Shown: positions 1 to 64,000 of the stretch, one piece after another | How positions within the stretch are numbered: the stretch's first letter is position 1 | Layout of the letters: each line of letters begins with the position of its first letter | DNA from: Branchiostoma floridae | Lineage: Eukaryota > Chordata > Leptocardii > Amphioxiformes > Branchiostomatidae | Direction of reading: 5' to 3' | Assembly (NCBI RefSeq): GCF_000003815.2 | Contig: NC_049979.1 | Location: forward strand, 25,962,340-26,026,339 | Length of the DNA stretch: 64,000 nt | The notes under the pieces: generated by a model | Told to the model about the DNA's origin: nothing | Seen by the model: only the letters and a program-made list of their open reading frames with translations | Database searches by the model: none | Position numbers and translations under genes: made by a program

Positions 1-243
1 ACCCGCCATACGTGCAATTTGTCCTTACGTTTTTGTTGGGAGACCACGTACGCCACGTATTTCTGAAAACGTTCAGGCTGTTCGGGGCAGGCGCATCGCC
101 CGTACTGGCACGTCCGGGGGGGGGGGGGGGGGGGGGTAACCCTCGGAATTCCTACGAATTCCTACGGAGACGGGACACACCACTTAAGCGCCATCCCAAA
201 AAAATACCCCCGTTTTTGCACGTACGGGGGGTTGCGTCCTTAG
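1..243. repeat. Interspersed repeat of the GGGCACAACCC family, left-truncated by window edge
   Basis: This stretch shares long segments with 60791-61118, for example ACGTGCAATTTGTCCTTA, CCACGTATTTCTGAAAAC and the closing GGGTTGCGYCCTTAGC. A third relative lies at 16770-17055. The family has inverted ends of the form AAGGGCACAACCC and is rich in TACGTGC words. The copy here contains a 21-base G run at 116-136, probably a slippage site. No coding potential is credible; open frames here are incidental. Confidence 0.7.
116..136. repeat. Poly-G tract (21 G)
   Basis: Uninterrupted G run inside the repeat copy; its exact length is doubtful in any assembly. Confidence 0.9.
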
Positions 244-783
244 CTTTTAAAAAATGACTTGCTTGCCATTTGAGCTTTTAACAAGGGGGTTATATTTCCC
301 ACAACAGACCTAAGGGAAAGAAAAGGGGTTTTGTCCACTTTTGACCCAATTCCGGAACATTTTCCATGCCGGGAAAAAGGAGTAACCCAGGGGAAAAATT
401 TTTTATTGCCCTGACAACAAAAACCTGATGCAGTACGCATGCGCCCCAAGGACGTTGTCATGGCAATTTGTCACTTGCCCCTGCGTTGCCCATAATTCTG
501 TTTTCCACTAAACCCTAGTCTTTTTGGTCGACCTCTACCAAAACAAGGGACATAAAAGGCGAACTCTAGCAGATACAGTTCATGGCTCCCATTGCGGCGG
601 GGGGAAGTCCACAACAGAACTTTAAGAAATAATGCCTGGGCTACACCAGTTTCAAATGTAGGACGTCCCGGTTGAGTAACAGCACTCTCCCCTATGTCCC
701 CTATTGCATAAGACTCCTCAATAAAAACTTGTAGTGTTTTTTTAAAGGAATCGGACATGTCAGAGTAGTGTATTTAATATGTT

Positions 784-784
<1 letters not shown>
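244..784. other. No gene recognised
   Basis: No splice-consistent open frame and no named repeat found. Short frames on the minus strand have no recognisable protein features. Confidence 0.5.

Positions 785-809
<25 letters not shown>
785..809. repeat. (TA)n microsatellite
   Basis: Simple TA dinucleotide repeat directly visible. Confidence 0.95.
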
Positions 810-814
<5 letters not shown>

Positions 815-895
815 CGTATATGTGAAATTTGTGATCATTGTACAAAATTGCAATTCAGCCGTTAGGCTGCAACAGTTTTTTTAATCCAATAAACC

Positions 896-900
<5 letters not shown>

Positions 901-936
<36 letters not shown>
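901..936. repeat. (TC)n microsatellite
   Basis: Eighteen TC units in a row. Confidence 0.95.
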
Positions 937-939
<3 letters not shown>

Positions 940-1289
940 AGCTTCCATGAAAAAACGTTGTAGAATCGTTTTCGTATAGGTCGTCATTATTTCTGTTGTA
1001 CAAGAAAATCCAGTTATGTTGACGCCCTGTATATTCTGTATAACTGAAATATGATGATGAAAATAATAATGTCTGGTGCTATTCTGTATTTCTAGATCAC
1101 CTTGGCCGCGATCTAAAACAAACGAGAATACCTACCTACCCTATTTTTTCAGTACCCTTAGGCGGTCTCAATAAATACCGAAAACAACCGAAAATAAGTT
1201 GTTTTCCGTAGTTTTCGGTATCTAGTGAAACCCCCATTAGAATCACAACATTCTCCCCATGTGTGTTATTTTCACATCACTGTCCGTAG

Positions 1290-2471
1290 GTTTGTCTGTG
1301 ATTTTGGCGGCCCTACTTTCCGGAAGCGTCAGGCCCAGCCTCCGGTCATTGACCCGACAGTACCAACCACCACTTCCGGTACAACAACTGTCGATACCAT
1401 ATGCACCACAACTAGCACTGTCGGTACCGCCACCACTACACCTTTCCCCACAAGTAAGTCACCTGTAAGACGCGAAAACTATGACGGTTTCTGGTCTAAG
1501 ATGGAAAACAATCAGGCAAACAAACAAACAAACAAACAAACAAACAAACAACATACAATCCTTTTTACTTGTACAGTTTATGTAGACAACTTAGCTTACG
1601 TTTATTGTATGTTTTCTCCGGGGCTAAATGCAAATGCACCTTAATTTCGTTCCATTTAGAACAATTTCGTACTTTTGGTCCACCCTGCAAATTTAATGTA
1701 CTCAGCGTTTGCATTAGATTAGAATTATTCAGTATCGTTTGCAATATATAACAGGTGTTATTTTCCGTCTATTCACATGTGTGATGAATTTTCAATAAAT
1801 ATACAAACCGGAGACAACACTCACTCAAGACATTACATTCAATTCTTAAACCCTCTAATTTCTGTTTTTGTTTGGGTTCTTTCAGCGACGCCGACACCCC
1901 CCGGGTCCGGTTGCTACGTGGAAAATCTGCACTACTACCCCGCACACTGGCTGGCAGTGGGAGAGTGTAACGCGTACATAGGCGGCTGCTACCAGAAGTG
2001 CTGTCAGCCGGACGGCACCCTCTCGCCTTCTACGTGAGTAGTCTTAAACTATTTCTTAATCATTACCACAATTATATGTAACTTAATGAAAACATCAATT
2101 GTCTTTCTTTCTGTCAATCTTTGCTCTATAGCATTATATTTATAGGAAATTGAGAAAGATATACTATGACTGTACCAAAAATTACACATTAAGGCTAGTA
2201 CGTGTATCTACTATATGACCTATATAGCACTAAGATATAGCACAAAACTTTCGTCGATTATTTTTCTCCACTAATACGGTATCAATTACATTGTATTGTA
2301 TATCATAGGAAAGCTTGATTGTCCTTTACAATGATATTTTGTTTGTGATGATCGCACATTCGTTGGATCTTGCAAAAAATAAAATATGTTTACATTTGTT
2401 TTCTCAGTTACATCTGTGATTTCGGAAGCCCGTGGTGGGGAGACGGCCCAAACCCAGCGCGCAAACCCTGA
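1290..2471 (+). CDS. 3' end of a secreted-type gene: Thr-rich linker plus Cys-rich module (three terminal exons)
   Basis: Three exons join in one frame: 1290-1453, 1886-2033 and 2408-2471 (TGA at 2469-2471). Phases match at both junctions (1 then 2), and both acceptors follow pyrimidine tracts (ttctttcag, tttgttttctcag). The first exon encodes FVCDFGGPTFRKRQ and then a threonine-rich, mucin-like linker. The second encodes a module with cysteines spaced CYVENL...GEC...GGC..KCC. The third starts YICDFGSPWW and ends after 20 residues. The VCDFGGP / ICDFGSP motif opens both outer exons, each after a split codon of the same phase, so the protein is probably built from repeated Cys-rich modules separated by Thr-rich linkers. 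I do not recognise the family. A secreted or matrix role is inferred from cysteines and Thr richness only. The 5' part must lie upstream of the window or is not visible. Confidence 0.6.
1516..1550. repeat. (CAAA)n microsatellite
   Basis: Nine AAAC/CAAA units in the intron after the Thr-rich exon. Confidence 0.95.
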
Positions 2472-2915
2472 GCGACAACCTCCAGCAAGTGTCATGTACC
2501 GTGGTACCAGCGTCATAACCAACTACCGTGGTACCATGACCAACTACCGTGGTACCAACTACCAATAATCAACTACCGTGGTACCAGCGTTATGACCAAC
2601 TACCGTGGTACCAGTGCCATAACATCTGCCAATGATCAAATCACAACCCCATAAGGTCCCCTGGGACTGCTGCATTAAAAAAAACAAAACAAAACAACAA
2701 CAACAAAGCAACCGAACGAAAACAACGATTGATCCACTAATGTAGCATCCAGCAGTCACCAAGTTACCTTTTAAAGATTTTCAAGACATTTTGAAAAGGT
2801 CTTGATTATTAAGTTGATAACACTTTTTTTTCTAATGTGGCGATCTTATGGCAACCATTGTGATTATAAAAGTTGATGTTTATAAAAAGACTGTAATAAA
2901 GGCACTGACATTGCA
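2472..2915 (+). other. Probable 3' UTR of the Cys-rich gene
   Basis: Follows the TGA at 2469-2471 and ends near an AATAAA at about 2896. It contains the GGTACC-centred tandem repeats at 2497-2620 and an A-rich stretch near 2680-2710. Confidence 0.4.
2497..2620 (+). repeat. Short tandem repeat with unit around ACTACCGTGGTACCA
   Basis: Five copies of CCGTGGTACC separated by variable 8-17 base spacers (CAGCGTCATAACCAACTA and shortened forms). Each unit contains the palindrome GGTACC. The array lies just downstream of the stop codon. Confidence 0.85.
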
Positions 2916-2987
2916 ACCTGTCCCTGGTGTGTTTCAATGACTTAGTATGTTTGTATAAGCTTGTGTTTGTTGTTTTGCGTGTAATGA

Positions 2988-3202
2988 TAGTTCACCTTTA
3001 TCCGCGGGGTAACCTATTGTCGCGGTTTTTGTAAAACAGGCTATTATGGACATTAATTCAACGGAATATTGTTTTCAATTTCAATATTTTAAAAATATTG
3101 CAGTTATTTTCAAAATATTGCAACTTCTGTAGACTCAATATTCTTAGCTACAGTGTTTTTTAATATAACGGATATAGGTTACCCACGGATAAAGATGAAC
3201 TA
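2988..3202. mobile_element. MITE, TAGTTCACCTTTATCCG family, copy 1
   Basis: Ends TAGTTCACCTTTATCCGCGG and its approximate inverse (...CCACGGATAAAGATGAACTA). Length about 215 bp, AT-rich core with ATATTG repeats, no coding capacity. Confidence 0.75.
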
Positions 3203-3238
3203 GCGTTAGGCTGACAAAGATGGCTGCCACATTTTCAC

Positions 3239-3421
3239 TAGTTCACCTTTGTCCGTGTGGTAATTTACATCAGCTGTTTTTAAACACAGGGTTTTTATGG
3301 ATTGCACGTCGACGGGCGGTGGTATTGCAGTGGGAAACTACCGTCCGTCGAATTCATAACCTTAAATGCCTTATTTTTAAGAATAATGGATATAGGTCAC
3401 TCTGCGGATAAAGGCGAACTA
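3239..3421. mobile_element. MITE, TAGTTCACCTTTRTCCG family, copy 2
   Basis: Same terminal inverted repeats as the copy at 2988-3202 (TAGTTCACCTTTGTCCG ... CGGATAAAGGCGAACTA), only 36 bases away. The cores differ, so this is a second insertion or a diverged tandem copy. Confidence 0.75.
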
Positions 3422-4900
3422 GTGTTAAAGCAAAATAGGCTTGTAGAATTATGGCGATTAGATGAAACTACAGCGTCCTCTAGCGGTAAATCAACGATGT
3501 GCAAGTACGTCGTTGCTCATCAAGGTGATCAATTTATTGCCGTATTGCGCAATACTGTTTGGACCATACCACCTGCACACAGCAACGTACCACCTTAGAA
3601 GCAGGCACCATCGTAACATAAGTCAAATTATTTGATCAAGTTCTGTCTAAAAAGAAAAGTAACTGATGACGATTTATATGAACATACGAGAAAAGGTTAT
3701 TTTTCATACCAAATGTATGTATTTTACACATTGATCACGTTTGAGCTAACAATGGAAATGAAAATGAAACTATTATAAACACACTCTTGTCCGGACATAT
3801 ACCCGCGCTGGTGTAATCATGGCCAGACATGCTCTCGATTTCAAGATTCTATTTTAAGGAACCCCAATCGTTTCATCGTCCAAGGTTTATGATTTGCCAA
3901 CACGCAGGGGGCAAGTCCTGACATGTTCGAGTTCTTGGAAGGCGGACGGTTTAAATACCAGATCAGATCCTGGTTGTGATAATTCAAGAAGGACATAGTC
4001 ATAGAACAACAGGTGCCATGCCGAATATGAAACAACCACCGTCTAAGCTTCGCAGGTTAGCCGATCACCGACATATCATTTTCTGATGTCTATAGATTTA
4101 CTGTGAAACTGAAAACGTACTCAATTATTACATTTAATACTTTACCTCCCACATTGTACCCGATAGCATATAGATCATTTTCTATTAGATTTTCCTTAGG
4201 GTGGTTTGAAATCCCTGTTTAATATTCGGGCCCAGCGCTTCTGCTGCACAGCATTTTAGCAAACCGGGTTTGTTGATAATAGCAAAGTCTTTTTTGACCC
4301 CCCATATCAGATATAAATAATTATTGAGTATGTGAGGAGTGAAAAATAGATAGCTGTTGCGTACTTGAAAACCCGGAAGCGATATTAGCCGACTTCGAAT
4401 TCAATGCCTACCAGTTACGTGCTTTCCTCTTTTTAATATCTGCACAAGTGGCATGTTATTTTGCAGTACCTTGTCTTAAAGAACAGAAACGTAACCTCCT
4501 CTGTACAAAGTTTCAGACAATGACTCACTCGTCTTTTAGGTTCTGACTTTGCTGTGAGTCAGACCTTACTAACCATACCTAGATCTCACCTGTTCATATT
4601 ATTACGACACCTTTCCTGCCCTGTGATTCATACTGGCTGAATCACCGAGGACAAAGTCTCTTCGTCTCCAAGCAGAGGTTAGACTTCAGCCTGTTTTGAC
4701 GTCTTTTTCTGCTTTTTGCGCGGGCTATGTACTTTTTAGGCTTTTTTTAAGCTAGAGGGCTGAAGTTAAGCCTTGCAAAATAGAAAGGCCGACAAAAAGC
4801 CCCCAAACGACGACAAAACAAGGCCAAGAAAGAGGAAGAAAATTGAACTTCTGCTTCTGCTTGAAGACATGAGAACTCTCGTACCAACGGTCACGTGAAC
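3422..4900. other. No gene recognised
   Basis: Unique-looking sequence without splice-consistent frames or an identified repeat. Confidence 0.4.
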
Positions 4901-5099
4901 TCAGTTTCGAGCGAGATTTGGCGAGATTCGTAGAAAGAAGCGAAGCAGACATCCAAGTCGGACGATTTGTTGCTTTGTTTCCACACACTTCTCACGTCGT
5001 TTGCTGGCTTTCTTGGAGATATCTCAAGACTCTTTGGTCAGAATATGTTTCCTTGGCTTTCTTATGCTCCAATGATGACGTAAAGTTTGCGTGGATCTC

Positions 5100-5214
5100 A
5101 CGTGGAGAGCGGGAAAAGGTATTATTTCTGCCCGTCAGACGACGTTTTTTTGAGTCAAGTGAGGGCAGCCAGCCATCAGTAGTTCCGTCAGAGGGCCAGC
5201 AGGCGATGCCAACG
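5100..5214 (+). other. Candidate first exon of Pellino (distal), mostly 5' UTR
   Basis: The segment ends at a strong donor, CCAAC|GTAAGT (GT at 5215). An ATG at 5206 opens ATG-CCA-AC, leaving two bases of a codon. The first certain Pellino exon (16158) starts with one base that completes a codon, so joining gives M-P-T and then the SDSERCEAKK frame without a stop. A longer frame from 4918 also runs into the same donor in the same phase. The exon's 5' limit is arbitrary. Support is splice-site quality and phase only. Confidence 0.3.
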
Positions 5215-5343
5215 TAAGTACTGTACACACACAGACGACGTTTCGGTTTTCATCGCTGTACAGGAATTCTTGACTACATAGTTTACATCGAAGATGAGCT
5301 AAGGGTTCTTTTGATGATTTAGAAGTAGGGGGTTTGGTATGTT

Positions 5344-5650
5344 GTGGTAACCGTAAAAGAAATCGCATCTACACCCCCAGTTGGAACAGTAACTGGTGCA
5401 TCCTGTGTTCTCGGAACAAAAACAGAACTTCACCAGGTTTTTGTCTCCCTGTCGCCTAACCCATTTGACATTACCATTATGAAACGAAACCTTGTGCAGT
5501 TAGTAAAAAAAGCCGTTAGGGGGCCCAAACCTACACCACCCTCTGCTTCAAGAGATATCCACCACACAAAAATCACCATAGCATGTTCAGAACTTAAGAT
5601 ACCAAAATACGGTAAATTCTGCTACAGTACCATAACACGTCACTAGGGGA
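5344..5650. repeat. Fragment of a dispersed repeat (GGGGGCCCAAAC type)
   Basis: Words such as TTAGGGGGCCCAAAC, followed by ACCATAGCATG and GGGACCCAAAAT, recur in similar order near 49400-49520 (AGCTAGGGGGCCCAAACTT ... CCCAGCATGCTGCAG ... AGAGGCCCAAAATCC) and partly near 43970. No autonomous coding region seen. Confidence 0.45.
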
Positions 5651-5949
5651 CCCAAAATCATTTTCAGGTCTCATGAACACCAATCCATATAGCGCGTTGG
5701 ATACACCCGATCCCTCGATCTCGGAAGTTTAACGCGCGGTCCGGTCAGTTCTTGGATGGGGGTCCCTCAACCAAGTACGACCGGATTGCTGTAGCCTCAC
5801 GAAGCTTCCACAAAATCGTCTTCCGGGAGGAACGCAAAATGGGGGTCCCGTGCTCGAGGAGGCGCCTCGACCACGTTAAACAGCCTCATTACTCAACACA
5901 TTGGGTACCTACTGGCTGGCAAAATACACCAGATATTATTTATATAATT

Positions 5950-6282
5950 CAGGGATCTAGCTAGTACATTTTAGCGTAGTGGCCCACTACGCTCAAATTT
6001 GTGACCCCTACGCTAAAATAAGGGCCACTACGCTAATTTTAACTAGTGTAGTGGTGCTTTGCTGTCATTTGCTTTTTCAACAATGACTAATAAATGTCTG
6101 AACAATGAAAAATGATGACATGCCACTCAAAACTGACCCCAAAATCCTAACTTTTAACTCTACATCTTCAAATCTCACTGTGGAAGGACCAAGAACCCCC
6201 CTTCCACACCAATCTCCTGATAAGTCGCTTTGCTAACATGCCATTCCCACTACGCTAAAATAAAATCCTAGCTAGAACCCTG
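5950..6282. mobile_element. MITE with CAGGGATCTAGCTAG / CTAGCTAGAACCCTG ends
   Basis: Imperfect terminal inverted repeats surround an interior with several CACTACGCTAAAAT words in both orientations. The CAGGG start resembles the hAT-like MITEs elsewhere in the window, but a clean 8-bp duplication is not visible (TAATT flanks both sides). Confidence 0.65.
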
Positions 6283-8217
6283 TAATTTATATACCAAGTA
6301 TCAATACAATACACACATCTACCCATGAAATAACCACACATTATGGAAAAATCTCACTGGTCCTTCCAGGCAAGTACAGGAGATTAATCAAAGCACTTGT
6401 CTGGTCTGCACTTTCATTTGTCCAGGGCAGTCAGGCCATTGGATTTGATCAAATTGATGTCAAACTGAGCAGATAAACAGAAACATTTGCCCATCACATA
6501 GATGCTATTTACCAGTAACACAGCACTGTTACCAAAGCTTGATGATAATGTAAATACAATTAGAAATTCTATAGCAGTTAACTTGCTTTGATTGTACACT
6601 GTGGTGCTTGCCAGCCATATATTAGAATCTAGTAGATAATAATGGGTCTTCTGTTTTGATGTTGAAGTCGTAGTCGACATCTGCTTATAGTACCATTTTT
6701 GTTGGAGATACTCAGTAACTGTCTTGAATTTTTGATGAAATCTTAACAAAACAAAACCGACATCTCTGACAAAACTGATATGATTCTGCAAAAGAAAAGT
6801 TACACATAAAAGATGTGTTATTTATTCATTTTGAGATCTGGATCAGATGGTCAGACAGGTTGAATAAATGACTGAACACACAGACTGAGAGCAGTCAAAG
6901 AGTACATATACTGTCCTGATTTTTTCAATGTACTGTTATGTTCACGGTTTTCACGGGGACGACTGTAACGTGAACTTATCATTGCTGATAACAAATAATT
7001 CACAGCCTTTTTTTACGTGCACTTGCCGTGACAGTGAACATTTAGTTCCGAGAACAATTTTCTCAGACTGTGAAAGTTTGGTACCGAGAAGACAAAGTGA
7101 ATTACAGCATATTCTTTACTTTTGCACTTTCACATCCTCTTTTAGTCTTTGTCATTTTGTACTTTCACATCCTCTTGTCATTTTGCAGCTGCCATGGTTT
7201 ATGGTATTGTCTCAAACATTTGTTGTTGGACGTATGGAAATTGATGCATGAAATTGTGCATGGGATCATTGATATAATGATATTAGGGTGGCCTGAGTTG
7301 TGATTGATTGAAGGACAGCAGGCTAGGGAGGATGTGAGCAGCTGAGGGCAGCTGTTCTATCCTGCAGAGAAACACAGACAGGTTATCAAAACATTGCAGT
7401 CCTGGCTGTCAATGCTTTGGGCAGTGTTAAAGGACAAAGAACACATATGCACTACCTATATGTATGCCCAGGTCATTGATCATTGATAGCCTCAAGCTGT
7501 TAGAATGGATAATCTGTAAGGATAGCTTCCTGTTAAGCTCATTAGTAAACCAGACCCTTGACCTAGCATGTCAAACCTTTCCTGCCTTTCCTTAGGCCAG
7601 GAAGACATCAGGCTGAATCTCCTTAGAGTTAGAGACAGTTCCGAGATATTGCATCTGAATAGTGATGGCTCTGGGTATTTCGTTGTTGTCACTGGATAAA
7701 CTAAGTCACTTGGTGACATCAAATGAATTGGGACCACTCTGATGAAGAAGTCTAATGATATCGAAGACTCCTATAGTGTTATCTTTAACTTTTAAGTTTG
7801 TTAGATATCAAAACAAAGTAATGTAAATTCATTTATCTATCTCAAAATAGGAGACCCCAGGAAAAGAAGGTTTTCGCTGTGTTATGAAATTTGAATTTAC
7901 TGTTGACACAAATCTATTGTATGTTTATTATAGTACAAATGTAATATAATTAAATGCACATTCGTAGCAATAACCTGTGAAAATATAATCACCATGGAAG
8001 TTATGAATGGTCATTAGATATGTAGCGTGTGCTAGTTGTGCTATTGTTTTTGTAGCATGTAGACCAATCAGACAACATAGCTTTAGAGATACTGTTATAA
8101 TTGTCTCTGTTACTAGTAATATAATGTTTTGGTTCCTACTGTAAAACAGGAAGTGTGGCATCCACTTTTTGATAGTATTGATAGTGCAGACTCTACATGT
8201 ATGTTGTTCAGAGAGGA
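6283..8217. other. No gene recognised
   Basis: Probably Pellino upstream or intronic sequence. No convincing exon was found; the minus-strand frame at 6414-6791 has no recognisable domain. Confidence 0.4.
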
Positions 8218-8666
8218 ACTGATACTAGGGCTGGGTATCGGTACAGCGTACCGGTACAAAACCGGTTTTTCTTATTGGACTGGTCCAGAAAAACCGGACC
8301 TGAAAAAATTACGTGGACCGGATGTTGGACCGATAAGAAAATTAACATATTATTTCATCAGGCGTTCACACGTTTTGGCGCTTGCAGGTGGAAGAAAATA
8401 ACAAGAGCGAAGTAGAGTAGAGTTTATAGAAATTTTCACCAAGTTATACAGCCAATCGCACAGGTGCAAATAGCGTTGTAGGATTTTAAAACGCCAGTTT
8501 AAGTCTAATACTCCACCAAACAGATGTATTTGTAGTGAAATGGACCATTGGTATGAGTCATACTGAATTAGGTCCAGGTTCAGGTCCGGACCTGGACCTG
8601 ATCCTTTGGACCTGAACCGGACCTGGACCTGAATTTTCTGTACCGGTACCCAGCCCTAACTGATAC
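8218..8666. mobile_element. hAT-like MITE, TAGGGCTGGGTA family, copy A with 8-bp duplication
   Basis: The element spans 8226-8658 (433 bp) between TAGGGCTGGGTATCGGTAC and GTACCCAGCCCTA. It is flanked by the perfect 8-bp duplication ACTGATAC at 8218-8225 and 8659-8666. The interior holds subterminal repeats built from GGTCCGGACCTGGACCTG-like words. It has no coding capacity. An 8-bp duplication is characteristic of hAT transposons. Confidence 0.92.
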
Positions 8667-10468
8667 ACATATAATAAAAGACACGCATAAAAGGACACCC
8701 CTTTCTATGTGCTAGTATGACTCTTATGTAAATGGTTGCAACTGTTCTGAAGTATATGTTTTGCTTGTAAACAGTAGGCATGTGTCATAATAGCAGGCTT
8801 TGCATTCTGAATTAAAGCTCTGTTTACGATGCAAGAATCAAAACGGTTTGGTTTGGCTCAGCTTACAAGCCTGTGTAGCAACTGACCAATGATGATGATG
8901 ATGATGACATTATGCAAATTATGTAAGTTTTAACGAGTATTTCGCAGATGATTTTTATAATTTTCACAAAAAGATAGATTTTCCCCATGTCTCCTAGAAC
9001 TGCCTGCTATGACCATAGTATGAGCTTAGAGCTCATTTACCACCACAAAACAATCAAGATCTGTTGAAAGCAAGCCTTTATTTCTCTTTACTATAAGATT
9101 ATGTTTTAGTTTGCAGATAAGATACCTGTATACAGTATAAGGTAGATCTATGGGTGGGTTTTACTATCATAACATTTGTCCTTTTTTTCATCACAACATG
9201 TTTGGAACTGACCTCATTTTCACCATCCCTAGGGATTTATCTTGAACAACTGACACATTACTTCTTGATACTACAGCCAGGCGATATTTAGATATTTACT
9301 TAAGATTTAGTACCTCTGATGATATACTAGTCCAGTAATGTATGTCATGGAGGTTATACATGTATTTTCGGCAGTGTTTTTGTTTGTGTGTGTTTGTGTT
9401 GGTTAGAGAACAAGATAACTCAAGAACAGCTGGATGGATTGGTTTTATATTTTTTTTGGTGTGTTGGTAGGGTGTGACAAAAAAGTTGGAAATATATCAT
9501 TAGATTTTGGGCCCCCTTGCAGCCTCCCTAGGTACTGCAGCAGAACTTCCGGGTTTATGGTCTTGATATCAGGGCAGTAGATAGCTCTTGTGCTTGTAAT
9601 GTACTGACGTAAGTTTAGGCCCCCTAGCAGCTAGTTCTGGAATTGCAGGGGCAGTTTAGTCAAATGCTTCCGAATGCTTCCGAAAGGAATTATGTATTTT
9701 CATAATTTTTGACATGCAGGTAGCTGCGTTAACACAAAAATGTACAAACAAATTACGTTATGCAAAATAGGAGGACATTCGCATTGCATTTGATGCGAAA
9801 ATTCTATCATACAAAGTAGTTTATTCAATGCATCTCTTGTCCCAGGCATAATATGGTCTTTACGTTTGGTTGGCGGATAGCTTTTGATGTCAAGACGAAG
9901 ATGGGGAGGTTTGGGCCCTCTAACATTGAAATTCAGAACAGCAGGGGTATTTTTGTCAAAATATTCCAAAGAGAATAAGTGAAGAAAGAAAAAATGGATT
10001 TCCATCAATTTCAGTTTGAGACTTGAGAGGCAGCTTAGGGATAGATGCTCACATTTGTATGTGCATATTATGCTAATGACCTAATTTGCATAATTCTTGG
10101 TAGTTTCTGTTATTCCAGTATTTTTCAGAATTGGACTTGTAACACATATAATTCAAGGCAGGTGGAACAGAAAGATTAAAAAGATACTAAACATGTAAAT
10201 GAGGGACTGATTTGCATAATCAATACAAAAATGGCAAAACCACTTGATGGAAAATGATGGGAACGTTATAGCTGTCACATGTGTTAGTTGAAGGTCAACA
10301 TCACCATGCGTAAGTTATGTAAAAATCTATTTCATGTGTGTGTTTTTTTTGCGTGGACTTGATTTCAAGATGGGAGAAGGAGACTTTTATACTCGAGGGT
10401 GTTAATGCATTAATTACCTAGAACAACAAGTTGAGAAGGATAATATGTTTTTGGATGCCTGTGTCTGT
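8667..10468. other. Unique and repeat-derived sequence, no gene
   Basis: Contains a (GAT)n run near 8890. The segment 9405-9640 includes AACAGCTGGATGGATTGGTTTTATA, which resembles 16515-16560 and 41255-41290 and marks another dispersed repeat. Confidence 0.4.
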
Positions 10469-10917
10469 GTGTGAAGTAGGGCTGGGTATCGGTACAGTGT
10501 ACCGGTACAAAACCGGTTTTTCTTTTTGGACCGGTCCAGAAAAACCGGACCTGAAAAAAGTAGGTGGACCGGATGTTGGACCTTTAAGAAAATTAACATA
10601 TTATTTGATCAGGAATTCACACGTTTTGGCGCTTGCACGTGGAAGAAAATGACAAGAGCGAAGCAGATTTTAGTTTATATTAATTTCTACCAAGTTTTAC
10701 AGTCAATCGTACAGGTGCAGTTAGCGTTTTAGGTTTTTAAAACGCCGGTGTGAGTCTAATACTCCACCAAACAGATTTCTTTGTAGTGAAATGGACCATT
10801 GGTATGATTCAGACTGAATCAGGTTCAGGTTCAGGTCCGGACCTGGACCTGATCCTCTGGACCTGAACCGGACCTAGACCTGAAGTTTCTGTACCGGTAC
10901 CCAGCCCTAGTGTGAAG
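10469..10917. mobile_element. hAT-like MITE, TAGGGCTGGGTA family, copy B with 8-bp duplication
   Basis: The element spans 10477-10909, exactly 433 bp like copy A, and is similar along its whole length. The flanking duplication GTGTGAAG is perfect at 10469-10476 and 10910-10917. Confidence 0.92.
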
Positions 10918-13079
10918 ACATTAACTTGACTCAAAGTCATGTTTGGGGGTAGATTGTCTTGTACATGGATGGGTCCTCAGGGTTCTCCCCATAATTTTTT
11001 AGTATAGTGGAGGGGCTAGCAAAAATAACCCAAACCAGCACACTGCACTTTTAAAGTTTCAGGAAAATAGGTTCATTTTGCTTGACACAGAGGGCGTCAA
11101 ATACTACAAGTATAATATACTATAGTGATTCCTTTGTTTTGAAGTGGCAAAACAACTATTGTTTTGATCATTGCCCATTCACAAGTTTTTGCAGACAATG
11201 CTGACTCAAAAATGATGCCACTTGGCACAAAAATCTGTGAATTTTCATTAATTTTAGCAAAACTAACCAAGAAAAAAGGGAAGAAACACAATAAATTTCA
11301 AAAGGAGTAAAGTGGAGCTGGGCTAGAGTATAGTGGAGGGCCTCCCTTATTCCATCCTCTGGGGAGGACTCTGGTCCTGATGACACCTTAGATTTTTTAG
11401 AATTATTAGATTTTGGACTTGTCAACTGCAGTTGAACTGCTGGTCTTAATATCTATGTCTGGACATATGTATGTCTGGACATACTGTGGTCGTGATTTTT
11501 GTGTGGTAGATAGCTCTTGTGACCGACAGTTTAAAGTATAAGTTTCATCCCCCCAGCGGCTTTATTGGTCGATTTTATTTCAGAATTGACCAGAATCTTT
11601 AAAAGAAAAGGGGTTGTCAGCTAGTCATGATTTTTGATATGCAGATAGCATAAGTGATAATGGACATTAGCTGTTTATTTGTATGATAAATGTGGAAAGT
11701 AAACTTGCTGCCTTCCATGATAGGACTCTCAAAAATGTGACATGTTACTGAGAAAGATGGAAATTTGGCAATGTTTTGCTAATAAAAGACTGTATTTGCC
11801 TATTGAAATTAATGAAATGATAAATGTTATTTTAATAACATCATTATCATGAAATACATAATTTGTACCAAAATGTATACATATGCTAGATTCATTTCGA
11901 CCTTGTTACATACATTTTTGGATTCTCCTGTCAATTTTTTTGACAGATAAGCAGGCAAACAGGCACTTACAAGTTACATGAACATTTTGTGTACACATAT
12001 GTATATACAGACAATGACATCTGAATTCTAAAGCTACATCTAGAGAAAATTTCATCTTCCCATACATTTAGTTCTCATTCATCTTCTTCAGTCCCTGGAA
12101 TCCCTAGGACCTTCAATCTGTGTATCTCACGGTCACAGTTCATTTAGGCTGAGGTTGTGTTGCCCTGTCTTTCTCATGATGGATGACATTCTAAATATAA
12201 AGGAGTCTTCTCATCTCCTGTGGTTTTAGTGGAATTTCTATCCTGATGAATTAGAAAGAGCCATTTCTGGTGGACTGCCTGGGGATGCAACAGCTCCTAT
12301 ATTACTTTGGGTACATTGAGTCATGTGAAGTTCATACAATTAACATATATTTTGTGGTGAATTATAGCTTGTATTGGCTTTTCGAGTATCCAAGAATGTA
12401 TCATAGATTGTTTTTGCAGTTGGCATGTTTTGTGGCATGTATTGGTGGTTGCCACATTTACCATCCAACATTACTTGCATCGTTATGAATTACGCTGGTT
12501 TAACGAGTCGAAATTAATCTTCCATTTCTTGACCTGGTTGGTCCAAGAATGATGACGGATGATCTGCCTCGTCCTGGTTGGCTGCTTTACTGCTTTATAA
12601 CTCTGCAGGGATCAGAATCGCACCTGCAACCGAGCAAACATGGATAGCACATATTCTTCTCTATACGTTAATGTGAGTAAAGTATTCGAACAATGTCATG
12701 CCTGTCTGTGTTTGCCCTTGATGGTAACGTTGGTGAAATCTCTCTCTTGGAAAGAACATAAACTGAAAGAAGGTATTGAAAATGGCAAAGTAGGCAACAT
12801 CTTACCTTGCACGCTTATTACAAACAGTAGATGCTGCCCAGGCAAATTCATTTTACCCAACAGTAATCGCCTTACACATGTATATCTAGGCTACAGTGGG
12901 GGCCTTAATGGAAAAATCGACTGTGTCCCAAGAACAAAGCAGCTGATGCCGAAAATTAGAGTCTAGCCAAATCCCCGAGGACTTTGGGCCTCCTGTCAGG
13001 GATAAACCATCAGGCAGCCTGATGTTCATTATGCATGCAGGGTGCGTGGTATCATGGTCAACAACAGTGCTGGGTGCTA
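10918..13079. other. No confirmed gene
   Basis: Unique-looking sequence. A donor-like AAT|GTGAGTAAAG at 12673 follows a short ATG frame at 12640. If used it could only be a 5' UTR exon of Pellino, because the joined frame stops at once in exon 16158. Confidence 0.35.
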
Positions 13080-13201
13080 ATGGAGGAGACGTCCACGCAA
13101 CACAGCGAAGATGAGGACACCATTCCCTACTCTGGGCCCGGGGAGCCCCTGGAGTACAGCGGCACGGTTCTGTGGCACGTAGACGTGGAGGGGGAGAGGA
13201 G
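13080..13201 (+). CDS. Candidate alternative first coding exon of Pellino
   Basis: An ATG at 13080 opens a GC-rich acidic frame beginning MEETSTQHSEDEDTIPYS and containing LWHVDVEGER. It runs into an AG|GTGGGG donor at 13202 and leaves two bases, AG. The next certain exon starts with A, completing AGA (Arg) and entering the SDSERCEAKK frame. The joined N-terminus would add about 58 residues upstream of the Met at 16210. Base composition is clearly more GC-rich than its surroundings, as expected for coding sequence. No homology was recognised. Isoform status is inferred from phase and composition. Confidence 0.35.
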
Positions 13202-14694
13202 GTGGGGAGAAATGCACACCAGACAAATGTTCGTACGGACATTTTTTTCTTCCTCCGACACAGACGCTGTGTAACCTTATGTTCGCTGATGTGGGACATC
13301 TGATTGATTTCCTGGTGCATATTGATATAGAAGCTTGGACGTTTGACCCATTGCTTGCTATGTTAAGAAATGATTCCTTTATTCTATTGTGGAATATCAC
13401 CTCTTGTAGCAGACATGTAATGGCTCACTGTTGGATGCCCCATGACCTATTTTTTGTGTGCATTGTTTGCTTGTGAAAAGGCGTATGAATATGGTAGCGG
13501 TAACTGCCATTGCAACATTACCATGCATAGCAACACTCTCCCACCAGTCTTCACCTAAAAATAGCCCTACGTCTTCATTTGTCCTACTTCCAGATATCAG
13601 CCAAGCAAGTCCATTTTCCAATATTTTGAGGTTCCTGGAAGGTGTTTAGCACTTTCGGGAAGCGTGCGTCTGGATGGGACCTCATATTGGTGTGCCGCTG
13701 GCCCCATATTACCATTTGCAGGTTGTGTAGACCCATAATTCATAAGCACATCAATTATTCAGAGTTGACATGAAGCCAGGCATTGGCAGCATCTCTACCT
13801 GATTGAATTGAATTACGGGCCAACGTGATGTGTGCTTTTGATAGAAGGTCCCATTTATTGGGAAAATGAGTCTGTACAAGGGTGGGCATGTAGCTAGTTT
13901 TTGCACGTCTGCTCATCAACCCATGCACAGACGCGTCACAACCTGCGATCGGAATCACAAGCCGATACAAGGACAGTCTGGGTCAATTCGCATGGAGTTG
14001 GCGCAGACTACTAAACGAACTCATGCCAGTGGATAGGGTTTAGTTGATAATGATAAAAAGCAAGATTACAGTGTTACCAAACATGCGTACTGGTATATTT
14101 TGAAAAGAAAGGTTAAAAGACTGCTTCTCTTAATATGTGAAATTTATGATTTAGAACTGAAAAATAACCCAGTCATTACATTAGGCTGATTTGAAAAGTT
14201 ACCTGTGTAAATGATTTCATGTGATTTTTTTTCTTTTGTGTGCTTATTAGATATTTCTGCATAAATTGGATGGTGGGGAAAATAATTAGGCTTGATGGCG
14301 ATGCTATTTTATAATGAAATTGTTTGTTATGCTTGTATTTAAGGAAGGGGAAATTTCATAATGTTTTTCCTGCTAGGGGAACGCATATTGCCTTTGCTGG
14401 TGTGTTCCTTTTCTTTCTTCTTCTGCCTGTAGCCAATCAGAGCTTAGGTTAGGTATTATTAGCAGTTCTTGTAATTACGAACAATTGTTCTGTTTCTTTT
14501 TACTCGCATACTATAGGGCTATTATGTTAATCAATGACCTGGTCTAAAAGTAAAACCAAGCAAAATGTATTTTTTTTACTAGCACAGAATACCATGGGAA
14601 GACATTCTTTGCGAAAATGTTGCTTTTTTACTTTAGTTTCATTTTTAGTTTTATTTTGCAATCCACCTGCTGTCTAAAGCATATATATATATAT

Positions 14695-15033
14695 GTCACA
14701 GGAGAGATGTCGATCCAGTAGAATCGGNNNNNNNNNNNNNNNNNNNNNNNNNNNNNNNNNNNNNNNNNNNNNNNNNNNNNNNNNNNNNNNNNNNNNNNNN
14801 NNNNNNNNNNNNNNNNNNNNNNNNNNNCGATCGCAGTCTGTTTCCATATCTTAGCATCATTTGAGTTTGGATCAGAGTTGGTCCTAGGAGAGACCCCAAT
14901 CGCAATCTATACTAGTAGAATCGTCGATTCTCCTAGGAGAGACCCCGATCGGAGCTGGCCCTAGGACCAGCTCCGATCGAGATCTCTCCTAGGAGAATCG
15001 ACGATTCTACTGGATCGACATCTCTCCTGTGAC
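14695..15033. mobile_element. Palindrome-rich inverted-repeat element interrupted by the assembly gap
   Basis: The ends are a perfect 32-bp inverted repeat (14695-14726 and 15002-15033, GTCACAGGAGAGATGTCGAT...), each bordered outside by TATATATA. Inside, 14914-15010 folds on itself around CCTAGG at about 14959-14964, with repeated TCTCCTAGGAGAGA words. Gap length is unknown, so the true element size is unknown. Confidence 0.8.
14728..14827. other. Assembly gap, 100 N
   Basis: Exactly 100 N, the conventional placeholder for a gap of unknown length. Confidence 0.98.
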
Positions 15034-15708
15034 ATATATATATATATATATATACATTGTATATTGCCTTCAACTACATGTACAAATTGTGCATGTATTA
15101 TTCTATAGAAATTCCTTTATGATTTCTGCATTTACATAGTGTATGATATAATGAGAATGCAGTGATGCAAACATTTCTTGGAAAGTGTTTGTTAGCCCAT
15201 ACTAAACTATTATCAAGTTAGTATATCTAATTCCTCACTAACATTAACAGCCATAACATGATAATTTACTACAAAGATAAAGTGAATGACTAAATTGTGG
15301 ACAAGAAATAGTCATGTTTACTTAGTACTATAATAGTAGCCATCTTGAAACAATTGTGAGCTTTGTTCTGGATGTGTTATATATGTCAGTTCTAGCCCTG
15401 CCCAGTATTGAATCTCTCTAAGTCTAACATGTCCACAAAATAAAGGATCAATTTAGGGCAGTCACCAGGGGGTTGTTGACCCCTTGTGCCATTGCCATAG
15501 TAACTAATGTCCTGGCTCATTTGCTCCAGTTTCCTTGGTACTTGTTATTGGATTTGCACAGTCTACTGTGCATGGCTGCTGTGCAGCATTTGTCACCTAG
15601 CCATTTAATGTACTAGCTATTCTGCAAATATTTCACAATTTACCATGAAATTTGCAGGTATTGAGGAAGAAAACATCTGTCATAAATTCATGATGTACAT
15701 ACATGTAT
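15034..15708. other. No gene recognised
   Basis: Begins with a (TA)n run to about 15053. The rest is AT-rich unique sequence, probably Pellino intron. Confidence 0.4.
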
Positions 15709-16057
15709 CAGGGCTTGAAATACTTTTTTTTCTGCATACCTTCATGCACTAATGCAGGTAACATTGAAAATTATCAGACAAATTTTACCTGCACCACTCT
15801 GAACTTAGGAGGTATGACTATGAATCATACTAAAATTGTTCAGGAACCATTGCTATTTTTACTTTTATACTCTATATAGGTAGTATCAGTTAATGCCACT
15901 AATAACAATCCATATACGCCTACATTATAGGACATTTATGTATAAAACCCAGAACATGGACCAGTGTAGGTTAGGTGCAGGTAGACACCAGAAATACCTG
16001 CAAAGCTCCAATTTTACCTGCACTAACCTATATATGCAGGTGGTATTTTGAGCCCTG
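15709..16057. mobile_element. MITE, CAGGGCTYGAAATA family (TGCAGGTA-rich), copy 1
   Basis: Starts CAGGGCTTGAAATAC and ends TATTTTGAGCCCTG. The interior has repeated TGCAGGTAA words at both ends and a conserved core (ACTCTATATAGGT...). The same family occurs at 19425-19735, 40779-40988, 47281-47612 and 48917-49232. Confidence 0.85.
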
Positions 16058-16157
16058 GTCCTTGCTTTTTTCTTATTCTCGAAGTTGTGATTAGTAAAAT
16101 TTGTCTAGTGTATATCCACAGGAATGTATTAAAGAGTAGTTTTCTCTTGTTTCCCAG

Positions 16158-16289
16158 AAGTGACAGTGAACGCTGTGAAGCAAAGAAACTGAAGACAGAG
16201 GCCCAGCACATGAGCACAGAAGAGAACGGAGAGGTACCATCATCACCTGAGAAGGCGCAGCTCAAATACGGAGAACTTGTAGTACTGGG
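16158..16289 (+). CDS. PELI: Pellino exon with probable start codon
   Basis: Acceptor tttcccag, donor GG|GTAAGT. The ATG at 16210 starts the conserved protein. The frame is also open upstream through SDSERCEAKKLKTEAQH, so a longer isoform can be read through from an upstream exon. Confidence 0.9.
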
Positions 16290-19200
16290 GTAAGTAATAT
16301 TGGTTCTGCATTATTTGTTTGTTTTTGTTTTCACTAGTAAACTGCCTATAGTAAATACCAGCAGCACAAGAATGGACTGAAGGTTTCATCTTGTCTTGAT
16401 AAATTTTAGTAGAGTGAGGAGAAAAGGGTGAAGTTTTACAAGCTGCTTTTTGAGCTACACTTATTCCATCAGTTTATCACCTCCATGACAAGCCATGGTG
16501 TTGGTGAAAAGATAAGTAAAGAACGGCTAGATGGATTAGTTTCATACTTAAGAAATGTTATCACTCAAAATTTAACAAACATATCCGCGAAAATGTCTTC
16601 AACTTGGGAATTAACATTTCAGGTACAATGGGTCACTTCCGTATGGAGAGAAGGGTCGTCGCAAGACACGCTTCACGTTATTCAAGAGAGCAGCAGCCAA
16701 TGGGGTCAAGCCATCCACCCATCACATTGCCAAAACACCACAGGCATCTAAGGTAGGTGCACCTTAAACTAAGGGCACAACCCGCTGTATGTGCAAATAC
16801 GTGCTGTCTACGTGCCAAAACGTGGGCAATCTTTTGGGATCTGTAACGGCGTAATCGGTAAGTGCCGCCTCCGTACGAACTCGTAGGGAATCCGACGGAT
16901 TTTGGAGCACGCAGACACGCTGTAGAACTTTTACGTTGAGGCAAAACTTTGTGTGCCATCGGGCTGTGGATTCGCCCCCGTACGTGCCAGTATTGGCGAC
17001 GCGCCTGCCCTGTACAGCATGAAAGCATGCACGTACAGCGGGTTGTGCCTTTTAGCTTTACATAACACTTATGGAGACCATTCATGATGGTAGTGTTGCA
17101 GAAATTTCATTCAGTTATGAATATTTTATGATGCAGCCTTGCATGATGTAACCCAGCCCATACATGTACATGTATGGGTGGACAAGTTTGTAATATCCTT
17201 TGTACAGATATTATTGAAAGAAGAAATTGAGTCCATTAGTACTGAAGAAAATATTGCAGGAAAAAAATAAATTCAGTTTGCCAGCTGGAAATTGGTAGGT
17301 TAGTTTTTAATTAGGAAATTGATTTTGATTATATTAGTTGATATTGTCTGTTGATTTGAAATAGAAATACATCTTGTTATTTTTTGATAGAATGTGTAAT
17401 CAAAGTCTTGAGGGTATAAGATGTATAAAACAATAAAGGTCTCTCTGTGGCAAATTAAACCTTTCAACTTGGCCTTGAGTGTCCTTGAGATATGACCTTT
17501 GCACGCATGTTTACTCCTAATTGTCACCCAGAGATTTAACCAAGGTTGTAGGCACCCTTTCAAGTCATTCACAGGCCTACTTGTGTTTATTTACTTGTGG
17601 TTATCCACTATTTATCAAATGCCAATAATTGCAAATAGTTATGAGACAAACTCTGTCAGAGATTACTCCTCTCTTGGCATGGTTTGGACAGATCTCTTTA
17701 ACCTGAACTACTGTTTTAACAAAAGGAAACAGACCTGGATTGTTTCCGATACTGCATTCCATGGGACATTCCAGCACCTTACTTGATTGCTGATAAAACG
17801 TGAAGTGCTCTAACCCTTCCTGTTGAATAAAACCACACAAGCATGTAGGTACAAATTCTACAATGTAGAAATTAGCCACAACCACCTCTGTGCTGTTTTG
17901 TGACTTGTGCTTTGTTTACCATAAACCTTAATGGGTAAAACAATACTGTAATGTAAATGTATTCAAGTTTGCGGGGATTTAATTTCGTGGTAGTGGGAAA
18001 AAGGACTTTTCGCAGTGGTTTTAAGTTCGCAGTAGCACCATTCACTATAGTATCTTACTGCCATGGAAAAATGTTCGCAGTGGTTTTAAGTTCGGGAAGT
18101 GAAGCGGCTACCGCAAAAACCGTGAACATTAAACCACCCTGAAAGTTTCTGCATTTACAATATGTTATGGAAAGCTGAGATTGTGTGCAATACACAGAAA
18201 ACAAAGACCATATTATACACAGGCCATAGGAAATATTTCTTTCACCAATGGTATCTGAAAAGGTTAACTTCACAAGGTTAACACATGATAGATCATCCAT
18301 CAGTGCCCACATAACATCACATAGAAAATATCTCAAAATGTGAACATAACTGTCCATACAGCAACAAACACAAGGCAAAACAGTTTTATCGCTGTTTCAT
18401 TAATCATAGTCCGCAGCAGTTGTGAAACAATCTGTCGTCTCCGGTAGTATCTTTATGGCAGCGTGATCTAAGGGTGCTAAAATCTAGCAAGATTCCACTA
18501 ACATAAGAAATGTTAGTGGAAACCTAAGAAATGCATGTTGTCTACCCCGTTGATATATGAAAATGAGCATGTCTCTTATTGGGGACAGGATAGGGCTTGT
18601 TTCATGTGAGCCACATTCTTGGCATCGCACTCTTAACTACAAAGCCACAGTCATGTAATGGTAAGGGTTAAGGTCATGTTAGTTCTCTAAATGGCAATGT
18701 AAACTGGTTCATGTCCTCTTCTGTGAAGGTCAGGTTTCTAAATTATGTGTCAGAATGAGGAAGGGTGTGTTTAAGACGTCAAATGTAACAGGCACACAAT
18801 AGCTGGCAACAACCGTATATGGTATTGTAGTGATAACAGCATTTTAGGTGATTAGCCGTGATATCTGCTAAAGCATCTAATGTAAATGTTTATAGTTGTG
18901 GATAGTGTGGTTGGTTCAAAATGCTTTATCATAGCCTGGGGATGATAAACATGGTGTTGGTGAGATTGTACAAATCCGTAAAATACAGATGTGTCACAAT
19001 ATGGAATGTTCAGCATTCAGACAAACATACAAAAAACTTCTTCTTTTCTTTCTTCTTTAAAAGTGCCCTGAAAACACATCTCATAAACCATACTAGTCCC
19101 TTATAATAGTATCAGTTATTATTATTACGTCAAATTATTTTCCTATTATTTTTTATTATTCTTTTGTATTATTATCATATCCCATGCCTTCCTTTTGTTA

Positions 19201-22200
19201 ATTATTGACTAATATTTATATTGTTAAGTATAGAAGAGGAGGGCTTAGTATAAGCCGATTTCGATTTTCCCCTCCTCCTGCACCTGTAGTGTTTTTATGT
19301 ATTCTTGTCCTGTATTGATTCATGTATTTTGTGCGAATAAATAAACAACACAAAAATAAACAAATGTTATGATGGATGGAAACAAAGAAGTCTTCCTTGT
19401 TCTCTCCAAATTTAATTCCACTTTCAGGGCTCAAAATCCTTTTTCTGCATACCTGCACAAGACAAATTTTACCTGCACCACTATGAATTAAGAAAGTATG
19501 GATTGTACTAAAATTGTTCATGAACTGTTCCTATTTTTTCTTTTATACTTTATAGGTGGTAACAGTCAATGCAGCTAATAACAATCCACATACACCTAGA
19601 TCATATGATATTTACATTAAAAAAACAGTACATGGACTAGTGCAGGTTAGGTGCAGGTAGCCACCAGAAATACCTGCACAGCTCCAGTTTTACCTGCACC
19701 AACCTGCATATGCAGGTGGTATTTCAAACCATGACTTTCATCCCTGTAACACTTGCAGATTGTAGCAGACAAGTCCCACCACAGTGTGTCGTACACGTTA
19801 TCACGGAACCAGACTGTGGTAGTGGAGTATGTACGAGATGAGGACACAGATATGTTCCAGGTGAGGTTCTGAACATCTATCATAGTTTGCCTCTGTATGT
19901 GTACCTGTACTTAATCTGGGTTATGTGTGTCCAGGCATGTTATACTGTACCGATTTATACAGTGTAAGATTCGAGCTTGTTTCTACTTCTTCAGGGATTC
20001 AGTTTTGTGCATCAATACGATTGAAGACAAAATTAATTTTTAAGGTCAAACTGTCTCTGTTTGATCACATTAAGAACTCTTTTGGGAAGCCACCAATACC
20101 ATCCACATTTTCCTAAGTTTACAGACGAACACTTGAAAAATGCAGTTATTGCATAAAATGTGGATTTTTTATTTTCCACTGTTTCAAAAGATGAAGTCAA
20201 GTTAAGAGTCTAGAGTTGTTATTTAGTCATCTGATATTGTGATATTTTGTTCTTCATGTTTGTATTTTTCTTGTCATTTGCAATTAGCCCACTGTAAGAA
20301 TTTGCACTAAACTAATTATCATAGCGATTATGTTACATCCACAGTTCAAGGTAGCTAACTGTATTGCAAATGGTTCATATTACATGCAAATTTATGTAGG
20401 CTTTTTGAATTGAAGTTGTAAATGCTGACCAATGAAATGTTGAAAGACATTACTAACACTGTTTTAAAGCTGTTTTAATTTGTTTTGCCTCCTCAGATTG
20501 GCCGATCAACAGAGCCACCTATAGACTTTGTAGTGATAGACACCGTGCCGGGCAACAAGACTGCTGAGGACTGTAAAGTACAACAGAGCACCATTTCTAG
20601 ATTCGCATGTCGCATTGTGGTAGAAAGAAACCCAACACATACAGCAAGAATCTATGCTGCAGGCTTTGATTCCTCCAACAATATCTTCCTGGGGGTAAGT
20701 GTTAACAACATTATTCATACCCATGTAAATTTTGTCTATTTTTCTTTAAAAAATGTTTGAATATTGCACAGTGAATTCACATAGTTTGCAGTTTTACATC
20801 TTCATTTGCATAACTATGAGTGTGCATAAAGTCCCCTTTACAAATCAAGAATTTAGCTCCAAATGGGCATTTTCAGTGATAAATACCGCCTCTGCTTGGG
20901 TGTTGTCGAAATTTGGAGAGCTCTGACCGATTCGGCCGGCGTTCACGTGAATTGTAAAGCCGGCTTTAGGAAGGATATGGGCCTGTTAATAAATCCTGAC
21001 ATGCCCACCATGTGTTGGAGGTGCCTGCTACAGTGAATGTTATAATATGAGAGCTATGATGGTAGACATGAATAGTAAGAAAGCACATAATGAACACTGT
21101 CTCGATCTTTGAACATTGGATACATAACTATCAAGAAGAACTGCATATTCAGAGGATAGATGTGGTTAGATAAGTGACAATTGGTCACACTAGCATTGCC
21201 AAAAGCGACTGTTCTATCCATCTGTTCATGTAGCACCCTTGCCCAGTCACTTGTAGCCTTTTTTAGGTGGTTTCCTTTCGACTGGCTGTGTAAAGAAAAA
21301 CTCAAAACCACTGCGAACACTTCATTTTCTTCCTACCACAAAATTTATTCCCCGTGAACTTAAATGCATTTACTGTATGTCATAGCTTAGCTAAGAAGGA
21401 TTTTTAAATGCTAGTCTGGACTATGATAGCTTTTTTGTACATGTTGTACCTTATCTTTGACTGAACTTGTTTGAAACACAAAAGAATAGGGTTCAGCATT
21501 TGGCCTGGGACTTGACCTAATGTGATTACTTTACCTCATGCATCACATATTTGTGTGTTAGAATATTCTATCATTAGTAGATAACCAATCAGCATCAACC
21601 CTCATTAAGAGAATTCTTTAAGCCACCGAGGGATAGTAGTAACTCATGAGATTTTTGTTTCCAGGAAAGAGCAACTAAATGGAAGAGACCAGATAGCTCG
21701 ATGGACGGCCTGACGACCAATGGAGTGCTAATTATGCACCCCACGGGAGGTTTTGGCCAGGAGTGCAAAGCTGGGGTCTGGAGGGAGGTGTCGGTGTGTG
21801 GCGGGATCTACTCACTCCGAGAGACGCGACCAAACCCGCAGAGAGGCAAGCTGATCGATGACGAGTCCAACGTTCTCCATGATGGCACCCTGATCGACTT
21901 GTGCGGGGCGACACTTCTCTGGCGCTCTTCGGCTGGGCTACAGAAAACTCCGGTAAGACATCACCTGTCTTCCTCAGAAGCAGAAGTTGAAGGTGTAATT
22001 ATGTTTCCCGAAGGGAAGAAATATAGTTGTTTTTGCTGGTGTATTCTTGTTCTTTTGTCTTCTTCTATTTTCTTCCACCTGCAAGCGCCAAAACGTATGA
22101 ATTCCTGATAAAAAAATCTGTTAATTTTCTAATAGGTCCAACATCCGGTCCACCTAATTTTTTCAGGACCGGTCCAATAAGAAAAAACGGTTTTGTACCG

Positions 22201-25200
22201 GTACTCTGTACCAATCAGAGCTTAGAAATGCCAGTCATCATATTAGCTGTTCTATGAAATAAAGTATTAGCTGTGACAACAAATATGAATGAAATGCTAG
22301 CTGTTACAGCAAATATGAATGAATAAGCTAGTACAGCAAGTATGAACAATAATACAGATTTGCAAAACCTGTATTTTTAACTATAAGTTCGCAATAGCAA
22401 AACCTGTATTGGTTTCATAAAATTCCAAGTACTGTGAAAGTTTATATTAATTTCTAGTTTGTAGATGACCACATGAAAGTCACTGTAACATTTTTGTTAT
22501 GTCAAGAAATCTTCTATGGAATTGTGTGCGTGGTGGAGGTCTAGTCAGTTACAACTCTTTAAACTCTAGTAGCATCTACATTCTTCAGGAAATGTTTTTG
22601 CTTGCTTTAGATATTGGCAATTGTAGTTAGGCCTATGAAAAAAAAGTTGTGTTTGCTGTTTCAGTCCTGAAAAAATTAAGGTCAGTGGGTATAGGGATCT
22701 TTTTTGCATTTTGCACTTGCAGTCACTGTGGCAAAATGCATTGTGGTCTGTCGCTGTTGTGATGTTGAGATGTTGTGATGTTGGAATCTTGGAATGAACG
22801 GACCTGCTCAATATCTGCAATGCATTTGTATACTTCTTAAAAGCTCTGTCATGAGTCATTGTTTGTGATCCGTAATGGCCCCTGATATTTGATTAGATTA
22901 AATGAATGAAGTATGATATTCCTTAGATTGATGCAGCATACAATCAAATTATTGCTTTAACGTTTTAATGTTGCATTAGCAATTCACAAAAGCGAAATGT
23001 TTTTCTAATAAATCGTATATAAATATAACAGTTACATATAGCCTATCCCAGAGTCCCTTGCGAATTAATTAATATTCATTCGTGGGATTTCCAGAGCAAA
23101 AATTTTCCGAACACGCCACGATTTTTCATTGATCGCCCTGTAATATCGAAAAAGAACTGGACCTTCAAACTTACCAGATTTGTAGTACATGTATGTGCTA
23201 TGGAGACCGTGACAATGTAAAAATGTTAAAGCAGGGGGTAAACGATTGCCGAGATATTGTTTTCTGAAAAGTGCGCTTGGATGCAGGGAAGTGACTTCAG
23301 GGGTCACTACACAAATACCTCTGACGTCAGCCTGATTTGCAGAGCTACGGTCCGTGTGACCCGGGTTCGAGTCCAGGGGGAGGGTGATTTTCAATTGTTC
23401 TTGTTTCCTTTTTGACATCCATTTAATATAAACAAAAGTTTCAGCACATCCCAATAACTAGAAAAAAACGTTTACACACGCAAACCTCGGCAAAATGCCA
23501 GCTTTTTTAAAGCACTTGTTTGTCTTGTAATTTTTTAGGCTGGCCAAAGCTCTAGTGATACATATTATAATACAGTTGAACAAAGTAAACTGTAATGTAT
23601 GAGGACACTTGTCTTTCAATGTCAAACTTAAATTTTAATTCAATAGATACATTTATCCTTTATTAGATAGGACAAGCACCTTTATTATGGTTTGATGTAT
23701 GGTCTTCATATTCATTTAATAGCATTATGATTTGTAAAGTTTGAAGGGGGTAGAGGTTGTATAAGCCACACGGCTTTTTCTCTCCCCTTGCACGTTCTGT
23801 TGTTTTCTTTAATTTGCTGTATTTATGATTGTTTTTAAAGTGCAAAATAAAATCAATAAAAAAAAAAGCAGTGTTTTTATATGTAGGAAGCAGACTGAAT
23901 AAAAATTCTAAGTGGCAAGGTCACTGGCACCCATGTGACTCTTCTGCCAACCCCCACCCCCCAAAAAAGTCCAGGATTGGCAGTTTTTTTTTAGGGTAGG
24001 TAGGGAAACAGGAAACACCACACTTTTTGTCCTAGGCCTTATGATAATGAGAATGCATGGCTCTACACATAAATGTTTGAATATCAGGTTTGCACGGGAA
24101 TATATTTGTGTTATATCTCATTTGACATACTCAAGGAATTACAAGGCTATATCTTTGAGGATAAGGCCAGCTTTCATGCAGAGTTCCCTGCAGTCCGTGG
24201 GAATTCTTTGGGTATACAAGTTGAAGTTGATGGATGTAAATGGATGTGCAATATTCTACAGGGATGCTTGGGCACGTCTGCTCAGTCACTATCGGATTTA
24301 CCATCAGGGTTTTCCTCGTCTTGTCCTGGTATGAACCCTGCGCTGTTGGATACTCAGTGTACTTGAATGGCCCTAGGGTGGCATTCGTCTTGGTCGTCTT
24401 AACTGTGGCAAGGATAAATTGTTAGACCACTTTACCACTGAATATCTGCTATCTGTCTTCAGGAGGATACTACAGCCTATTCACATTAGACAGTATGTGA
24501 TGGAATCTTCACCATGCACGAATGTCTTCATGTTGCCCATGGGTAATATATATTAACATGTACTGGTCTGCTTCCAGCTACATGTAACATATCACTAAGG
24601 TGTTGCAGAACATTGTAGATTTTAATATGGTTGTAAGGAACACCCCTCTCCACTGCTATGAGCCCAAAGATATTTACACAGAGGGGGCAAAATAGATCAT
24701 TTGATAATCTTTTGATATGATATTATGTATGGTAGGCCTCTGTGGATATGCAAAAATGTTTGAGGGAGAAACACACTTGACAGTCATGTCACGTCAGCCT
24801 AGATTGCCTGTTGAGCTTTCGGTTCACTTCACCAAGGTAATGTAAGGGCAATACGCCTTGGGAGACAGTGTGCATAAAGGTACATGTACCTAGTACATGT
24901 TTACATGCATGATATTGAAATAATGCAGCAATACACCTGAATGATAGCATGACATGTATATCATTTACTGGCAGACAATCTTTCAGACATATCATTTGTA
25001 CCCAATTACTTGCAGTAACTGTTAATTGGTTGAGTTCAGATGAGGTTATATGATTTATAATTTTACTTGCATGGGTGGTGATTCAGCATCTGTATCCAAC
25101 TGAGTTTATTACAATGTATTCTTCCACCATCACTCCTTATAAAGTGGTCCCTGAAATTCACAGCTTCTTGTGACCTGAGGGTCAAGGGCAAGTTTGGGCT

Positions 25201-27273
25201 TTTCTTGTAGCACATTTGCATCAATCAAAGGAAGAATATAAACAGCCTTTTAGAAGTCTACATTCTCTCCATTTTAAGGTTATTGCAAATACCATCCAGA
25301 CATCTCCAGGCCTAGTATGGTAGCCATGATGGTTTGCATCATCCCATTGAGACTGTTCGTGACTTTGACATGCTTGAAACTGTTTTTTTCTGTTTAGATG
25401 TACTTAGTCTAGTATTGATCTCTTCGAATTCTAGCAGCTGTCACTCGAACTGTCCGGCAATCACATCGAGTTGATGAGATTAAATTGTCTTTAAATAAGC
25501 CCAAATTCGTATTCTTATGAAACTGTCTGTACAGTTTAAAGGCAAGAATAAAATGCCCTACAAATGAATGGAATAGCCAAGTGTACAAACCATGTGCTTC
25601 CTTTTACTCAATATACATTGCCATACATTGTCACTGATGCAATTGTTGCGCAATAAACCATCTAACTATCTATAATATTTTCAGAAGATGAGATATATAT
25701 ATTAATAAGGTTGATAGTTCACTACTTTTGGTTGTGCAAGTAATTATATTTTGGTGCAAGTAATTTTTGACCCCCAAAAGTGTATTTTGAGCCCTGCTGT
25801 GAAAACAAATGTTTGATTAGTAACTTGGTGTACTGTATTTTCCCCTTGCAGACTCATAAACATATTGAAGAGCTACGGAAAGAGATCAATGCAGCCCGGC
25901 CCCAGTGTCCTGTCGGCCTGAACACCCTGGCCTTCCCCACTCGCAGTAGGACCACCAAGGTGACTGTAAGTCTCACAACATGTTCTTACTTCTTCTCAGG
26001 ACTATCTTACATTTCAAAGTACATTGTACCTACAAGACTTCTTTCATGTATGAATAATTTTTCTCAGTAATACATTTCTTTTGGCATAAAGCAATTTTAT
26101 CAGTGTTACTAAATTGATGTATAATCACTGAGTTGGTTTGGTTTCTGTTTATTGCCAGGAATTTCTGCATCTTTTCTTCTGTGCTTTTGTTCTCTCCCAC
26201 TTCTAAGCAATTGAGTGACTAACTCAGATGAGTAACTATAACAGTTGTATTCATTTGGTCATCCAGTATCCAGATGTTTTTTTCTTTAGTCTACTGTGAC
26301 TTTCTCACTGTAATTTGTGAGAATGTGACCATGATCATTAGAATTTTAGTTTTTAAAATACTTTGTTGGGTTGTGTGTGATAATGATGGTGTAATGTATT
26401 GTATAGAGTCTAAAAGCTGTCCCATAGGTAAGGCCACACCAATTTAATTTGTTGCTTCCCGGATTTCCCGACTCATTTGATTCCGATTTGGAAAAAAAAT
26501 TGTCACAGGAAAAATTATATAGGTTTTGCTATTGCAGACCTGTAAAAAACCCATTCCAGGGGCACATACTGCTGATAAACCAACCAGAGAGCTTCTTTGT
26601 GGTCACATGATCAGATCAGTGGTATCAAATCAAAGGAAGAGATTCTTTGGATAAATCATGCCATAAAAAGCTGAAAACTTGACTACTAACCTTGTTTTTT
26701 TGTGTTATATAACTATATAAGTTCACCCCAGACTTTTTGCAATTTTTTTTTTTGACTGCCCCAATATTTTTCTGAAAAAATCTGTGAAGCAACAGATTAG
26801 ATTGGTGTGGCCTAAGGCTTCTTTTTTGTGGTGTGGGAAGGGAGGGCTACTGCAGAAAGTAACACTAGATATCATAGACTTGAACAGGAAATCCTGTGTC
26901 TCCCTTTCAGGAGGAGAAAGAAAGACAGCCATATGTCTATCTCAACTGTGGACACGTTCACGGCCATCACTTATGGGGACAGAAGGAGAACGAAAACGGT
27001 GACCGAGAGTGTCCCATGTGCCGCACGGTCGGGCCGTACGTCCCCCTGTACATGGGGAACGAGCCCGCGTTCTACGTGGACTGTGGTCCCCCGACCCACG
27101 CGTTCTGTCCCTGTGGGCACGTGTGCTCGGAGCAGACGGCTCGCTACTGGGCGCAAGTACCACTGCCTCACGGAGTCCATGCATTCCACGCAGCCTGTCC
27201 CTTCTGTGCGACACAACTGACAGGAGAGCAGGGCTTCATCAAGCTCATATTCCAGAATGATATCGGGACGTAG
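16210..27273 (+). CDS. PELI: Pellino E3 ubiquitin-protein ligase (seven coding exons)
   Basis: Pellino proteins are E3 ligases that polyubiquitinate IRAK kinases and related partners in Toll and IL-1 receptor signalling in the cytosol. Joined exons are 16158-16289 (coding from the ATG at 16210), 16623-16752, 19759-19860, 20497-20694, 21665-21952, 25852-25965 and 26911-27273. They give about 424 residues, against 418 in human PELI1. The start is chosen because MSTEEN...KAQLKYGELVVLG matches the length and position of the PELI1 N-terminus. The FHA-like substrate-binding domain runs from about residue 20 to 270. The last exon holds the RING-like Cys/His domain with CGHVHGHH, CPMCRTVGPYVPL, CPCGHVC and CPFC. 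Two possible upstream first exons are in phase. The paralogue (PELI1, 2 or 3) cannot be assigned, as expected for a pre-duplication gene. Confidence 0.97.
16623..16752 (+). CDS. PELI: Pellino exon: start of FHA-like domain
   Basis: Encodes YNGSLPYGEKGRRKTRFTLF and ANGVKPSTHHIAKTPQ, colinear with PELI1. Donor AAG|GTAGGT. A GGGCACAACCC repeat begins only 17 bases after the donor. Confidence 0.95.
16770..17055. repeat. GGGCACAACCC repeat family, copy 2
   Basis: Ends TAAGGGCACAACCCGCTG and CAGCGGGTTGTGCCTTTTAG are inverted repeats. The interior is GC-rich with many TACGTGCC words, resembling 60791-61118 in inverted orientation in parts. Confidence 0.8.
17946..18159. mobile_element. TA-flanked MITE, CTGTAAATGCA / TTCGCGG family
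   Basis: Starts CTGTAATGTAAATGTATTCAAG and ends TTTCTGCATTTACA. The interior holds the family words GGGATTTAATTTCGTGG, GTGGTTTTAAGTTCGC and CACTATAGTATCTTACTGCCATGG. Slightly degraded at both ends. Confidence 0.75.
18160..18999. other. Pellino intron, nothing recognised
   Basis: Unique-looking sequence without splice-consistent exons. Confidence 0.4.
19000..19345 (+). mobile_element. 3' end of a non-LTR (CR1/L2/Jockey-like) retrotransposon
   Basis: A frame ends FKSALKTHLINHTSPL followed by a stop, the typical C-terminus of reverse-transcriptase ORFs in these clades. Downstream are an AT-rich tail, a GGGCTTAGTATAAGCC hairpin, a pyrimidine stretch and an AATAAATAAA-type end. 5'-truncated. Confidence 0.5.
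19425..19735. mobile_element. MITE, CAGGGCTCRAAAT family (TGCAGGTA-rich), copy 2
   Basis: Starts CAGGGCTCAAAATCC. The right end is degraded (GGTATTTCAAACCATG in place of TATTTCGAGCCCTG). It lies just 5' of the next Pellino exon. Confidence 0.8.
19759..19860 (+). CDS. PELI: Pellino exon
   Basis: Encodes IVADKSHHSVSYTLSRNQTV and VVEYVRDEDTDMFQ, colinear with the PELI1 FHA-like domain. Acceptor acttgcag, donor CAG|GTGAGG. Confidence 0.95.
20497..20694 (+). CDS. PELI: Pellino exon
   Basis: Encodes IGRSTEPPIDFVVIDTVPG and then QQSTISRFACRIVVERNP, ending AAGFDSSNNIFLG. This is a highly conserved core of the FHA-like domain. Length is 66 codons, phase 0 at both ends. Confidence 0.96.
21299..21376. 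mobile_element. Half copy of the TA-flanked TTCGCGG MITE
   Basis: Contains AAAACCACTGCGAACA, TTTATTCCCCGTGAACTTAA and the end ATGCATTTACTGTA. Only the right half remains. Confidence 0.6.
21665..21952 (+). CDS. PELI: Pellino exon
   Basis: Encodes ERATKWKRPDSSMDGLTTNG, VSVCGGIYSLRETRP and DGTLIDLCGATLLWRSSAGL, closing the FHA-like domain. Length is 96 codons, phase 0 at both ends, donor CCG|GTAAGA. Confidence 0.96.
22060..22212 (-). mobile_element. Truncated hAT-like MITE, TAGGGCTGGGTA family, copy D (inverted)
   Basis: Matches the left third of copies A and B in reverse: AAGCGCCAAAACGTATGAAT, GGTCCAACATCCGGTCCACC, CAATAAGAAAAAACGGTTTT and TACCGGTAC. Outer terminus and the other half are missing. 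Confidence 0.8.
22213..23639. other. Pellino intron, nothing recognised
   Basis: AT-rich sequence with short direct repeats near 22280-22340 (AGCTGTGACAACAAATATGAAT and variants). A tRNA-type B-box-like word, GGGTTCGAGTCCAG, occurs near 23363 without a matching A box. Confidence 0.4.
23640..23875 (+). mobile_element. Possible LINE 3' tail
   Basis: Layout resembles the tail at 19200-19345: a GTATAAGCC word, a pyrimidine-rich TTTTTCTCTCCCC stretch, then AATAAAATCAATAAAAAAAA. No coding part remains. Confidence 0.4.
23876..25851. other. Pellino intron, nothing recognised
   Basis: No exon or named repeat found. Confidence 0.4.
25852..25965 (+). CDS. PELI: Pellino exon
   Basis: Encodes EELRKEINAARPQCPVGLNT and then LAFPTRSRTTKVT. 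Two donors are possible: ACT|GTAAGT at 25966 or AAG|GTGACT at 25960, differing by two codons and both phase 0. The GTAAGT site is stronger. Confidence 0.93.
26911..27273 (+). CDS. PELI: Pellino last exon: RING-like domain and stop
   Basis: Encodes the RING-like Cys/His domain (CGHVHGHH, ECPMCRTVGPYVPLY, CGPPTHAFCPCGHVC, HAACPFCATQL) and ends GFIKLIFQNDIGT with TAG at 27271-27273. All zinc-ligand positions that I can compare with PELI1 are present. Confidence 0.97.
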   Translation, partial: EEKERQPYVYLNCGHVHGHHLWGQKENENGDRECPMCRTVGPYVPLYMGNEPAFYVDCGPPTHAFCPCGHVCSEQTARYWAQVPLPHGVHAFHAACPFCATQLTGEQGFIKLIFQNDIGT

Positions 27274-28170
27274 TTAGAGCCCTGTAGGTAGGCAAGTTGG
27301 ATTCCCCCGGGTAGATTAGTTAGGATCAATTTAAAAACTTAAGACCAACCCAAGAGGCAGGTTGTGTTCACTGTTACACCAGTCCAGTTAAAGAGGAGAG
27401 AAAGAAACGCCACTCGAGCACTACTGTAATGTTGCCCTTCAGCGTCGTGGAAGTTCCAGCTTAAAAAGGACTTTCAAAGGGCTAACAAGACATTCGTATG
27501 AGTAGGATGGTAATGTAGTCGGCTACTGGAAAAGCTGCCAATGCCTCCCTTCAGTAGAGTGTCATGTTTCGCTGCAGCTGTAACAGAAAGAGCAAACCAA
27601 ACCTTGCTGTCCACACTGGCATTGCAATGGTCTACGCAAGATTGCAGTTCTGTTCAATATCCTTTCAAGATCGTACAACAATTTTCCGGAGATGACTTTT
27701 GTTAATTTGTAGTGCCAGAGTGAATATCAGGGTCATAGCAAAGACAAGAAGAATTTGCTGATTCAAAATAGTATTGTCACATTTTGATGTGAAATGTGTA
27801 CTACCAGTTGTCCTTGTTTCTCACAATTTTCTCCGTTTTAAGTGCTAAAGTGGCAACAACATTATGCATGGTGGCGGAAAAATTTCCATTTTTTATCAAT
27901 TGATTAATCAATGAATTAACTGACAAATGATTATTATATTTATTAAGTTCATGAACATTATTTTGATACATTTTTTCAACACTTAAGTAAATTATGTATA
28001 TGAACACCTTAAAAATACACAGAATATGCCTAGACCATGTGCTTATGGTGATGACTCTGAAATCGGGGCCATACCAGGATAACATGAACACTAATGTAAA
28101 AGTTAAAGAAAAGCTAAACTTAAAATCGAAAAGTCGACATACTACGCAAAATAAAAGTTTGCTGACGGCT
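27274..28170 (+). other. Probable Pellino 3' UTR
   Basis: Follows the stop codon. An AATAAA at about 28150 is a plausible poly(A) signal. The end is not certain. Confidence 0.45.
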
Positions 28171-28325
28171 ATTTGACTGACTGATAACATTTTGTGACTC
28201 CAGGACGTGACATGTCCCCATCAGTTATGATATTGGAGCTGGCTTTTCGTACCTTGGAAACATCCACTATTTCTTCTAATTCATCAGAATCCATACTCGG
28301 GAAAGCCAGCTTGCCGTATATATAG

Positions 28326-28427
28326 AATACAACACGGTGTATTCCGTATCACCCAAGGTATCAGCCCGACCCGCGGTGCTGTCTACCTACATATTACATG
28401 TACATACGGAATACACTGTGTTGTATT
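28326..28427. repeat. Short inverted-repeat element (AATACAACACGGTGTATTCC)
   Basis: The first and last 24 bases are inverted copies with a single mismatch. About 50 bases lie between, with a TACATGTA palindrome near the right arm. Words such as GTGTGATAC recur at 28608-28640, so a larger element may be present. Confidence 0.7.
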
Positions 28428-31400
28428 TTACTTATGTCATACCCACCTGAGAAAACCCATTTTTTAATGCGAAATGCGCCAGAAATGGAACAAATTTGGT
28501 GCCCTCGAACAAAAAAGTGTTGCAACAGCAATGTTCCAACGTCCGAATCAGGTATTCGAATTGCCAACCGGCCCGCTCGAAACAGTGCGATTTATTCGAA
28601 TGGAGCCTGTGTGATACACCTTTCGAACCTGTGTGATACGGAAGCGTACTGCCCGGTCCGGAACACCCGTATCGAACGTATTCGCGTCACAGGTATGACA
28701 TAATCGGAACTGATTGGGACATGTTTATACCTGAATCCTGACGGACTTACGTAAAACAAGTGAGGGCTTGAGTGATATATTTTGCATGGCATAGTTGGCT
28801 TTTCAATTTTAAGTTAAGCCTTTCTGGAACATAGTACCAATATTGTCTTCAATTCATTGTATTATGGCAAATGTGTGTTTTTTTAATTTAATTTTGTGTA
28901 TAGTATGTATTTGGCATACCAGCTTGCTACCTCAGTGACAGATATGTCAATACTGTCTTTCCATTTTTCACAAATTGGGTCGTGTACAAATGTAGGTATA
29001 TTTCCTTCGTAATTACAGGAAAACTTAAGTACAACATAGACAACAGCACAGTATTACCATCCATGGTTATGCCACAGTTAAGTTATTTTGACTTCTGCAA
29101 CAGAAAAAGTTGGAGTGATATTTTGGTGATAACATTACTTTTGTACCATACACGCTAGCACCACATGTGGTAATGGACACGGATTCTGCAAAAAGTTATT
29201 TTACTATGGACATGGTTCCAATCAATCATAAGCTAGAAAGGTCATTTTTATATCATATTCACTGAATGCAAAAGTTCTTAAACTCAAGTTTGATCAATCA
29301 TATCTCCATTTTCACCTTATCAATTATTGTTTCGCACTAATATATCCTTGGAAAGCTATAACCATTTGCAATGATACCGAATGTGTGGTCGTAACAAAGC
29401 AAAATACAAATTTTCCAAATGTTATTATAAAATCATGATGGTAAATCTTTAAAGAATGTGGTCAATGGAAATTTCAGCACTTTTTTTTGAAAACCTACTC
29501 ACATCTAAGTAGTACTTAATCCATGATGTACAATCAAAACAAATGGCGTACCATTTTAAGGTGCAATAAATTAGCTTTCCATGATATAGAATACAAATGG
29601 AATCGATAAGGCAGTAAACGGAGAAGTGATTGATTAAAATCAAGTTTTGGAACTTTTTGTGTTGAGTGTATGCCACTGCCATCTTTTGGTTTTCTCATTT
29701 CAGATCTTCTTCCACAGCGGACACTTCATTGATTTATAACAGTGTTTATAGATTTCTAGGACATGTTGTATCATTCCAGTGACTCCCAGCTAAAAGCGTC
29801 CCACCAACAATGTTGTACTTTCTTATTGGTTAAACTTGTCTGTGGTCTTCCAGGCTGTGATCAAGTTCACATCATGAAACTCGCTGGAATATCACCAGTT
29901 TCGAGTCCACAATGCCCTGTCTTGCCAGACCATCTTTTTTTAGACTGTTGCATTATGCTTTTTTTTGGTTATATGGTATGATATATACCTCAGGGGTGGA
30001 TCCATTTTAGTTATTTAACTCTATTTAAAAAAAAATTAACTTAATCACAAGCAACTGCCATTATGCATAACATTTACAGAATTGCAAGAAGAGTCCTTTT
30101 CCTTGTTAATCTTCAGACACCATTCCATTTCAAGTATTGGCTTCATGTTATATTGGACAGAACTCAATGTACAGCAAACAGGCATTTCTATTGCAAACGC
30201 ACTGGGGGTAATGTAGGAAACACATCAAAATACATGTACATTGGCTTTTCAAGCCACAGTTTGTACAGTTACATTTTTTGTAAGCCTGTTTTATGCAAAA
30301 ATCATAGTTTTATCCCAATTGAACTCAAATTTCCTTCAAAAATCATTTCAGCCAATGCATGAAATTGTGCAAGAGTTGTGGATGAACTATAAAGCTCAAT
30401 TCATTATTTACACAACGAGGCTGTGTACTTTTATAATAACTCCAACCACTTTCTGGAGACATTTCCAAAGCAGTCTTAGTAATCAAAAACCTTTTCCCAT
30501 CATCTAAGCTCTAAAGTTTTTCTGTGGAACAGATTTAAGTCATCTGCACTGAATGCTGTTCATGAACTAACTAGTGATGTCTGCAATTTGGATAACGTCA
30601 TCATAATCTAATGGGAAATAGAAACAAAGATGGCCGGTCCAGCTCCCAGTTGTAAATATGACAAACAGTCCTACCAATACATACCTGTAAGGCACACTTG
30701 CTGTTAATGTGTAATGTTGCTGCAATGTGAGATCTCCTGTATAACTTCCACAGAGAAAATGCATTTTTTGTACCAAGTGTCCGACGCACTAACTGTACAG
30801 TGACTTCCATCATACTAAGTGCAACTGCAAAATGTACTGCTCTCAATTTTTTTATCTATTATATATATATATGCCCTCTGTGGTAAGTTTTATTTTCTAA
30901 GACCGAACTTGGGTATTGTAAAACATTGTAAATACATTGTTTCTGTGTGAGTCCCAAGTGTATGGCCGTCCTCTAAGATCCCTACTACAGAAAGACAAAT
31001 TTGGTCAGTGAATGGAGGTTTGTTTCTGGAGGCTGTGTACAGGGCTTTGCATGGCAGACGATACAATATTACTTAATACAGTCATCAGTACACTCCAGAA
31101 TATTACCGAAAGGCCGCTAGCTGTATAGTTACTATTTTTGGATAGCGAGTTACATTGGTTAGGATGCCATGTGGCTCCTATTGCTTACCATTGAAGGCTG
31201 TTATACGTTTTGCTTCAAAGATTGGCTGGCGCTCTCCATGGCAGCAAAGAAATGCTACCAGAAACAACAACTGTACAATAGTCATCTTTAAACCCAAGAT
31301 CTTGATGGAAAAAGCCAACTGGATTGTGTAATTGGAAAGTCTGGGAGAATAGAACAGTATCTGTGTCTTCCTGCCCACACGATTATCTGTGTACATGTAA

Positions 31401-33189
31401 GTACAACAAGTAGCACTAGGCTAGAGTATATGGTGACATGTAGAGGTCAAGTACTTAGGATTGTAACTAACTTGTCACTGTAGAATAAAAGGAACAAAAC
31501 AGTGTACCAAATGTCTTCTGAATTGTTGATTGTAAGTTGAGGCTTTGTCATATTTGTTGTAGAAAATGTTTTGTAGGTTTTTCAGACCTCCAGGTCACAC
31601 CAATTTTATTTGTTGTTTCTCGGATTTTTTTCAGAAAAAAATTGGGTTGGTCAGTCGAAAAATTAGTAAAAAAAAAACTTTTGCAAAAAGTCGGGGGTAG
31701 GAGAGATCGAGGGGCTCGAAGTCGAAGTCCAAAGTTTGAAGAAAAATTATAAACGAGAGAAAGGAGATTTTGTCAACATGAGGTGTGGCCATTAATTTGA
31801 ATTTTTTTTTTCAAATCAGAAAAAGTATGGTTGGTAAGGCCACAGTAAGTAAATTTTATGGATGACATCTGCACGCTCATTAATTTTCGCCTGATTTCAG
31901 AAAAAAAAACAAGAATTTTTTTCCTTCTTCGGAGACGGTCAACATGACAAGCAAGTATTAAAGTGGGAAAGTATTTTATGTTGGAGCCTAATGCTTGTAC
32001 TTGTAGAAGTAACATTAGCGAGGTAGCCCTGACTGTAGTTATAGAAGTGAAACCAGCTGGATAGTTTGAAAAGTGGCACTACTATGGAAGTCGTGAGTGT
32101 AGATGCCAACTTGGTAAGTGATACCAGTCTACCACACTAGTGTCACTTTTACTACACTAGTTCACTTCTTGAATACAGGAATGAATGATTTGTCATCAGC
32201 ACTACCATGTTTTGTCACTTAAACTTTTCTTTATACAACATTTATGGTGTCTATTTTGAAAATGTAGCCATCTTGCTTTTTTTACCCATCTTGTTTTTTT
32301 TCGCCCTATCTCACTATTTTTGCCGTCTGCAGAGGATGTCGTCCATAAAATTTACTTGCTGTGGCCTAAATCCGAGAAACAAGAAATAAAATTGGTGTGG
32401 CCCCAGCTTTGATCATGGAGAGATCACTGTCGATGGGTCAAGAATAAGAAAAAAATGACACAATATTAACTGATGCTGGTGTTAAACGCCAGTCCTGATT
32501 ATTTTTATTGCTAGGAACCATACACACAGAATGCCCCATTGTATACAGATCAGATCACCAACGCCAAACACAACAAGTTACAAACAGTGCTCAGAAGTCT
32601 CCTGCTCTTTATAAAACAGAGCTTTTGGTGTGTGCAATATAATGTAGTCCTTCACATAATAAACTATTAAAATTTAACCTATAGAGAAGTCACCATGATT
32701 ATGCACTACATGTATTGAAGTTGGAAATCTGTTTCACAGATTCTCCTCAGTTTTAGTTTCCAATACTGGTGCATGAAAGAAAAAACAAAGACCAGTTAAA
32801 GCCTACCTCCTAAGGCAATGTTGATACGATTACATACATGGTTGACATCTGTGCTTGCATTAATTTTTCCCAAGAAATTCCAAAAGGTTTCGACCAAAGT
32901 CCATACTCTTAAAAAGCAGCTGTAAGATGATGACTAAATACATATCGTAAATTGTCATAATGTAAAACAAGTTGTAGAATGTCAAAGTCATTTCCAAAGT
33001 CAACGAAAACGATGTGGAAGAGCCAAAATATAGTTGAACCTACAGGTACAGAACAGCATCTGTTAGCAGCGCCACCTATGCTGCAGTGTAATTTGAACCA
33101 ATCAGAATTGCCCTGAGGAAGGTGACAGACGCTCACCAAAATGCTGGTGGAATGAAACGGGTTATTCAGCAACCAACCTGATGAAACTA
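28428..33189. other. Intergenic between Pellino and DPP3
   Basis: No exon recognised on either strand. Near 31590-31860 and 32270-32400 there are related words (TGGCCTTACC / GTGGCCTAA, AAATTTACTTGCTGTGGCC) that suggest a dispersed repeat in both orientations. Confidence 0.4.
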
Positions 33190-33308
33190 TAGCCTGGTAT
33201 CCAGCCGTGATATAGCTCCCGAGTCTCTTCTACCCTCTTTGTAATTGCAAAGAGGAGAGAAGAGACTCGGGAGCTATATTACGGCTGGATACCAGGCTAA
33301 TGAAACTA
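33181..33308. mobile_element. Foldback MITE with flanking duplication ATGAAACTA
   Basis: The element 33190-33299 (110 bp) is nearly all inverted repeat: TAGCCTGGTATCCAGCCGTG... and its reverse, meeting at a short CTTTGTAATTGCAAAG loop. The direct duplication ATGAAACTA (9 bp as drawn) is perfect on both sides. Confidence 0.9.
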
Positions 33309-33485
33309 TTCACGGATGATGAATCTCATCATCATCATCGGTCTGCTGCAGATGAATCTATTGTTCGGTATATCATACTCATAGTGTGTTTATTCATTTG
33401 GTAAACCTTCCTGACTACATAGATTTCTTACTGAGGGCTGCTGCCTTTTTTTGCCAATTTTCTTTCCTTACATCAGTTCCATATG

Positions 33486-33863
33486 ATCCCATACAGGGTT
33501 GTAGCCAGCCTGAAATCATTGTCCGTCTCCTTGATTTTGAATCGTATCGAGCGTCCTAGATGTCTTTGGGTGGTTTTGGGTCATGCACCCCCGGAAAATT
33601 TTAAAATCTAGACCCTCTCAGCCTCTGAAATACTATTTCCTGCATTTTTGAGGTGCAAATTTTGCTGGTAGACTAAGCTGTTCAATGGAATCTGTTTTGG
33701 TGAAAAATTACACAAGGGAGACAGTTTTATATAATTATCTTTATCTTTATGATGATTTTTGTCCGTCACAGAGGACGGAATGGGCAATTTTTTCCCCGTC
33801 CCCAGCTGCAAAATTCCGTTAAAGGACGGAAAGACAGGTGCTGGCTACAACCCTGATCCCATA
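33486..33863. mobile_element. hAT-like MITE, CAGGGTTGTAGCCAGC family, copy 1
   Basis: The element 33494-33855 starts CAGGGTTGTAGCCAGCCTG and ends GCTGGCTACAACCCTG. It has a perfect 8-bp duplication ATCCCATA at 33486-33493 and 33856-33863. It lies 54 bases beyond the DPP3 stop codon, so it may be transcribed in the DPP3 3' UTR. Confidence 0.92.
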
Positions 33864-33909
33864 TATAATCAAATCAACAAATTGGCCTAACTTGGTTTCA
33901 AACTGGACT

Positions 33910-34049
33910 CTAGCTAAAGTAGGGCCTGTCTTTCTCCCATAACTCTGCCACAATCTGCTCCACTCCTGCCTCCTTTGGGAAACGGTCAGCAAAGGACTGC
34001 ACCAGGCCTGCTGTGGTAGCCTCGTATTCCTGCATCTCAACCTTGTTGT
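33910..34049 (-). CDS. DPP3: DPP3 exon 17 (C-terminus)
   Basis: Encodes [37 protein letters not shown] and ends KDRPYFS with TAG at 33910-33912. The tail is shorter than the human one, which accounts for most of the length difference. Confidence 0.95.
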
Positions 34050-37000
34050 CTGCATCAACAACACAAAACAAGAAATGCATTTAAAAACTAGAAACTATAA
34101 GAAAGGTAATATTTGCAAGCAAATACAGAATGTTATCTTCACATGTTGTAGTCTAACACTGGCAACTGTTTTGTTCATTCTTATTTGAACACATTTCTAA
34201 ATGTAGTGACTCGAGCCCCTCTAGATCTGACATTTGCTACATTATGTAACCGAACACCACACGGTGCCTGCTACTTTACCGGTTACCATGGTGACAGCCA
34301 TCTGGTCCATGTCGTTGACCTTATTTGTGCGGAGAAGAAGAAGAAACAAAGCAAAAACAATATGTTCCCTTCTGTGAAGGTAACATAAAAAGCTGACAAC
34401 ACAGCCTCAAATGATGATGAGATCTACGAGAATGAACTGGTGGGAGAGAGTAGTTTGTGAATGACTGAAAGTGCACAGTGTGGTACCACTCCAGACCTGT
34501 TCTTGAATCGCGCAATGATTGATGGAAGCAAAAGCGCCCTCAAGCGATTCATTGCTTCTTTGCAGGACTATCCAGAAGGCTGGGTGGCAATCTCTCAACC
34601 TAAGACTGGCCTATAACAGGGCTCGAAATTCATTTTTGGGATTAGGTGCACTAGTACTGGTGCACCCAGCTTAGAAAATTGGGTGCACCAAAAATGTTTG
34701 GGTGCACCACTTATATTTAAGTAGAATGTCAGAAAAATATAATAACAAAACTTAGTTACAAGCTATCAAATTCTTAAACAAGTACCATGAAAGACATTTT
34801 TATTATCTTTCTAATACTTAGATGTCAAGAATATGATGTATACTAGTATACTTGATATCTTTACATACATAAAGCTAAGAAAATGTTTGGGTGCACCATG
34901 TGCACCCACTGAAAAAAATTGGGTGCACAGTTCCAATTTTGGGTGCACCTGGGTGCACATGCACCCAGTATTTCGAGCCCTGCCTATAAGTAGTGGTTTG
35001 GGTAACGAACACATCCTCTATCTATCTATCTATCGGTCGGCCGCGAGGCGGGCGACTGCAAGTCTCCATTGTTTCTCTATCAATCCTCTATCAATGTGAA
35101 AGATCTGTCACAAACACTCCTCAAAATGATGCTGAAAGGAAGCTAAATGAAAATTACTCCAATATGGAAGCCACATGGCTTAAAAAAGTGTTGCATTCTA
35201 TTATCAATATTAGGGTACCTAGTTTCAATAATGCAAATCAAAACTAGTGATACAACACGCTTTTATTGCCAAATACCACATGTACTCTGGCACCCGCAAC
35301 ATTAGACAAAGGATTGGCATTTGAATATTGCACACATAAGATGTTGGCAAGAGCTCTGATTGGCTCTGAGTCACACGGCTGTGTAACATGTTTGAACATT
35401 AACATTTGAAAGTTTGATCAATGTTACAATGCTTTAGAATTATGAAGGACGTAACTAGGAATCGACTCAGTGCCACAAGTATGCCAACTCCAGTGGTACA
35501 AATGTATGAACACATTGAACAAGACGGTGGCTGCATCAACACCATCTTCGAGTTGCAGTTACCTGGCAAAAGAGGTCATGTCTTTTGATAGACCAAGGAA
35601 ATTTTGAAGGAGTGTGTTTAAAGAAGAATTGTAAACGTGTGCTGCCATTCTAGTGTGAACCTGCTGGACAGATCTGCTTGGAAGCATGGTGTGAAGACCA
35701 GCCAACTGCTGCCCACTTGTGTCAGGGACCCATGCAGCTGTATACTGTAAATGCAGAAACTTTTGCGGTGGTTTATTGTTCACGGTGGCCGCTTCACCGC
35801 AAACTTGAAACCACCGCGAACAATTTTCCATGGCAGTAAGAGACTACAGTGCATGGTGCTACCACGAACTTAAAATCACTGCGAAAAGTAATTTTTCCCG
35901 CTACCACGAAATTAAATCCCAGTGAACTTAAATGCTTTTACAGTTATCAAATACTAGTCATTAAAGGAACATTTCAATTAGCCTGGATGAGTGTTTTTAG
36001 CTTTAGTAGTACACTTAGTCTTTTTCGATGGCACAGAAGAGATCAGAGATGCATGATGGTAAAAAAAAAACAAATGGTGATAAACACCAATAAAAGTAAA
36101 CCTACCCTTCACAGTTGTGTTGACCTGGACTAACATCCTCCTTGGTTGTTTACGAGCCAGGACGATGTCCCTGAGAGTCAGCCACTTGTGGGTTCCCTCC
36201 TCACTAACTGCAGAGTACTTGTCATACAGCGCCTTACCAGAGGGGTAGTCGGCAGTGGACTTGTAGACCTGTAGTACACAAGTATCAAAGTTCATGAATC
36301 CTATGTTTGTGTATAGCAGGGCTCTAGCCAGCTCAATTTTTTTTCCGTCAGCCAATTCCCATTGCCGCAAAAACACTATTCCAGGAGTTAGAGAGACTGA
36401 ACTGAGACCTTGAAAAACATTTTTTTGATGAGATTATTGTATGCGAAAGGACACCGACACACTTCGTCAACAATAATAACAATAGCAAAACAAACAGTGT
36501 GTGGCTTTTATGGCCGTGGACGGCATCCCCAAGCCGCCTGTAGCTTCCACGAAGGATTTTTGTCCGTCAAGGTTGACGGATTGGTTTTAAAATTTTTCCG
36601 TCACACGCAGCAAATTTCTGTCAATTGAAGGAAAAATTGACGCTGGCTAGAGCCCTGGTGTATAGTGTAAATGTAGAAATGTTCGCAGTGTTTGTGGTGA
36701 TCACTTCTCTGCAAACTCAAAACTACCACGGACATTTTTGTTCTATCTTCTTTCCCATCCTACATTGTATGCCTTTGGCTACACGCTACATGTAAATGTA
36801 CACGTTCATGTCGCACTATACATTGTAAAGTATTATGATGTTCCGGTGTCACCTGTTATGGTGAAGACCCAGGAATATATTGAAGGCACAATTGAAAACA
36901 GACACGATCTTTGCATGCTGAATTACAGTTGATCGTGCCAGTACTGAAACATATTCAGAATGATTATATTCCTGGCAAGAACCAAGGAGGTTAAAAAAAA

Positions 37001-40000
37001 CAATTTTTAACCTCCTTGCAAGAACTATCCTGGTAATTAAAGGTGACATAGCCTTGATGCTTTGGCCTTGCATCAATGCATGGCCTACATGCACTCATAC
37101 AATGTGATGAAGCTCTCCCTACTGAGAGCTTTTGGTACAGCACTGCAATGGCTACAACTACAACTACTGCTACTGGTAATCTCATCATTGGTAGGCTGCA
37201 ATTCTGATAATTTGAGATAAATGTATATTCTTTTTCTTGCTAGCAAGTTGACTTTGGCCATAGCTAATCTACTGTGAGAAAGTATAAAACCTTAAAAATT
37301 AAGGAACGGGTTCAAGTGCTCTTTCGATCAAGCGTTCCAACAACCGAAGCGCCCTCCGCCTGCTTGCGGGAGGGCTGTTGTCGTTGAACAGGCACTCTAG
37401 AACCTATTCCTTAATTTGCTCATTAACTGACGTTAGAACCAAAAGGTTTGAATGTGCAGGTCTCCAGACGGATAGCAGAAGCAAACATAGGAGCGAACTA
37501 CTACCCGGATGGTACCAAGGCTAGATACAGATACAGAAGAACAGTTCCTTTACCTGAAGCTTGCGCAGAAAGGCACCGATGGCTGGCTTCCCGACTGTGA
37601 GGACCTTACCCCGGTCCATGGTGATCATAATGTCAGGCTTCCCATCCTGCCCCTGGGTCTGAGTGACCGTCACAAAGTCTTCCCCTACTTCCAACAGGAC
37701 TTGGAGAATCACAAACCTTGCCCACATGTGAGCCTGTCAGAGAATAAGTCAACTTTAAAGATCACAATCGTAGATTCAGAACAGGATTTCTTCACGCGAA
37801 GAGTGAAGGAGGCATTGTACATTCGAGCCCACCCGCCCACTCTCGACATAGACTTTCTTATACTTATGACCCCCTTCTGCAAAAGTGGTGTGTTCCTGAC
37901 ATCACTGCTGGAGATAGAAGGGTCATTCTGTGAAAAAAGGTTGACGGTGATTGACCGAAAATTTAAAAGGGGTAAGTCCCTACAGTTTACAAAATGTAAA
38001 TCAGTGTTGGAAGTAAAGTGTTAGTAGCATTTTTCTATAACTTTAAAGTGCTTATGTCACTGGAATTCAACATTTCCTGATCCAACCATCAACCATAGTC
38101 AGTGGTATTATTCAATGAGGTTTGTACAAAATATACATATTTAATGTTAGTGACTGCTCTAATCTTATTTAACATTGAACAATACAAATCATACTTCTAG
38201 TTCTATTACCAAGTAATCAGGACGAGACATGGCTAGCAGTTACGTGTACAGTTCTATGTATACATAGCCACTGTTTATACTGGTTTCATTGAGTACAAAA
38301 TAGATACCACATGACTATCCATACTTCTAGACATATTAAAAGCTGATTCCGGCTCTGAGGACATTTTTAAGTCACAAGCATAGAATGATACAATCACACT
38401 CTGATACAACTTTGACAAGGCTGATTTGAAAGCTTAAAATCGAGCTTGGTTCAACAGGTCTTCCAATCCAAACACTGAAAGTCGCAGATGGTATTGACTT
38501 GTTGCATAATGTTTCCTTGAGGACCTGTAGAGAAAAATGTTTGAAAATTTTGACCAGTATTATGCTAATCTATACCTGTCTCCATGATGTTGTTTGTGGT
38601 GTGTAGAACTCCAGTGCCAGCACACCTGCGCGCACCATGTTCAGCCAGTTGATGTACATAATGTCCTCTGCCTCCTGGCCTTCATGGCCAAAAATCTTAA
38701 GGACCTGTGACAGAAAGTAACAAGAGTTTGATACAAGATACATTTGTGTATCATGTTGCCATGAAAAATTAGTTCATTAATCATACAAATAAGATATCAA
38801 TAAACATTAACGTTACATAATCATTTCCATGTATTGATCACAATACCTCCCTGTGAATTAGTAGTCTCTTCCATTGACCCAATGACCTGGAGTCACCTTT
38901 CAGAAAAGGTTGACAAATGACTAATGCTACCAACTTTGAACTCCACTTCCTGTCACTCCTCCAACTTTGTATGACCTTTTACCCTTCACTTCCTGTAACT
39001 GATGTGGTGAGATATGCTATAATAGCAAATGGAAAGAAATGGAACCACAACAAACCAACTGCCTGATTGTTGAAAAGTTTGAGCTTTGTTCCAACACTTA
39101 TCTTACGCATCAGCTCGCTGATGTTCCGGAGGTCAGAAATGACTGAAGATTGTGTTACTTGCGCAGTTTCTATTATTCTATTAACCATTGGAAAATAACA
39201 CTCCCTTCTGAAGTTAAGTTCTCCTTTAAGATAATAGGAAACATAGCATGAAAGTTCATCTGTGTTGGTAAATGGCATTATGGATAAACTAACCGACACT
39301 AAAATTGATTCAGACTTACCCCAAATTTTCTGTGAATTTGGCCATTCCGTGAACAAGGTTGACTTGAGTCGGCCGAAAATTTGGGGTAAGAACCAATCAA
39401 TTTAAGTGTTGGTTAGTTAAAGTTTAGTTTATCCATAAAAAGTAAGAGTACTAGCATGAAAGCTCATCTGTGTCAGGGAAGAAATACCCGTGGTCCCTAC
39501 CAAGAATCATACATTGGGGAAACTGAGCGCTCGCTCAAGACTAGGTTCTTGGAGCACAGGAGAAAGAGCTTAGCCTCGTCGGAGATATCACAGCACATTC
39601 ATATTGAATCACCGGGACATTTCATCACCTTGGACAAAGTACAAATATTGGACACCGAACCGGATTACTTTGCGAGGGGGGTAAAGGAGGCCATATACAT
39701 AAGGGCACACCAGCCGACACTCAAGAGAGACGGGGGCCGATATCTCTTGCCAGGCATTTATGATTCGTTACTCAAATCACGTGTCTCTAAGTCACGTGAT
39801 CAGAGTAACTGAATCATCACTCCTGAAGAAGGTCGACGGAAGGGCGACTGAAAATTCGAGGTAAGCTAATTTTGGTGTAAGACAGTGGAAAATCTTTAAT
39901 AAGTAAGAGTACTGTTGTAATGAGCCTACATGTACCTGTGGGTTAGGGCTGAGGTAGATGCCCACACATTCTGCACGACACTCCTCATAGGAGGAGGCGA

Positions 40001-43000
40001 TGACAGAGAACTTGGAGTCCCAGGTCTCACCGGCCACGTACCAGCTACTGATCTGCAGTAAATATTGTCAACAGAAAGATTTTGTTTGTAAACAACCATT
40101 GGCAAGCGTTTTATTCAAATACTGTCTGTCACCTTCCTTCCTCATGGAAATTCTGACTGATTCACAGTGTACTCAAAGCAGCAAAACTAGGTGTCGCTGC
40201 TTAGGTTAACATTAAAACACTGCCTTTTTTTAAATTCTCCTGTAACAGTTGATTTTTCGATGGATTAGCAGGCAAACAGGCACTTGCCGGTGGGTTCGGC
40301 AACCTGTTTGCCTGACCTGCACATGACTTTTTATGGTGAAGGAGGGGCGTGCAATTCCTTCTCCACCCTCTCTTCTACTGTCTCACAGGGACAAGAACTG
40401 CATGCCATGTGTAAGACGGCCCCAGCAGATGCAGGTTTGTTATTTGGAGTTTCCGTCTCCTAGGAGGACTTCCGACCAAGGATGTAAGGGATTCCTCCTA
40501 CCCGACTTGTGTGTCATGCCTGAACATGCCCCTAAGGCCTGCCACAGCCAAAAGGCCTTCCACTGCCATAAAACACTGCATAATCTACGTACAAATGCAT
40601 GTACTAATCTATGTTTGGGACCACATCTGTAAGCAGCGACACCTATCCTGCAGTTCCATGTCAACAAGTCAAAATTACCTTGAGGAAGGTGTTCACTGAA
40701 ATGTTTCCTCAACTGTTGACCATCAGATTTTTATTTCATTCATTCATGTATTTAGGAATCTTGTAGTTCTATGATGTACATGTAGGTGTATATGGATTTT
40801 TATCAGCTGCATTGACTGTTACCACCTATAGAGTATAAAAGGAAAAATAGCAATGGTTTCTGAACAATTTTAGTATGACCCATACTTCCTAAATTCAGAG
40901 TGATGCAGGTAAAATTTGTCTGGTGCAGGTAATTTTCAATGTTACCTGCACCAGTGCAGGTATGCAGAAAAAAGTATTTCGAGCCCTGTGTATCCAGGAC
41001 TGTACCTTTTCCCCAGTCTCTGTGTGTTTGACGTTCTCAGCGTCAAAGTTAAATGTGCCGTCAGCTTCCTTCTTGAACAGCTTCCCGCTCCCGTGTCCCA
41101 GCAGTTCGTGTAGACCAACCTGTACCTCAAACGATGGCACCTGTAGAATAGTGGTCATTCTTAGAATGTGCTTATCAAAATAATTACCTATGCCAAGGTT
41201 ATGTTTTTAGTGTAGTTTGTCAATGTGTGTGTGTGTGTGTGTATCTTTCAGAACAGCATAACTCGAGAAGTCGTAGATGGATCCTGATGATATTTGGTAA
41301 GTGAGTATGGCTCTAGGGGTCGAAAAAACTACGGTCAAGTTTGACAATGGGTCCCCAAGGGGCATTCTAACGTACTGCAGCTGACCGTCCGGTTTTGATA
41401 CCTCGTGTTCTGGATATGCCTTGGCTGTGATTCGTGAACGGTAGATAGCTGTTATTTAGAATTTCTGAATGATTTCTGTTATTTTTCAGTTAATGACAAT
41501 ATACTTTCTAAATCCCACTACTTGCTTAACACAATACAAAACACCATATAACAAAATGTTGTTTTGTATTGAGGTAATGTACCTTGTATTTCATGAACAT
41601 TTCCCTATCGTTTGGTCCGAGGAATGTAATCTTGTCGGGAGAATCTGAGGTGTACGCTGCGTTCAGCACATTCCCCAGGGACACGTTCTTGAATCCCTCG
41701 CTCTGGCGGATGTCATCATCTGTTCATGCAAGAAAACACACTAAGCATATATCTAAAAAAAAACATGCTCCTACTACAGGGCTCTAGCCAGCGTCCGTTT
41801 TTCCGTCAATTGACGGAAATTTGCTGCGTGTGACGGAAAAGTTTTTAAACCAATCCATCAACCTTGACGGACAAAAATTCTTGGTGGAAGCTACAGGCGG
41901 CTTGGGGACGCTGTCCACGGTCGGAAAGCCACACACTGTTTGTCTTGCTATTGTTATGATTGTTGACGTAGTGTGTCGGCGCCCTTTCACATACGATAAT
42001 CTCATTAAAAACCCGTTTTTCAAGGTCTCAGTTCCGTCTTTCTAACTTAATTTTCGCGGTTTTCGCGACAATGGGAATTGGCTGACGGAAAAAAATTTCG
42101 AGCTGGCTAGAGCCCTGTCCTACTAGTAGTTGAATATAGTTATAAAACCCTGAACTATCACACCATTTTCTACCACCAAGCTGCAGGCCAACCTTGGACA
42201 CAGACTAGTGGAAACAAACTTGCACACACACTAAGACAGACAAGCAACAGGGCTAAAAATTACTGGGAATAGTTGCTCCTGTACACCTAACCTAAAAGTT
42301 GCATAGAAAACAAATTGGCTGCATAACTTAAGATTATAAAAATCAGCAAAACATAATTACAAAGCCTACTACCTGTCTTCAAGAACTTGAATCTGTAACT
42401 TGTAGAAATTTTAAACAAGCAATCACATAACAAAGTACATTAAAGCTTAAATTTCTGCGTATGCATATTGTTGTACAATAGCATTGGCTAGTGCAATGGT
42501 GCAGCCGCAGTCAAAAACTAGGTGCACAGCTCCAATTTTGGGTGCCCAAAGGTGGTTCACCTAGTTTTTCAAGCCCAGAACAGACAAATTGAAAACAATA
42601 CAGGTAACTACAGAGTCTTACAGTTAGTTATAGCCTCTTGAAATATAGTCAATTTAAGGATTTTTACAAGTCTGGAGAATTTAAGGCAAATTTTCAGACC
42701 TTTGAACGGCCATAACTCTTTAACGGTATGTCCGATTTAGTTCAAATAAAAACCATTCTGTTTCTTTCACATTCTTTATCAAATGACACAAAGTTCAAAA
42801 ACGTATGAAAAGTTAAAAAAATTTTTGTGTGCCACCCCTACTTACAGTTGGGTATGTTGATGCCTGCTGGGATGCCGCTACCTCCAAACGTCAGGATGTC
42901 TAAGGAGGTGAAGTCTGGCCGGAGGAACCTGAATTGATATGTAAAGGGGGTGAAGACAAATTCTAGACAGTTTAATAAGAAACAAAAGTAAGTCAAATTC

Positions 43001-46000
43001 AAGACAAGGTTGATGCAAATGAGTCAATTATCTCCTGTTGTTTTGAATGTAGGAGGTAATGTACAGTCGCCGGGTTCCAAGTGCCAGATAGTTCAGTTCT
43101 GCAGTACAGTAATCAATTACATTTTGTATGGTAATTGGTACACACCAATTCTTCCGCGACAGGGGTCCGATAGTGCGCGACAAAAATGTGACGAAAGGGT
43201 CTCGAGGGTCCGTGTTTGAGTTCAAATTTCTCATAATCTGCTGCGGAGTGTCATTTAATACTGGCATGGCTAAAAAGCGTAAGAAGTGATGTGTTTTTGG
43301 TGCAAATTGGTTTTGGGCCCCGAGTGTCACTTCCTTGTATTTCTACGCGTTGGATGTGATTCGCCCGTTGACCCAGATTCCCCATCCATATGTGTTCTGT
43401 GAACCGTGTTGCTATGCCTCGCGCGTCGGGTTATTGTAAAAATCTCAGTGTTACGATTTTCTTTATTTTTTGCTTGATTAATCTTAGGTGTATTCTCTTT
43501 CCAACAATATCAGTCATTTTCATGACTAAACTATAGGTGATGGGTTTATTTCCACGTCAAAATTCCCCTTTTTTTGCATACATTTTTACATGAAAAAAAC
43601 TTGTCTCCCCAAATATTACGAAAAGTAGAGAGAGTGAAGAAACTAAAACACGGCTGTTCTTGAAGCTGGAGTGATACCCTTCATTCCCATATACGGCTTT
43701 TCTGCTTTAGATTTATTTTCTTGAAGAGACGGTCTCTCGACTTGAGGGTGCGCAGCCTCGATTTGAGACCCCAAATAAACTGGGGTGTGCATCGTTAAGG
43801 TAATAATGAAAAATGAGATCACTATGAATACTTTGCAAAGTCAACCACTACAACTTTTCAAAATTCACAGTATGGGAAGAATCGATTTCAGCGCCAAGGA
43901 CAGTGACTGATACAGTGACCTGAACAAATAAAGGAAATAATGTAACAACAAGGACGTTAAAACGCTCGGGCCCCAAACTTACACCCGGTCCACTAAGTCT
44001 TCTTTTTTTACATTAAAAGCTACCGTATATTCTCGATTAAAGTACGCACTTTTAAAACTTTTCAGGATAAAAAATGTGTCACAGGTGGTTGCTAAAGTCG
44101 GGGTGCGTACTTTATTTGAGGTTTTCTCCAGACAAAATAAGAAAAGGACCTGAAATCATCGAGAATCGCCACTGGAACACGGCACGTGAAGGTTGGAATC
44201 GGCATCCAAACAATGCATTTTCCCTGAGACAACCGGCTGTTTTCATGCGGCAGCAAACAGCTCATATTACGACAGCACATGGAAAAATCCCTGCCTGCAA
44301 TGACCATGTAATTTTTAAGCCCGTGGAGGCATCAATTTTGGATGATAACAGGCGAGAAAGTTAGTTTGGCATGACGGCTCCGCGTGAATTCAATCAAGAT
44401 GGCGATGGCCAGGTCATGTGACTCATTGGGAGAGTCTACTAAAGTACGGGTAGAAACTTTCTGAGGGGTCATTGTTTTCTTTATTAAACTTGACAAAATG
44501 TACAAATATTTGTTGTAATCATGATCTAAAATCAAAGCATTAAACATGCCAAATACTTAAATTGCCAATCTTACTGATTTTGAAAACGTAACACACATGT
44601 CATTTTTTTCAATAACCTGGTAGCCCATGCTACTAGTGAAATATTCCACTGATATAAACACGCACGGCAGGAGAGTAATTTGCCACGAAATTTCTTCTCA
44701 AAAGACGGTCGGAAAGCAAAAACATCGTTTTCTGTGAAGGAGATCAAGGTTTTACTACAGTCCTGGGAAGGATAGATGACTATACAAAATGTTTTCATGT
44801 ACATCATTTCTTCTGAATGCATTATACCTCCGCCGAACAGCTCGAATTCTGAGAATGTATTTTCCGATTCATAAGTTTGTGGAGACAAATTACGTTACCG
44901 CCGGCCAAAAAATAGCATTTTAGAAGGCAGAATTAATTGAATTTTGGGCAAGTGAAAAATTGGTTCGGGCAAGTACACTTTTTTATGTGCTTGCCCGATA
45001 GGACAAGTGGATTTTAGAAAACTTGTTCAGCCCTGGGAACGTCATGCCTTTGGCTCGACGTCATGTTCTTTCGGATGCAAAATCGAGGGGAGGGAAAATG
45101 ATTTCAAGCTGGCTACAACCCTGGTATGTCACCAAAGAATTAAAACCACAGCATGCTGCAGTCCCATTGGGTTACCATCGCATTTATCTCGTCACGAACA
45201 TGCAAATGAGCGACGGTAACAGTACCATGGTCATCCACCAACCTGTCCTTCTCGTACTCCTGAGGCCAGGGGAGCAGGGGGAGGAGCTCCTCGGCCGCGC
45301 CCACCAGCGACGCGAACTTGGCGCTCATCTGCTTATTCACCATGGCAACGAACCCCTCGAACTCCCCGCGCACGCCAAACGGGTCGCGGTAACTCTCGAT
45401 GAAGCCAATGTAGCTGGGAAAATGAATTAACATACATACATACATATTCATACTTGATTCTAACAAGTTGAAGCATTCACATAGTGAATTAAAAAGGAAT
45501 GAAAATGAACAAATGAATGCAACCAATATACCAGTTTTAAGAAGAGGGAACAGCCATGTAAACAATACACCTTTCTCATCACGCGGCGGATCTAAGACGA
45601 GGTCATTGAGGCAAACAGACTAAAATTATGTCTAAAATCAGCTCCCATTTAGATTTCCCCCCAAACCACACAAATTTTCATAATATAAGATCAAGTAATA
45701 AATATTATAACTTATTGTTATGCACCGAAAGATTTAGCAATTTAGAGTAGGGTAGATTGATCCCATAGTCCCTTAAGAGATGCACAAAAAAAACATAATA
45801 ATGCAAATATTTGACGGACATGCAGCCATTCTCTTATTGATCGATTTTCTAATTTCCATGCTATGATTGGTTGAACTACTAATTATGATGGACAGTCTTT
45901 TGTTTGCCTCATTGAACTCGTTTTAGATCTATCATGGCCGCCGCGTGAGAAAGGTGTATAGATTAAGTACTTTTAACAACACGTGGTATTTCACTCACTA

Positions 46001-49000
46001 CAGTTCATAGTATAACAAATGCATCTAGCTCATGTGTGTGGGCAAGGACATGCAAATAAAGATCAGTCATTCATTCATAACACAATGTACTTGCATTCAT
46101 GAGAGAATGAAAAGACTCTGAATACCAAGCTACATAATGGCCTATATCATAATAGTCTACAATTTATAGATTAAATTGGCAAAAATATTTAACCAAACAA
46201 AGAAGACATCTCACCTCTCCACTATTGGTCCCTTGTCCTGGATCCAATGGCGCGACCCGTCCTTGTGAGCGTCTATCGAGCCAATGGTGAAGCTCCTTGC
46301 ATATTCTGTTAACATTTTCTCTTCGCTGGGGTTCGCTGCATAGCTCTTAAAAGGGCAATAAAATATGATCAACAAAAATTATGTTCTCAAACTTTTTGTG
46401 TTAGGTTTGGTACAAAATTATTAAGCACTATAGTTTCAAGTCAGTTTCTACAACAAAATTATGCATACTACTAGTATATCCTATCATGAAAATTTCATTC
46501 TGTTATCTGTAAAGCTGTAACAGTTATATGTTCTAGTATACAATCATTGGTTCGTGATATTGTTTGGAACAAGTGGTACTTACATCTAATCTAGGTAGTA
46601 CAGAACAATTCACACTTTATCTTGTTTAAATTCACATCCATAGTTATGCACATGCATCAAACCACCGTTATTCTTGATTAACAACTGAGAACTAAGTGAA
46701 GTAAAAAATGTCTCCAAGCCAACTGTATTACATTTTGTTCTTGAGAAAAACACGAATAACACCACATTTCTATGAATAATTTCACTGTTACCTATAAATG
46801 AAAAAGGAGACATCTAAATAGAATTATTACTGTTACTGTAAATGCAGAAATGTTCGCGGTGGATTAATGTTCGCGGTTTTCGCGGTGACCACTTCACCGC
46901 GAATTTAAAACCACCGCAAACATTTTTCTATTATGATATTAGATTGCAGTCTACGGTGATACCGCGAACTTAAATCCACCGCGAAAAGTCTTTTTTCCCG
47001 CTACCGCGAAATTAAATCCCCGTGAACTTAAATACATTTACAGTACTTTTAACCTTGGTTTCCATGATAGAAATACATTTTATTTTACCTTGGCCAATTT
47101 CAGGTTGTGCACCACTTTCTCCATGAGTGGTGCATAGTCGCCCCTCTTGACAGTGAAGTTAGCGCCATCTATCTGTCCTGAGAGGAACTGCACATCATCC
47201 TTCATGCCCTCGACTGGAGACGCTGGGACAAGATAGAAAGTTTCAAAGTTCAAGATAATGCAAAAAGTATTGACTATTGACAGGGCTCGAAATACCACCT
47301 GCATATGCAGGTTAGTGCAGGTAAAACTGGAGCTGTGCAGGTATTTTTGGTATCTGCACCTAACCTGCACTGGTCCATGTACTGGGTTTTATACATAAAT
47401 GTCCAATGATGAAGGTGTATGTGGATTGTTATTAGCTGCATTGAATGTTACCACCTATAAAGTGTAAAAGAAAAAAAAGCAATGGTAACAATTTTACTAT
47501 GATCCACACTTACTAAATTCAGAGTGGTGCAGGTAAAATTTGCCTGGTGCAGGTAATTTTCAATGTTACCTTTACCAGTGCAGGTATGCAGAAAAAAGGA
47601 TTTCGAGCCCTGTCAAGATACTTTGAAAAGCTTTGACTACTGAAAACAATGTCACTTTTATTACAGGTTTGTATGGTAGAAACATGTTTTGTCTTAACCC
47701 TGTTATCTAATAAACAAAAGGGTTGACAATATTATATTATTCATACCTGATGTGGCAGATGAGGCCAGACGTACTTCATATCCTTCTTTGGTTTTAAACA
47801 ACCTGGTGTTGTATGGGCTGATTTTCTGGAAAAGAAGAAAATACAACATGCAACTGGATAGGCAAACATTTGTAAGCAAATACAGCATATTTCACCCCAT
47901 TACTCTCTCAGTGCAAAATGAACTGATCAAAATTACCTGTGTAAAAAAGGTACGTTAAAAAAAAACTAATAATTGTGAAGTCCAGTCTCAAATGGAGCTT
48001 ACCCAACATACGATATGGGTGAAATATAAAAAAGTCTGATTACACAGCAGACATGTATGCAATATTTCTGTTCATGAATTTGCTGTAAATATATGTTTTG
48101 CAACAGAAATATCTTCTGTTAACATTCCGCTGAGTCGTTATATTTTGTACCTTCTCATCAAGGAATTTCTGTGCGATTTCTGCATCTTTCAGGTCACAGT
48201 TACTGGAGAAGTAGGTGGTAGTACCCTGGATGGAGGAAACAAAACACAAGCAATGTTAGTATCTGACAAGAGATTCTTTTCTGCTACATGTAAGTAGTGT
48301 AAATGCATTTATTTTGTAGGGACTTGCTGTGTTTGAAGTTTACAGTTACTGTAAATTCAGAAATGTTTGCGGTGGATTAATGTTCGCGGTTTTCGCGGTG
48401 GCCACTTCACCGCGAACTTAAAACCACCGCGATTATTTTTCTATTATGGTATTAGATTGCTGTCTATGGTGTTACCGCGAACTTAAATCCACCGCGAAAA
48501 GTCCTTTTTCCCGCTACCGCGAAATTAAATCCCCGCGAACTTAAATGCATTTACAGTAACACAATTCTGTTTTAGATTAGGTTGTAGATTTTTAGAGATT
48601 CAGGCAATAAGATAAGCCAAATAATAGTTTCTCAAGCAATAGGATATGATTTTGGAAACAGTCAAACATTTTGGACAGCATCCAATATCTTGTGACACTT
48701 AGGAGATCTTGGTTACACCTAAAATATGAAATGATATGTAAGGAGGTGAAGACCGATTTGAGATAATTTGATAAGAAACAAAAGTAAGCCATATTCAAGA
48801 CAAGGTTGATGCAAATGGGTCAATAAGGTCATGTTGTAGAATTGCCAGGTCCCAAGTTCAATTCTGCAGTACAGTAGTCATACATTTACGGTAATAAGGA
48901 ACATTTGGAGTACTATCAGGGCTCAAAATACTTTTTTCTGCATACCTGCACTGGTGCAGCCTTGCAGATAACATTGAAAATTACCTGCACCAGACAAATT

Positions 49001-52000
49001 TTACCTGCACCACTATGAATTTAGGAAGTGTTCAGAAACCATTGATATTTTTTTGTTTTATACTCTATAGGTGGTAACAGTCAATGCAGCTGATAACAAT
49101 CCATATACATTTATGTATAAAACCCAGCACATGGACCAGTGTAGGTTAGGTGTAGGTAGACATCAGAAATACATGCACAGTTCCAATTTTACCTACACTA
49201 ACCTGCATATGCAGGTGGTAGTTCGAGCCCTGATTATGATTTTGCAGTAGAGAGATTACTATAAAATCAGTGAGAAAACAACCACTACAACTTTTAAAAA
49301 TTCACAGTATGGTAAGAATTGATTTCAGCACCAAGGACAGTGACTGATACCAAGACCTGCAGCAACAACAACAATTTTTGAAAAACCAAGAACAAGAAGA
49401 AGCTAGGGGGCCCAAACTTATACTACTTCTTCCTTACTGTGGTAAAAATGTACGTCACCAAAAAATGTAAACCCCAGCATGCTGCAGTACCAACACCATC
49501 CACTAAGAGGCCCAAAATCCAACTTCAGCACCGCGTCAACATTACCTACCAAAGTGCCAAATATTGTTGAAATTGATCCAATGTTTTAAGATCTTCTGCT
49601 TGACATGCATGATGCTTGCTTGAGTGTCTAGAGTAAAAACAGTACCTCCACATTTCATGGAGGTAAAAAGACCTATCCGTACACAAAATATTTAGCACAA
49701 CCTTCCCTCAACCGAGACGGTGGCCGATACCGACTGCCAAGCACCTTTGACCCTTTGCTGACACCACACTTTTGTTCCGTTCCTGGATGTGTGACTTAGG
49801 CTTTGGGTCATTTCAACTTGATAAGGATCAGAGGACTGATCAAAAGCTTGTTGGTAAGCGTTTTACAGATATAAGGTACGGATATAAGGTCTTAAATTGT
49901 AATATACTGTAAATGCATTTAATTTCGTGGGGATTTAATTTCGCGGTAGCGGGAAAAAGGACTTTTTGTGGTGGTTATAAGTTAGCGGTAGCACCATGGA
50001 AAAAATGTTCTCATGGTTTTAATTTCGCGGTGAAGCTGCCACCGCAAAAACCACGAACATTAAACAACTGCAAAAGTTTCTGCATTTACAGTCAAAACAA
50101 ACCAACCTTGTCTCCGAGCCCGAGCTGTTTCTCCTTGTTTGTGAGAGAGTACATGGGTCCTGACACGGCCGTCCACAGTGTTTCAATGCCTGATGGATCT
50201 GCCGTGTAGGCTGCACTGGACCACACTGCAGCCTTAAACTTCTCCTGTATCAACATACAAGTATGATCATGTGCAGGTATACCACTTAAATATTGTAGAT
50301 TAACATACTGAATATGCTTCAAAACCATTCCAAGTATGGCAACACATGAAGCGTAGCACTAACTTATGCCCATGATGTTATAGTGTACATGGCAGCTATT
50401 TAGAACCTGGTACTGTGAGAATCAAAGAGTGAAAAATCATTGTAAAGTATACTCATGTTTTCATGTATAAATGCAATGCCAAGTTGTGATGCCAGGTCCC
50501 AACTTTACTATACGATGTCAAAGGTGGAAATAAACTTGACGATCTAGTCACAGGAATCAAGAATTGGTGTTGTGACTGGTGCGATTTCATATCGTCAGAT
50601 TGTATATTTACAAAATGTTCAATGCAGAACACTGCTGAATGTAATCAAGAAATGTTGAGTTTTGGTGACACACTTTTAAAATGTGTCGGTTAGGGTGCGG
50701 TCACATACATTGTGCGATTGTCATACAATTTTGATGCCATAGGATTCTTAAGCATGCTGAGACAGAACCAACCACTGCCAACAATAATTTTGTGTACTAC
50801 AGTAAGACAGCTGAACTTTGCAAGACACATGCAATGCTGTCCCCCCAAAATGGTAAAAGTTAGCAACTTTATGAAGATTGCACGACGTATGTGACATACC
50901 ATACCTAGAGTGTAGACTGAACTTGACCTACCACTGGTAACCCAGGGATGAACTTGGTGTCCCCAAATGACTTGTAGTTGCCCATGTTGGAGTAGAAACC
51001 AGCTGCGTACACCATCAAGGCCTAAAAGGAAAAAAGGGTTAAAAATGCAAAGATATTTTTTGGTAACAACATCATGCTTCCCCTTACCCACTCAACCCAA
51101 GCAGAAATGGTTGTTGTTCAAGAGGATGATGGTTCCTAAGTGTTTTTGGGTAGTATTCGGTGATGCCATGATCCCCCTACTAGTACTAGTATACCCACAG
51201 ATCCTACAGATCTCAAATTCAGTACCTTATTAACAATTTTGGATGCAGAAAAAACTGTTGAACTAACTTGGTGGAACATAGTGGTATGTAACTTCATAGA
51301 GGACCTCATCACTCATGAATATTAATAAGCTTGTCGTATTCAGAATACAAAGGCATCTTTCTGATTGGCTGACAGCTGATCAGTAGAGATGCCCACATTA
51401 GTGAAAATGGGAGGTGAGACCTTGAGGCGAGCAGAGTCAAACTGAGCGGAGTTCCAGGATGCGGGTTCAAATCTATATCTGTATCTATGTAGCTGGCATA
51501 ACCACTGTTGGGCTAACAGTAACACACAAGCTTCGCAGGCACGTGGCGTGGTAGCAGCTGGTTATATTACGCTGAACGACCCGCTACACGTAAGTTTTGC
51601 ACATCTATCTGCAAGTGTCCCTACTGTACTTGGTGATAACACTCTACAATAGTTCTGGGAAAGTACAAAATCTGCATAGGAGAAGGGGCCGTATACCGAC
51701 CTGGAATTCCTCCTCAGAAGGTCCATCAGGTGCAGATGTTGCGGCCTGTTGCAGGTCTTTGGGAGACTGAGTCTGAAACATCTTCTGTAGCAGCACAAAG
51801 ATTCCTGGCGACTCCGGAGACGTCTGGAGCAAGACTATCAGCCCGCCATACCAGGATGCCTGTGTGAGAAAGACACCATCAACAAATGACCCAATTGACC
51901 CCAGCAAAATCCTACCTGGTTACCCGACTGACCTTAGCCTTTTTTGTGGTCTCAATGATAGCGCTGACAAGGGACACACAATTTTTTGCTTGAGCCCGGT

Positions 52001-52558
52001 TTCTTCGATGGATGGTTCAATGGCCCGTTCGTTAGTGTCCTTGGGCACCGCCATATTGTCTCAAGCTTAAGGGAGTGTTGCATTTTGTCACAATGGAGCA
52101 TTGCATGATGGCAAGAGGCAAATTTGACGTATTAACGACTGACTGCCTTCAGTACATTCTGATAATAAGAAAAACCTTGGAAAAATGCCATGTTTTTTAA
52201 AGTCTTGTTTTATCTGATGAGTTATGAAAATAATGCAGAATCGTTTTCTAAAATGCTCTGATTTCGTTACCTTGTACAATCTCAATCTTGTACAATGTAG
52301 AATCCCCACCTACCGGCCCTAATTATTTCAGGTCGTCTAACATCATTGCTGAAGCACAACATTATTTTTTCCAAGCCATATGTTACAGAAAGGTCTAACA
52401 GTAAAACAGGTGTGGGAGGGGGGCGGAAACACACGTGCCTGCGACAGGTAGTGAGCGTACTGCTTCTCTCGGTCAGTCAGCAGGCCGAACGCCGCCTTAC
52501 AGTCCAGCAGTGCGACGGGCGAGTCCGTGGGCAGGACGTACTGGGACTGGTCAGACAT
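33910..52558 (-). CDS. DPP3: Dipeptidyl peptidase 3 (17 coding exons, complete)
   Basis: DPP3 is a cytosolic zinc metallopeptidase (family M49) that releases dipeptides from the N-terminus of short peptides. Coding exons from 5' to 3' are 52558-52439, 51859-51701, 51021-50932, 50244-50107, 48225-48151, 47825-47747, 47222-47089, 46345-46215, 45413-45243, 42928-42846, 41719-41583, 41140-41006, 40052-39936, 38704-38576, 37733-37554, 36268-36106 and 34049-33910. Together they encode 726 residues (human 737), colinear throughout. By my count the M49 motif HELLGH is residues 450-455, EECRAE is 507-512 and the conserved active-site histidine is 568, the same numbers as in human DPP3. The ETGE motif known to bind KEAP1 in human is at 480-483. 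All introns are GT-AG except the first, which fits best as GC-AG. Introns are loaded with MITEs. The 5' end faces VPS54. Confidence 0.98.
34617..34982. mobile_element. MITE, CAGGGCTCGAAAT ends with GGTGCACC-rich interior
   Basis: Starts CAGGGCTCGAAATTC and ends AGTATTTCGAGCCCTG. Many GGGTGCACC words in both orientations near the ends. Flanks share GCCTATAA if the final G is counted in the duplication. Located in DPP3 intron 16. Confidence 0.85.
35014..35034. repeat. (CTAT)n microsatellite
   Basis: Short run of TCTA units. Confidence 0.9.
35745..35943. mobile_element. TA-flanked MITE, CTGTAAATGCAG / TTCGCGG family
   Basis: Starts CTGTAAATGCAGAAAC and ends AAATGCTTTTACAG, with TA on the left side. 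Interior words CGGTGGCCGCTTCACCGCAA and CCACGAACTTAAAATCACTG match the copies at 46836 and 48349. Confidence 0.85.
36106..36268 (-). CDS. DPP3: DPP3 exon 16
   Basis: Encodes [37 protein letters not shown] and VQVNTTVK, colinear with human. Ends in phase 1 (AAG G|GTAGGT). Confidence 0.95.
36308..36665. mobile_element. hAT-like MITE, CAGGGCTCTAGCCAGC family, copy 1
   Basis: The element 36316-36657 starts CAGGGCTCTAGCCAGC and ends GCTGGCTAGAGCCCTG, with the perfect 8-bp duplication GTGTATAG at both sides. It is the inverted relative of 41777-42117. It lies 47 bases upstream of DPP3 exon 16. Confidence 0.92.
36666..36745. mobile_element. Fragment of TA-flanked TTCGCGG MITE
   Basis: TGTAAATGTAGAAATGTTCG and AAACTCAAAACTACC match the left part of the family; the rest is absent. 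Confidence 0.6.
37296..37417. repeat. Foldback element with AAATTAAGGAACGGGTTC arms
   Basis: Ends AAATTAAGGAACGGGTTC and GAACCTATTCCTTAATTT are near-perfect inverses, and pairing extends inward (GTGCTC..., GTTCCAACAAC / GTTGTCGTTGAAC) to a central perfect hairpin CCCTCCGC-CTGCTT-GCGGGAGGG. GC content is far above its surroundings. It lies in DPP3 intron 15. Confidence 0.8.
37554..37733 (-). CDS. DPP3: DPP3 exon 15
   Basis: Encodes [20 protein letters not shown], including the conserved catalytic-domain histidine (residue 568), and [14 protein letters not shown]. Sixty codons, phase 0. Confidence 0.96.
37740..37985 (+). mobile_element. Penelope-like element fragment (C-terminal endonuclease region)
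   Basis: Plus-strand frame contains [20 protein letters not shown] and AHPPTLD, which matches the intact-looking relative at 39456-39812 ([20 protein letters not shown]). A tail related to the one after that element follows (GATTGACCGAAAATTT ... GGGGTAAG). Heavily decayed and inserted next to DPP3 exon 15. Confidence 0.75.
37986..38575. other. DPP3 intron 14, no feature recognised
   Basis: Unique-looking AT-rich sequence. Confidence 0.4.
38576..38704 (-). CDS. DPP3: DPP3 exon 14
   Basis: Encodes [20 protein letters not shown] and [16 protein letters not shown], almost identical to human in the helix around [10 protein letters not shown]. Forty-three codons. Confidence 0.96.
39280..39440. 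repeat. Inverted-repeat segment bordering the Penelope-like element
   Basis: TATGGATAAACTAACCGACA ... CTTACCCCAAATTTT is inverted at 39375-39438 (AAAATTTGGGGTAAGAACC ... AGTTTAGTTTATCCATA). Between the arms, GAGTCGGCCGAAAATTTGGG resembles the tail after the Penelope ORF, so this is probably the element's upstream terminal repeat or a neighbouring inverted copy. Confidence 0.6.
39441..39880 (+). mobile_element. Penelope-like retroelement 3' part with GIY-YIG endonuclease
   Basis: A frame ending at 39812 encodes [19 protein letters not shown], then [40 protein letters not shown] and [11 protein letters not shown]. This is the GIY-YIG endonuclease domain found at the C-terminus of Penelope-like elements. 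The reverse transcriptase part is absent. The non-coding tail has CTGAAGA and GAAA separated by a stem-loop, discussed as a hammerhead-like motif. It sits in DPP3 intron 13, antisense to DPP3. Confidence 0.88.
39936..40052 (-). CDS. DPP3: DPP3 exon 13 (second zinc motif)
   Basis: Encodes [26 protein letters not shown] provides the third zinc ligand (Glu) of the M49 site. Thirty-nine codons, phase 0. Confidence 0.97.
40053..40778. other. DPP3 intron 12, nothing further recognised
   Basis: GCAGGCAAACAGGCACTTGC at 40268 resembles 11950-11970 (GCAGGCAAACAGGCACTTAC), indicating a dispersed repeat. Confidence 0.4.
40779..40988. mobile_element. MITE, CAGGGCTCGAAATA family (TGCAGGTA-rich), copy 3, left-truncated
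   Basis: Only the right part remains: CTGCATTGACTGTTACCACC ... AGAAAAAAGTATTTCGAGCCCTG. It ends 17 bases before DPP3 exon 12. Confidence 0.85.
41006..41140 (-). CDS. DPP3: DPP3 exon 12 (HELLGH zinc site and ETGE motif)
   Basis: Encodes [20 protein letters not shown], with the two zinc-binding histidines and catalytic Glu of the M49 motif, and ends [13 protein letters not shown] lies at 41009-41020. Forty-five codons. Confidence 0.98.
41222..41242. repeat. (GT)n microsatellite
   Basis: Short GT run in DPP3 intron 11. Confidence 0.9.
41583..41719 (-). CDS. DPP3: DPP3 exon 11
   Basis: Encodes [37 protein letters not shown] and EMFMKYK, colinear with human. Starts with two bases completing a Tyr codon. 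Confidence 0.95.
41769..42125. mobile_element. hAT-like MITE, CAGGGCTCTAGCCAGC family, copy 2
   Basis: The element 41777-42117 has ends CAGGGCTCTAGCCAGCGTCC and GCTGGCTAGAGCCCTG and the perfect 8-bp duplication TCCTACTA on both sides. It is about the same length (341 bp) as the copy at 36316-36657 and inverted relative to it. Confidence 0.93.
42248..42580. mobile_element. MITE, CAGGGCT ends, degraded (GGTGCACA-rich)
   Basis: Starts CAGGGCTAAAAATTAC and ends ACCTAGTTTTTCAAGCCCAG. GGTGCACAGCTCCAATTTTGGGTG near the right end links it to the element at 34617-34982. Confidence 0.65.
42846..42928 (-). CDS. DPP3: DPP3 exon 10
   Basis: Encodes [20 protein letters not shown] and AGINIPN, colinear with human (FLTPDFTSLDVLTFAGSGIP). 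Confidence 0.96.
42929..43990. repeat. Interrupted copy of a repeat also present at 48715-49520
   Basis: Segments 42929-43150 and 43830-43990 match 48725-48910 and 49261-49420 in the same order (GATATGTAAAGG.GGTGAAGAC, AATTCAAGACAAGGTTGATG, CACTACAACTTTTCAAAATT, GCCAAGGACAGTGACTGATA). The middle here is unrelated to the MITE that interrupts the other copy. Confidence 0.7.
43991..45242. other. DPP3 intron 9: repeat fragments, no gene
   Basis: Includes GGGCAAGT words near 44945-45005 and an end fragment AAGCTGGCTACAACCCTG at 45105-45123 from the CAGGGTTGTAGCCAGC MITE family. No exon recognised. Confidence 0.5.
45243..45413 (-). CDS. DPP3: DPP3 exon 9
   Basis: Encodes [37 protein letters not shown] and [10 protein letters not shown]. 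The ESYRDP segment contains the conserved tyrosine thought to contact substrate in human DPP3. Confidence 0.97.
45414..46214. other. DPP3 intron 8, nothing recognised
   Basis: AT-rich unique-looking sequence. Confidence 0.4.
46215..46345 (-). CDS. DPP3: DPP3 exon 8
   Basis: Encodes [20 protein letters not shown] and [19 protein letters not shown], colinear with human. Ends with two bases of a Ser codon. Confidence 0.95.
46836..47043. mobile_element. TA-flanked MITE, CTGTAAATGCAG / TTCGCGG family
   Basis: Near full copy: CTGTAAATGCAGAAATGTTC ... AACTTAAATACATTTACAG with TA on both sides. Interior has repeated CACCGCGAA / TTCGCGGTG words. Confidence 0.92.
47089..47222 (-). CDS. DPP3: DPP3 exon 7
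   Basis: Encodes [20 protein letters not shown] and [19 protein letters not shown], matching human FQVTRGDYAPILQKVVEQL. Confidence 0.95.
47281..47612. mobile_element. MITE, CAGGGCTCGAAATA family (TGCAGGTA-rich), copy 4
   Basis: Near full copy with ends CAGGGCTCGAAATACC and GGATTTCGAGCCCTG. TATGCAGGTTAGTGCAGG and inverse words fill both arms. No clear 8-bp duplication. Confidence 0.88.
47747..47825 (-). CDS. DPP3: DPP3 exon 6
   Basis: Encodes [20 protein letters not shown] and ASSATS, colinear with human SAYNTRLFK...YEVRLAS. Confidence 0.95.
48151..48225 (-). CDS. DPP3: DPP3 exon 5
   Basis: Encodes [20 protein letters not shown] and FLDEK, matching human ITTYFSGNCTMEDAKLAQDF. Twenty-five codons. 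Confidence 0.95.
48349..48556. mobile_element. TA-flanked MITE, CTGTAAATTCAG / TTCGCGG family
   Basis: Near full copy, 208 bp like the one at 46836-47043 and very similar to it. TA flanks both ends. Confidence 0.92.
48715..49520. repeat. Repeat related to 42929-43990, interrupted by a MITE
   Basis: See the entry at 42929. The MITE at 48917-49232 splits this copy between AAGGAACATTTGGAGTACTAT and the AAAACAACCACTACAACTTT half. Confidence 0.7.
48917..49232. mobile_element. MITE, CAGGGCTCRAAATA family (TGCAGGTA-rich), copy 5
   Basis: Ends CAGGGCTCAAAATAC and GGTAGTTCGAGCCCTG. It has the family core and is inserted in the larger repeat, so it is the younger insertion. Confidence 0.87.
49690..49870 (+). 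mobile_element. Penelope-like element tail fragment
   Basis: The plus frame reads [20 protein letters not shown], the signature end of Penelope GIY-YIG domains, followed by a short non-coding tail with an ATCAGAGGACTGAT palindrome. Third copy of the family in the DPP3 gene. Confidence 0.75.
49907..50091. mobile_element. TA-flanked MITE, CTGTAAATGCA / TTCGCGG family
   Basis: Starts CTGTAAATGCATTTAATTTC and ends AGTTTCTGCATTTACAG. It ends 15 bases from DPP3 exon 4, so it makes up the first part of intron 4 after the donor. Confidence 0.88.
50107..50244 (-). CDS. DPP3: DPP3 exon 4
   Basis: Encodes [39 protein letters not shown] and QLGLGDK. It is less conserved than its neighbours, as in human. 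Confidence 0.93.
50245..50931. other. DPP3 intron 3, nothing recognised
   Basis: No repeat or exon identified. Confidence 0.4.
50932..51021 (-). CDS. DPP3: DPP3 exon 3
   Basis: Encodes [20 protein letters not shown] and [10 protein letters not shown], nearly identical to human. Thirty codons. Confidence 0.96.
51701..51859 (-). CDS. DPP3: DPP3 exon 2
   Basis: Encodes [20 protein letters not shown] and [16 protein letters not shown], ending SEEEFQ. It must follow YLSQ of exon 1 directly to keep the human spacing (SRAAWYGG). Confidence 0.96.
52439..52558 (-). CDS. DPP3: DPP3 exon 1 with start codon
   Basis: ATG at 52558-52556. Encodes [20 protein letters not shown] and [20 protein letters not shown], matching human MADTQYILPN...LLSPTERLYAYHLSR. 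The best-fitting donor is CAG|GCACGT (non-canonical GC). Confidence 0.93.
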
Positions 52559-53353
52559 GACTGGTCAGCTGTGGTCAACGTTTCAGCCTCTGGTCAAGAA
52601 AAAACTGGAGTGACTCTTGGGAAAATGTGCACAAAGGTAGAATGCGGAAGTAAAGTGGAGTTAGCTGTCCACAGTGACCACAATAGTGCCTGTTTTCTTT
52701 AAATGTTATTATTGTGTTTTTTTAAATACAATGTTGCAAATTCGAGTCATCCCTATTTAATGAAGTGAAACATTCTTAGATATCAAAAATATATTCCCAC
52801 AAAAATCATAAAAATTAAAGATTGATTTTTTTAATCTCTAAAAACATTTTGTTTGGGAAAAGTGAAGTCCTATGAAATACCTTACCATAGGACCTTTTGA
52901 TGGCACAGCTCTGTTACAAGTTGTTACCGATATAATGTGTCATACGATAGTTTTGTTTACATGTTTATTTGTTACTTTGGCATATCCGTAAATAAAATTT
53001 ATTTGTTTCTGTCAGTGCCACGTCCGCTGTGGAATTGTGGGTAATTTCCAACATGGCTGCCGGTTGAGAAAAAAATCCAAGAGTTCACGAAGAAACCTGG
53101 AAAAGAACCATTTTACTCGTCTTCCAGGAAGAGCGCCGTGAGGATTCCCCAACACATGAAATGGCACGTATCTGCATCGATAAAGGAGGGCGTAACTCGG
53201 TCAGTATAGGCAATATATGACGGAAAAACATTGCGAACATTTCGACCCCAAGTCTTCGATCTACAAGATCAGAGTTCATCTTCAGGAAAAAACAGACTCT
53301 TTGGACGATTTCTGGTTCACAGAATGTGCCGGTGAGAGAGACATTTCATTCCC
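52559..53353. promoter_or_regulatory. Divergent promoter interval between DPP3 and VPS54
   Basis: The two start codons are 796 bases apart on opposite strands, with no other gene between them. A YY1-type word AACATGGCTGCC lies at 53050-53061, next to GGAATTGTGGGTAATTT. No TATA box was recognised in a sensible place. Shared use of this promoter is an inference from spacing. Confidence 0.5.
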
Positions 53354-53618
53354 ATGGAAGCTACGGGAACGCAGAGATTGTCACCCACTGTGTCCAGTCA
53401 GCCGGTGGTGTTACAATGCGCGGTGTGTTCGGACCATGCGACGTTCAAGACTCGGATGGAGTTGGGGAGACACCTGAGAGAGCGTCACTGCGCGAAAGAA
53501 GGCGGGTCCTTCGTCTGTCGGTACGGCGCGAACGGCGTCTGTCCCACACTCCCGCTGGAAGGCGTCAGCGATAAGGACTACGTCGATCATGTGGTCAAGG
53601 AGCATTTATCTAGAGATG
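53354..53618 (+). CDS. VPS54: VPS54 exon 1: zinc-finger-like N-terminus
   Basis: Encodes [40 protein letters not shown] and [14 protein letters not shown]. Patterns are C-x2-C-x14-H-x4-H and C-x7-C-x15-H-x4-H. The ATG at 53354 is the first in this frame with plausible context. Ends in phase 1, which the next exon completes. I recall similar N-termini in insect VPS54 but cannot verify it here. Confidence 0.85.
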
Positions 53619-56600
53619 GTAAACATCTTAGATATCTACTATCTATTAAACATAAAATATCTACTATCTAAACATGTAATTTATCTAGTTTACTAGCACT
53701 ATCTATCATGATATACATTGTATAATTTGAGTAAAATAGGAGTAGAAACAGAAAGAAACAACATGCCGACACCCGGGATCAAACCCGGGCCGGCAGATCA
53801 CAACCCCAGAAGCACAAACCACTATGCTACAAAAGGCTGATCAGCCCATTGGTATGGTTTGGTTTGGTGCTACTTAAACCCTCCACTTGGGTTTTCGGAA
53901 AACCCTGTCCAGTCCAGACAGGGAAATGGGGCGGAAAACCCTGTCCAGTCTGAAAAGAGGGTCTGCATAGGGGTTCCTGGCAATACTTAAAACTATTACT
54001 TCAGACAGCACTAACACTAAATTGATACACATAACTATAGAATCGGCAGCATAATGAGTGACCCAAAGGTGCAATATGCATGCACACAAAGTTAGTTCTG
54101 GTCTGTCAAATGCAAAGTACCCAATTAACACATATCTGGTAGGACATGAGGAGGAGAGAATTACACCCATTGTCCATCAAACAATGGATAGTGAGTGTCT
54201 GTCAATTTCGTGTTGTTAAATAGTGGCAATACATTACAAAGACAGGCTTTGAAAGGTTTTCTTTAAATGATAAGTGTGCAGTACTCATTTTGAGAGCTGG
54301 TCTGTTTAAATCCCAGTTTTATAGAATGACTGCGAAAGATTCCAATATCAACACGACTTTAGTACACAATGTTATAACATTACATATATTTTACAATGCC
54401 CTACAATAAAGCCGAGATGGCATTTTTCAAACCCTAGAGGCTTTAGAGGCAAGTTGTGAGCTATATAGAACTACATGTATGTATCATTTTAAAAATAAAA
54501 TGGTTTATTAGCAAAAGTATGCCGTAAGGCTATTAATAGCATGTTCAGTCTCAAAGACTTAAAGAGTAGAAGTTTTTTATATGATGCACAGAAGTAGCAA
54601 TGATGGATGATTTTTGTTAAGTTATAATTTTTGTATGACATTGTGTCACACTTCAAGTTGATGTTATTTCTGTGCTTAGCCATATTAAAGATAAAAAATG
54701 TTGTTGTATACTAGTACTTAGTAGCTTACAACGTATACCCCCATGCAGACCCTCTTTTCAGACTGGACAGGGTTTTCCGCATTCCGGACTGGACAGGTTT
54801 TTCCGAAAACCCCCCTCCACTAGTACTGTTACCATTTGTTACATTGATAACATCCTCTGGGAACCCCTCTTTAAAGACACCTCACTTGTGAACAGGTCTT
54901 TTCTATAGTAAGCTTTAACTTATTTCTATTAGAGGAGAATTCTGCTCCAGAAGGTAGTGTTATTTTCTGATAGATATCAATAAGCTACCCATTACTACTA
55001 AATACTAGTAGTCCTGTGTGCATCAAAAAGCATTCAGTCGTCTGCTAAACTTGTCAAGTAATCTCAAATTAGATTAATCAGCCTCAGCTTATGGCTGAAT
55101 ACAATGTACCTGACAATATTGATTTAGACATGCAAAACTAATATCGGGTGATAAGAAAACTCGTCTCTGTATGTGTTCCTTGATACATAAATAACTTTAT
55201 TGCACATATCTTATATATGACAGATTGACCTTCTTGGTGTGCTTAATCTGAAAGTACTTACATGCATACAGTAGGTCTGCATGAGTAGTGAGTGTTATCT
55301 TATTTTGATACAAACATACATCATGTAATTAACAACAACTTGAACAAGTATAATCCCACAAAATGTCGGCTGATTGTGTATTCATCGATACATTATCTAT
55401 TGGTAAATTGAAATCCTCTCTGGAGTGGAATGCCTCTCAATACATGTCCAGATCTGATGTGATTCATGCCTTCAAGGTGTGAATCTGCTTACAACTTAAA
55501 TGAATTTACTTGTATCTCTTACCGCAGGTGCAATCAGTACTTTGCAGAGGTCTTCATCCCAAACCTCCCCAAGCCCCTCCCCTTCCGCCTCAGAACCCTC
55601 TGTAGTGACCGACCAACAGAAGTGGACAGTCTACAACTCTCAGGTAGGGTTGGGTTATACATGTACTGGTATGGAACGGTTTTTTCGTATTGGACCAGTC
55701 CAGAAAAAACGGACCTGAAAAAATGTGGTAGACCGGATGTTGGACTTAATGGAAAATGAACAGATCATATTATCAGGTATTCACACGTTTCGGAGCTTAC
55801 CGGTCGAGGAAAATAACGAGCTAAGTAGAGTAGAGTCTATAATCATTTCTACCAAGTCTTACAGTCAATAGTACAGAGGCAGTTAGCCTTGTAGGATTTT
55901 AGAATGCCAGTGGGAGTCGAATACTACACAAAACAGATTTCTTTGCGAAATGGACCATTGTATCGTCCATTCACAAGTTCTCGCATACTGAATCAGGTCC
56001 AGGTTCAGGTCCGGACCTGAACCTGATCCTCTGGACCTGAACCGGATCTGGACCTGAATTTTCTGTACTGGTACCGACCCCAACTCTCAGGTCAACCTGG
56101 CCGCGGTCCTGAATGACCCTCGGAGAAGCAGGAGGGAACATGACTTCTTTACGAAGACGTGGGGAGAAGACTTCATCGAGATCGGACCTGAAGACATTCA
56201 CCCTTCCTTCTACCTTCCCAACATCACCAAGGCTCATTTTGAACACTACCTGAAGAGTGCCAGACATGTGAGTTGTTTCTTTGTTCGTTTGTATTGCATG
56301 CCTGGTAAACTACATTAAACATCAGGTTTGTTAAATTGTAATGAGCAGTGCAAGCTGCATATCTGGACAGATCTATTTGATCCAGTCACACCAGGAAGGA
56401 CCCCTTCTCTTTTTGATAAAGGTGTTTCAATCTTCAAACACAAATTCAGGACCTCATTTAGCATTGTTTTGGCGGGCATCTGTAGTCTAACTGATGCTAG
56501 CTGCTCCTGATCGAAACTTAATGAAATTTGTGTTACTAGTATGTGCCTTTCCCCAGGGCACAGTGTCGGAGCATATTGAGACTCGAACCCTGAGTACTGC

Positions 56601-59600
56601 TGGGCTTTGAGCCAAACACCTTACCATCACACCACTATTGATCTAAGCATTAAGAATTCTGTCTATCTACAATTTATCACTACAGAGAGGTTTGACCAGG
56701 GTTGTAGCCAGCACCCGCCCTTCCGTTCTTTGACGGAATTTTGTAGCTGTGGCCGGAAAAAAAATTTTGCCCATTCCGTCCTCTGTGTAATTTTTCACCA
56801 AAACAGATGCCATTGAACAGCTTAGTCTACTGGCAAAATTTGCACCTCAAAATGTAGGAAATAGTGTTTCAGTGGGGCTAGATTTCACAGTTTTCTGGAG
56901 AGTATGTCCCTGGATCCCCCTAGGAATGTTGCGCCTTCAATGCTTGATAGGATTCAAAATCAAGGGGACGGAAAATGATATCAGGCTGGCTACAACCCTG
57001 CTGGGTTTGACTGTAATTGACTAAACATGCACATTTCAGTGTTCTGAGTCTAACTTGGTTGTGTTGTGTAATTTTTTCCGCAGAGATATGCTGTCCATCA
57101 ACAAAACAAACACAAACTGCCGACCAACTCTCCACCGTCAGCCCAGACCCTTGCACCATTACCCAGGCATCTAGGTAAGCAGTTTTAAACCTCCAACTGT
57201 TGCACTGTTTTATATGAAGAACTTTATTGCACGATGACTGTGAGGTGGCGTAGCGCAGTGGCAGCGTGTTTGCCTCGTGACCGAGAGGCTAATACAAGTC
57301 TTTGATATAGTGTTACAATGGGGCTAATCATGAGTTTCGGAATTCTTTCTAATAACACAGCAGTCTTTTATATATTTGCCTATCTTTGCATTATGGGAGT
57401 TTTGGTATCTAAAGTAAAGATATTTAGAAAATCTGTCTGTAGCATCAAGTCTGTTGTACTTGATTCGAGAAATGTGAATAGCTCATTACGTAAAATAGCG
57501 TATCTAGAACAATTTTAAAAAGTGAAATTCATCTCCATATACATTGTCAGGTGCAAGTTGATATTATATTTATAGCAAAACACTGATGGTTTATTAAAGA
57601 ACAAGTCAGTTATGAATATGAATTGAATTGTACCAAAGCAAAACTGGGGTGTGCAAAAGGCCATTTTAGTTCTTTCTACTTCTGTTGCAACCACAGCTGT
57701 TACAAATTTAGAATGGGTATATATAGGTAGGTATTAGTATTATTGAAAGGGCATAACAGCTTGTGTCCTCACATTGACATCAATACTTTGAGTGAATGAT
57801 ACACATTCTCCTATGCAGGGACATTGAAAACTTTTGGGACTATTATGTGCAAATATTCCTGTACATTCACAGATTAGCGTAAGATACATGTAGTTATGAA
57901 AATAAACTTTTTACCCTCTGTATTCCTACACAGACAAAGGAAAGGCTGATTTGGAGCAGGTACCAAAGGTAATACAAAAAGAATATGAAACTTTTTTATT
58001 AACTATGTTGTTTGGATTATGTGGATAACGAGGGGGATAACATCCTTTGGGAGCCCCTAATCTGCCGAGAGCATGCAGAGAAAAAATGTTTGGCAAAGAT
58101 TTTGGAATTGGCATTTTATGATATTTGTATGCGTTTTCTGATATTTTTTTTACAATTTACAGCACATTTTACAGCTGCTGGTCGAAAACCTTTTTTTAAG
58201 CTAAAATTTTTGTGCGTACAAATGTCATCCATATAATCAAATCAAGGATGTAACTGGATGTTATTATTGTAATTAGAGAAACCCCATGTAACTAGCTAGT
58301 ACTAGTACATTTATATATAAGAGTTGGTTTGTCATGTTAGATTGTTCCTCTATCTTTCAGATTTTCATGCAGCCCAATTTTGCACTGGAAAACCCAGCAA
58401 CCTTCAACACAGTCTTGCCATGGTCCCAGTTTGAACCACCCAAAGACAAGGAGCAGGGAAGACAGTCCTCCAAGCTTCTACAGGAAAAGGTAGAATTATA
58501 CAAACATGTAGATACACTTACATGCATGTTGTATGCAAAGTAGGTGTGGGTACCGGTACAGAAAATTCAGGTCCAGGTCCGGTCCAGACCTAAACTTGGA
58601 CCTAATTATCTGTAAAAGCTTGTGAACGGGCGATACTCAAAACATTGGTCCATTTCCTACAAAGAATTCTGTTTGGTGTATCCGATGTAAACTGACTATC
58701 TTCATGTAAATAACACTGACTGTCTCTGTTTGAGACCAAGTTTGACTATAGAAACTTGGTAAAAATGACTATCCACTTGCCTCTACTTCGCTCTTGTTAT
58801 TGTCTTGGATCAGAAAGCCTGAAAATATGTGAATGCCTGTTCAGTTTCAAAATCGGTCCAAAATCCGGTCCTCTGACTTTTTTCAGGTCCAGTTTTTTTT
58901 TTACTGGTCCAAGAAGATTTTTTGTTTGTTTGCTTTATTTGGATCACCAATTTAGGGATACTAAATCGAGTATCACTATTCTTCCTGGTGTCCTATAATG
59001 GTAAAATGGTTTTACATCATACAAACCCCTTATCCAAAGGCATAGCCCTTTGATAGTATGAAGCACAGCATTTCAACCTTTATGGTCAAACTTTTAATTC
59101 TGTCATGTAACCTAAATTTTGAGCCCTTGACCTGTGATCTGTACCGTACACACTTATGCTTAGGCCTGGAAAAAAATGTTGTGTTTCAAGTTAACCAATC
59201 AACCTTACCAAAAACCTGCTGACCTAGACATTTATTGTCAGCCACTGACAAAGGGCATAAAAGTTTTGACCTCACATTTAGGTGAAGATATTCCAAACAG
59301 ACTTCCTGTTGAAAATGTTATACTTTGGACAGTTTATATAAGAGTGTGTACCAAACAGGGAAGGTAGATGGTATAAACTTCCTGGCACTTTTGACCAATT
59401 GCTGATGTCACGTATATGCACGATCAATAAGGTCAGGTGTTTCTAATTCTTGCGAGTTCACGTTTTAAAAGTGACTGGTCATTATTCATCCTGAAGAAGG
59501 CAACTTATGTTAGAAAAAAGTTTAACATTGTACTATAGTAAACATTATGACTATTGTAATTACAAGATGATGTTGAAAGTACCAGTGCCTGAATCATTTC

Positions 59601-60764
59601 AGTTTTGTATTACATTACTAAAAACAGAAAAACAGAGAAAAGGATCGCTACTTTGTCATGACTTTTTTGCAGGATCGTAACAGAAACACAACATTATTTT
59701 TTGCGGCCTAACATTTTCTTTAAAAGAGCTGCGAATGTTTGCTTATCTGTGTTTGTGCTTGCTTGATGCCTTTCGCTTTTGTTACAGACCACACACTTGC
59801 TCACAAAACAGCACACCTCTGACTTCCCTGTTGTACAAGTCCTAGGTTCACCCAAGCTAACGTTAAAGGTTTACATCGTGGCTGTCTTCATGCTTTTCTT
59901 TGGATTGCTTTTCTTTTGCATTTCACTAACTTCTGGATGTCATCCATAAAATTTACTTGCTGTCGCCTTTGTACCTATTCATGTTGAAAGTAATATATGA
60001 AATTTTGTGACACATTTTATAATCACTTTCTTTTGATTTTATGTGTTACTACCTGTTTATTGTGTTCATGTGCAATTTCATGTTATATTCATGCCAAGCT
60101 GAAAGGGAGGGAAGCAGAGGTAAGAAAAAATGCCACCAGTGCAGTTTACGCTGAAGCGTTGTTTCCCCGATCAGTTATACATGTGTTTGGATATATGGGA
60201 ACATCTTATTTCCAGTATAAAGTACCATTAAGTAGGTAATAAACTATGCTGCTTGAAATAAATTTTGCCAAATTATGTTGAATATAAGAAAAAGTTTTAA
60301 TTCAAAACTTTTTGTCCAAATTTGATAAGGAAGTCACCAAAAGGACAACAAATTGCTTGTTATTAAGTTAAATTTTAACTCTTTAAAGTTTTAAAACAGA
60401 AACTATTTTTACTTCATTTTATGGAACATAATGAACCAAACATGGCAGAAAAGTCTTTTCAGCTAGAATCGTGCAATGCTTGATGGGAGAAAAAGTGCCC
60501 TCAAGCAATCCGTTGCTTCTCTGCACCACCCAGAGGGGTCCCATGCATGCAGGCAGCCTATCTAATAATGGCTATGAATTAATAAAAATTATTATTGTAT
60601 CATTCTTGTGTTTTGCTCCAGTTGAGTCACTACCTGGACATCGTGGAAGTTCAGATAGCGCGACAGATCTCGTATCGCTCGGAGGCGTTCTTCAGTGCCA
60701 TGGCGTCTCACGATGAGCTACAGGACAACATGACTCACTGTCTGTCTGCAATCAAACAGCTCAG
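53354..60764 (+). CDS. VPS54: Vacuolar protein sorting-associated protein 54, N-terminal part (seven exons, continues past window)
   Basis: VPS54 is a subunit of the GARP complex, which tethers endosome-derived vesicles at the trans-Golgi network. Exons 53354-53618, 55528-55643, 56091-56267, 57084-57174, 57934-57968, 58361-58489 and 60622-60764 join in frame for about 318 residues. From [20 protein letters not shown] onward the protein is colinear with human VPS54, through [32 protein letters not shown] and [20 protein letters not shown]. The first exon carries two Cys2-His2-like zinc-finger patterns that human VPS54 lacks. The last visible exon ends in phase 2 (CTCAG|GTCAGG), so the remaining two thirds lie to the right. 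The intron at 55644-56090 is a transposon copy. Confidence 0.96.
53760..53850 (-). mobile_element. tRNA-derived SINE head, copy 1
   Basis: On the minus strand the segment has tRNA-like A and B boxes (GGTTTGATCCCGGG) and a downstream GTGTCGGCATGTTGTTTCTT. It closely resembles 62285-62385. No intact cloverleaf, so not a functional tRNA gene. Confidence 0.6.
53880..54840. repeat. Pair of related inverted segments (TTTTCCGAAAACCC / GGAAAACCCTGTCCAGTC)
   Basis: TTTTCGGAAAACCCTGTCCA and GTCTGAAAAGAGGGTCTGCA at 53891-53973 reappear inverted at 54741-54815 (TGCAGACCCTCTTTTCAGAC, ACTGGACAGGTTTTTCCGAA). They border about 850 bases of AT-rich sequence. Possibly the two ends of one element. Confidence 0.6.
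54841..55527. other. VPS54 intron 1, right part, nothing recognised
   Basis: AT-rich sequence without identified repeats. Confidence 0.4.
55528..55643 (+). CDS. VPS54: VPS54 exon 2
   Basis: Encodes [20 protein letters not shown] and [14 protein letters not shown]. Ser/Pro-rich at first, then the conserved VTDQ.KWTVY block. Its last bases, CTCTCAG, are the first seven of a transposon target-site duplication. Confidence 0.93.
55637..56091. mobile_element. hAT-like MITE forming VPS54 intron 2 (copy C with 8-bp duplication)
   Basis: The element 55645-56083 (439 bp) starts TAGGGTTGGGTTATAC and ends GGTACCGACCCCAA, and matches copies A and B internally (GGACCTGAAAAAATG, ACCGGATGTTGGAC, AAATGGACCATTG, AGGTCCGGACCTGAACCTGA). 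The duplication CTCTCAGG is perfect at 55637-55644 and 56084-56091. Intron 55644-56090 is 447 bases, exactly element plus one duplication copy. Confidence 0.93.
56091..56267 (+). CDS. VPS54: VPS54 exon 3
   Basis: Encodes [36 protein letters not shown] and [20 protein letters not shown], matching human VNLPAALNDPRLAKRESDFF. Fifty-nine codons, donor CAT|GTGAGT. Confidence 0.97.
56697..57000. mobile_element. hAT-like MITE, CAGGGTTGTAGCCAGC family, copy 2
   Basis: Starts CAGGGTTGTAGCCAGCACCC and ends GGCTGGCTACAACCCTG. GGTTTGAC precedes it and recurs at 57004-57011, three bases beyond the right end, a near-standard 8-bp duplication. Similar to 33494-33855 but inverted. Confidence 0.85.
57084..57174 (+). 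CDS. VPS54: VPS54 exon 4
   Basis: Encodes [20 protein letters not shown] and [10 protein letters not shown], a low-conservation linker. Phase fits both neighbours (0 in, 1 out). Confidence 0.85.
57241..57295 (+). mobile_element. tRNA-derived SINE head fragment
   Basis: GGTGGCGTAGCGCAGTGGCA followed by GCGTGTTTGCCTCGTGACCG is a tRNA-like A-box and anticodon arm. It breaks off before a B box. Confidence 0.55.
57934..57968 (+). CDS. VPS54: VPS54 microexon 5
   Basis: Only 35 bases: encodes [12 protein letters not shown] with the split Asp codon, matching human DKSRTDLEQVPK. Acceptor ctacacag, donor AAG|GTAATA. Confidence 0.9.
58361..58489 (+). CDS. VPS54: VPS54 exon 6
   Basis: Encodes [20 protein letters not shown] and [20 protein letters not shown], matching human IFMKPDFALDDSLTFNSVLP. 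Forty-three codons. Confidence 0.97.
58543..58930. mobile_element. Degraded hAT-like MITE, TAGGGCTGGGTA family, copy E
   Basis: Starts TAGGTGTGGGTACCGGTACAG and carries CAGGTCCAGGTCCGGTCCAG, AACATTGGTCCATTT, CAAAATCCGGTCCTC and TTTTTTCAGGTCCAG in the inverted family order. The right terminus is lost. Confidence 0.75.
59160..59530 (+). mobile_element. Penelope-like element tail fragment
   Basis: Frame fragments [17 protein letters not shown] resemble the end of the GIY-YIG domain at 39720-39790. The following tail contains CATCCTGAAGAAGGCAAC, as at 39820. Confidence 0.6.
59531..60621. other. VPS54 intron 6, right part, nothing recognised
   Basis: No exon or clear repeat, except AAATTTACTTGCTGTCGCC near 59949, which resembles 32349 in the intergenic interval. 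Confidence 0.4.
60622..60764 (+). CDS. VPS54: VPS54 exon 7 (last in window)
   Basis: Encodes [37 protein letters not shown] and LSAIKQLR, matching human [20 protein letters not shown]. Ends in phase 2; the exon matching human DKIAQIDKVM is not found before 64000. Confidence 0.97.
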
Positions 60765-60790
60765 GTCAGGACCAACACTACAAATATAAG

Positions 60791-61118
60791 CTAAGGGCAC
60801 AACCCTCCGTACGTGCAATTTGTCCTTATGTATTTTTTTGGAGGCCACGTCCGCCACGTATTTCTGAAAACATTTGCGCTTTACAGGGCAGATGCGTCAC
60901 CTGTACTGGCACGTACAGGGGGCAAATCCGCAGCCCGACGGCACACAAAGTTTTGCCTGCACATATACTTCTACGGCGTGTCTGCATGCTCCAAAATCCG
61001 TCGGATTCCCTATGAGTTCGTACATGCTGTGCTTACCACTTACGGATCCCAAAAAATTGCCCATATTTTGGCACGTAGACAGCACGTATTTGCACATATG
61101 GTGGGTTGCGCCCTTAGC
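60791..61118. repeat. GGGCACAACCC repeat family, copy 3 (fullest)
   Basis: Starts TAAGGGCACAACCCTCCGTA and ends GGTGGGTTGCGCCCTTAGC, inverted ends. Flanking GCTAAGGG ... CCCTTAGC extends the inversion. Interior TACGTGC-rich. Confidence 0.8.
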
Positions 61119-62284
61119 TATAGGCATCAGGGGTACCTATAGCCTGGGTACCACCCGGAAAGTAGTTCTCTCCAGCATTCATTATATACTAGACAAAGTA
61201 CATACAGTCGCTTCTAGCTCTGACATTCATTATACACTTAGTCTATCCAACTCTGGTCCTGCTCACTTCAGTCTGCCCCACCCCATAGCAACCTTCGGGA
61301 GCGGACCAAACCAAACAAGGCTGGACTCCTCTGCTATAACAGAAGCAGCCTTTCTGTTTTATAATGAATACACAGTTAATAAGGGCTTTGTTTGGAATAT
61401 GGCCTCAAATTCAGTGCTCAGACATGTAATTCCCGCATCTTTTCATTCCATGGTGCATGGGCTTCAATATTACGTCATAAAATAGAACAAACACTGTTCT
61501 GTTGAACAATATGGTGCATAGTTTACATAGTTGCAGGTAATGGTAAAAAAACATCCAGTGACTTTGTGTGTGTGTATGGGAGAGAATATTGGAAAATTTG
61601 CATTTAGGTAGCATGTTGGTATTGTTGTTATTCCAGGGGGTGAGAAAATGGTTCAAGTGAGAAGTAAGAATGAGAAACTTTTATTGAAATAGACATGTTG
61701 TTTCTTGTTTACTACATTGTTATATACAAGACAGTGTAAATACAGTAAAAGGTTTAATTTACAAATCACGTAAGATAATTATGTTAATTACGTTAATTAC
61801 AATCATTATAGCATTTGTCTGTACAGCAAGCAAATCACAGTAAAATAAAGCTAAAAGTTAGCAACAATATATTCTATAATCTATCACAGTTACACTATTG
61901 TTACAGTTACAAATTGATTTTTCAGGCATACCATTTTAGATTGATACGTTTTACAAACAATATGTTAAGCAAAATAGATTACCCTATAGTAACAGAGACA
62001 AAGATCAACCAGTCAAACCTCAGACTGAGCTATTAGTGCAATGTGGCTTTGCTATGGATCCTGTATTTTTGGCCAAGCCTACCAGGGCACCCCACTCTCC
62101 TCAATGAGTATGTTAGGTCCTTTTACATGCAGAGGTTTGGCGCTCTAAAGCTCTGTCATACACAAAGCCATTGGCTTAAAGTACCCCTCCGAAAGGAAGA
62201 TGCGACTCTTTTCCAGTCGTGTCCAGGGCCAAAGCCCGGGTTCGATTCCTGGTGTGGGAACCAATGTAAGAATTGAGAGGGGCG
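61119..62284. other. VPS54 intron 7, no gene
   Basis: Short frames on the plus strand have no recognisable features. A B-box-like GGGTTCGATTCCTGG at 62238 on the plus strand may belong to another SINE. Confidence 0.4.
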
Positions 62285-62385
62285 AGTAAGAACAGAAAGA
62301 AGCAAACATGCCGGTACCCGGGATCGAACCCGGGTCAGCGGATTACAAATCCAACGTGCAAACCACAACACCAAAAGCTCTAGAG
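62285..62385 (-). mobile_element. tRNA-derived SINE head, copy 2
   Basis: Minus strand: GGTGTTGTGGTTTGCACGTT (A-box region), GGATTTGTAATCC (anticodon arm, TGT), CCGGGTTCGATCCCGGG (T arm), then CATGTTTGCTTCTTTCTGTT. Good T arm, poor acceptor stem. It resembles 53760-53850 including the tail, so a SINE is favoured over a tRNA gene. Confidence 0.65.
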
Positions 62386-62406
62386 CCGTGATGGGGCATT
62401 TGGTGT

Positions 62407-64000
62407 CTAATTACTCATCCGCTGATTCATCTGTTCCTTCAGCTCAAAATAGAACATGGCTTTTGAGTAATCACCGTAGTCTGTCCAGGCAACACTCAGA
62501 TTGTTAAGTACAACTGCAATGTCAGGATGTGCAGTGTTGTCACCATAGATAATCTGCTTCATCTTCAGTGACTGTTCATAGTAGCTGATGGCCTTTCTGT
62601 GATCACCAAGTTTCCACCAGGTGGCACCCAAGTTGTTAAGTGAGTCAGCAATGTCAGGATGTGCAGTGTTATCACCATAGATAATCTGCTTCATCTTTAG
62701 CGACTGTTCATAGTAGTTGATGGCCTTTCTGTGATCACCAAGTTTCCTCCAGGCGGTACCCAAGTTGTTAAGTGAAGAGGCAATGTTAGGATGTGCAGTG
62801 TCCTCCCCACGGATAATCCGCCTCATCTGTAGTGACTGTTCATAGTAGATGATGGCCTTTCTGTGATCACCAAGTTTCCTCCAGGCAACACCTAAGTTGT
62901 TAAGTGAGCTAGTGATGTCAGGATGTGCAGTGTTATCACCATAGATAATCTGCTTCATCTTTAGTGATTGTTCATAGAAGCTGATGGCCTTTCTGTGATC
63001 ACCAAGGTTACTCCAAGCGGTACCCAAGTTGTTAAGTAAGGAGGCGATGTCAGGATGTGCAGTGTTATCACCATAGATAATCCGCTTCATCTTTAGTGAC
63101 TGTTCATAGTAGCTGATGGCCTTTCTGTGATCACCAAGTTTCCTCCAGGCAGCACCCAAGTTGTTGAGTGAGTCTGCAATGTCAGGATGTTCAGTGTTAT
63201 CACCATAGAAAATTCGCTTCATCTGTAGTGACTGTTCATAGTAGCTGATGGCCATTCTGTGATCACCAAGGTGACTCCAGGCGGCACCCAAGTTGTTAAG
63301 TGAGTAAGCAATGTCAGGATGTGCAGTGTTCTCACCATAGATATGGCGCATCATCTGTAGTGACTGCTCAATATAACCAACAGCCTTTCTTTGATCACCA
63401 AGTTTTATCCAAGTGTTACCTAAGGCACCAAGTGCTTGGGCAACATCAAATTGTGGGTTGTTTTCACCATATGATATTTTATTCTGAAGTGTTTCTTCTA
63501 TGCATGTCGCAGTACTTTTGTAATCACATAGACTTTCGTACACCTCTGCTTTCAGTTCTGAAGAGTTGTCAAACAAGATGGACTGCTTTTTCTGTGACTG
63601 GCTATAGGTCAGCTGTGAAATGACTCTCTTTAACGGCCTTGCCGTGTAATAGTATCTCATGAGCTGCTGTCTATTTGAGAAGTAAAATACTTTCTGCAGT
63701 TTTTCCCCAATGTCAGCATCTCTTGATATTGATGATAAGGCTGACATGTTTTCCACCTGACCACCATTGTTTATGTATGTCCGCAGCCTCAGTTCTGCTG
63801 AGATACTGACCATCACCAACAAGTGATGTGTGTTCTCAGCATTGACGACCCCGCCCGTTTTAAGCTCCTGGATAGTCTCCCAGATTGTGGTTGGTTGTAT
63901 GTTATGAAGTAGCGCCCAACAGGACACTGCAAGGCTTGAAAATCGATACATTTCTTTCTTTACATTCAACAGATTTTCAGTTAGATGTAGGATTTGAAAT
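62407..64000 (-). CDS. TPR-repeat protein, C-terminal part (N-terminus cut by window edge)
   Basis: The minus-strand frame is open to the window edge; the first in-frame ATG is at 63951, but the frame continues upstream ([13 protein letters not shown]), so the start is probably outside. About 165 residues of helical-looking sequence ([35 protein letters not shown]) precede eight tetratricopeptide repeats of 44 residues, with consensus around [20 protein letters not shown] and [16 protein letters not shown]. The stop is at 62407-62409. Repeats of this kinesin-light-chain / NPHP3-like type bind partner proteins. The N-terminal part is loosely reminiscent of nucleotidyltransferase-linked helical domains, a weak suggestion. 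No intron interrupts 1.59 kb, unlike the neighbours. It lies antisense inside VPS54. Confidence 0.85.
62411..63460 (-). repeat. Eight tandem 132-bp TPR-coding units
   Basis: TTTCTGTGATCACCAAG recurs every 132 bases (about 62595, 62727, 62859, 62991, 63123, 63255). Central units are nearly identical at the DNA level; the outermost two are diverged. Confidence 0.95.

Follow-up and report, generated by a model that had tools for sequence, protein, structure and literature searches.

A predicted lancelet VPS54 intron that consists of one hAT-type MITE and one copy of its target-site duplication

Introner elements were reportedly described by Huff et al. in 2016, and introns formed by the maize element Ds were reportedly described by Dennis in 1988, Wessler in 1991, and Giroux in 1994. 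The maize Ds introns are recent mutant alleles, and their splicing is often imprecise or alternative. In a survey of 3,325 genomes, introners were found in 175, and among animals and land plants they were reported from only two animal groups (Gozashti et al. 2022, PMC9860276). In some of the surveyed families, the splice sites are partly or wholly recruited from the target-site duplications. The words Branchiostoma and chordate are absent from the main text of that survey. That maize Ds, which belongs to the hAT elements, can behave as an intron is long established, judging by titles cited in PMC3260210, and transposon-derived intron gain has been reported for maize, rice, Oikopleura, and Drosophila (PMC3296678). 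Introner transposons are also mentioned in a paper on splicing in Fritillaria (PMC13326754).

The origin of new introns has been a question for a long time, and the age of most introns leaves their source unrecognizable. We analyzed a 64,000-nucleotide stretch of lancelet DNA (here called the window) in which a transposable element, the duplication made at its insertion, and the exon as it stood beforehand all appear recoverable, so that VPS54 offers a legible case of a mechanism already known. As described for introners (PMC9860276), a DNA transposon that is non-autonomous and has inverted repeats and a target duplication would here have entered an exon and become a spliceosomal intron with splice sites derived partly or wholly from the duplication, and most introner families likewise leave the mRNA length unchanged. 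At VPS54 and at a second locus, the ends of a predicted exon-insertion intron coincide with the element plus its duplication, as they do in introners. In published introner families, between 5 and more than 2,000 copies form introns (PMC9860276), whereas the lancelet MITE has two clear cases and one weak one, with 3882 exact terminal matches.

The locus also resembles the maize Ds introns, in that a hAT element with an 8-bp duplication lies in an exon and, as predicted for VPS54, acts as an intron. It differs from those recent mutant alleles in that the insertion is old and that exact restoration of the frame is predicted. Introns gained from transposons are known from other chordates, the larvacean tunicates Oikopleura (PMC3296678) and Fritillaria (PMC13326754), so the view of the first-pass annotation that such an event is rarely caught this clearly in a chordate needs tempering. 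The introns of Fritillaria borealis are mostly non-GT/AG (PMC13326754), whereas that of lancelet VPS54 has canonical GT-AG ends and lies in a housekeeping gene. The Doc1053 intron of Drosophila (Dsec, PMC3296678) likewise consists of one transposon and its target duplications, but Doc1053 is a retrotransposon and added five amino acids, in contrast to the exact restoration predicted for the VPS54 MITE. Among the papers listed on amphioxus intron gain and on introners in Branchiostoma, mostly open access, we found none on transposon-made introns in lancelets. The mechanism matches that of the published introners and of the maize Ds introns; the sequence rule and the second event described below are new.

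Anatomy of the intron and identity of the gene

The predicted VPS54 intron is made up of the element and one copy of its duplication, with no extra bases (Table 1). The two copies of the duplication are identical at 8/8 positions, and the arithmetic chance of an 8-bp repeat at predetermined ends is 1/65536. The donor reads AACTCTCAG|GTAGGG and the acceptor reads CCCCAACTCTCAG|GTCAAC. When the exons were joined, the frame was open across YNSQ|VN, whereas the unspliced frame through the element contained several stops; the element has stops in every forward frame. The termini of this copy have decayed to TAGGGTTGGGTTATAC... and ...GGTACCGACCCCAA, and they no longer form a good inverted repeat. 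The first-pass annotation had proposed that the intron equals one MITE plus one duplication copy, that removing both leaves an uninterrupted VPS54 block, and that the donor combines the last G of the upstream duplication with the TA of the element while the acceptor CTCTCAG comes from the downstream duplication. Its coordinates were confirmed base for base, the joined frame ran open through the block, and the derivation of the splice sites matched the sequence exactly.

Table 1. Positions of the predicted intron, its parts, and related elements in the window
Feature	Position	Strand	Detail
Sibling MITE, 433 bp, young subfamily	8226..8658	+	perfect 8-bp duplication ACTGATAC
Sibling MITE, 433 bp, young subfamily	10477..10909	+	perfect 8-bp duplication GTGTGAAG
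VPS54 exon 5' of the intron	55528..55643	+	start inferred from acceptor TACCGCAG|GT; reads AISTLQ...VYNSQ
Upstream target-site duplication CTCTCAGG	55637..55644	+	CAG is the exon end; last G is intron position +1
Predicted intron, 447 bp	55644..56090	+	CAG|GTAGGG ... CTCTCAG|G
hAT-like MITE, 439 bp, forward orientation, older subfamily	55645..56083	+	8.9% from subfamily consensus
Putative element-supplied branch-point-like CTGAAT, then TTTTCT	56054..56064	+	no AG before the duplication's AG
Downstream target-site duplication CTCTCAGG	56084..56091	+	source of acceptor CTCTCAG|G
VPS54 exon 3' of the intron	56091..56267	+	matched by colinear VPS54 series

The gene was identified as VPS54 because eight exon matches to a vertebrate VPS54 probe are colinear (five in the window and three in the region L073) and because the Vps54 family domain PF07928 lies downstream at C1:26063033-26063665, on the same contig and strand and about 37 kb beyond the end of the window. 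The alignment to this probe is gapless at the exon junction. The better of the two PF07928 matches holds one TAA, which represents either an intron edge or damage. When the 513-Mb genome was searched with the exon downstream of the intron, a single match was obtained among the three candidates scored, and neither a haplotig nor a VPS54 paralog without the element was found. The VPS54 exons identified do not include an N-terminal exon with the start codon. A Pfam search over the N-terminal block gave no match, the PF10475 profile matched only a locus on another contig, and a search of solved structures to confirm VPS54 and HAUS5 returned no matches. Two other features were seen between exons of the gene. 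An old copy of the MITE family, about 66% identical, lies on the minus strand at positions 58541-58917 as an ordinary insertion in a later VPS54 intron, and positions 62516-63405 hold 6.7 tandem copies of a 132-bp unit, with 86% matches.

The MITE family and the age of the insertion

The family to which the element belongs has the end sequence TAGGGNTGGGTAYCGG. In the two siblings in the window, the ends agree at 20/21 first bases, and short terminal inverted repeats, TAGGGCTGGGTA(T/C)CGGTACAG, are present at both ends; those of other copies are similar. Relatives were found on many contigs in a genome search in which 40 of 4340 candidates were scored, and the exact terminal pattern matched 3882 times genome-wide, with at most two matches per copy and some in tandem arrays. 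Copies are short (433-439 bp in the window), non-coding, and numerous, as is typical of MITEs. Among the copies examined, an identical 8-bp duplication was present at 32 distinct sites, identity being required for counting.

The consensus of hAT duplications is nTnnnnAn. In a small sample of eight copies chosen without regard to flanking sequence (L002-L007 plus both siblings in the window), read on both strands, T was present at position 2 in 12/16 counts and A at position 7 in 12/16. The VPS54 duplication has T at position 2 but G at position 7. The 8-bp duplications, the duplication preference, and the terminal inverted repeats support assignment of the family to the non-autonomous hAT-type MITEs, in line with the hAT-like affinity proposed at first.

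The VPS54 copy matched the family model over positions 1-431 of 433 (nhmmer E 6.8e-121), and it is only about 79-80% identical to the two window copies. The first-pass annotation had called these the siblings of the VPS54 element, with a length of 433 bp and 8-bp duplications of their own; both of these features hold, but the VPS54 copy falls in an older subfamily. An alignment of 35 copies was divided into a young group of 23, which lie on average 3.5% from their consensus and end in CCCAGCCCTA, and 12 others, 10 of which were used to build an older consensus ending in CCCACCCCTA. The VPS54 copy diverges by 14.6% from the young consensus and by 8.9% from the older one, although the latter figure may be an underestimate, since 6 of the 10 copies behind the older consensus had been fetched as the best relatives of the VPS54 copy. 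A divergence of about 9% between the element and the consensus of its subfamily means that the insertion is not recent. We infer, without offering a date, that it probably predates ordinary allelic variation, since this divergence exceeds the heterozygosity of 3.2-4.2% reported for sequenced amphioxus species (PMC12500494).

Other traces of the family were noted. A fragment lies on the minus strand at positions 22065-22215 of the window. Elsewhere in the genome, the terminal sequence of the MITE occurs in short-period tandem repeats, with a spacing of 36 bp at C2:34946530-34946656 (L078) and with multiples of 20 bp at C1:192873-193308. The C2 and C1 repeats look like satellites that grew out of MITE ends.

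Proposed mechanism and alternative readings

The reading that we favor, with a probability of about 0.85, is that the intron arose when a hAT-type MITE landed in a VPS54 coding exon that had until then been continuous. The transposon-made intron of the first-pass annotation is supported by its anatomy, by the single match of the exon in the genome, by the colinear exons, and by the second case in a VWA-domain gene; its splicing and its ancestral state stay predictions. In this mechanism, a non-autonomous element would have entered the exon at CTCTCAGG, and the transposase would have made the usual 8-bp duplication, leaving a usable intron at once. The donor would be formed by the CAG and the last G of the upstream duplication joined to the terminal TAGGG of the element, and the CAG of the downstream duplication would serve as the acceptor. 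The 3' end of the element would contribute the branch-like CTGAAT, a short pyrimidine run, and an AG-free stretch. Excision of the element with one duplication would restore the exact reading frame, and because of this restoration the allele could persist and drift. We infer that the spliceosome uses these sites, that branching takes place at the branch-like motif, and that no intron split the exon until the element arrived.

The splice signals were compared between copies. The donor CAG|GTAGGG matches CAGGTAAGT at 7/9 positions. For an element that ends in TAGGG and makes an 8-bp duplication, exact restoration of the mRNA is possible only when the duplication is NNNNNAGG, and we refer to this as the AGG rule. 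Apart from the AG of the acceptor itself, the last 45 nt of the intron are free of AG in the older consensus, in the VPS54 copy, and in the copy in the VWA-domain gene. In the same site, the young consensus would carry an extra AG 12 nt before that of the duplication, and its use would add CCC TAC TCT CAG, which is 12 nt and in frame. This extra AG suggests a reason for which insertions of one subfamily, but perhaps not those of the other, give clean introns. The copies in VPS54 and in the VWA-domain gene are both of the older type and are inserted in the forward orientation, and in each of them CTGAAT and a run of pyrimidines lie about 27-37 nt from the 3' end of the intron. The donor was mostly paired in the predicted folds (mean unpaired probability, 0.27), and this pairing could weaken splicing.

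Such pairing would also suit a different outcome, in which the insertion broke VPS54, the element is unspliced or poorly spliced, and the sequenced haplotype is a null or weak allele. The stops in the unspliced frame and the TAA inside the downstream PF07928 match point the same way. We consider this outcome unlikely because the exon matches only once in the genome and colinear VPS54 exons follow downstream; the downstream matches, in the window and in L073, are also open, and both splice sites are canonical. Both flanking exons, moreover, are intact and open despite the 8.9% divergence of the element from its subfamily consensus.

Slightly less probable still is an ancestral intron at this codon, either one that the MITE entered and whose remainder was then lost or one that was lost and then re-created by the MITE at the same proto-splice site. 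Introns often sit at CAG|GT. Mammalian VPS54 isoforms differ by a 12-residue in-frame segment, and given this segment there may be a vertebrate intron near the YNSQ|VN codon. Exons 1-4 of mouse VPS54 encode 152 residues (PMC3664746), a figure that does not locate the alternative segment and does not settle the matter. Against an ancestral intron, nothing of an older intron is left between the VPS54 exons and the duplications, and the intron of the VWA-domain gene sits in a domain whose paralogs have no intron at that place. Chance might also have placed a MITE inside an older intron with its ends close to the splice sites, a reading that would draw on the abundance of the family and on the old copy inside the later VPS54 intron. 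The sequence already contradicts this coincidence, which we regard as extremely improbable, since both intron ends match a fully identical duplication to the base.

Further predicted introns of the family and the genome-wide search

The proposed creation of the VPS54 intron by a MITE insertion has a parallel in a gene encoding a VWA domain. A genome search for other introns made of the same element, an idea already raised in the first-pass annotation, gave one clear case (L036) and one probable case (L060). At L036 (C2:5443405-5443424, minus strand), a 424-bp family copy with intact ends and the duplication CCCCCAGG interrupts the VWA-domain gene, and the joined flanks encode a VWA domain across DPQ|GKT (Pfam VWA E 5.1e-21). 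Among 104 VWA matches in the genome, 101 are uninterrupted over residues 40-56; of the three exceptions, two are the halves of L036 itself and one begins at residue 47. Three VWA paralogs on the same contig align straight through the DPQ|GKT position (3/3). These paralogs and domain matches are the strongest evidence on this point, and they support the view that the intron at L036 is the derived state. The same family thus appears to have made introns at least twice.

The probable case is a 774-bp intron within HAUS5 (L060, C5:29113486-29113500, minus strand; Pfam E 1.9e-14 for the joined sequence). The first 69 bp of this intron match a reverse-oriented family end anchored at the exon border (E 1.4e-5), and the intron is flanked by the near-duplications CATTCAGG and CATCCAGG. 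We grade this third, weaker case as only probable because the 3' part is unrecognizable and the score does not exceed the one obtained when both ends of one copy are compared with each other. The family model thus covers two introns end to end, those of VPS54 and L036, and only the 5' 69 bp of the HAUS5 intron.

The AGG rule was applied as a search of the genome. It returned 56 AGG-flanked ends and 58 matches to the pattern CAGGTAGGGNTGGGT, which together represent 87 distinct sites; the reversed control of the pattern gave 10 matches versus 58. Of the sites, 58 were read, L036 among them, 5 were read on the upstream side only, and 24 were left out (20 single sites and 4 in an array on C13). 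There was no excess of AGG duplications among the terminal matches, with 56/3882 (1.44%) versus the 1/64 (1.56%) of chance. Since these two values are close, a genome-wide burst of intron making is not indicated, and copies of the family have not accumulated at intron-making sites.

The coding potential of the flanks was compared in a control that reduced 74 rows, mostly both strands per copy, to 25 AGG copies and 14 non-AGG copies. Recognized coding sequence flanked 2/25 AGG copies, namely, VPS54, which was the seed of the search, and L036. Pfam searches with the joined frames of 14 other AGG copies gave no match at the curated cut-off and two below it (E ~0.07); 9/25 AGG copies were outside the Pfam control. 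For 10/14 non-AGG copies, there was likewise no match at the cut-off and one below it (E 0.046), and the frames of L069 and L054, which lie outside the control set, gave no match. This control is too small to test selection.

It is possible, at somewhat less than even odds, that the older subfamily acts slowly as an introner in a chordate outside the tunicates, with intron competence built into its ends, and that several introns share this origin. If so, every insertion of the older subfamily into a coding NNNNNAGG would be an instant, frame-neutral intron, and the introns of VPS54, the VWA-domain gene, and HAUS5 would share their origin with copies too decayed for the search patterns. Lancelets would then have a countable and datable route of intron gain. 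The rule itself, a duplication ending in AGG beside a TAGGG end, can be applied to the genome of any lancelet for which transcripts are available, as a way of counting the introns gained.

One cluster of CAGGTAGGGNTGGGT matches, at C13:20120336-20121084, was rejected as a candidate. Three of its seven matches were read, and they belong to a tandem array of exon-like units and not to MITE insertions. In the surrounding region (L090, C13:20120000-20121200), exon-like units of about 150 bp alternate with intron-like spacers, several of which end in CAG|GTAGG. By eye, the array adjoins an apparent fragment of the MITE family found in VPS54.
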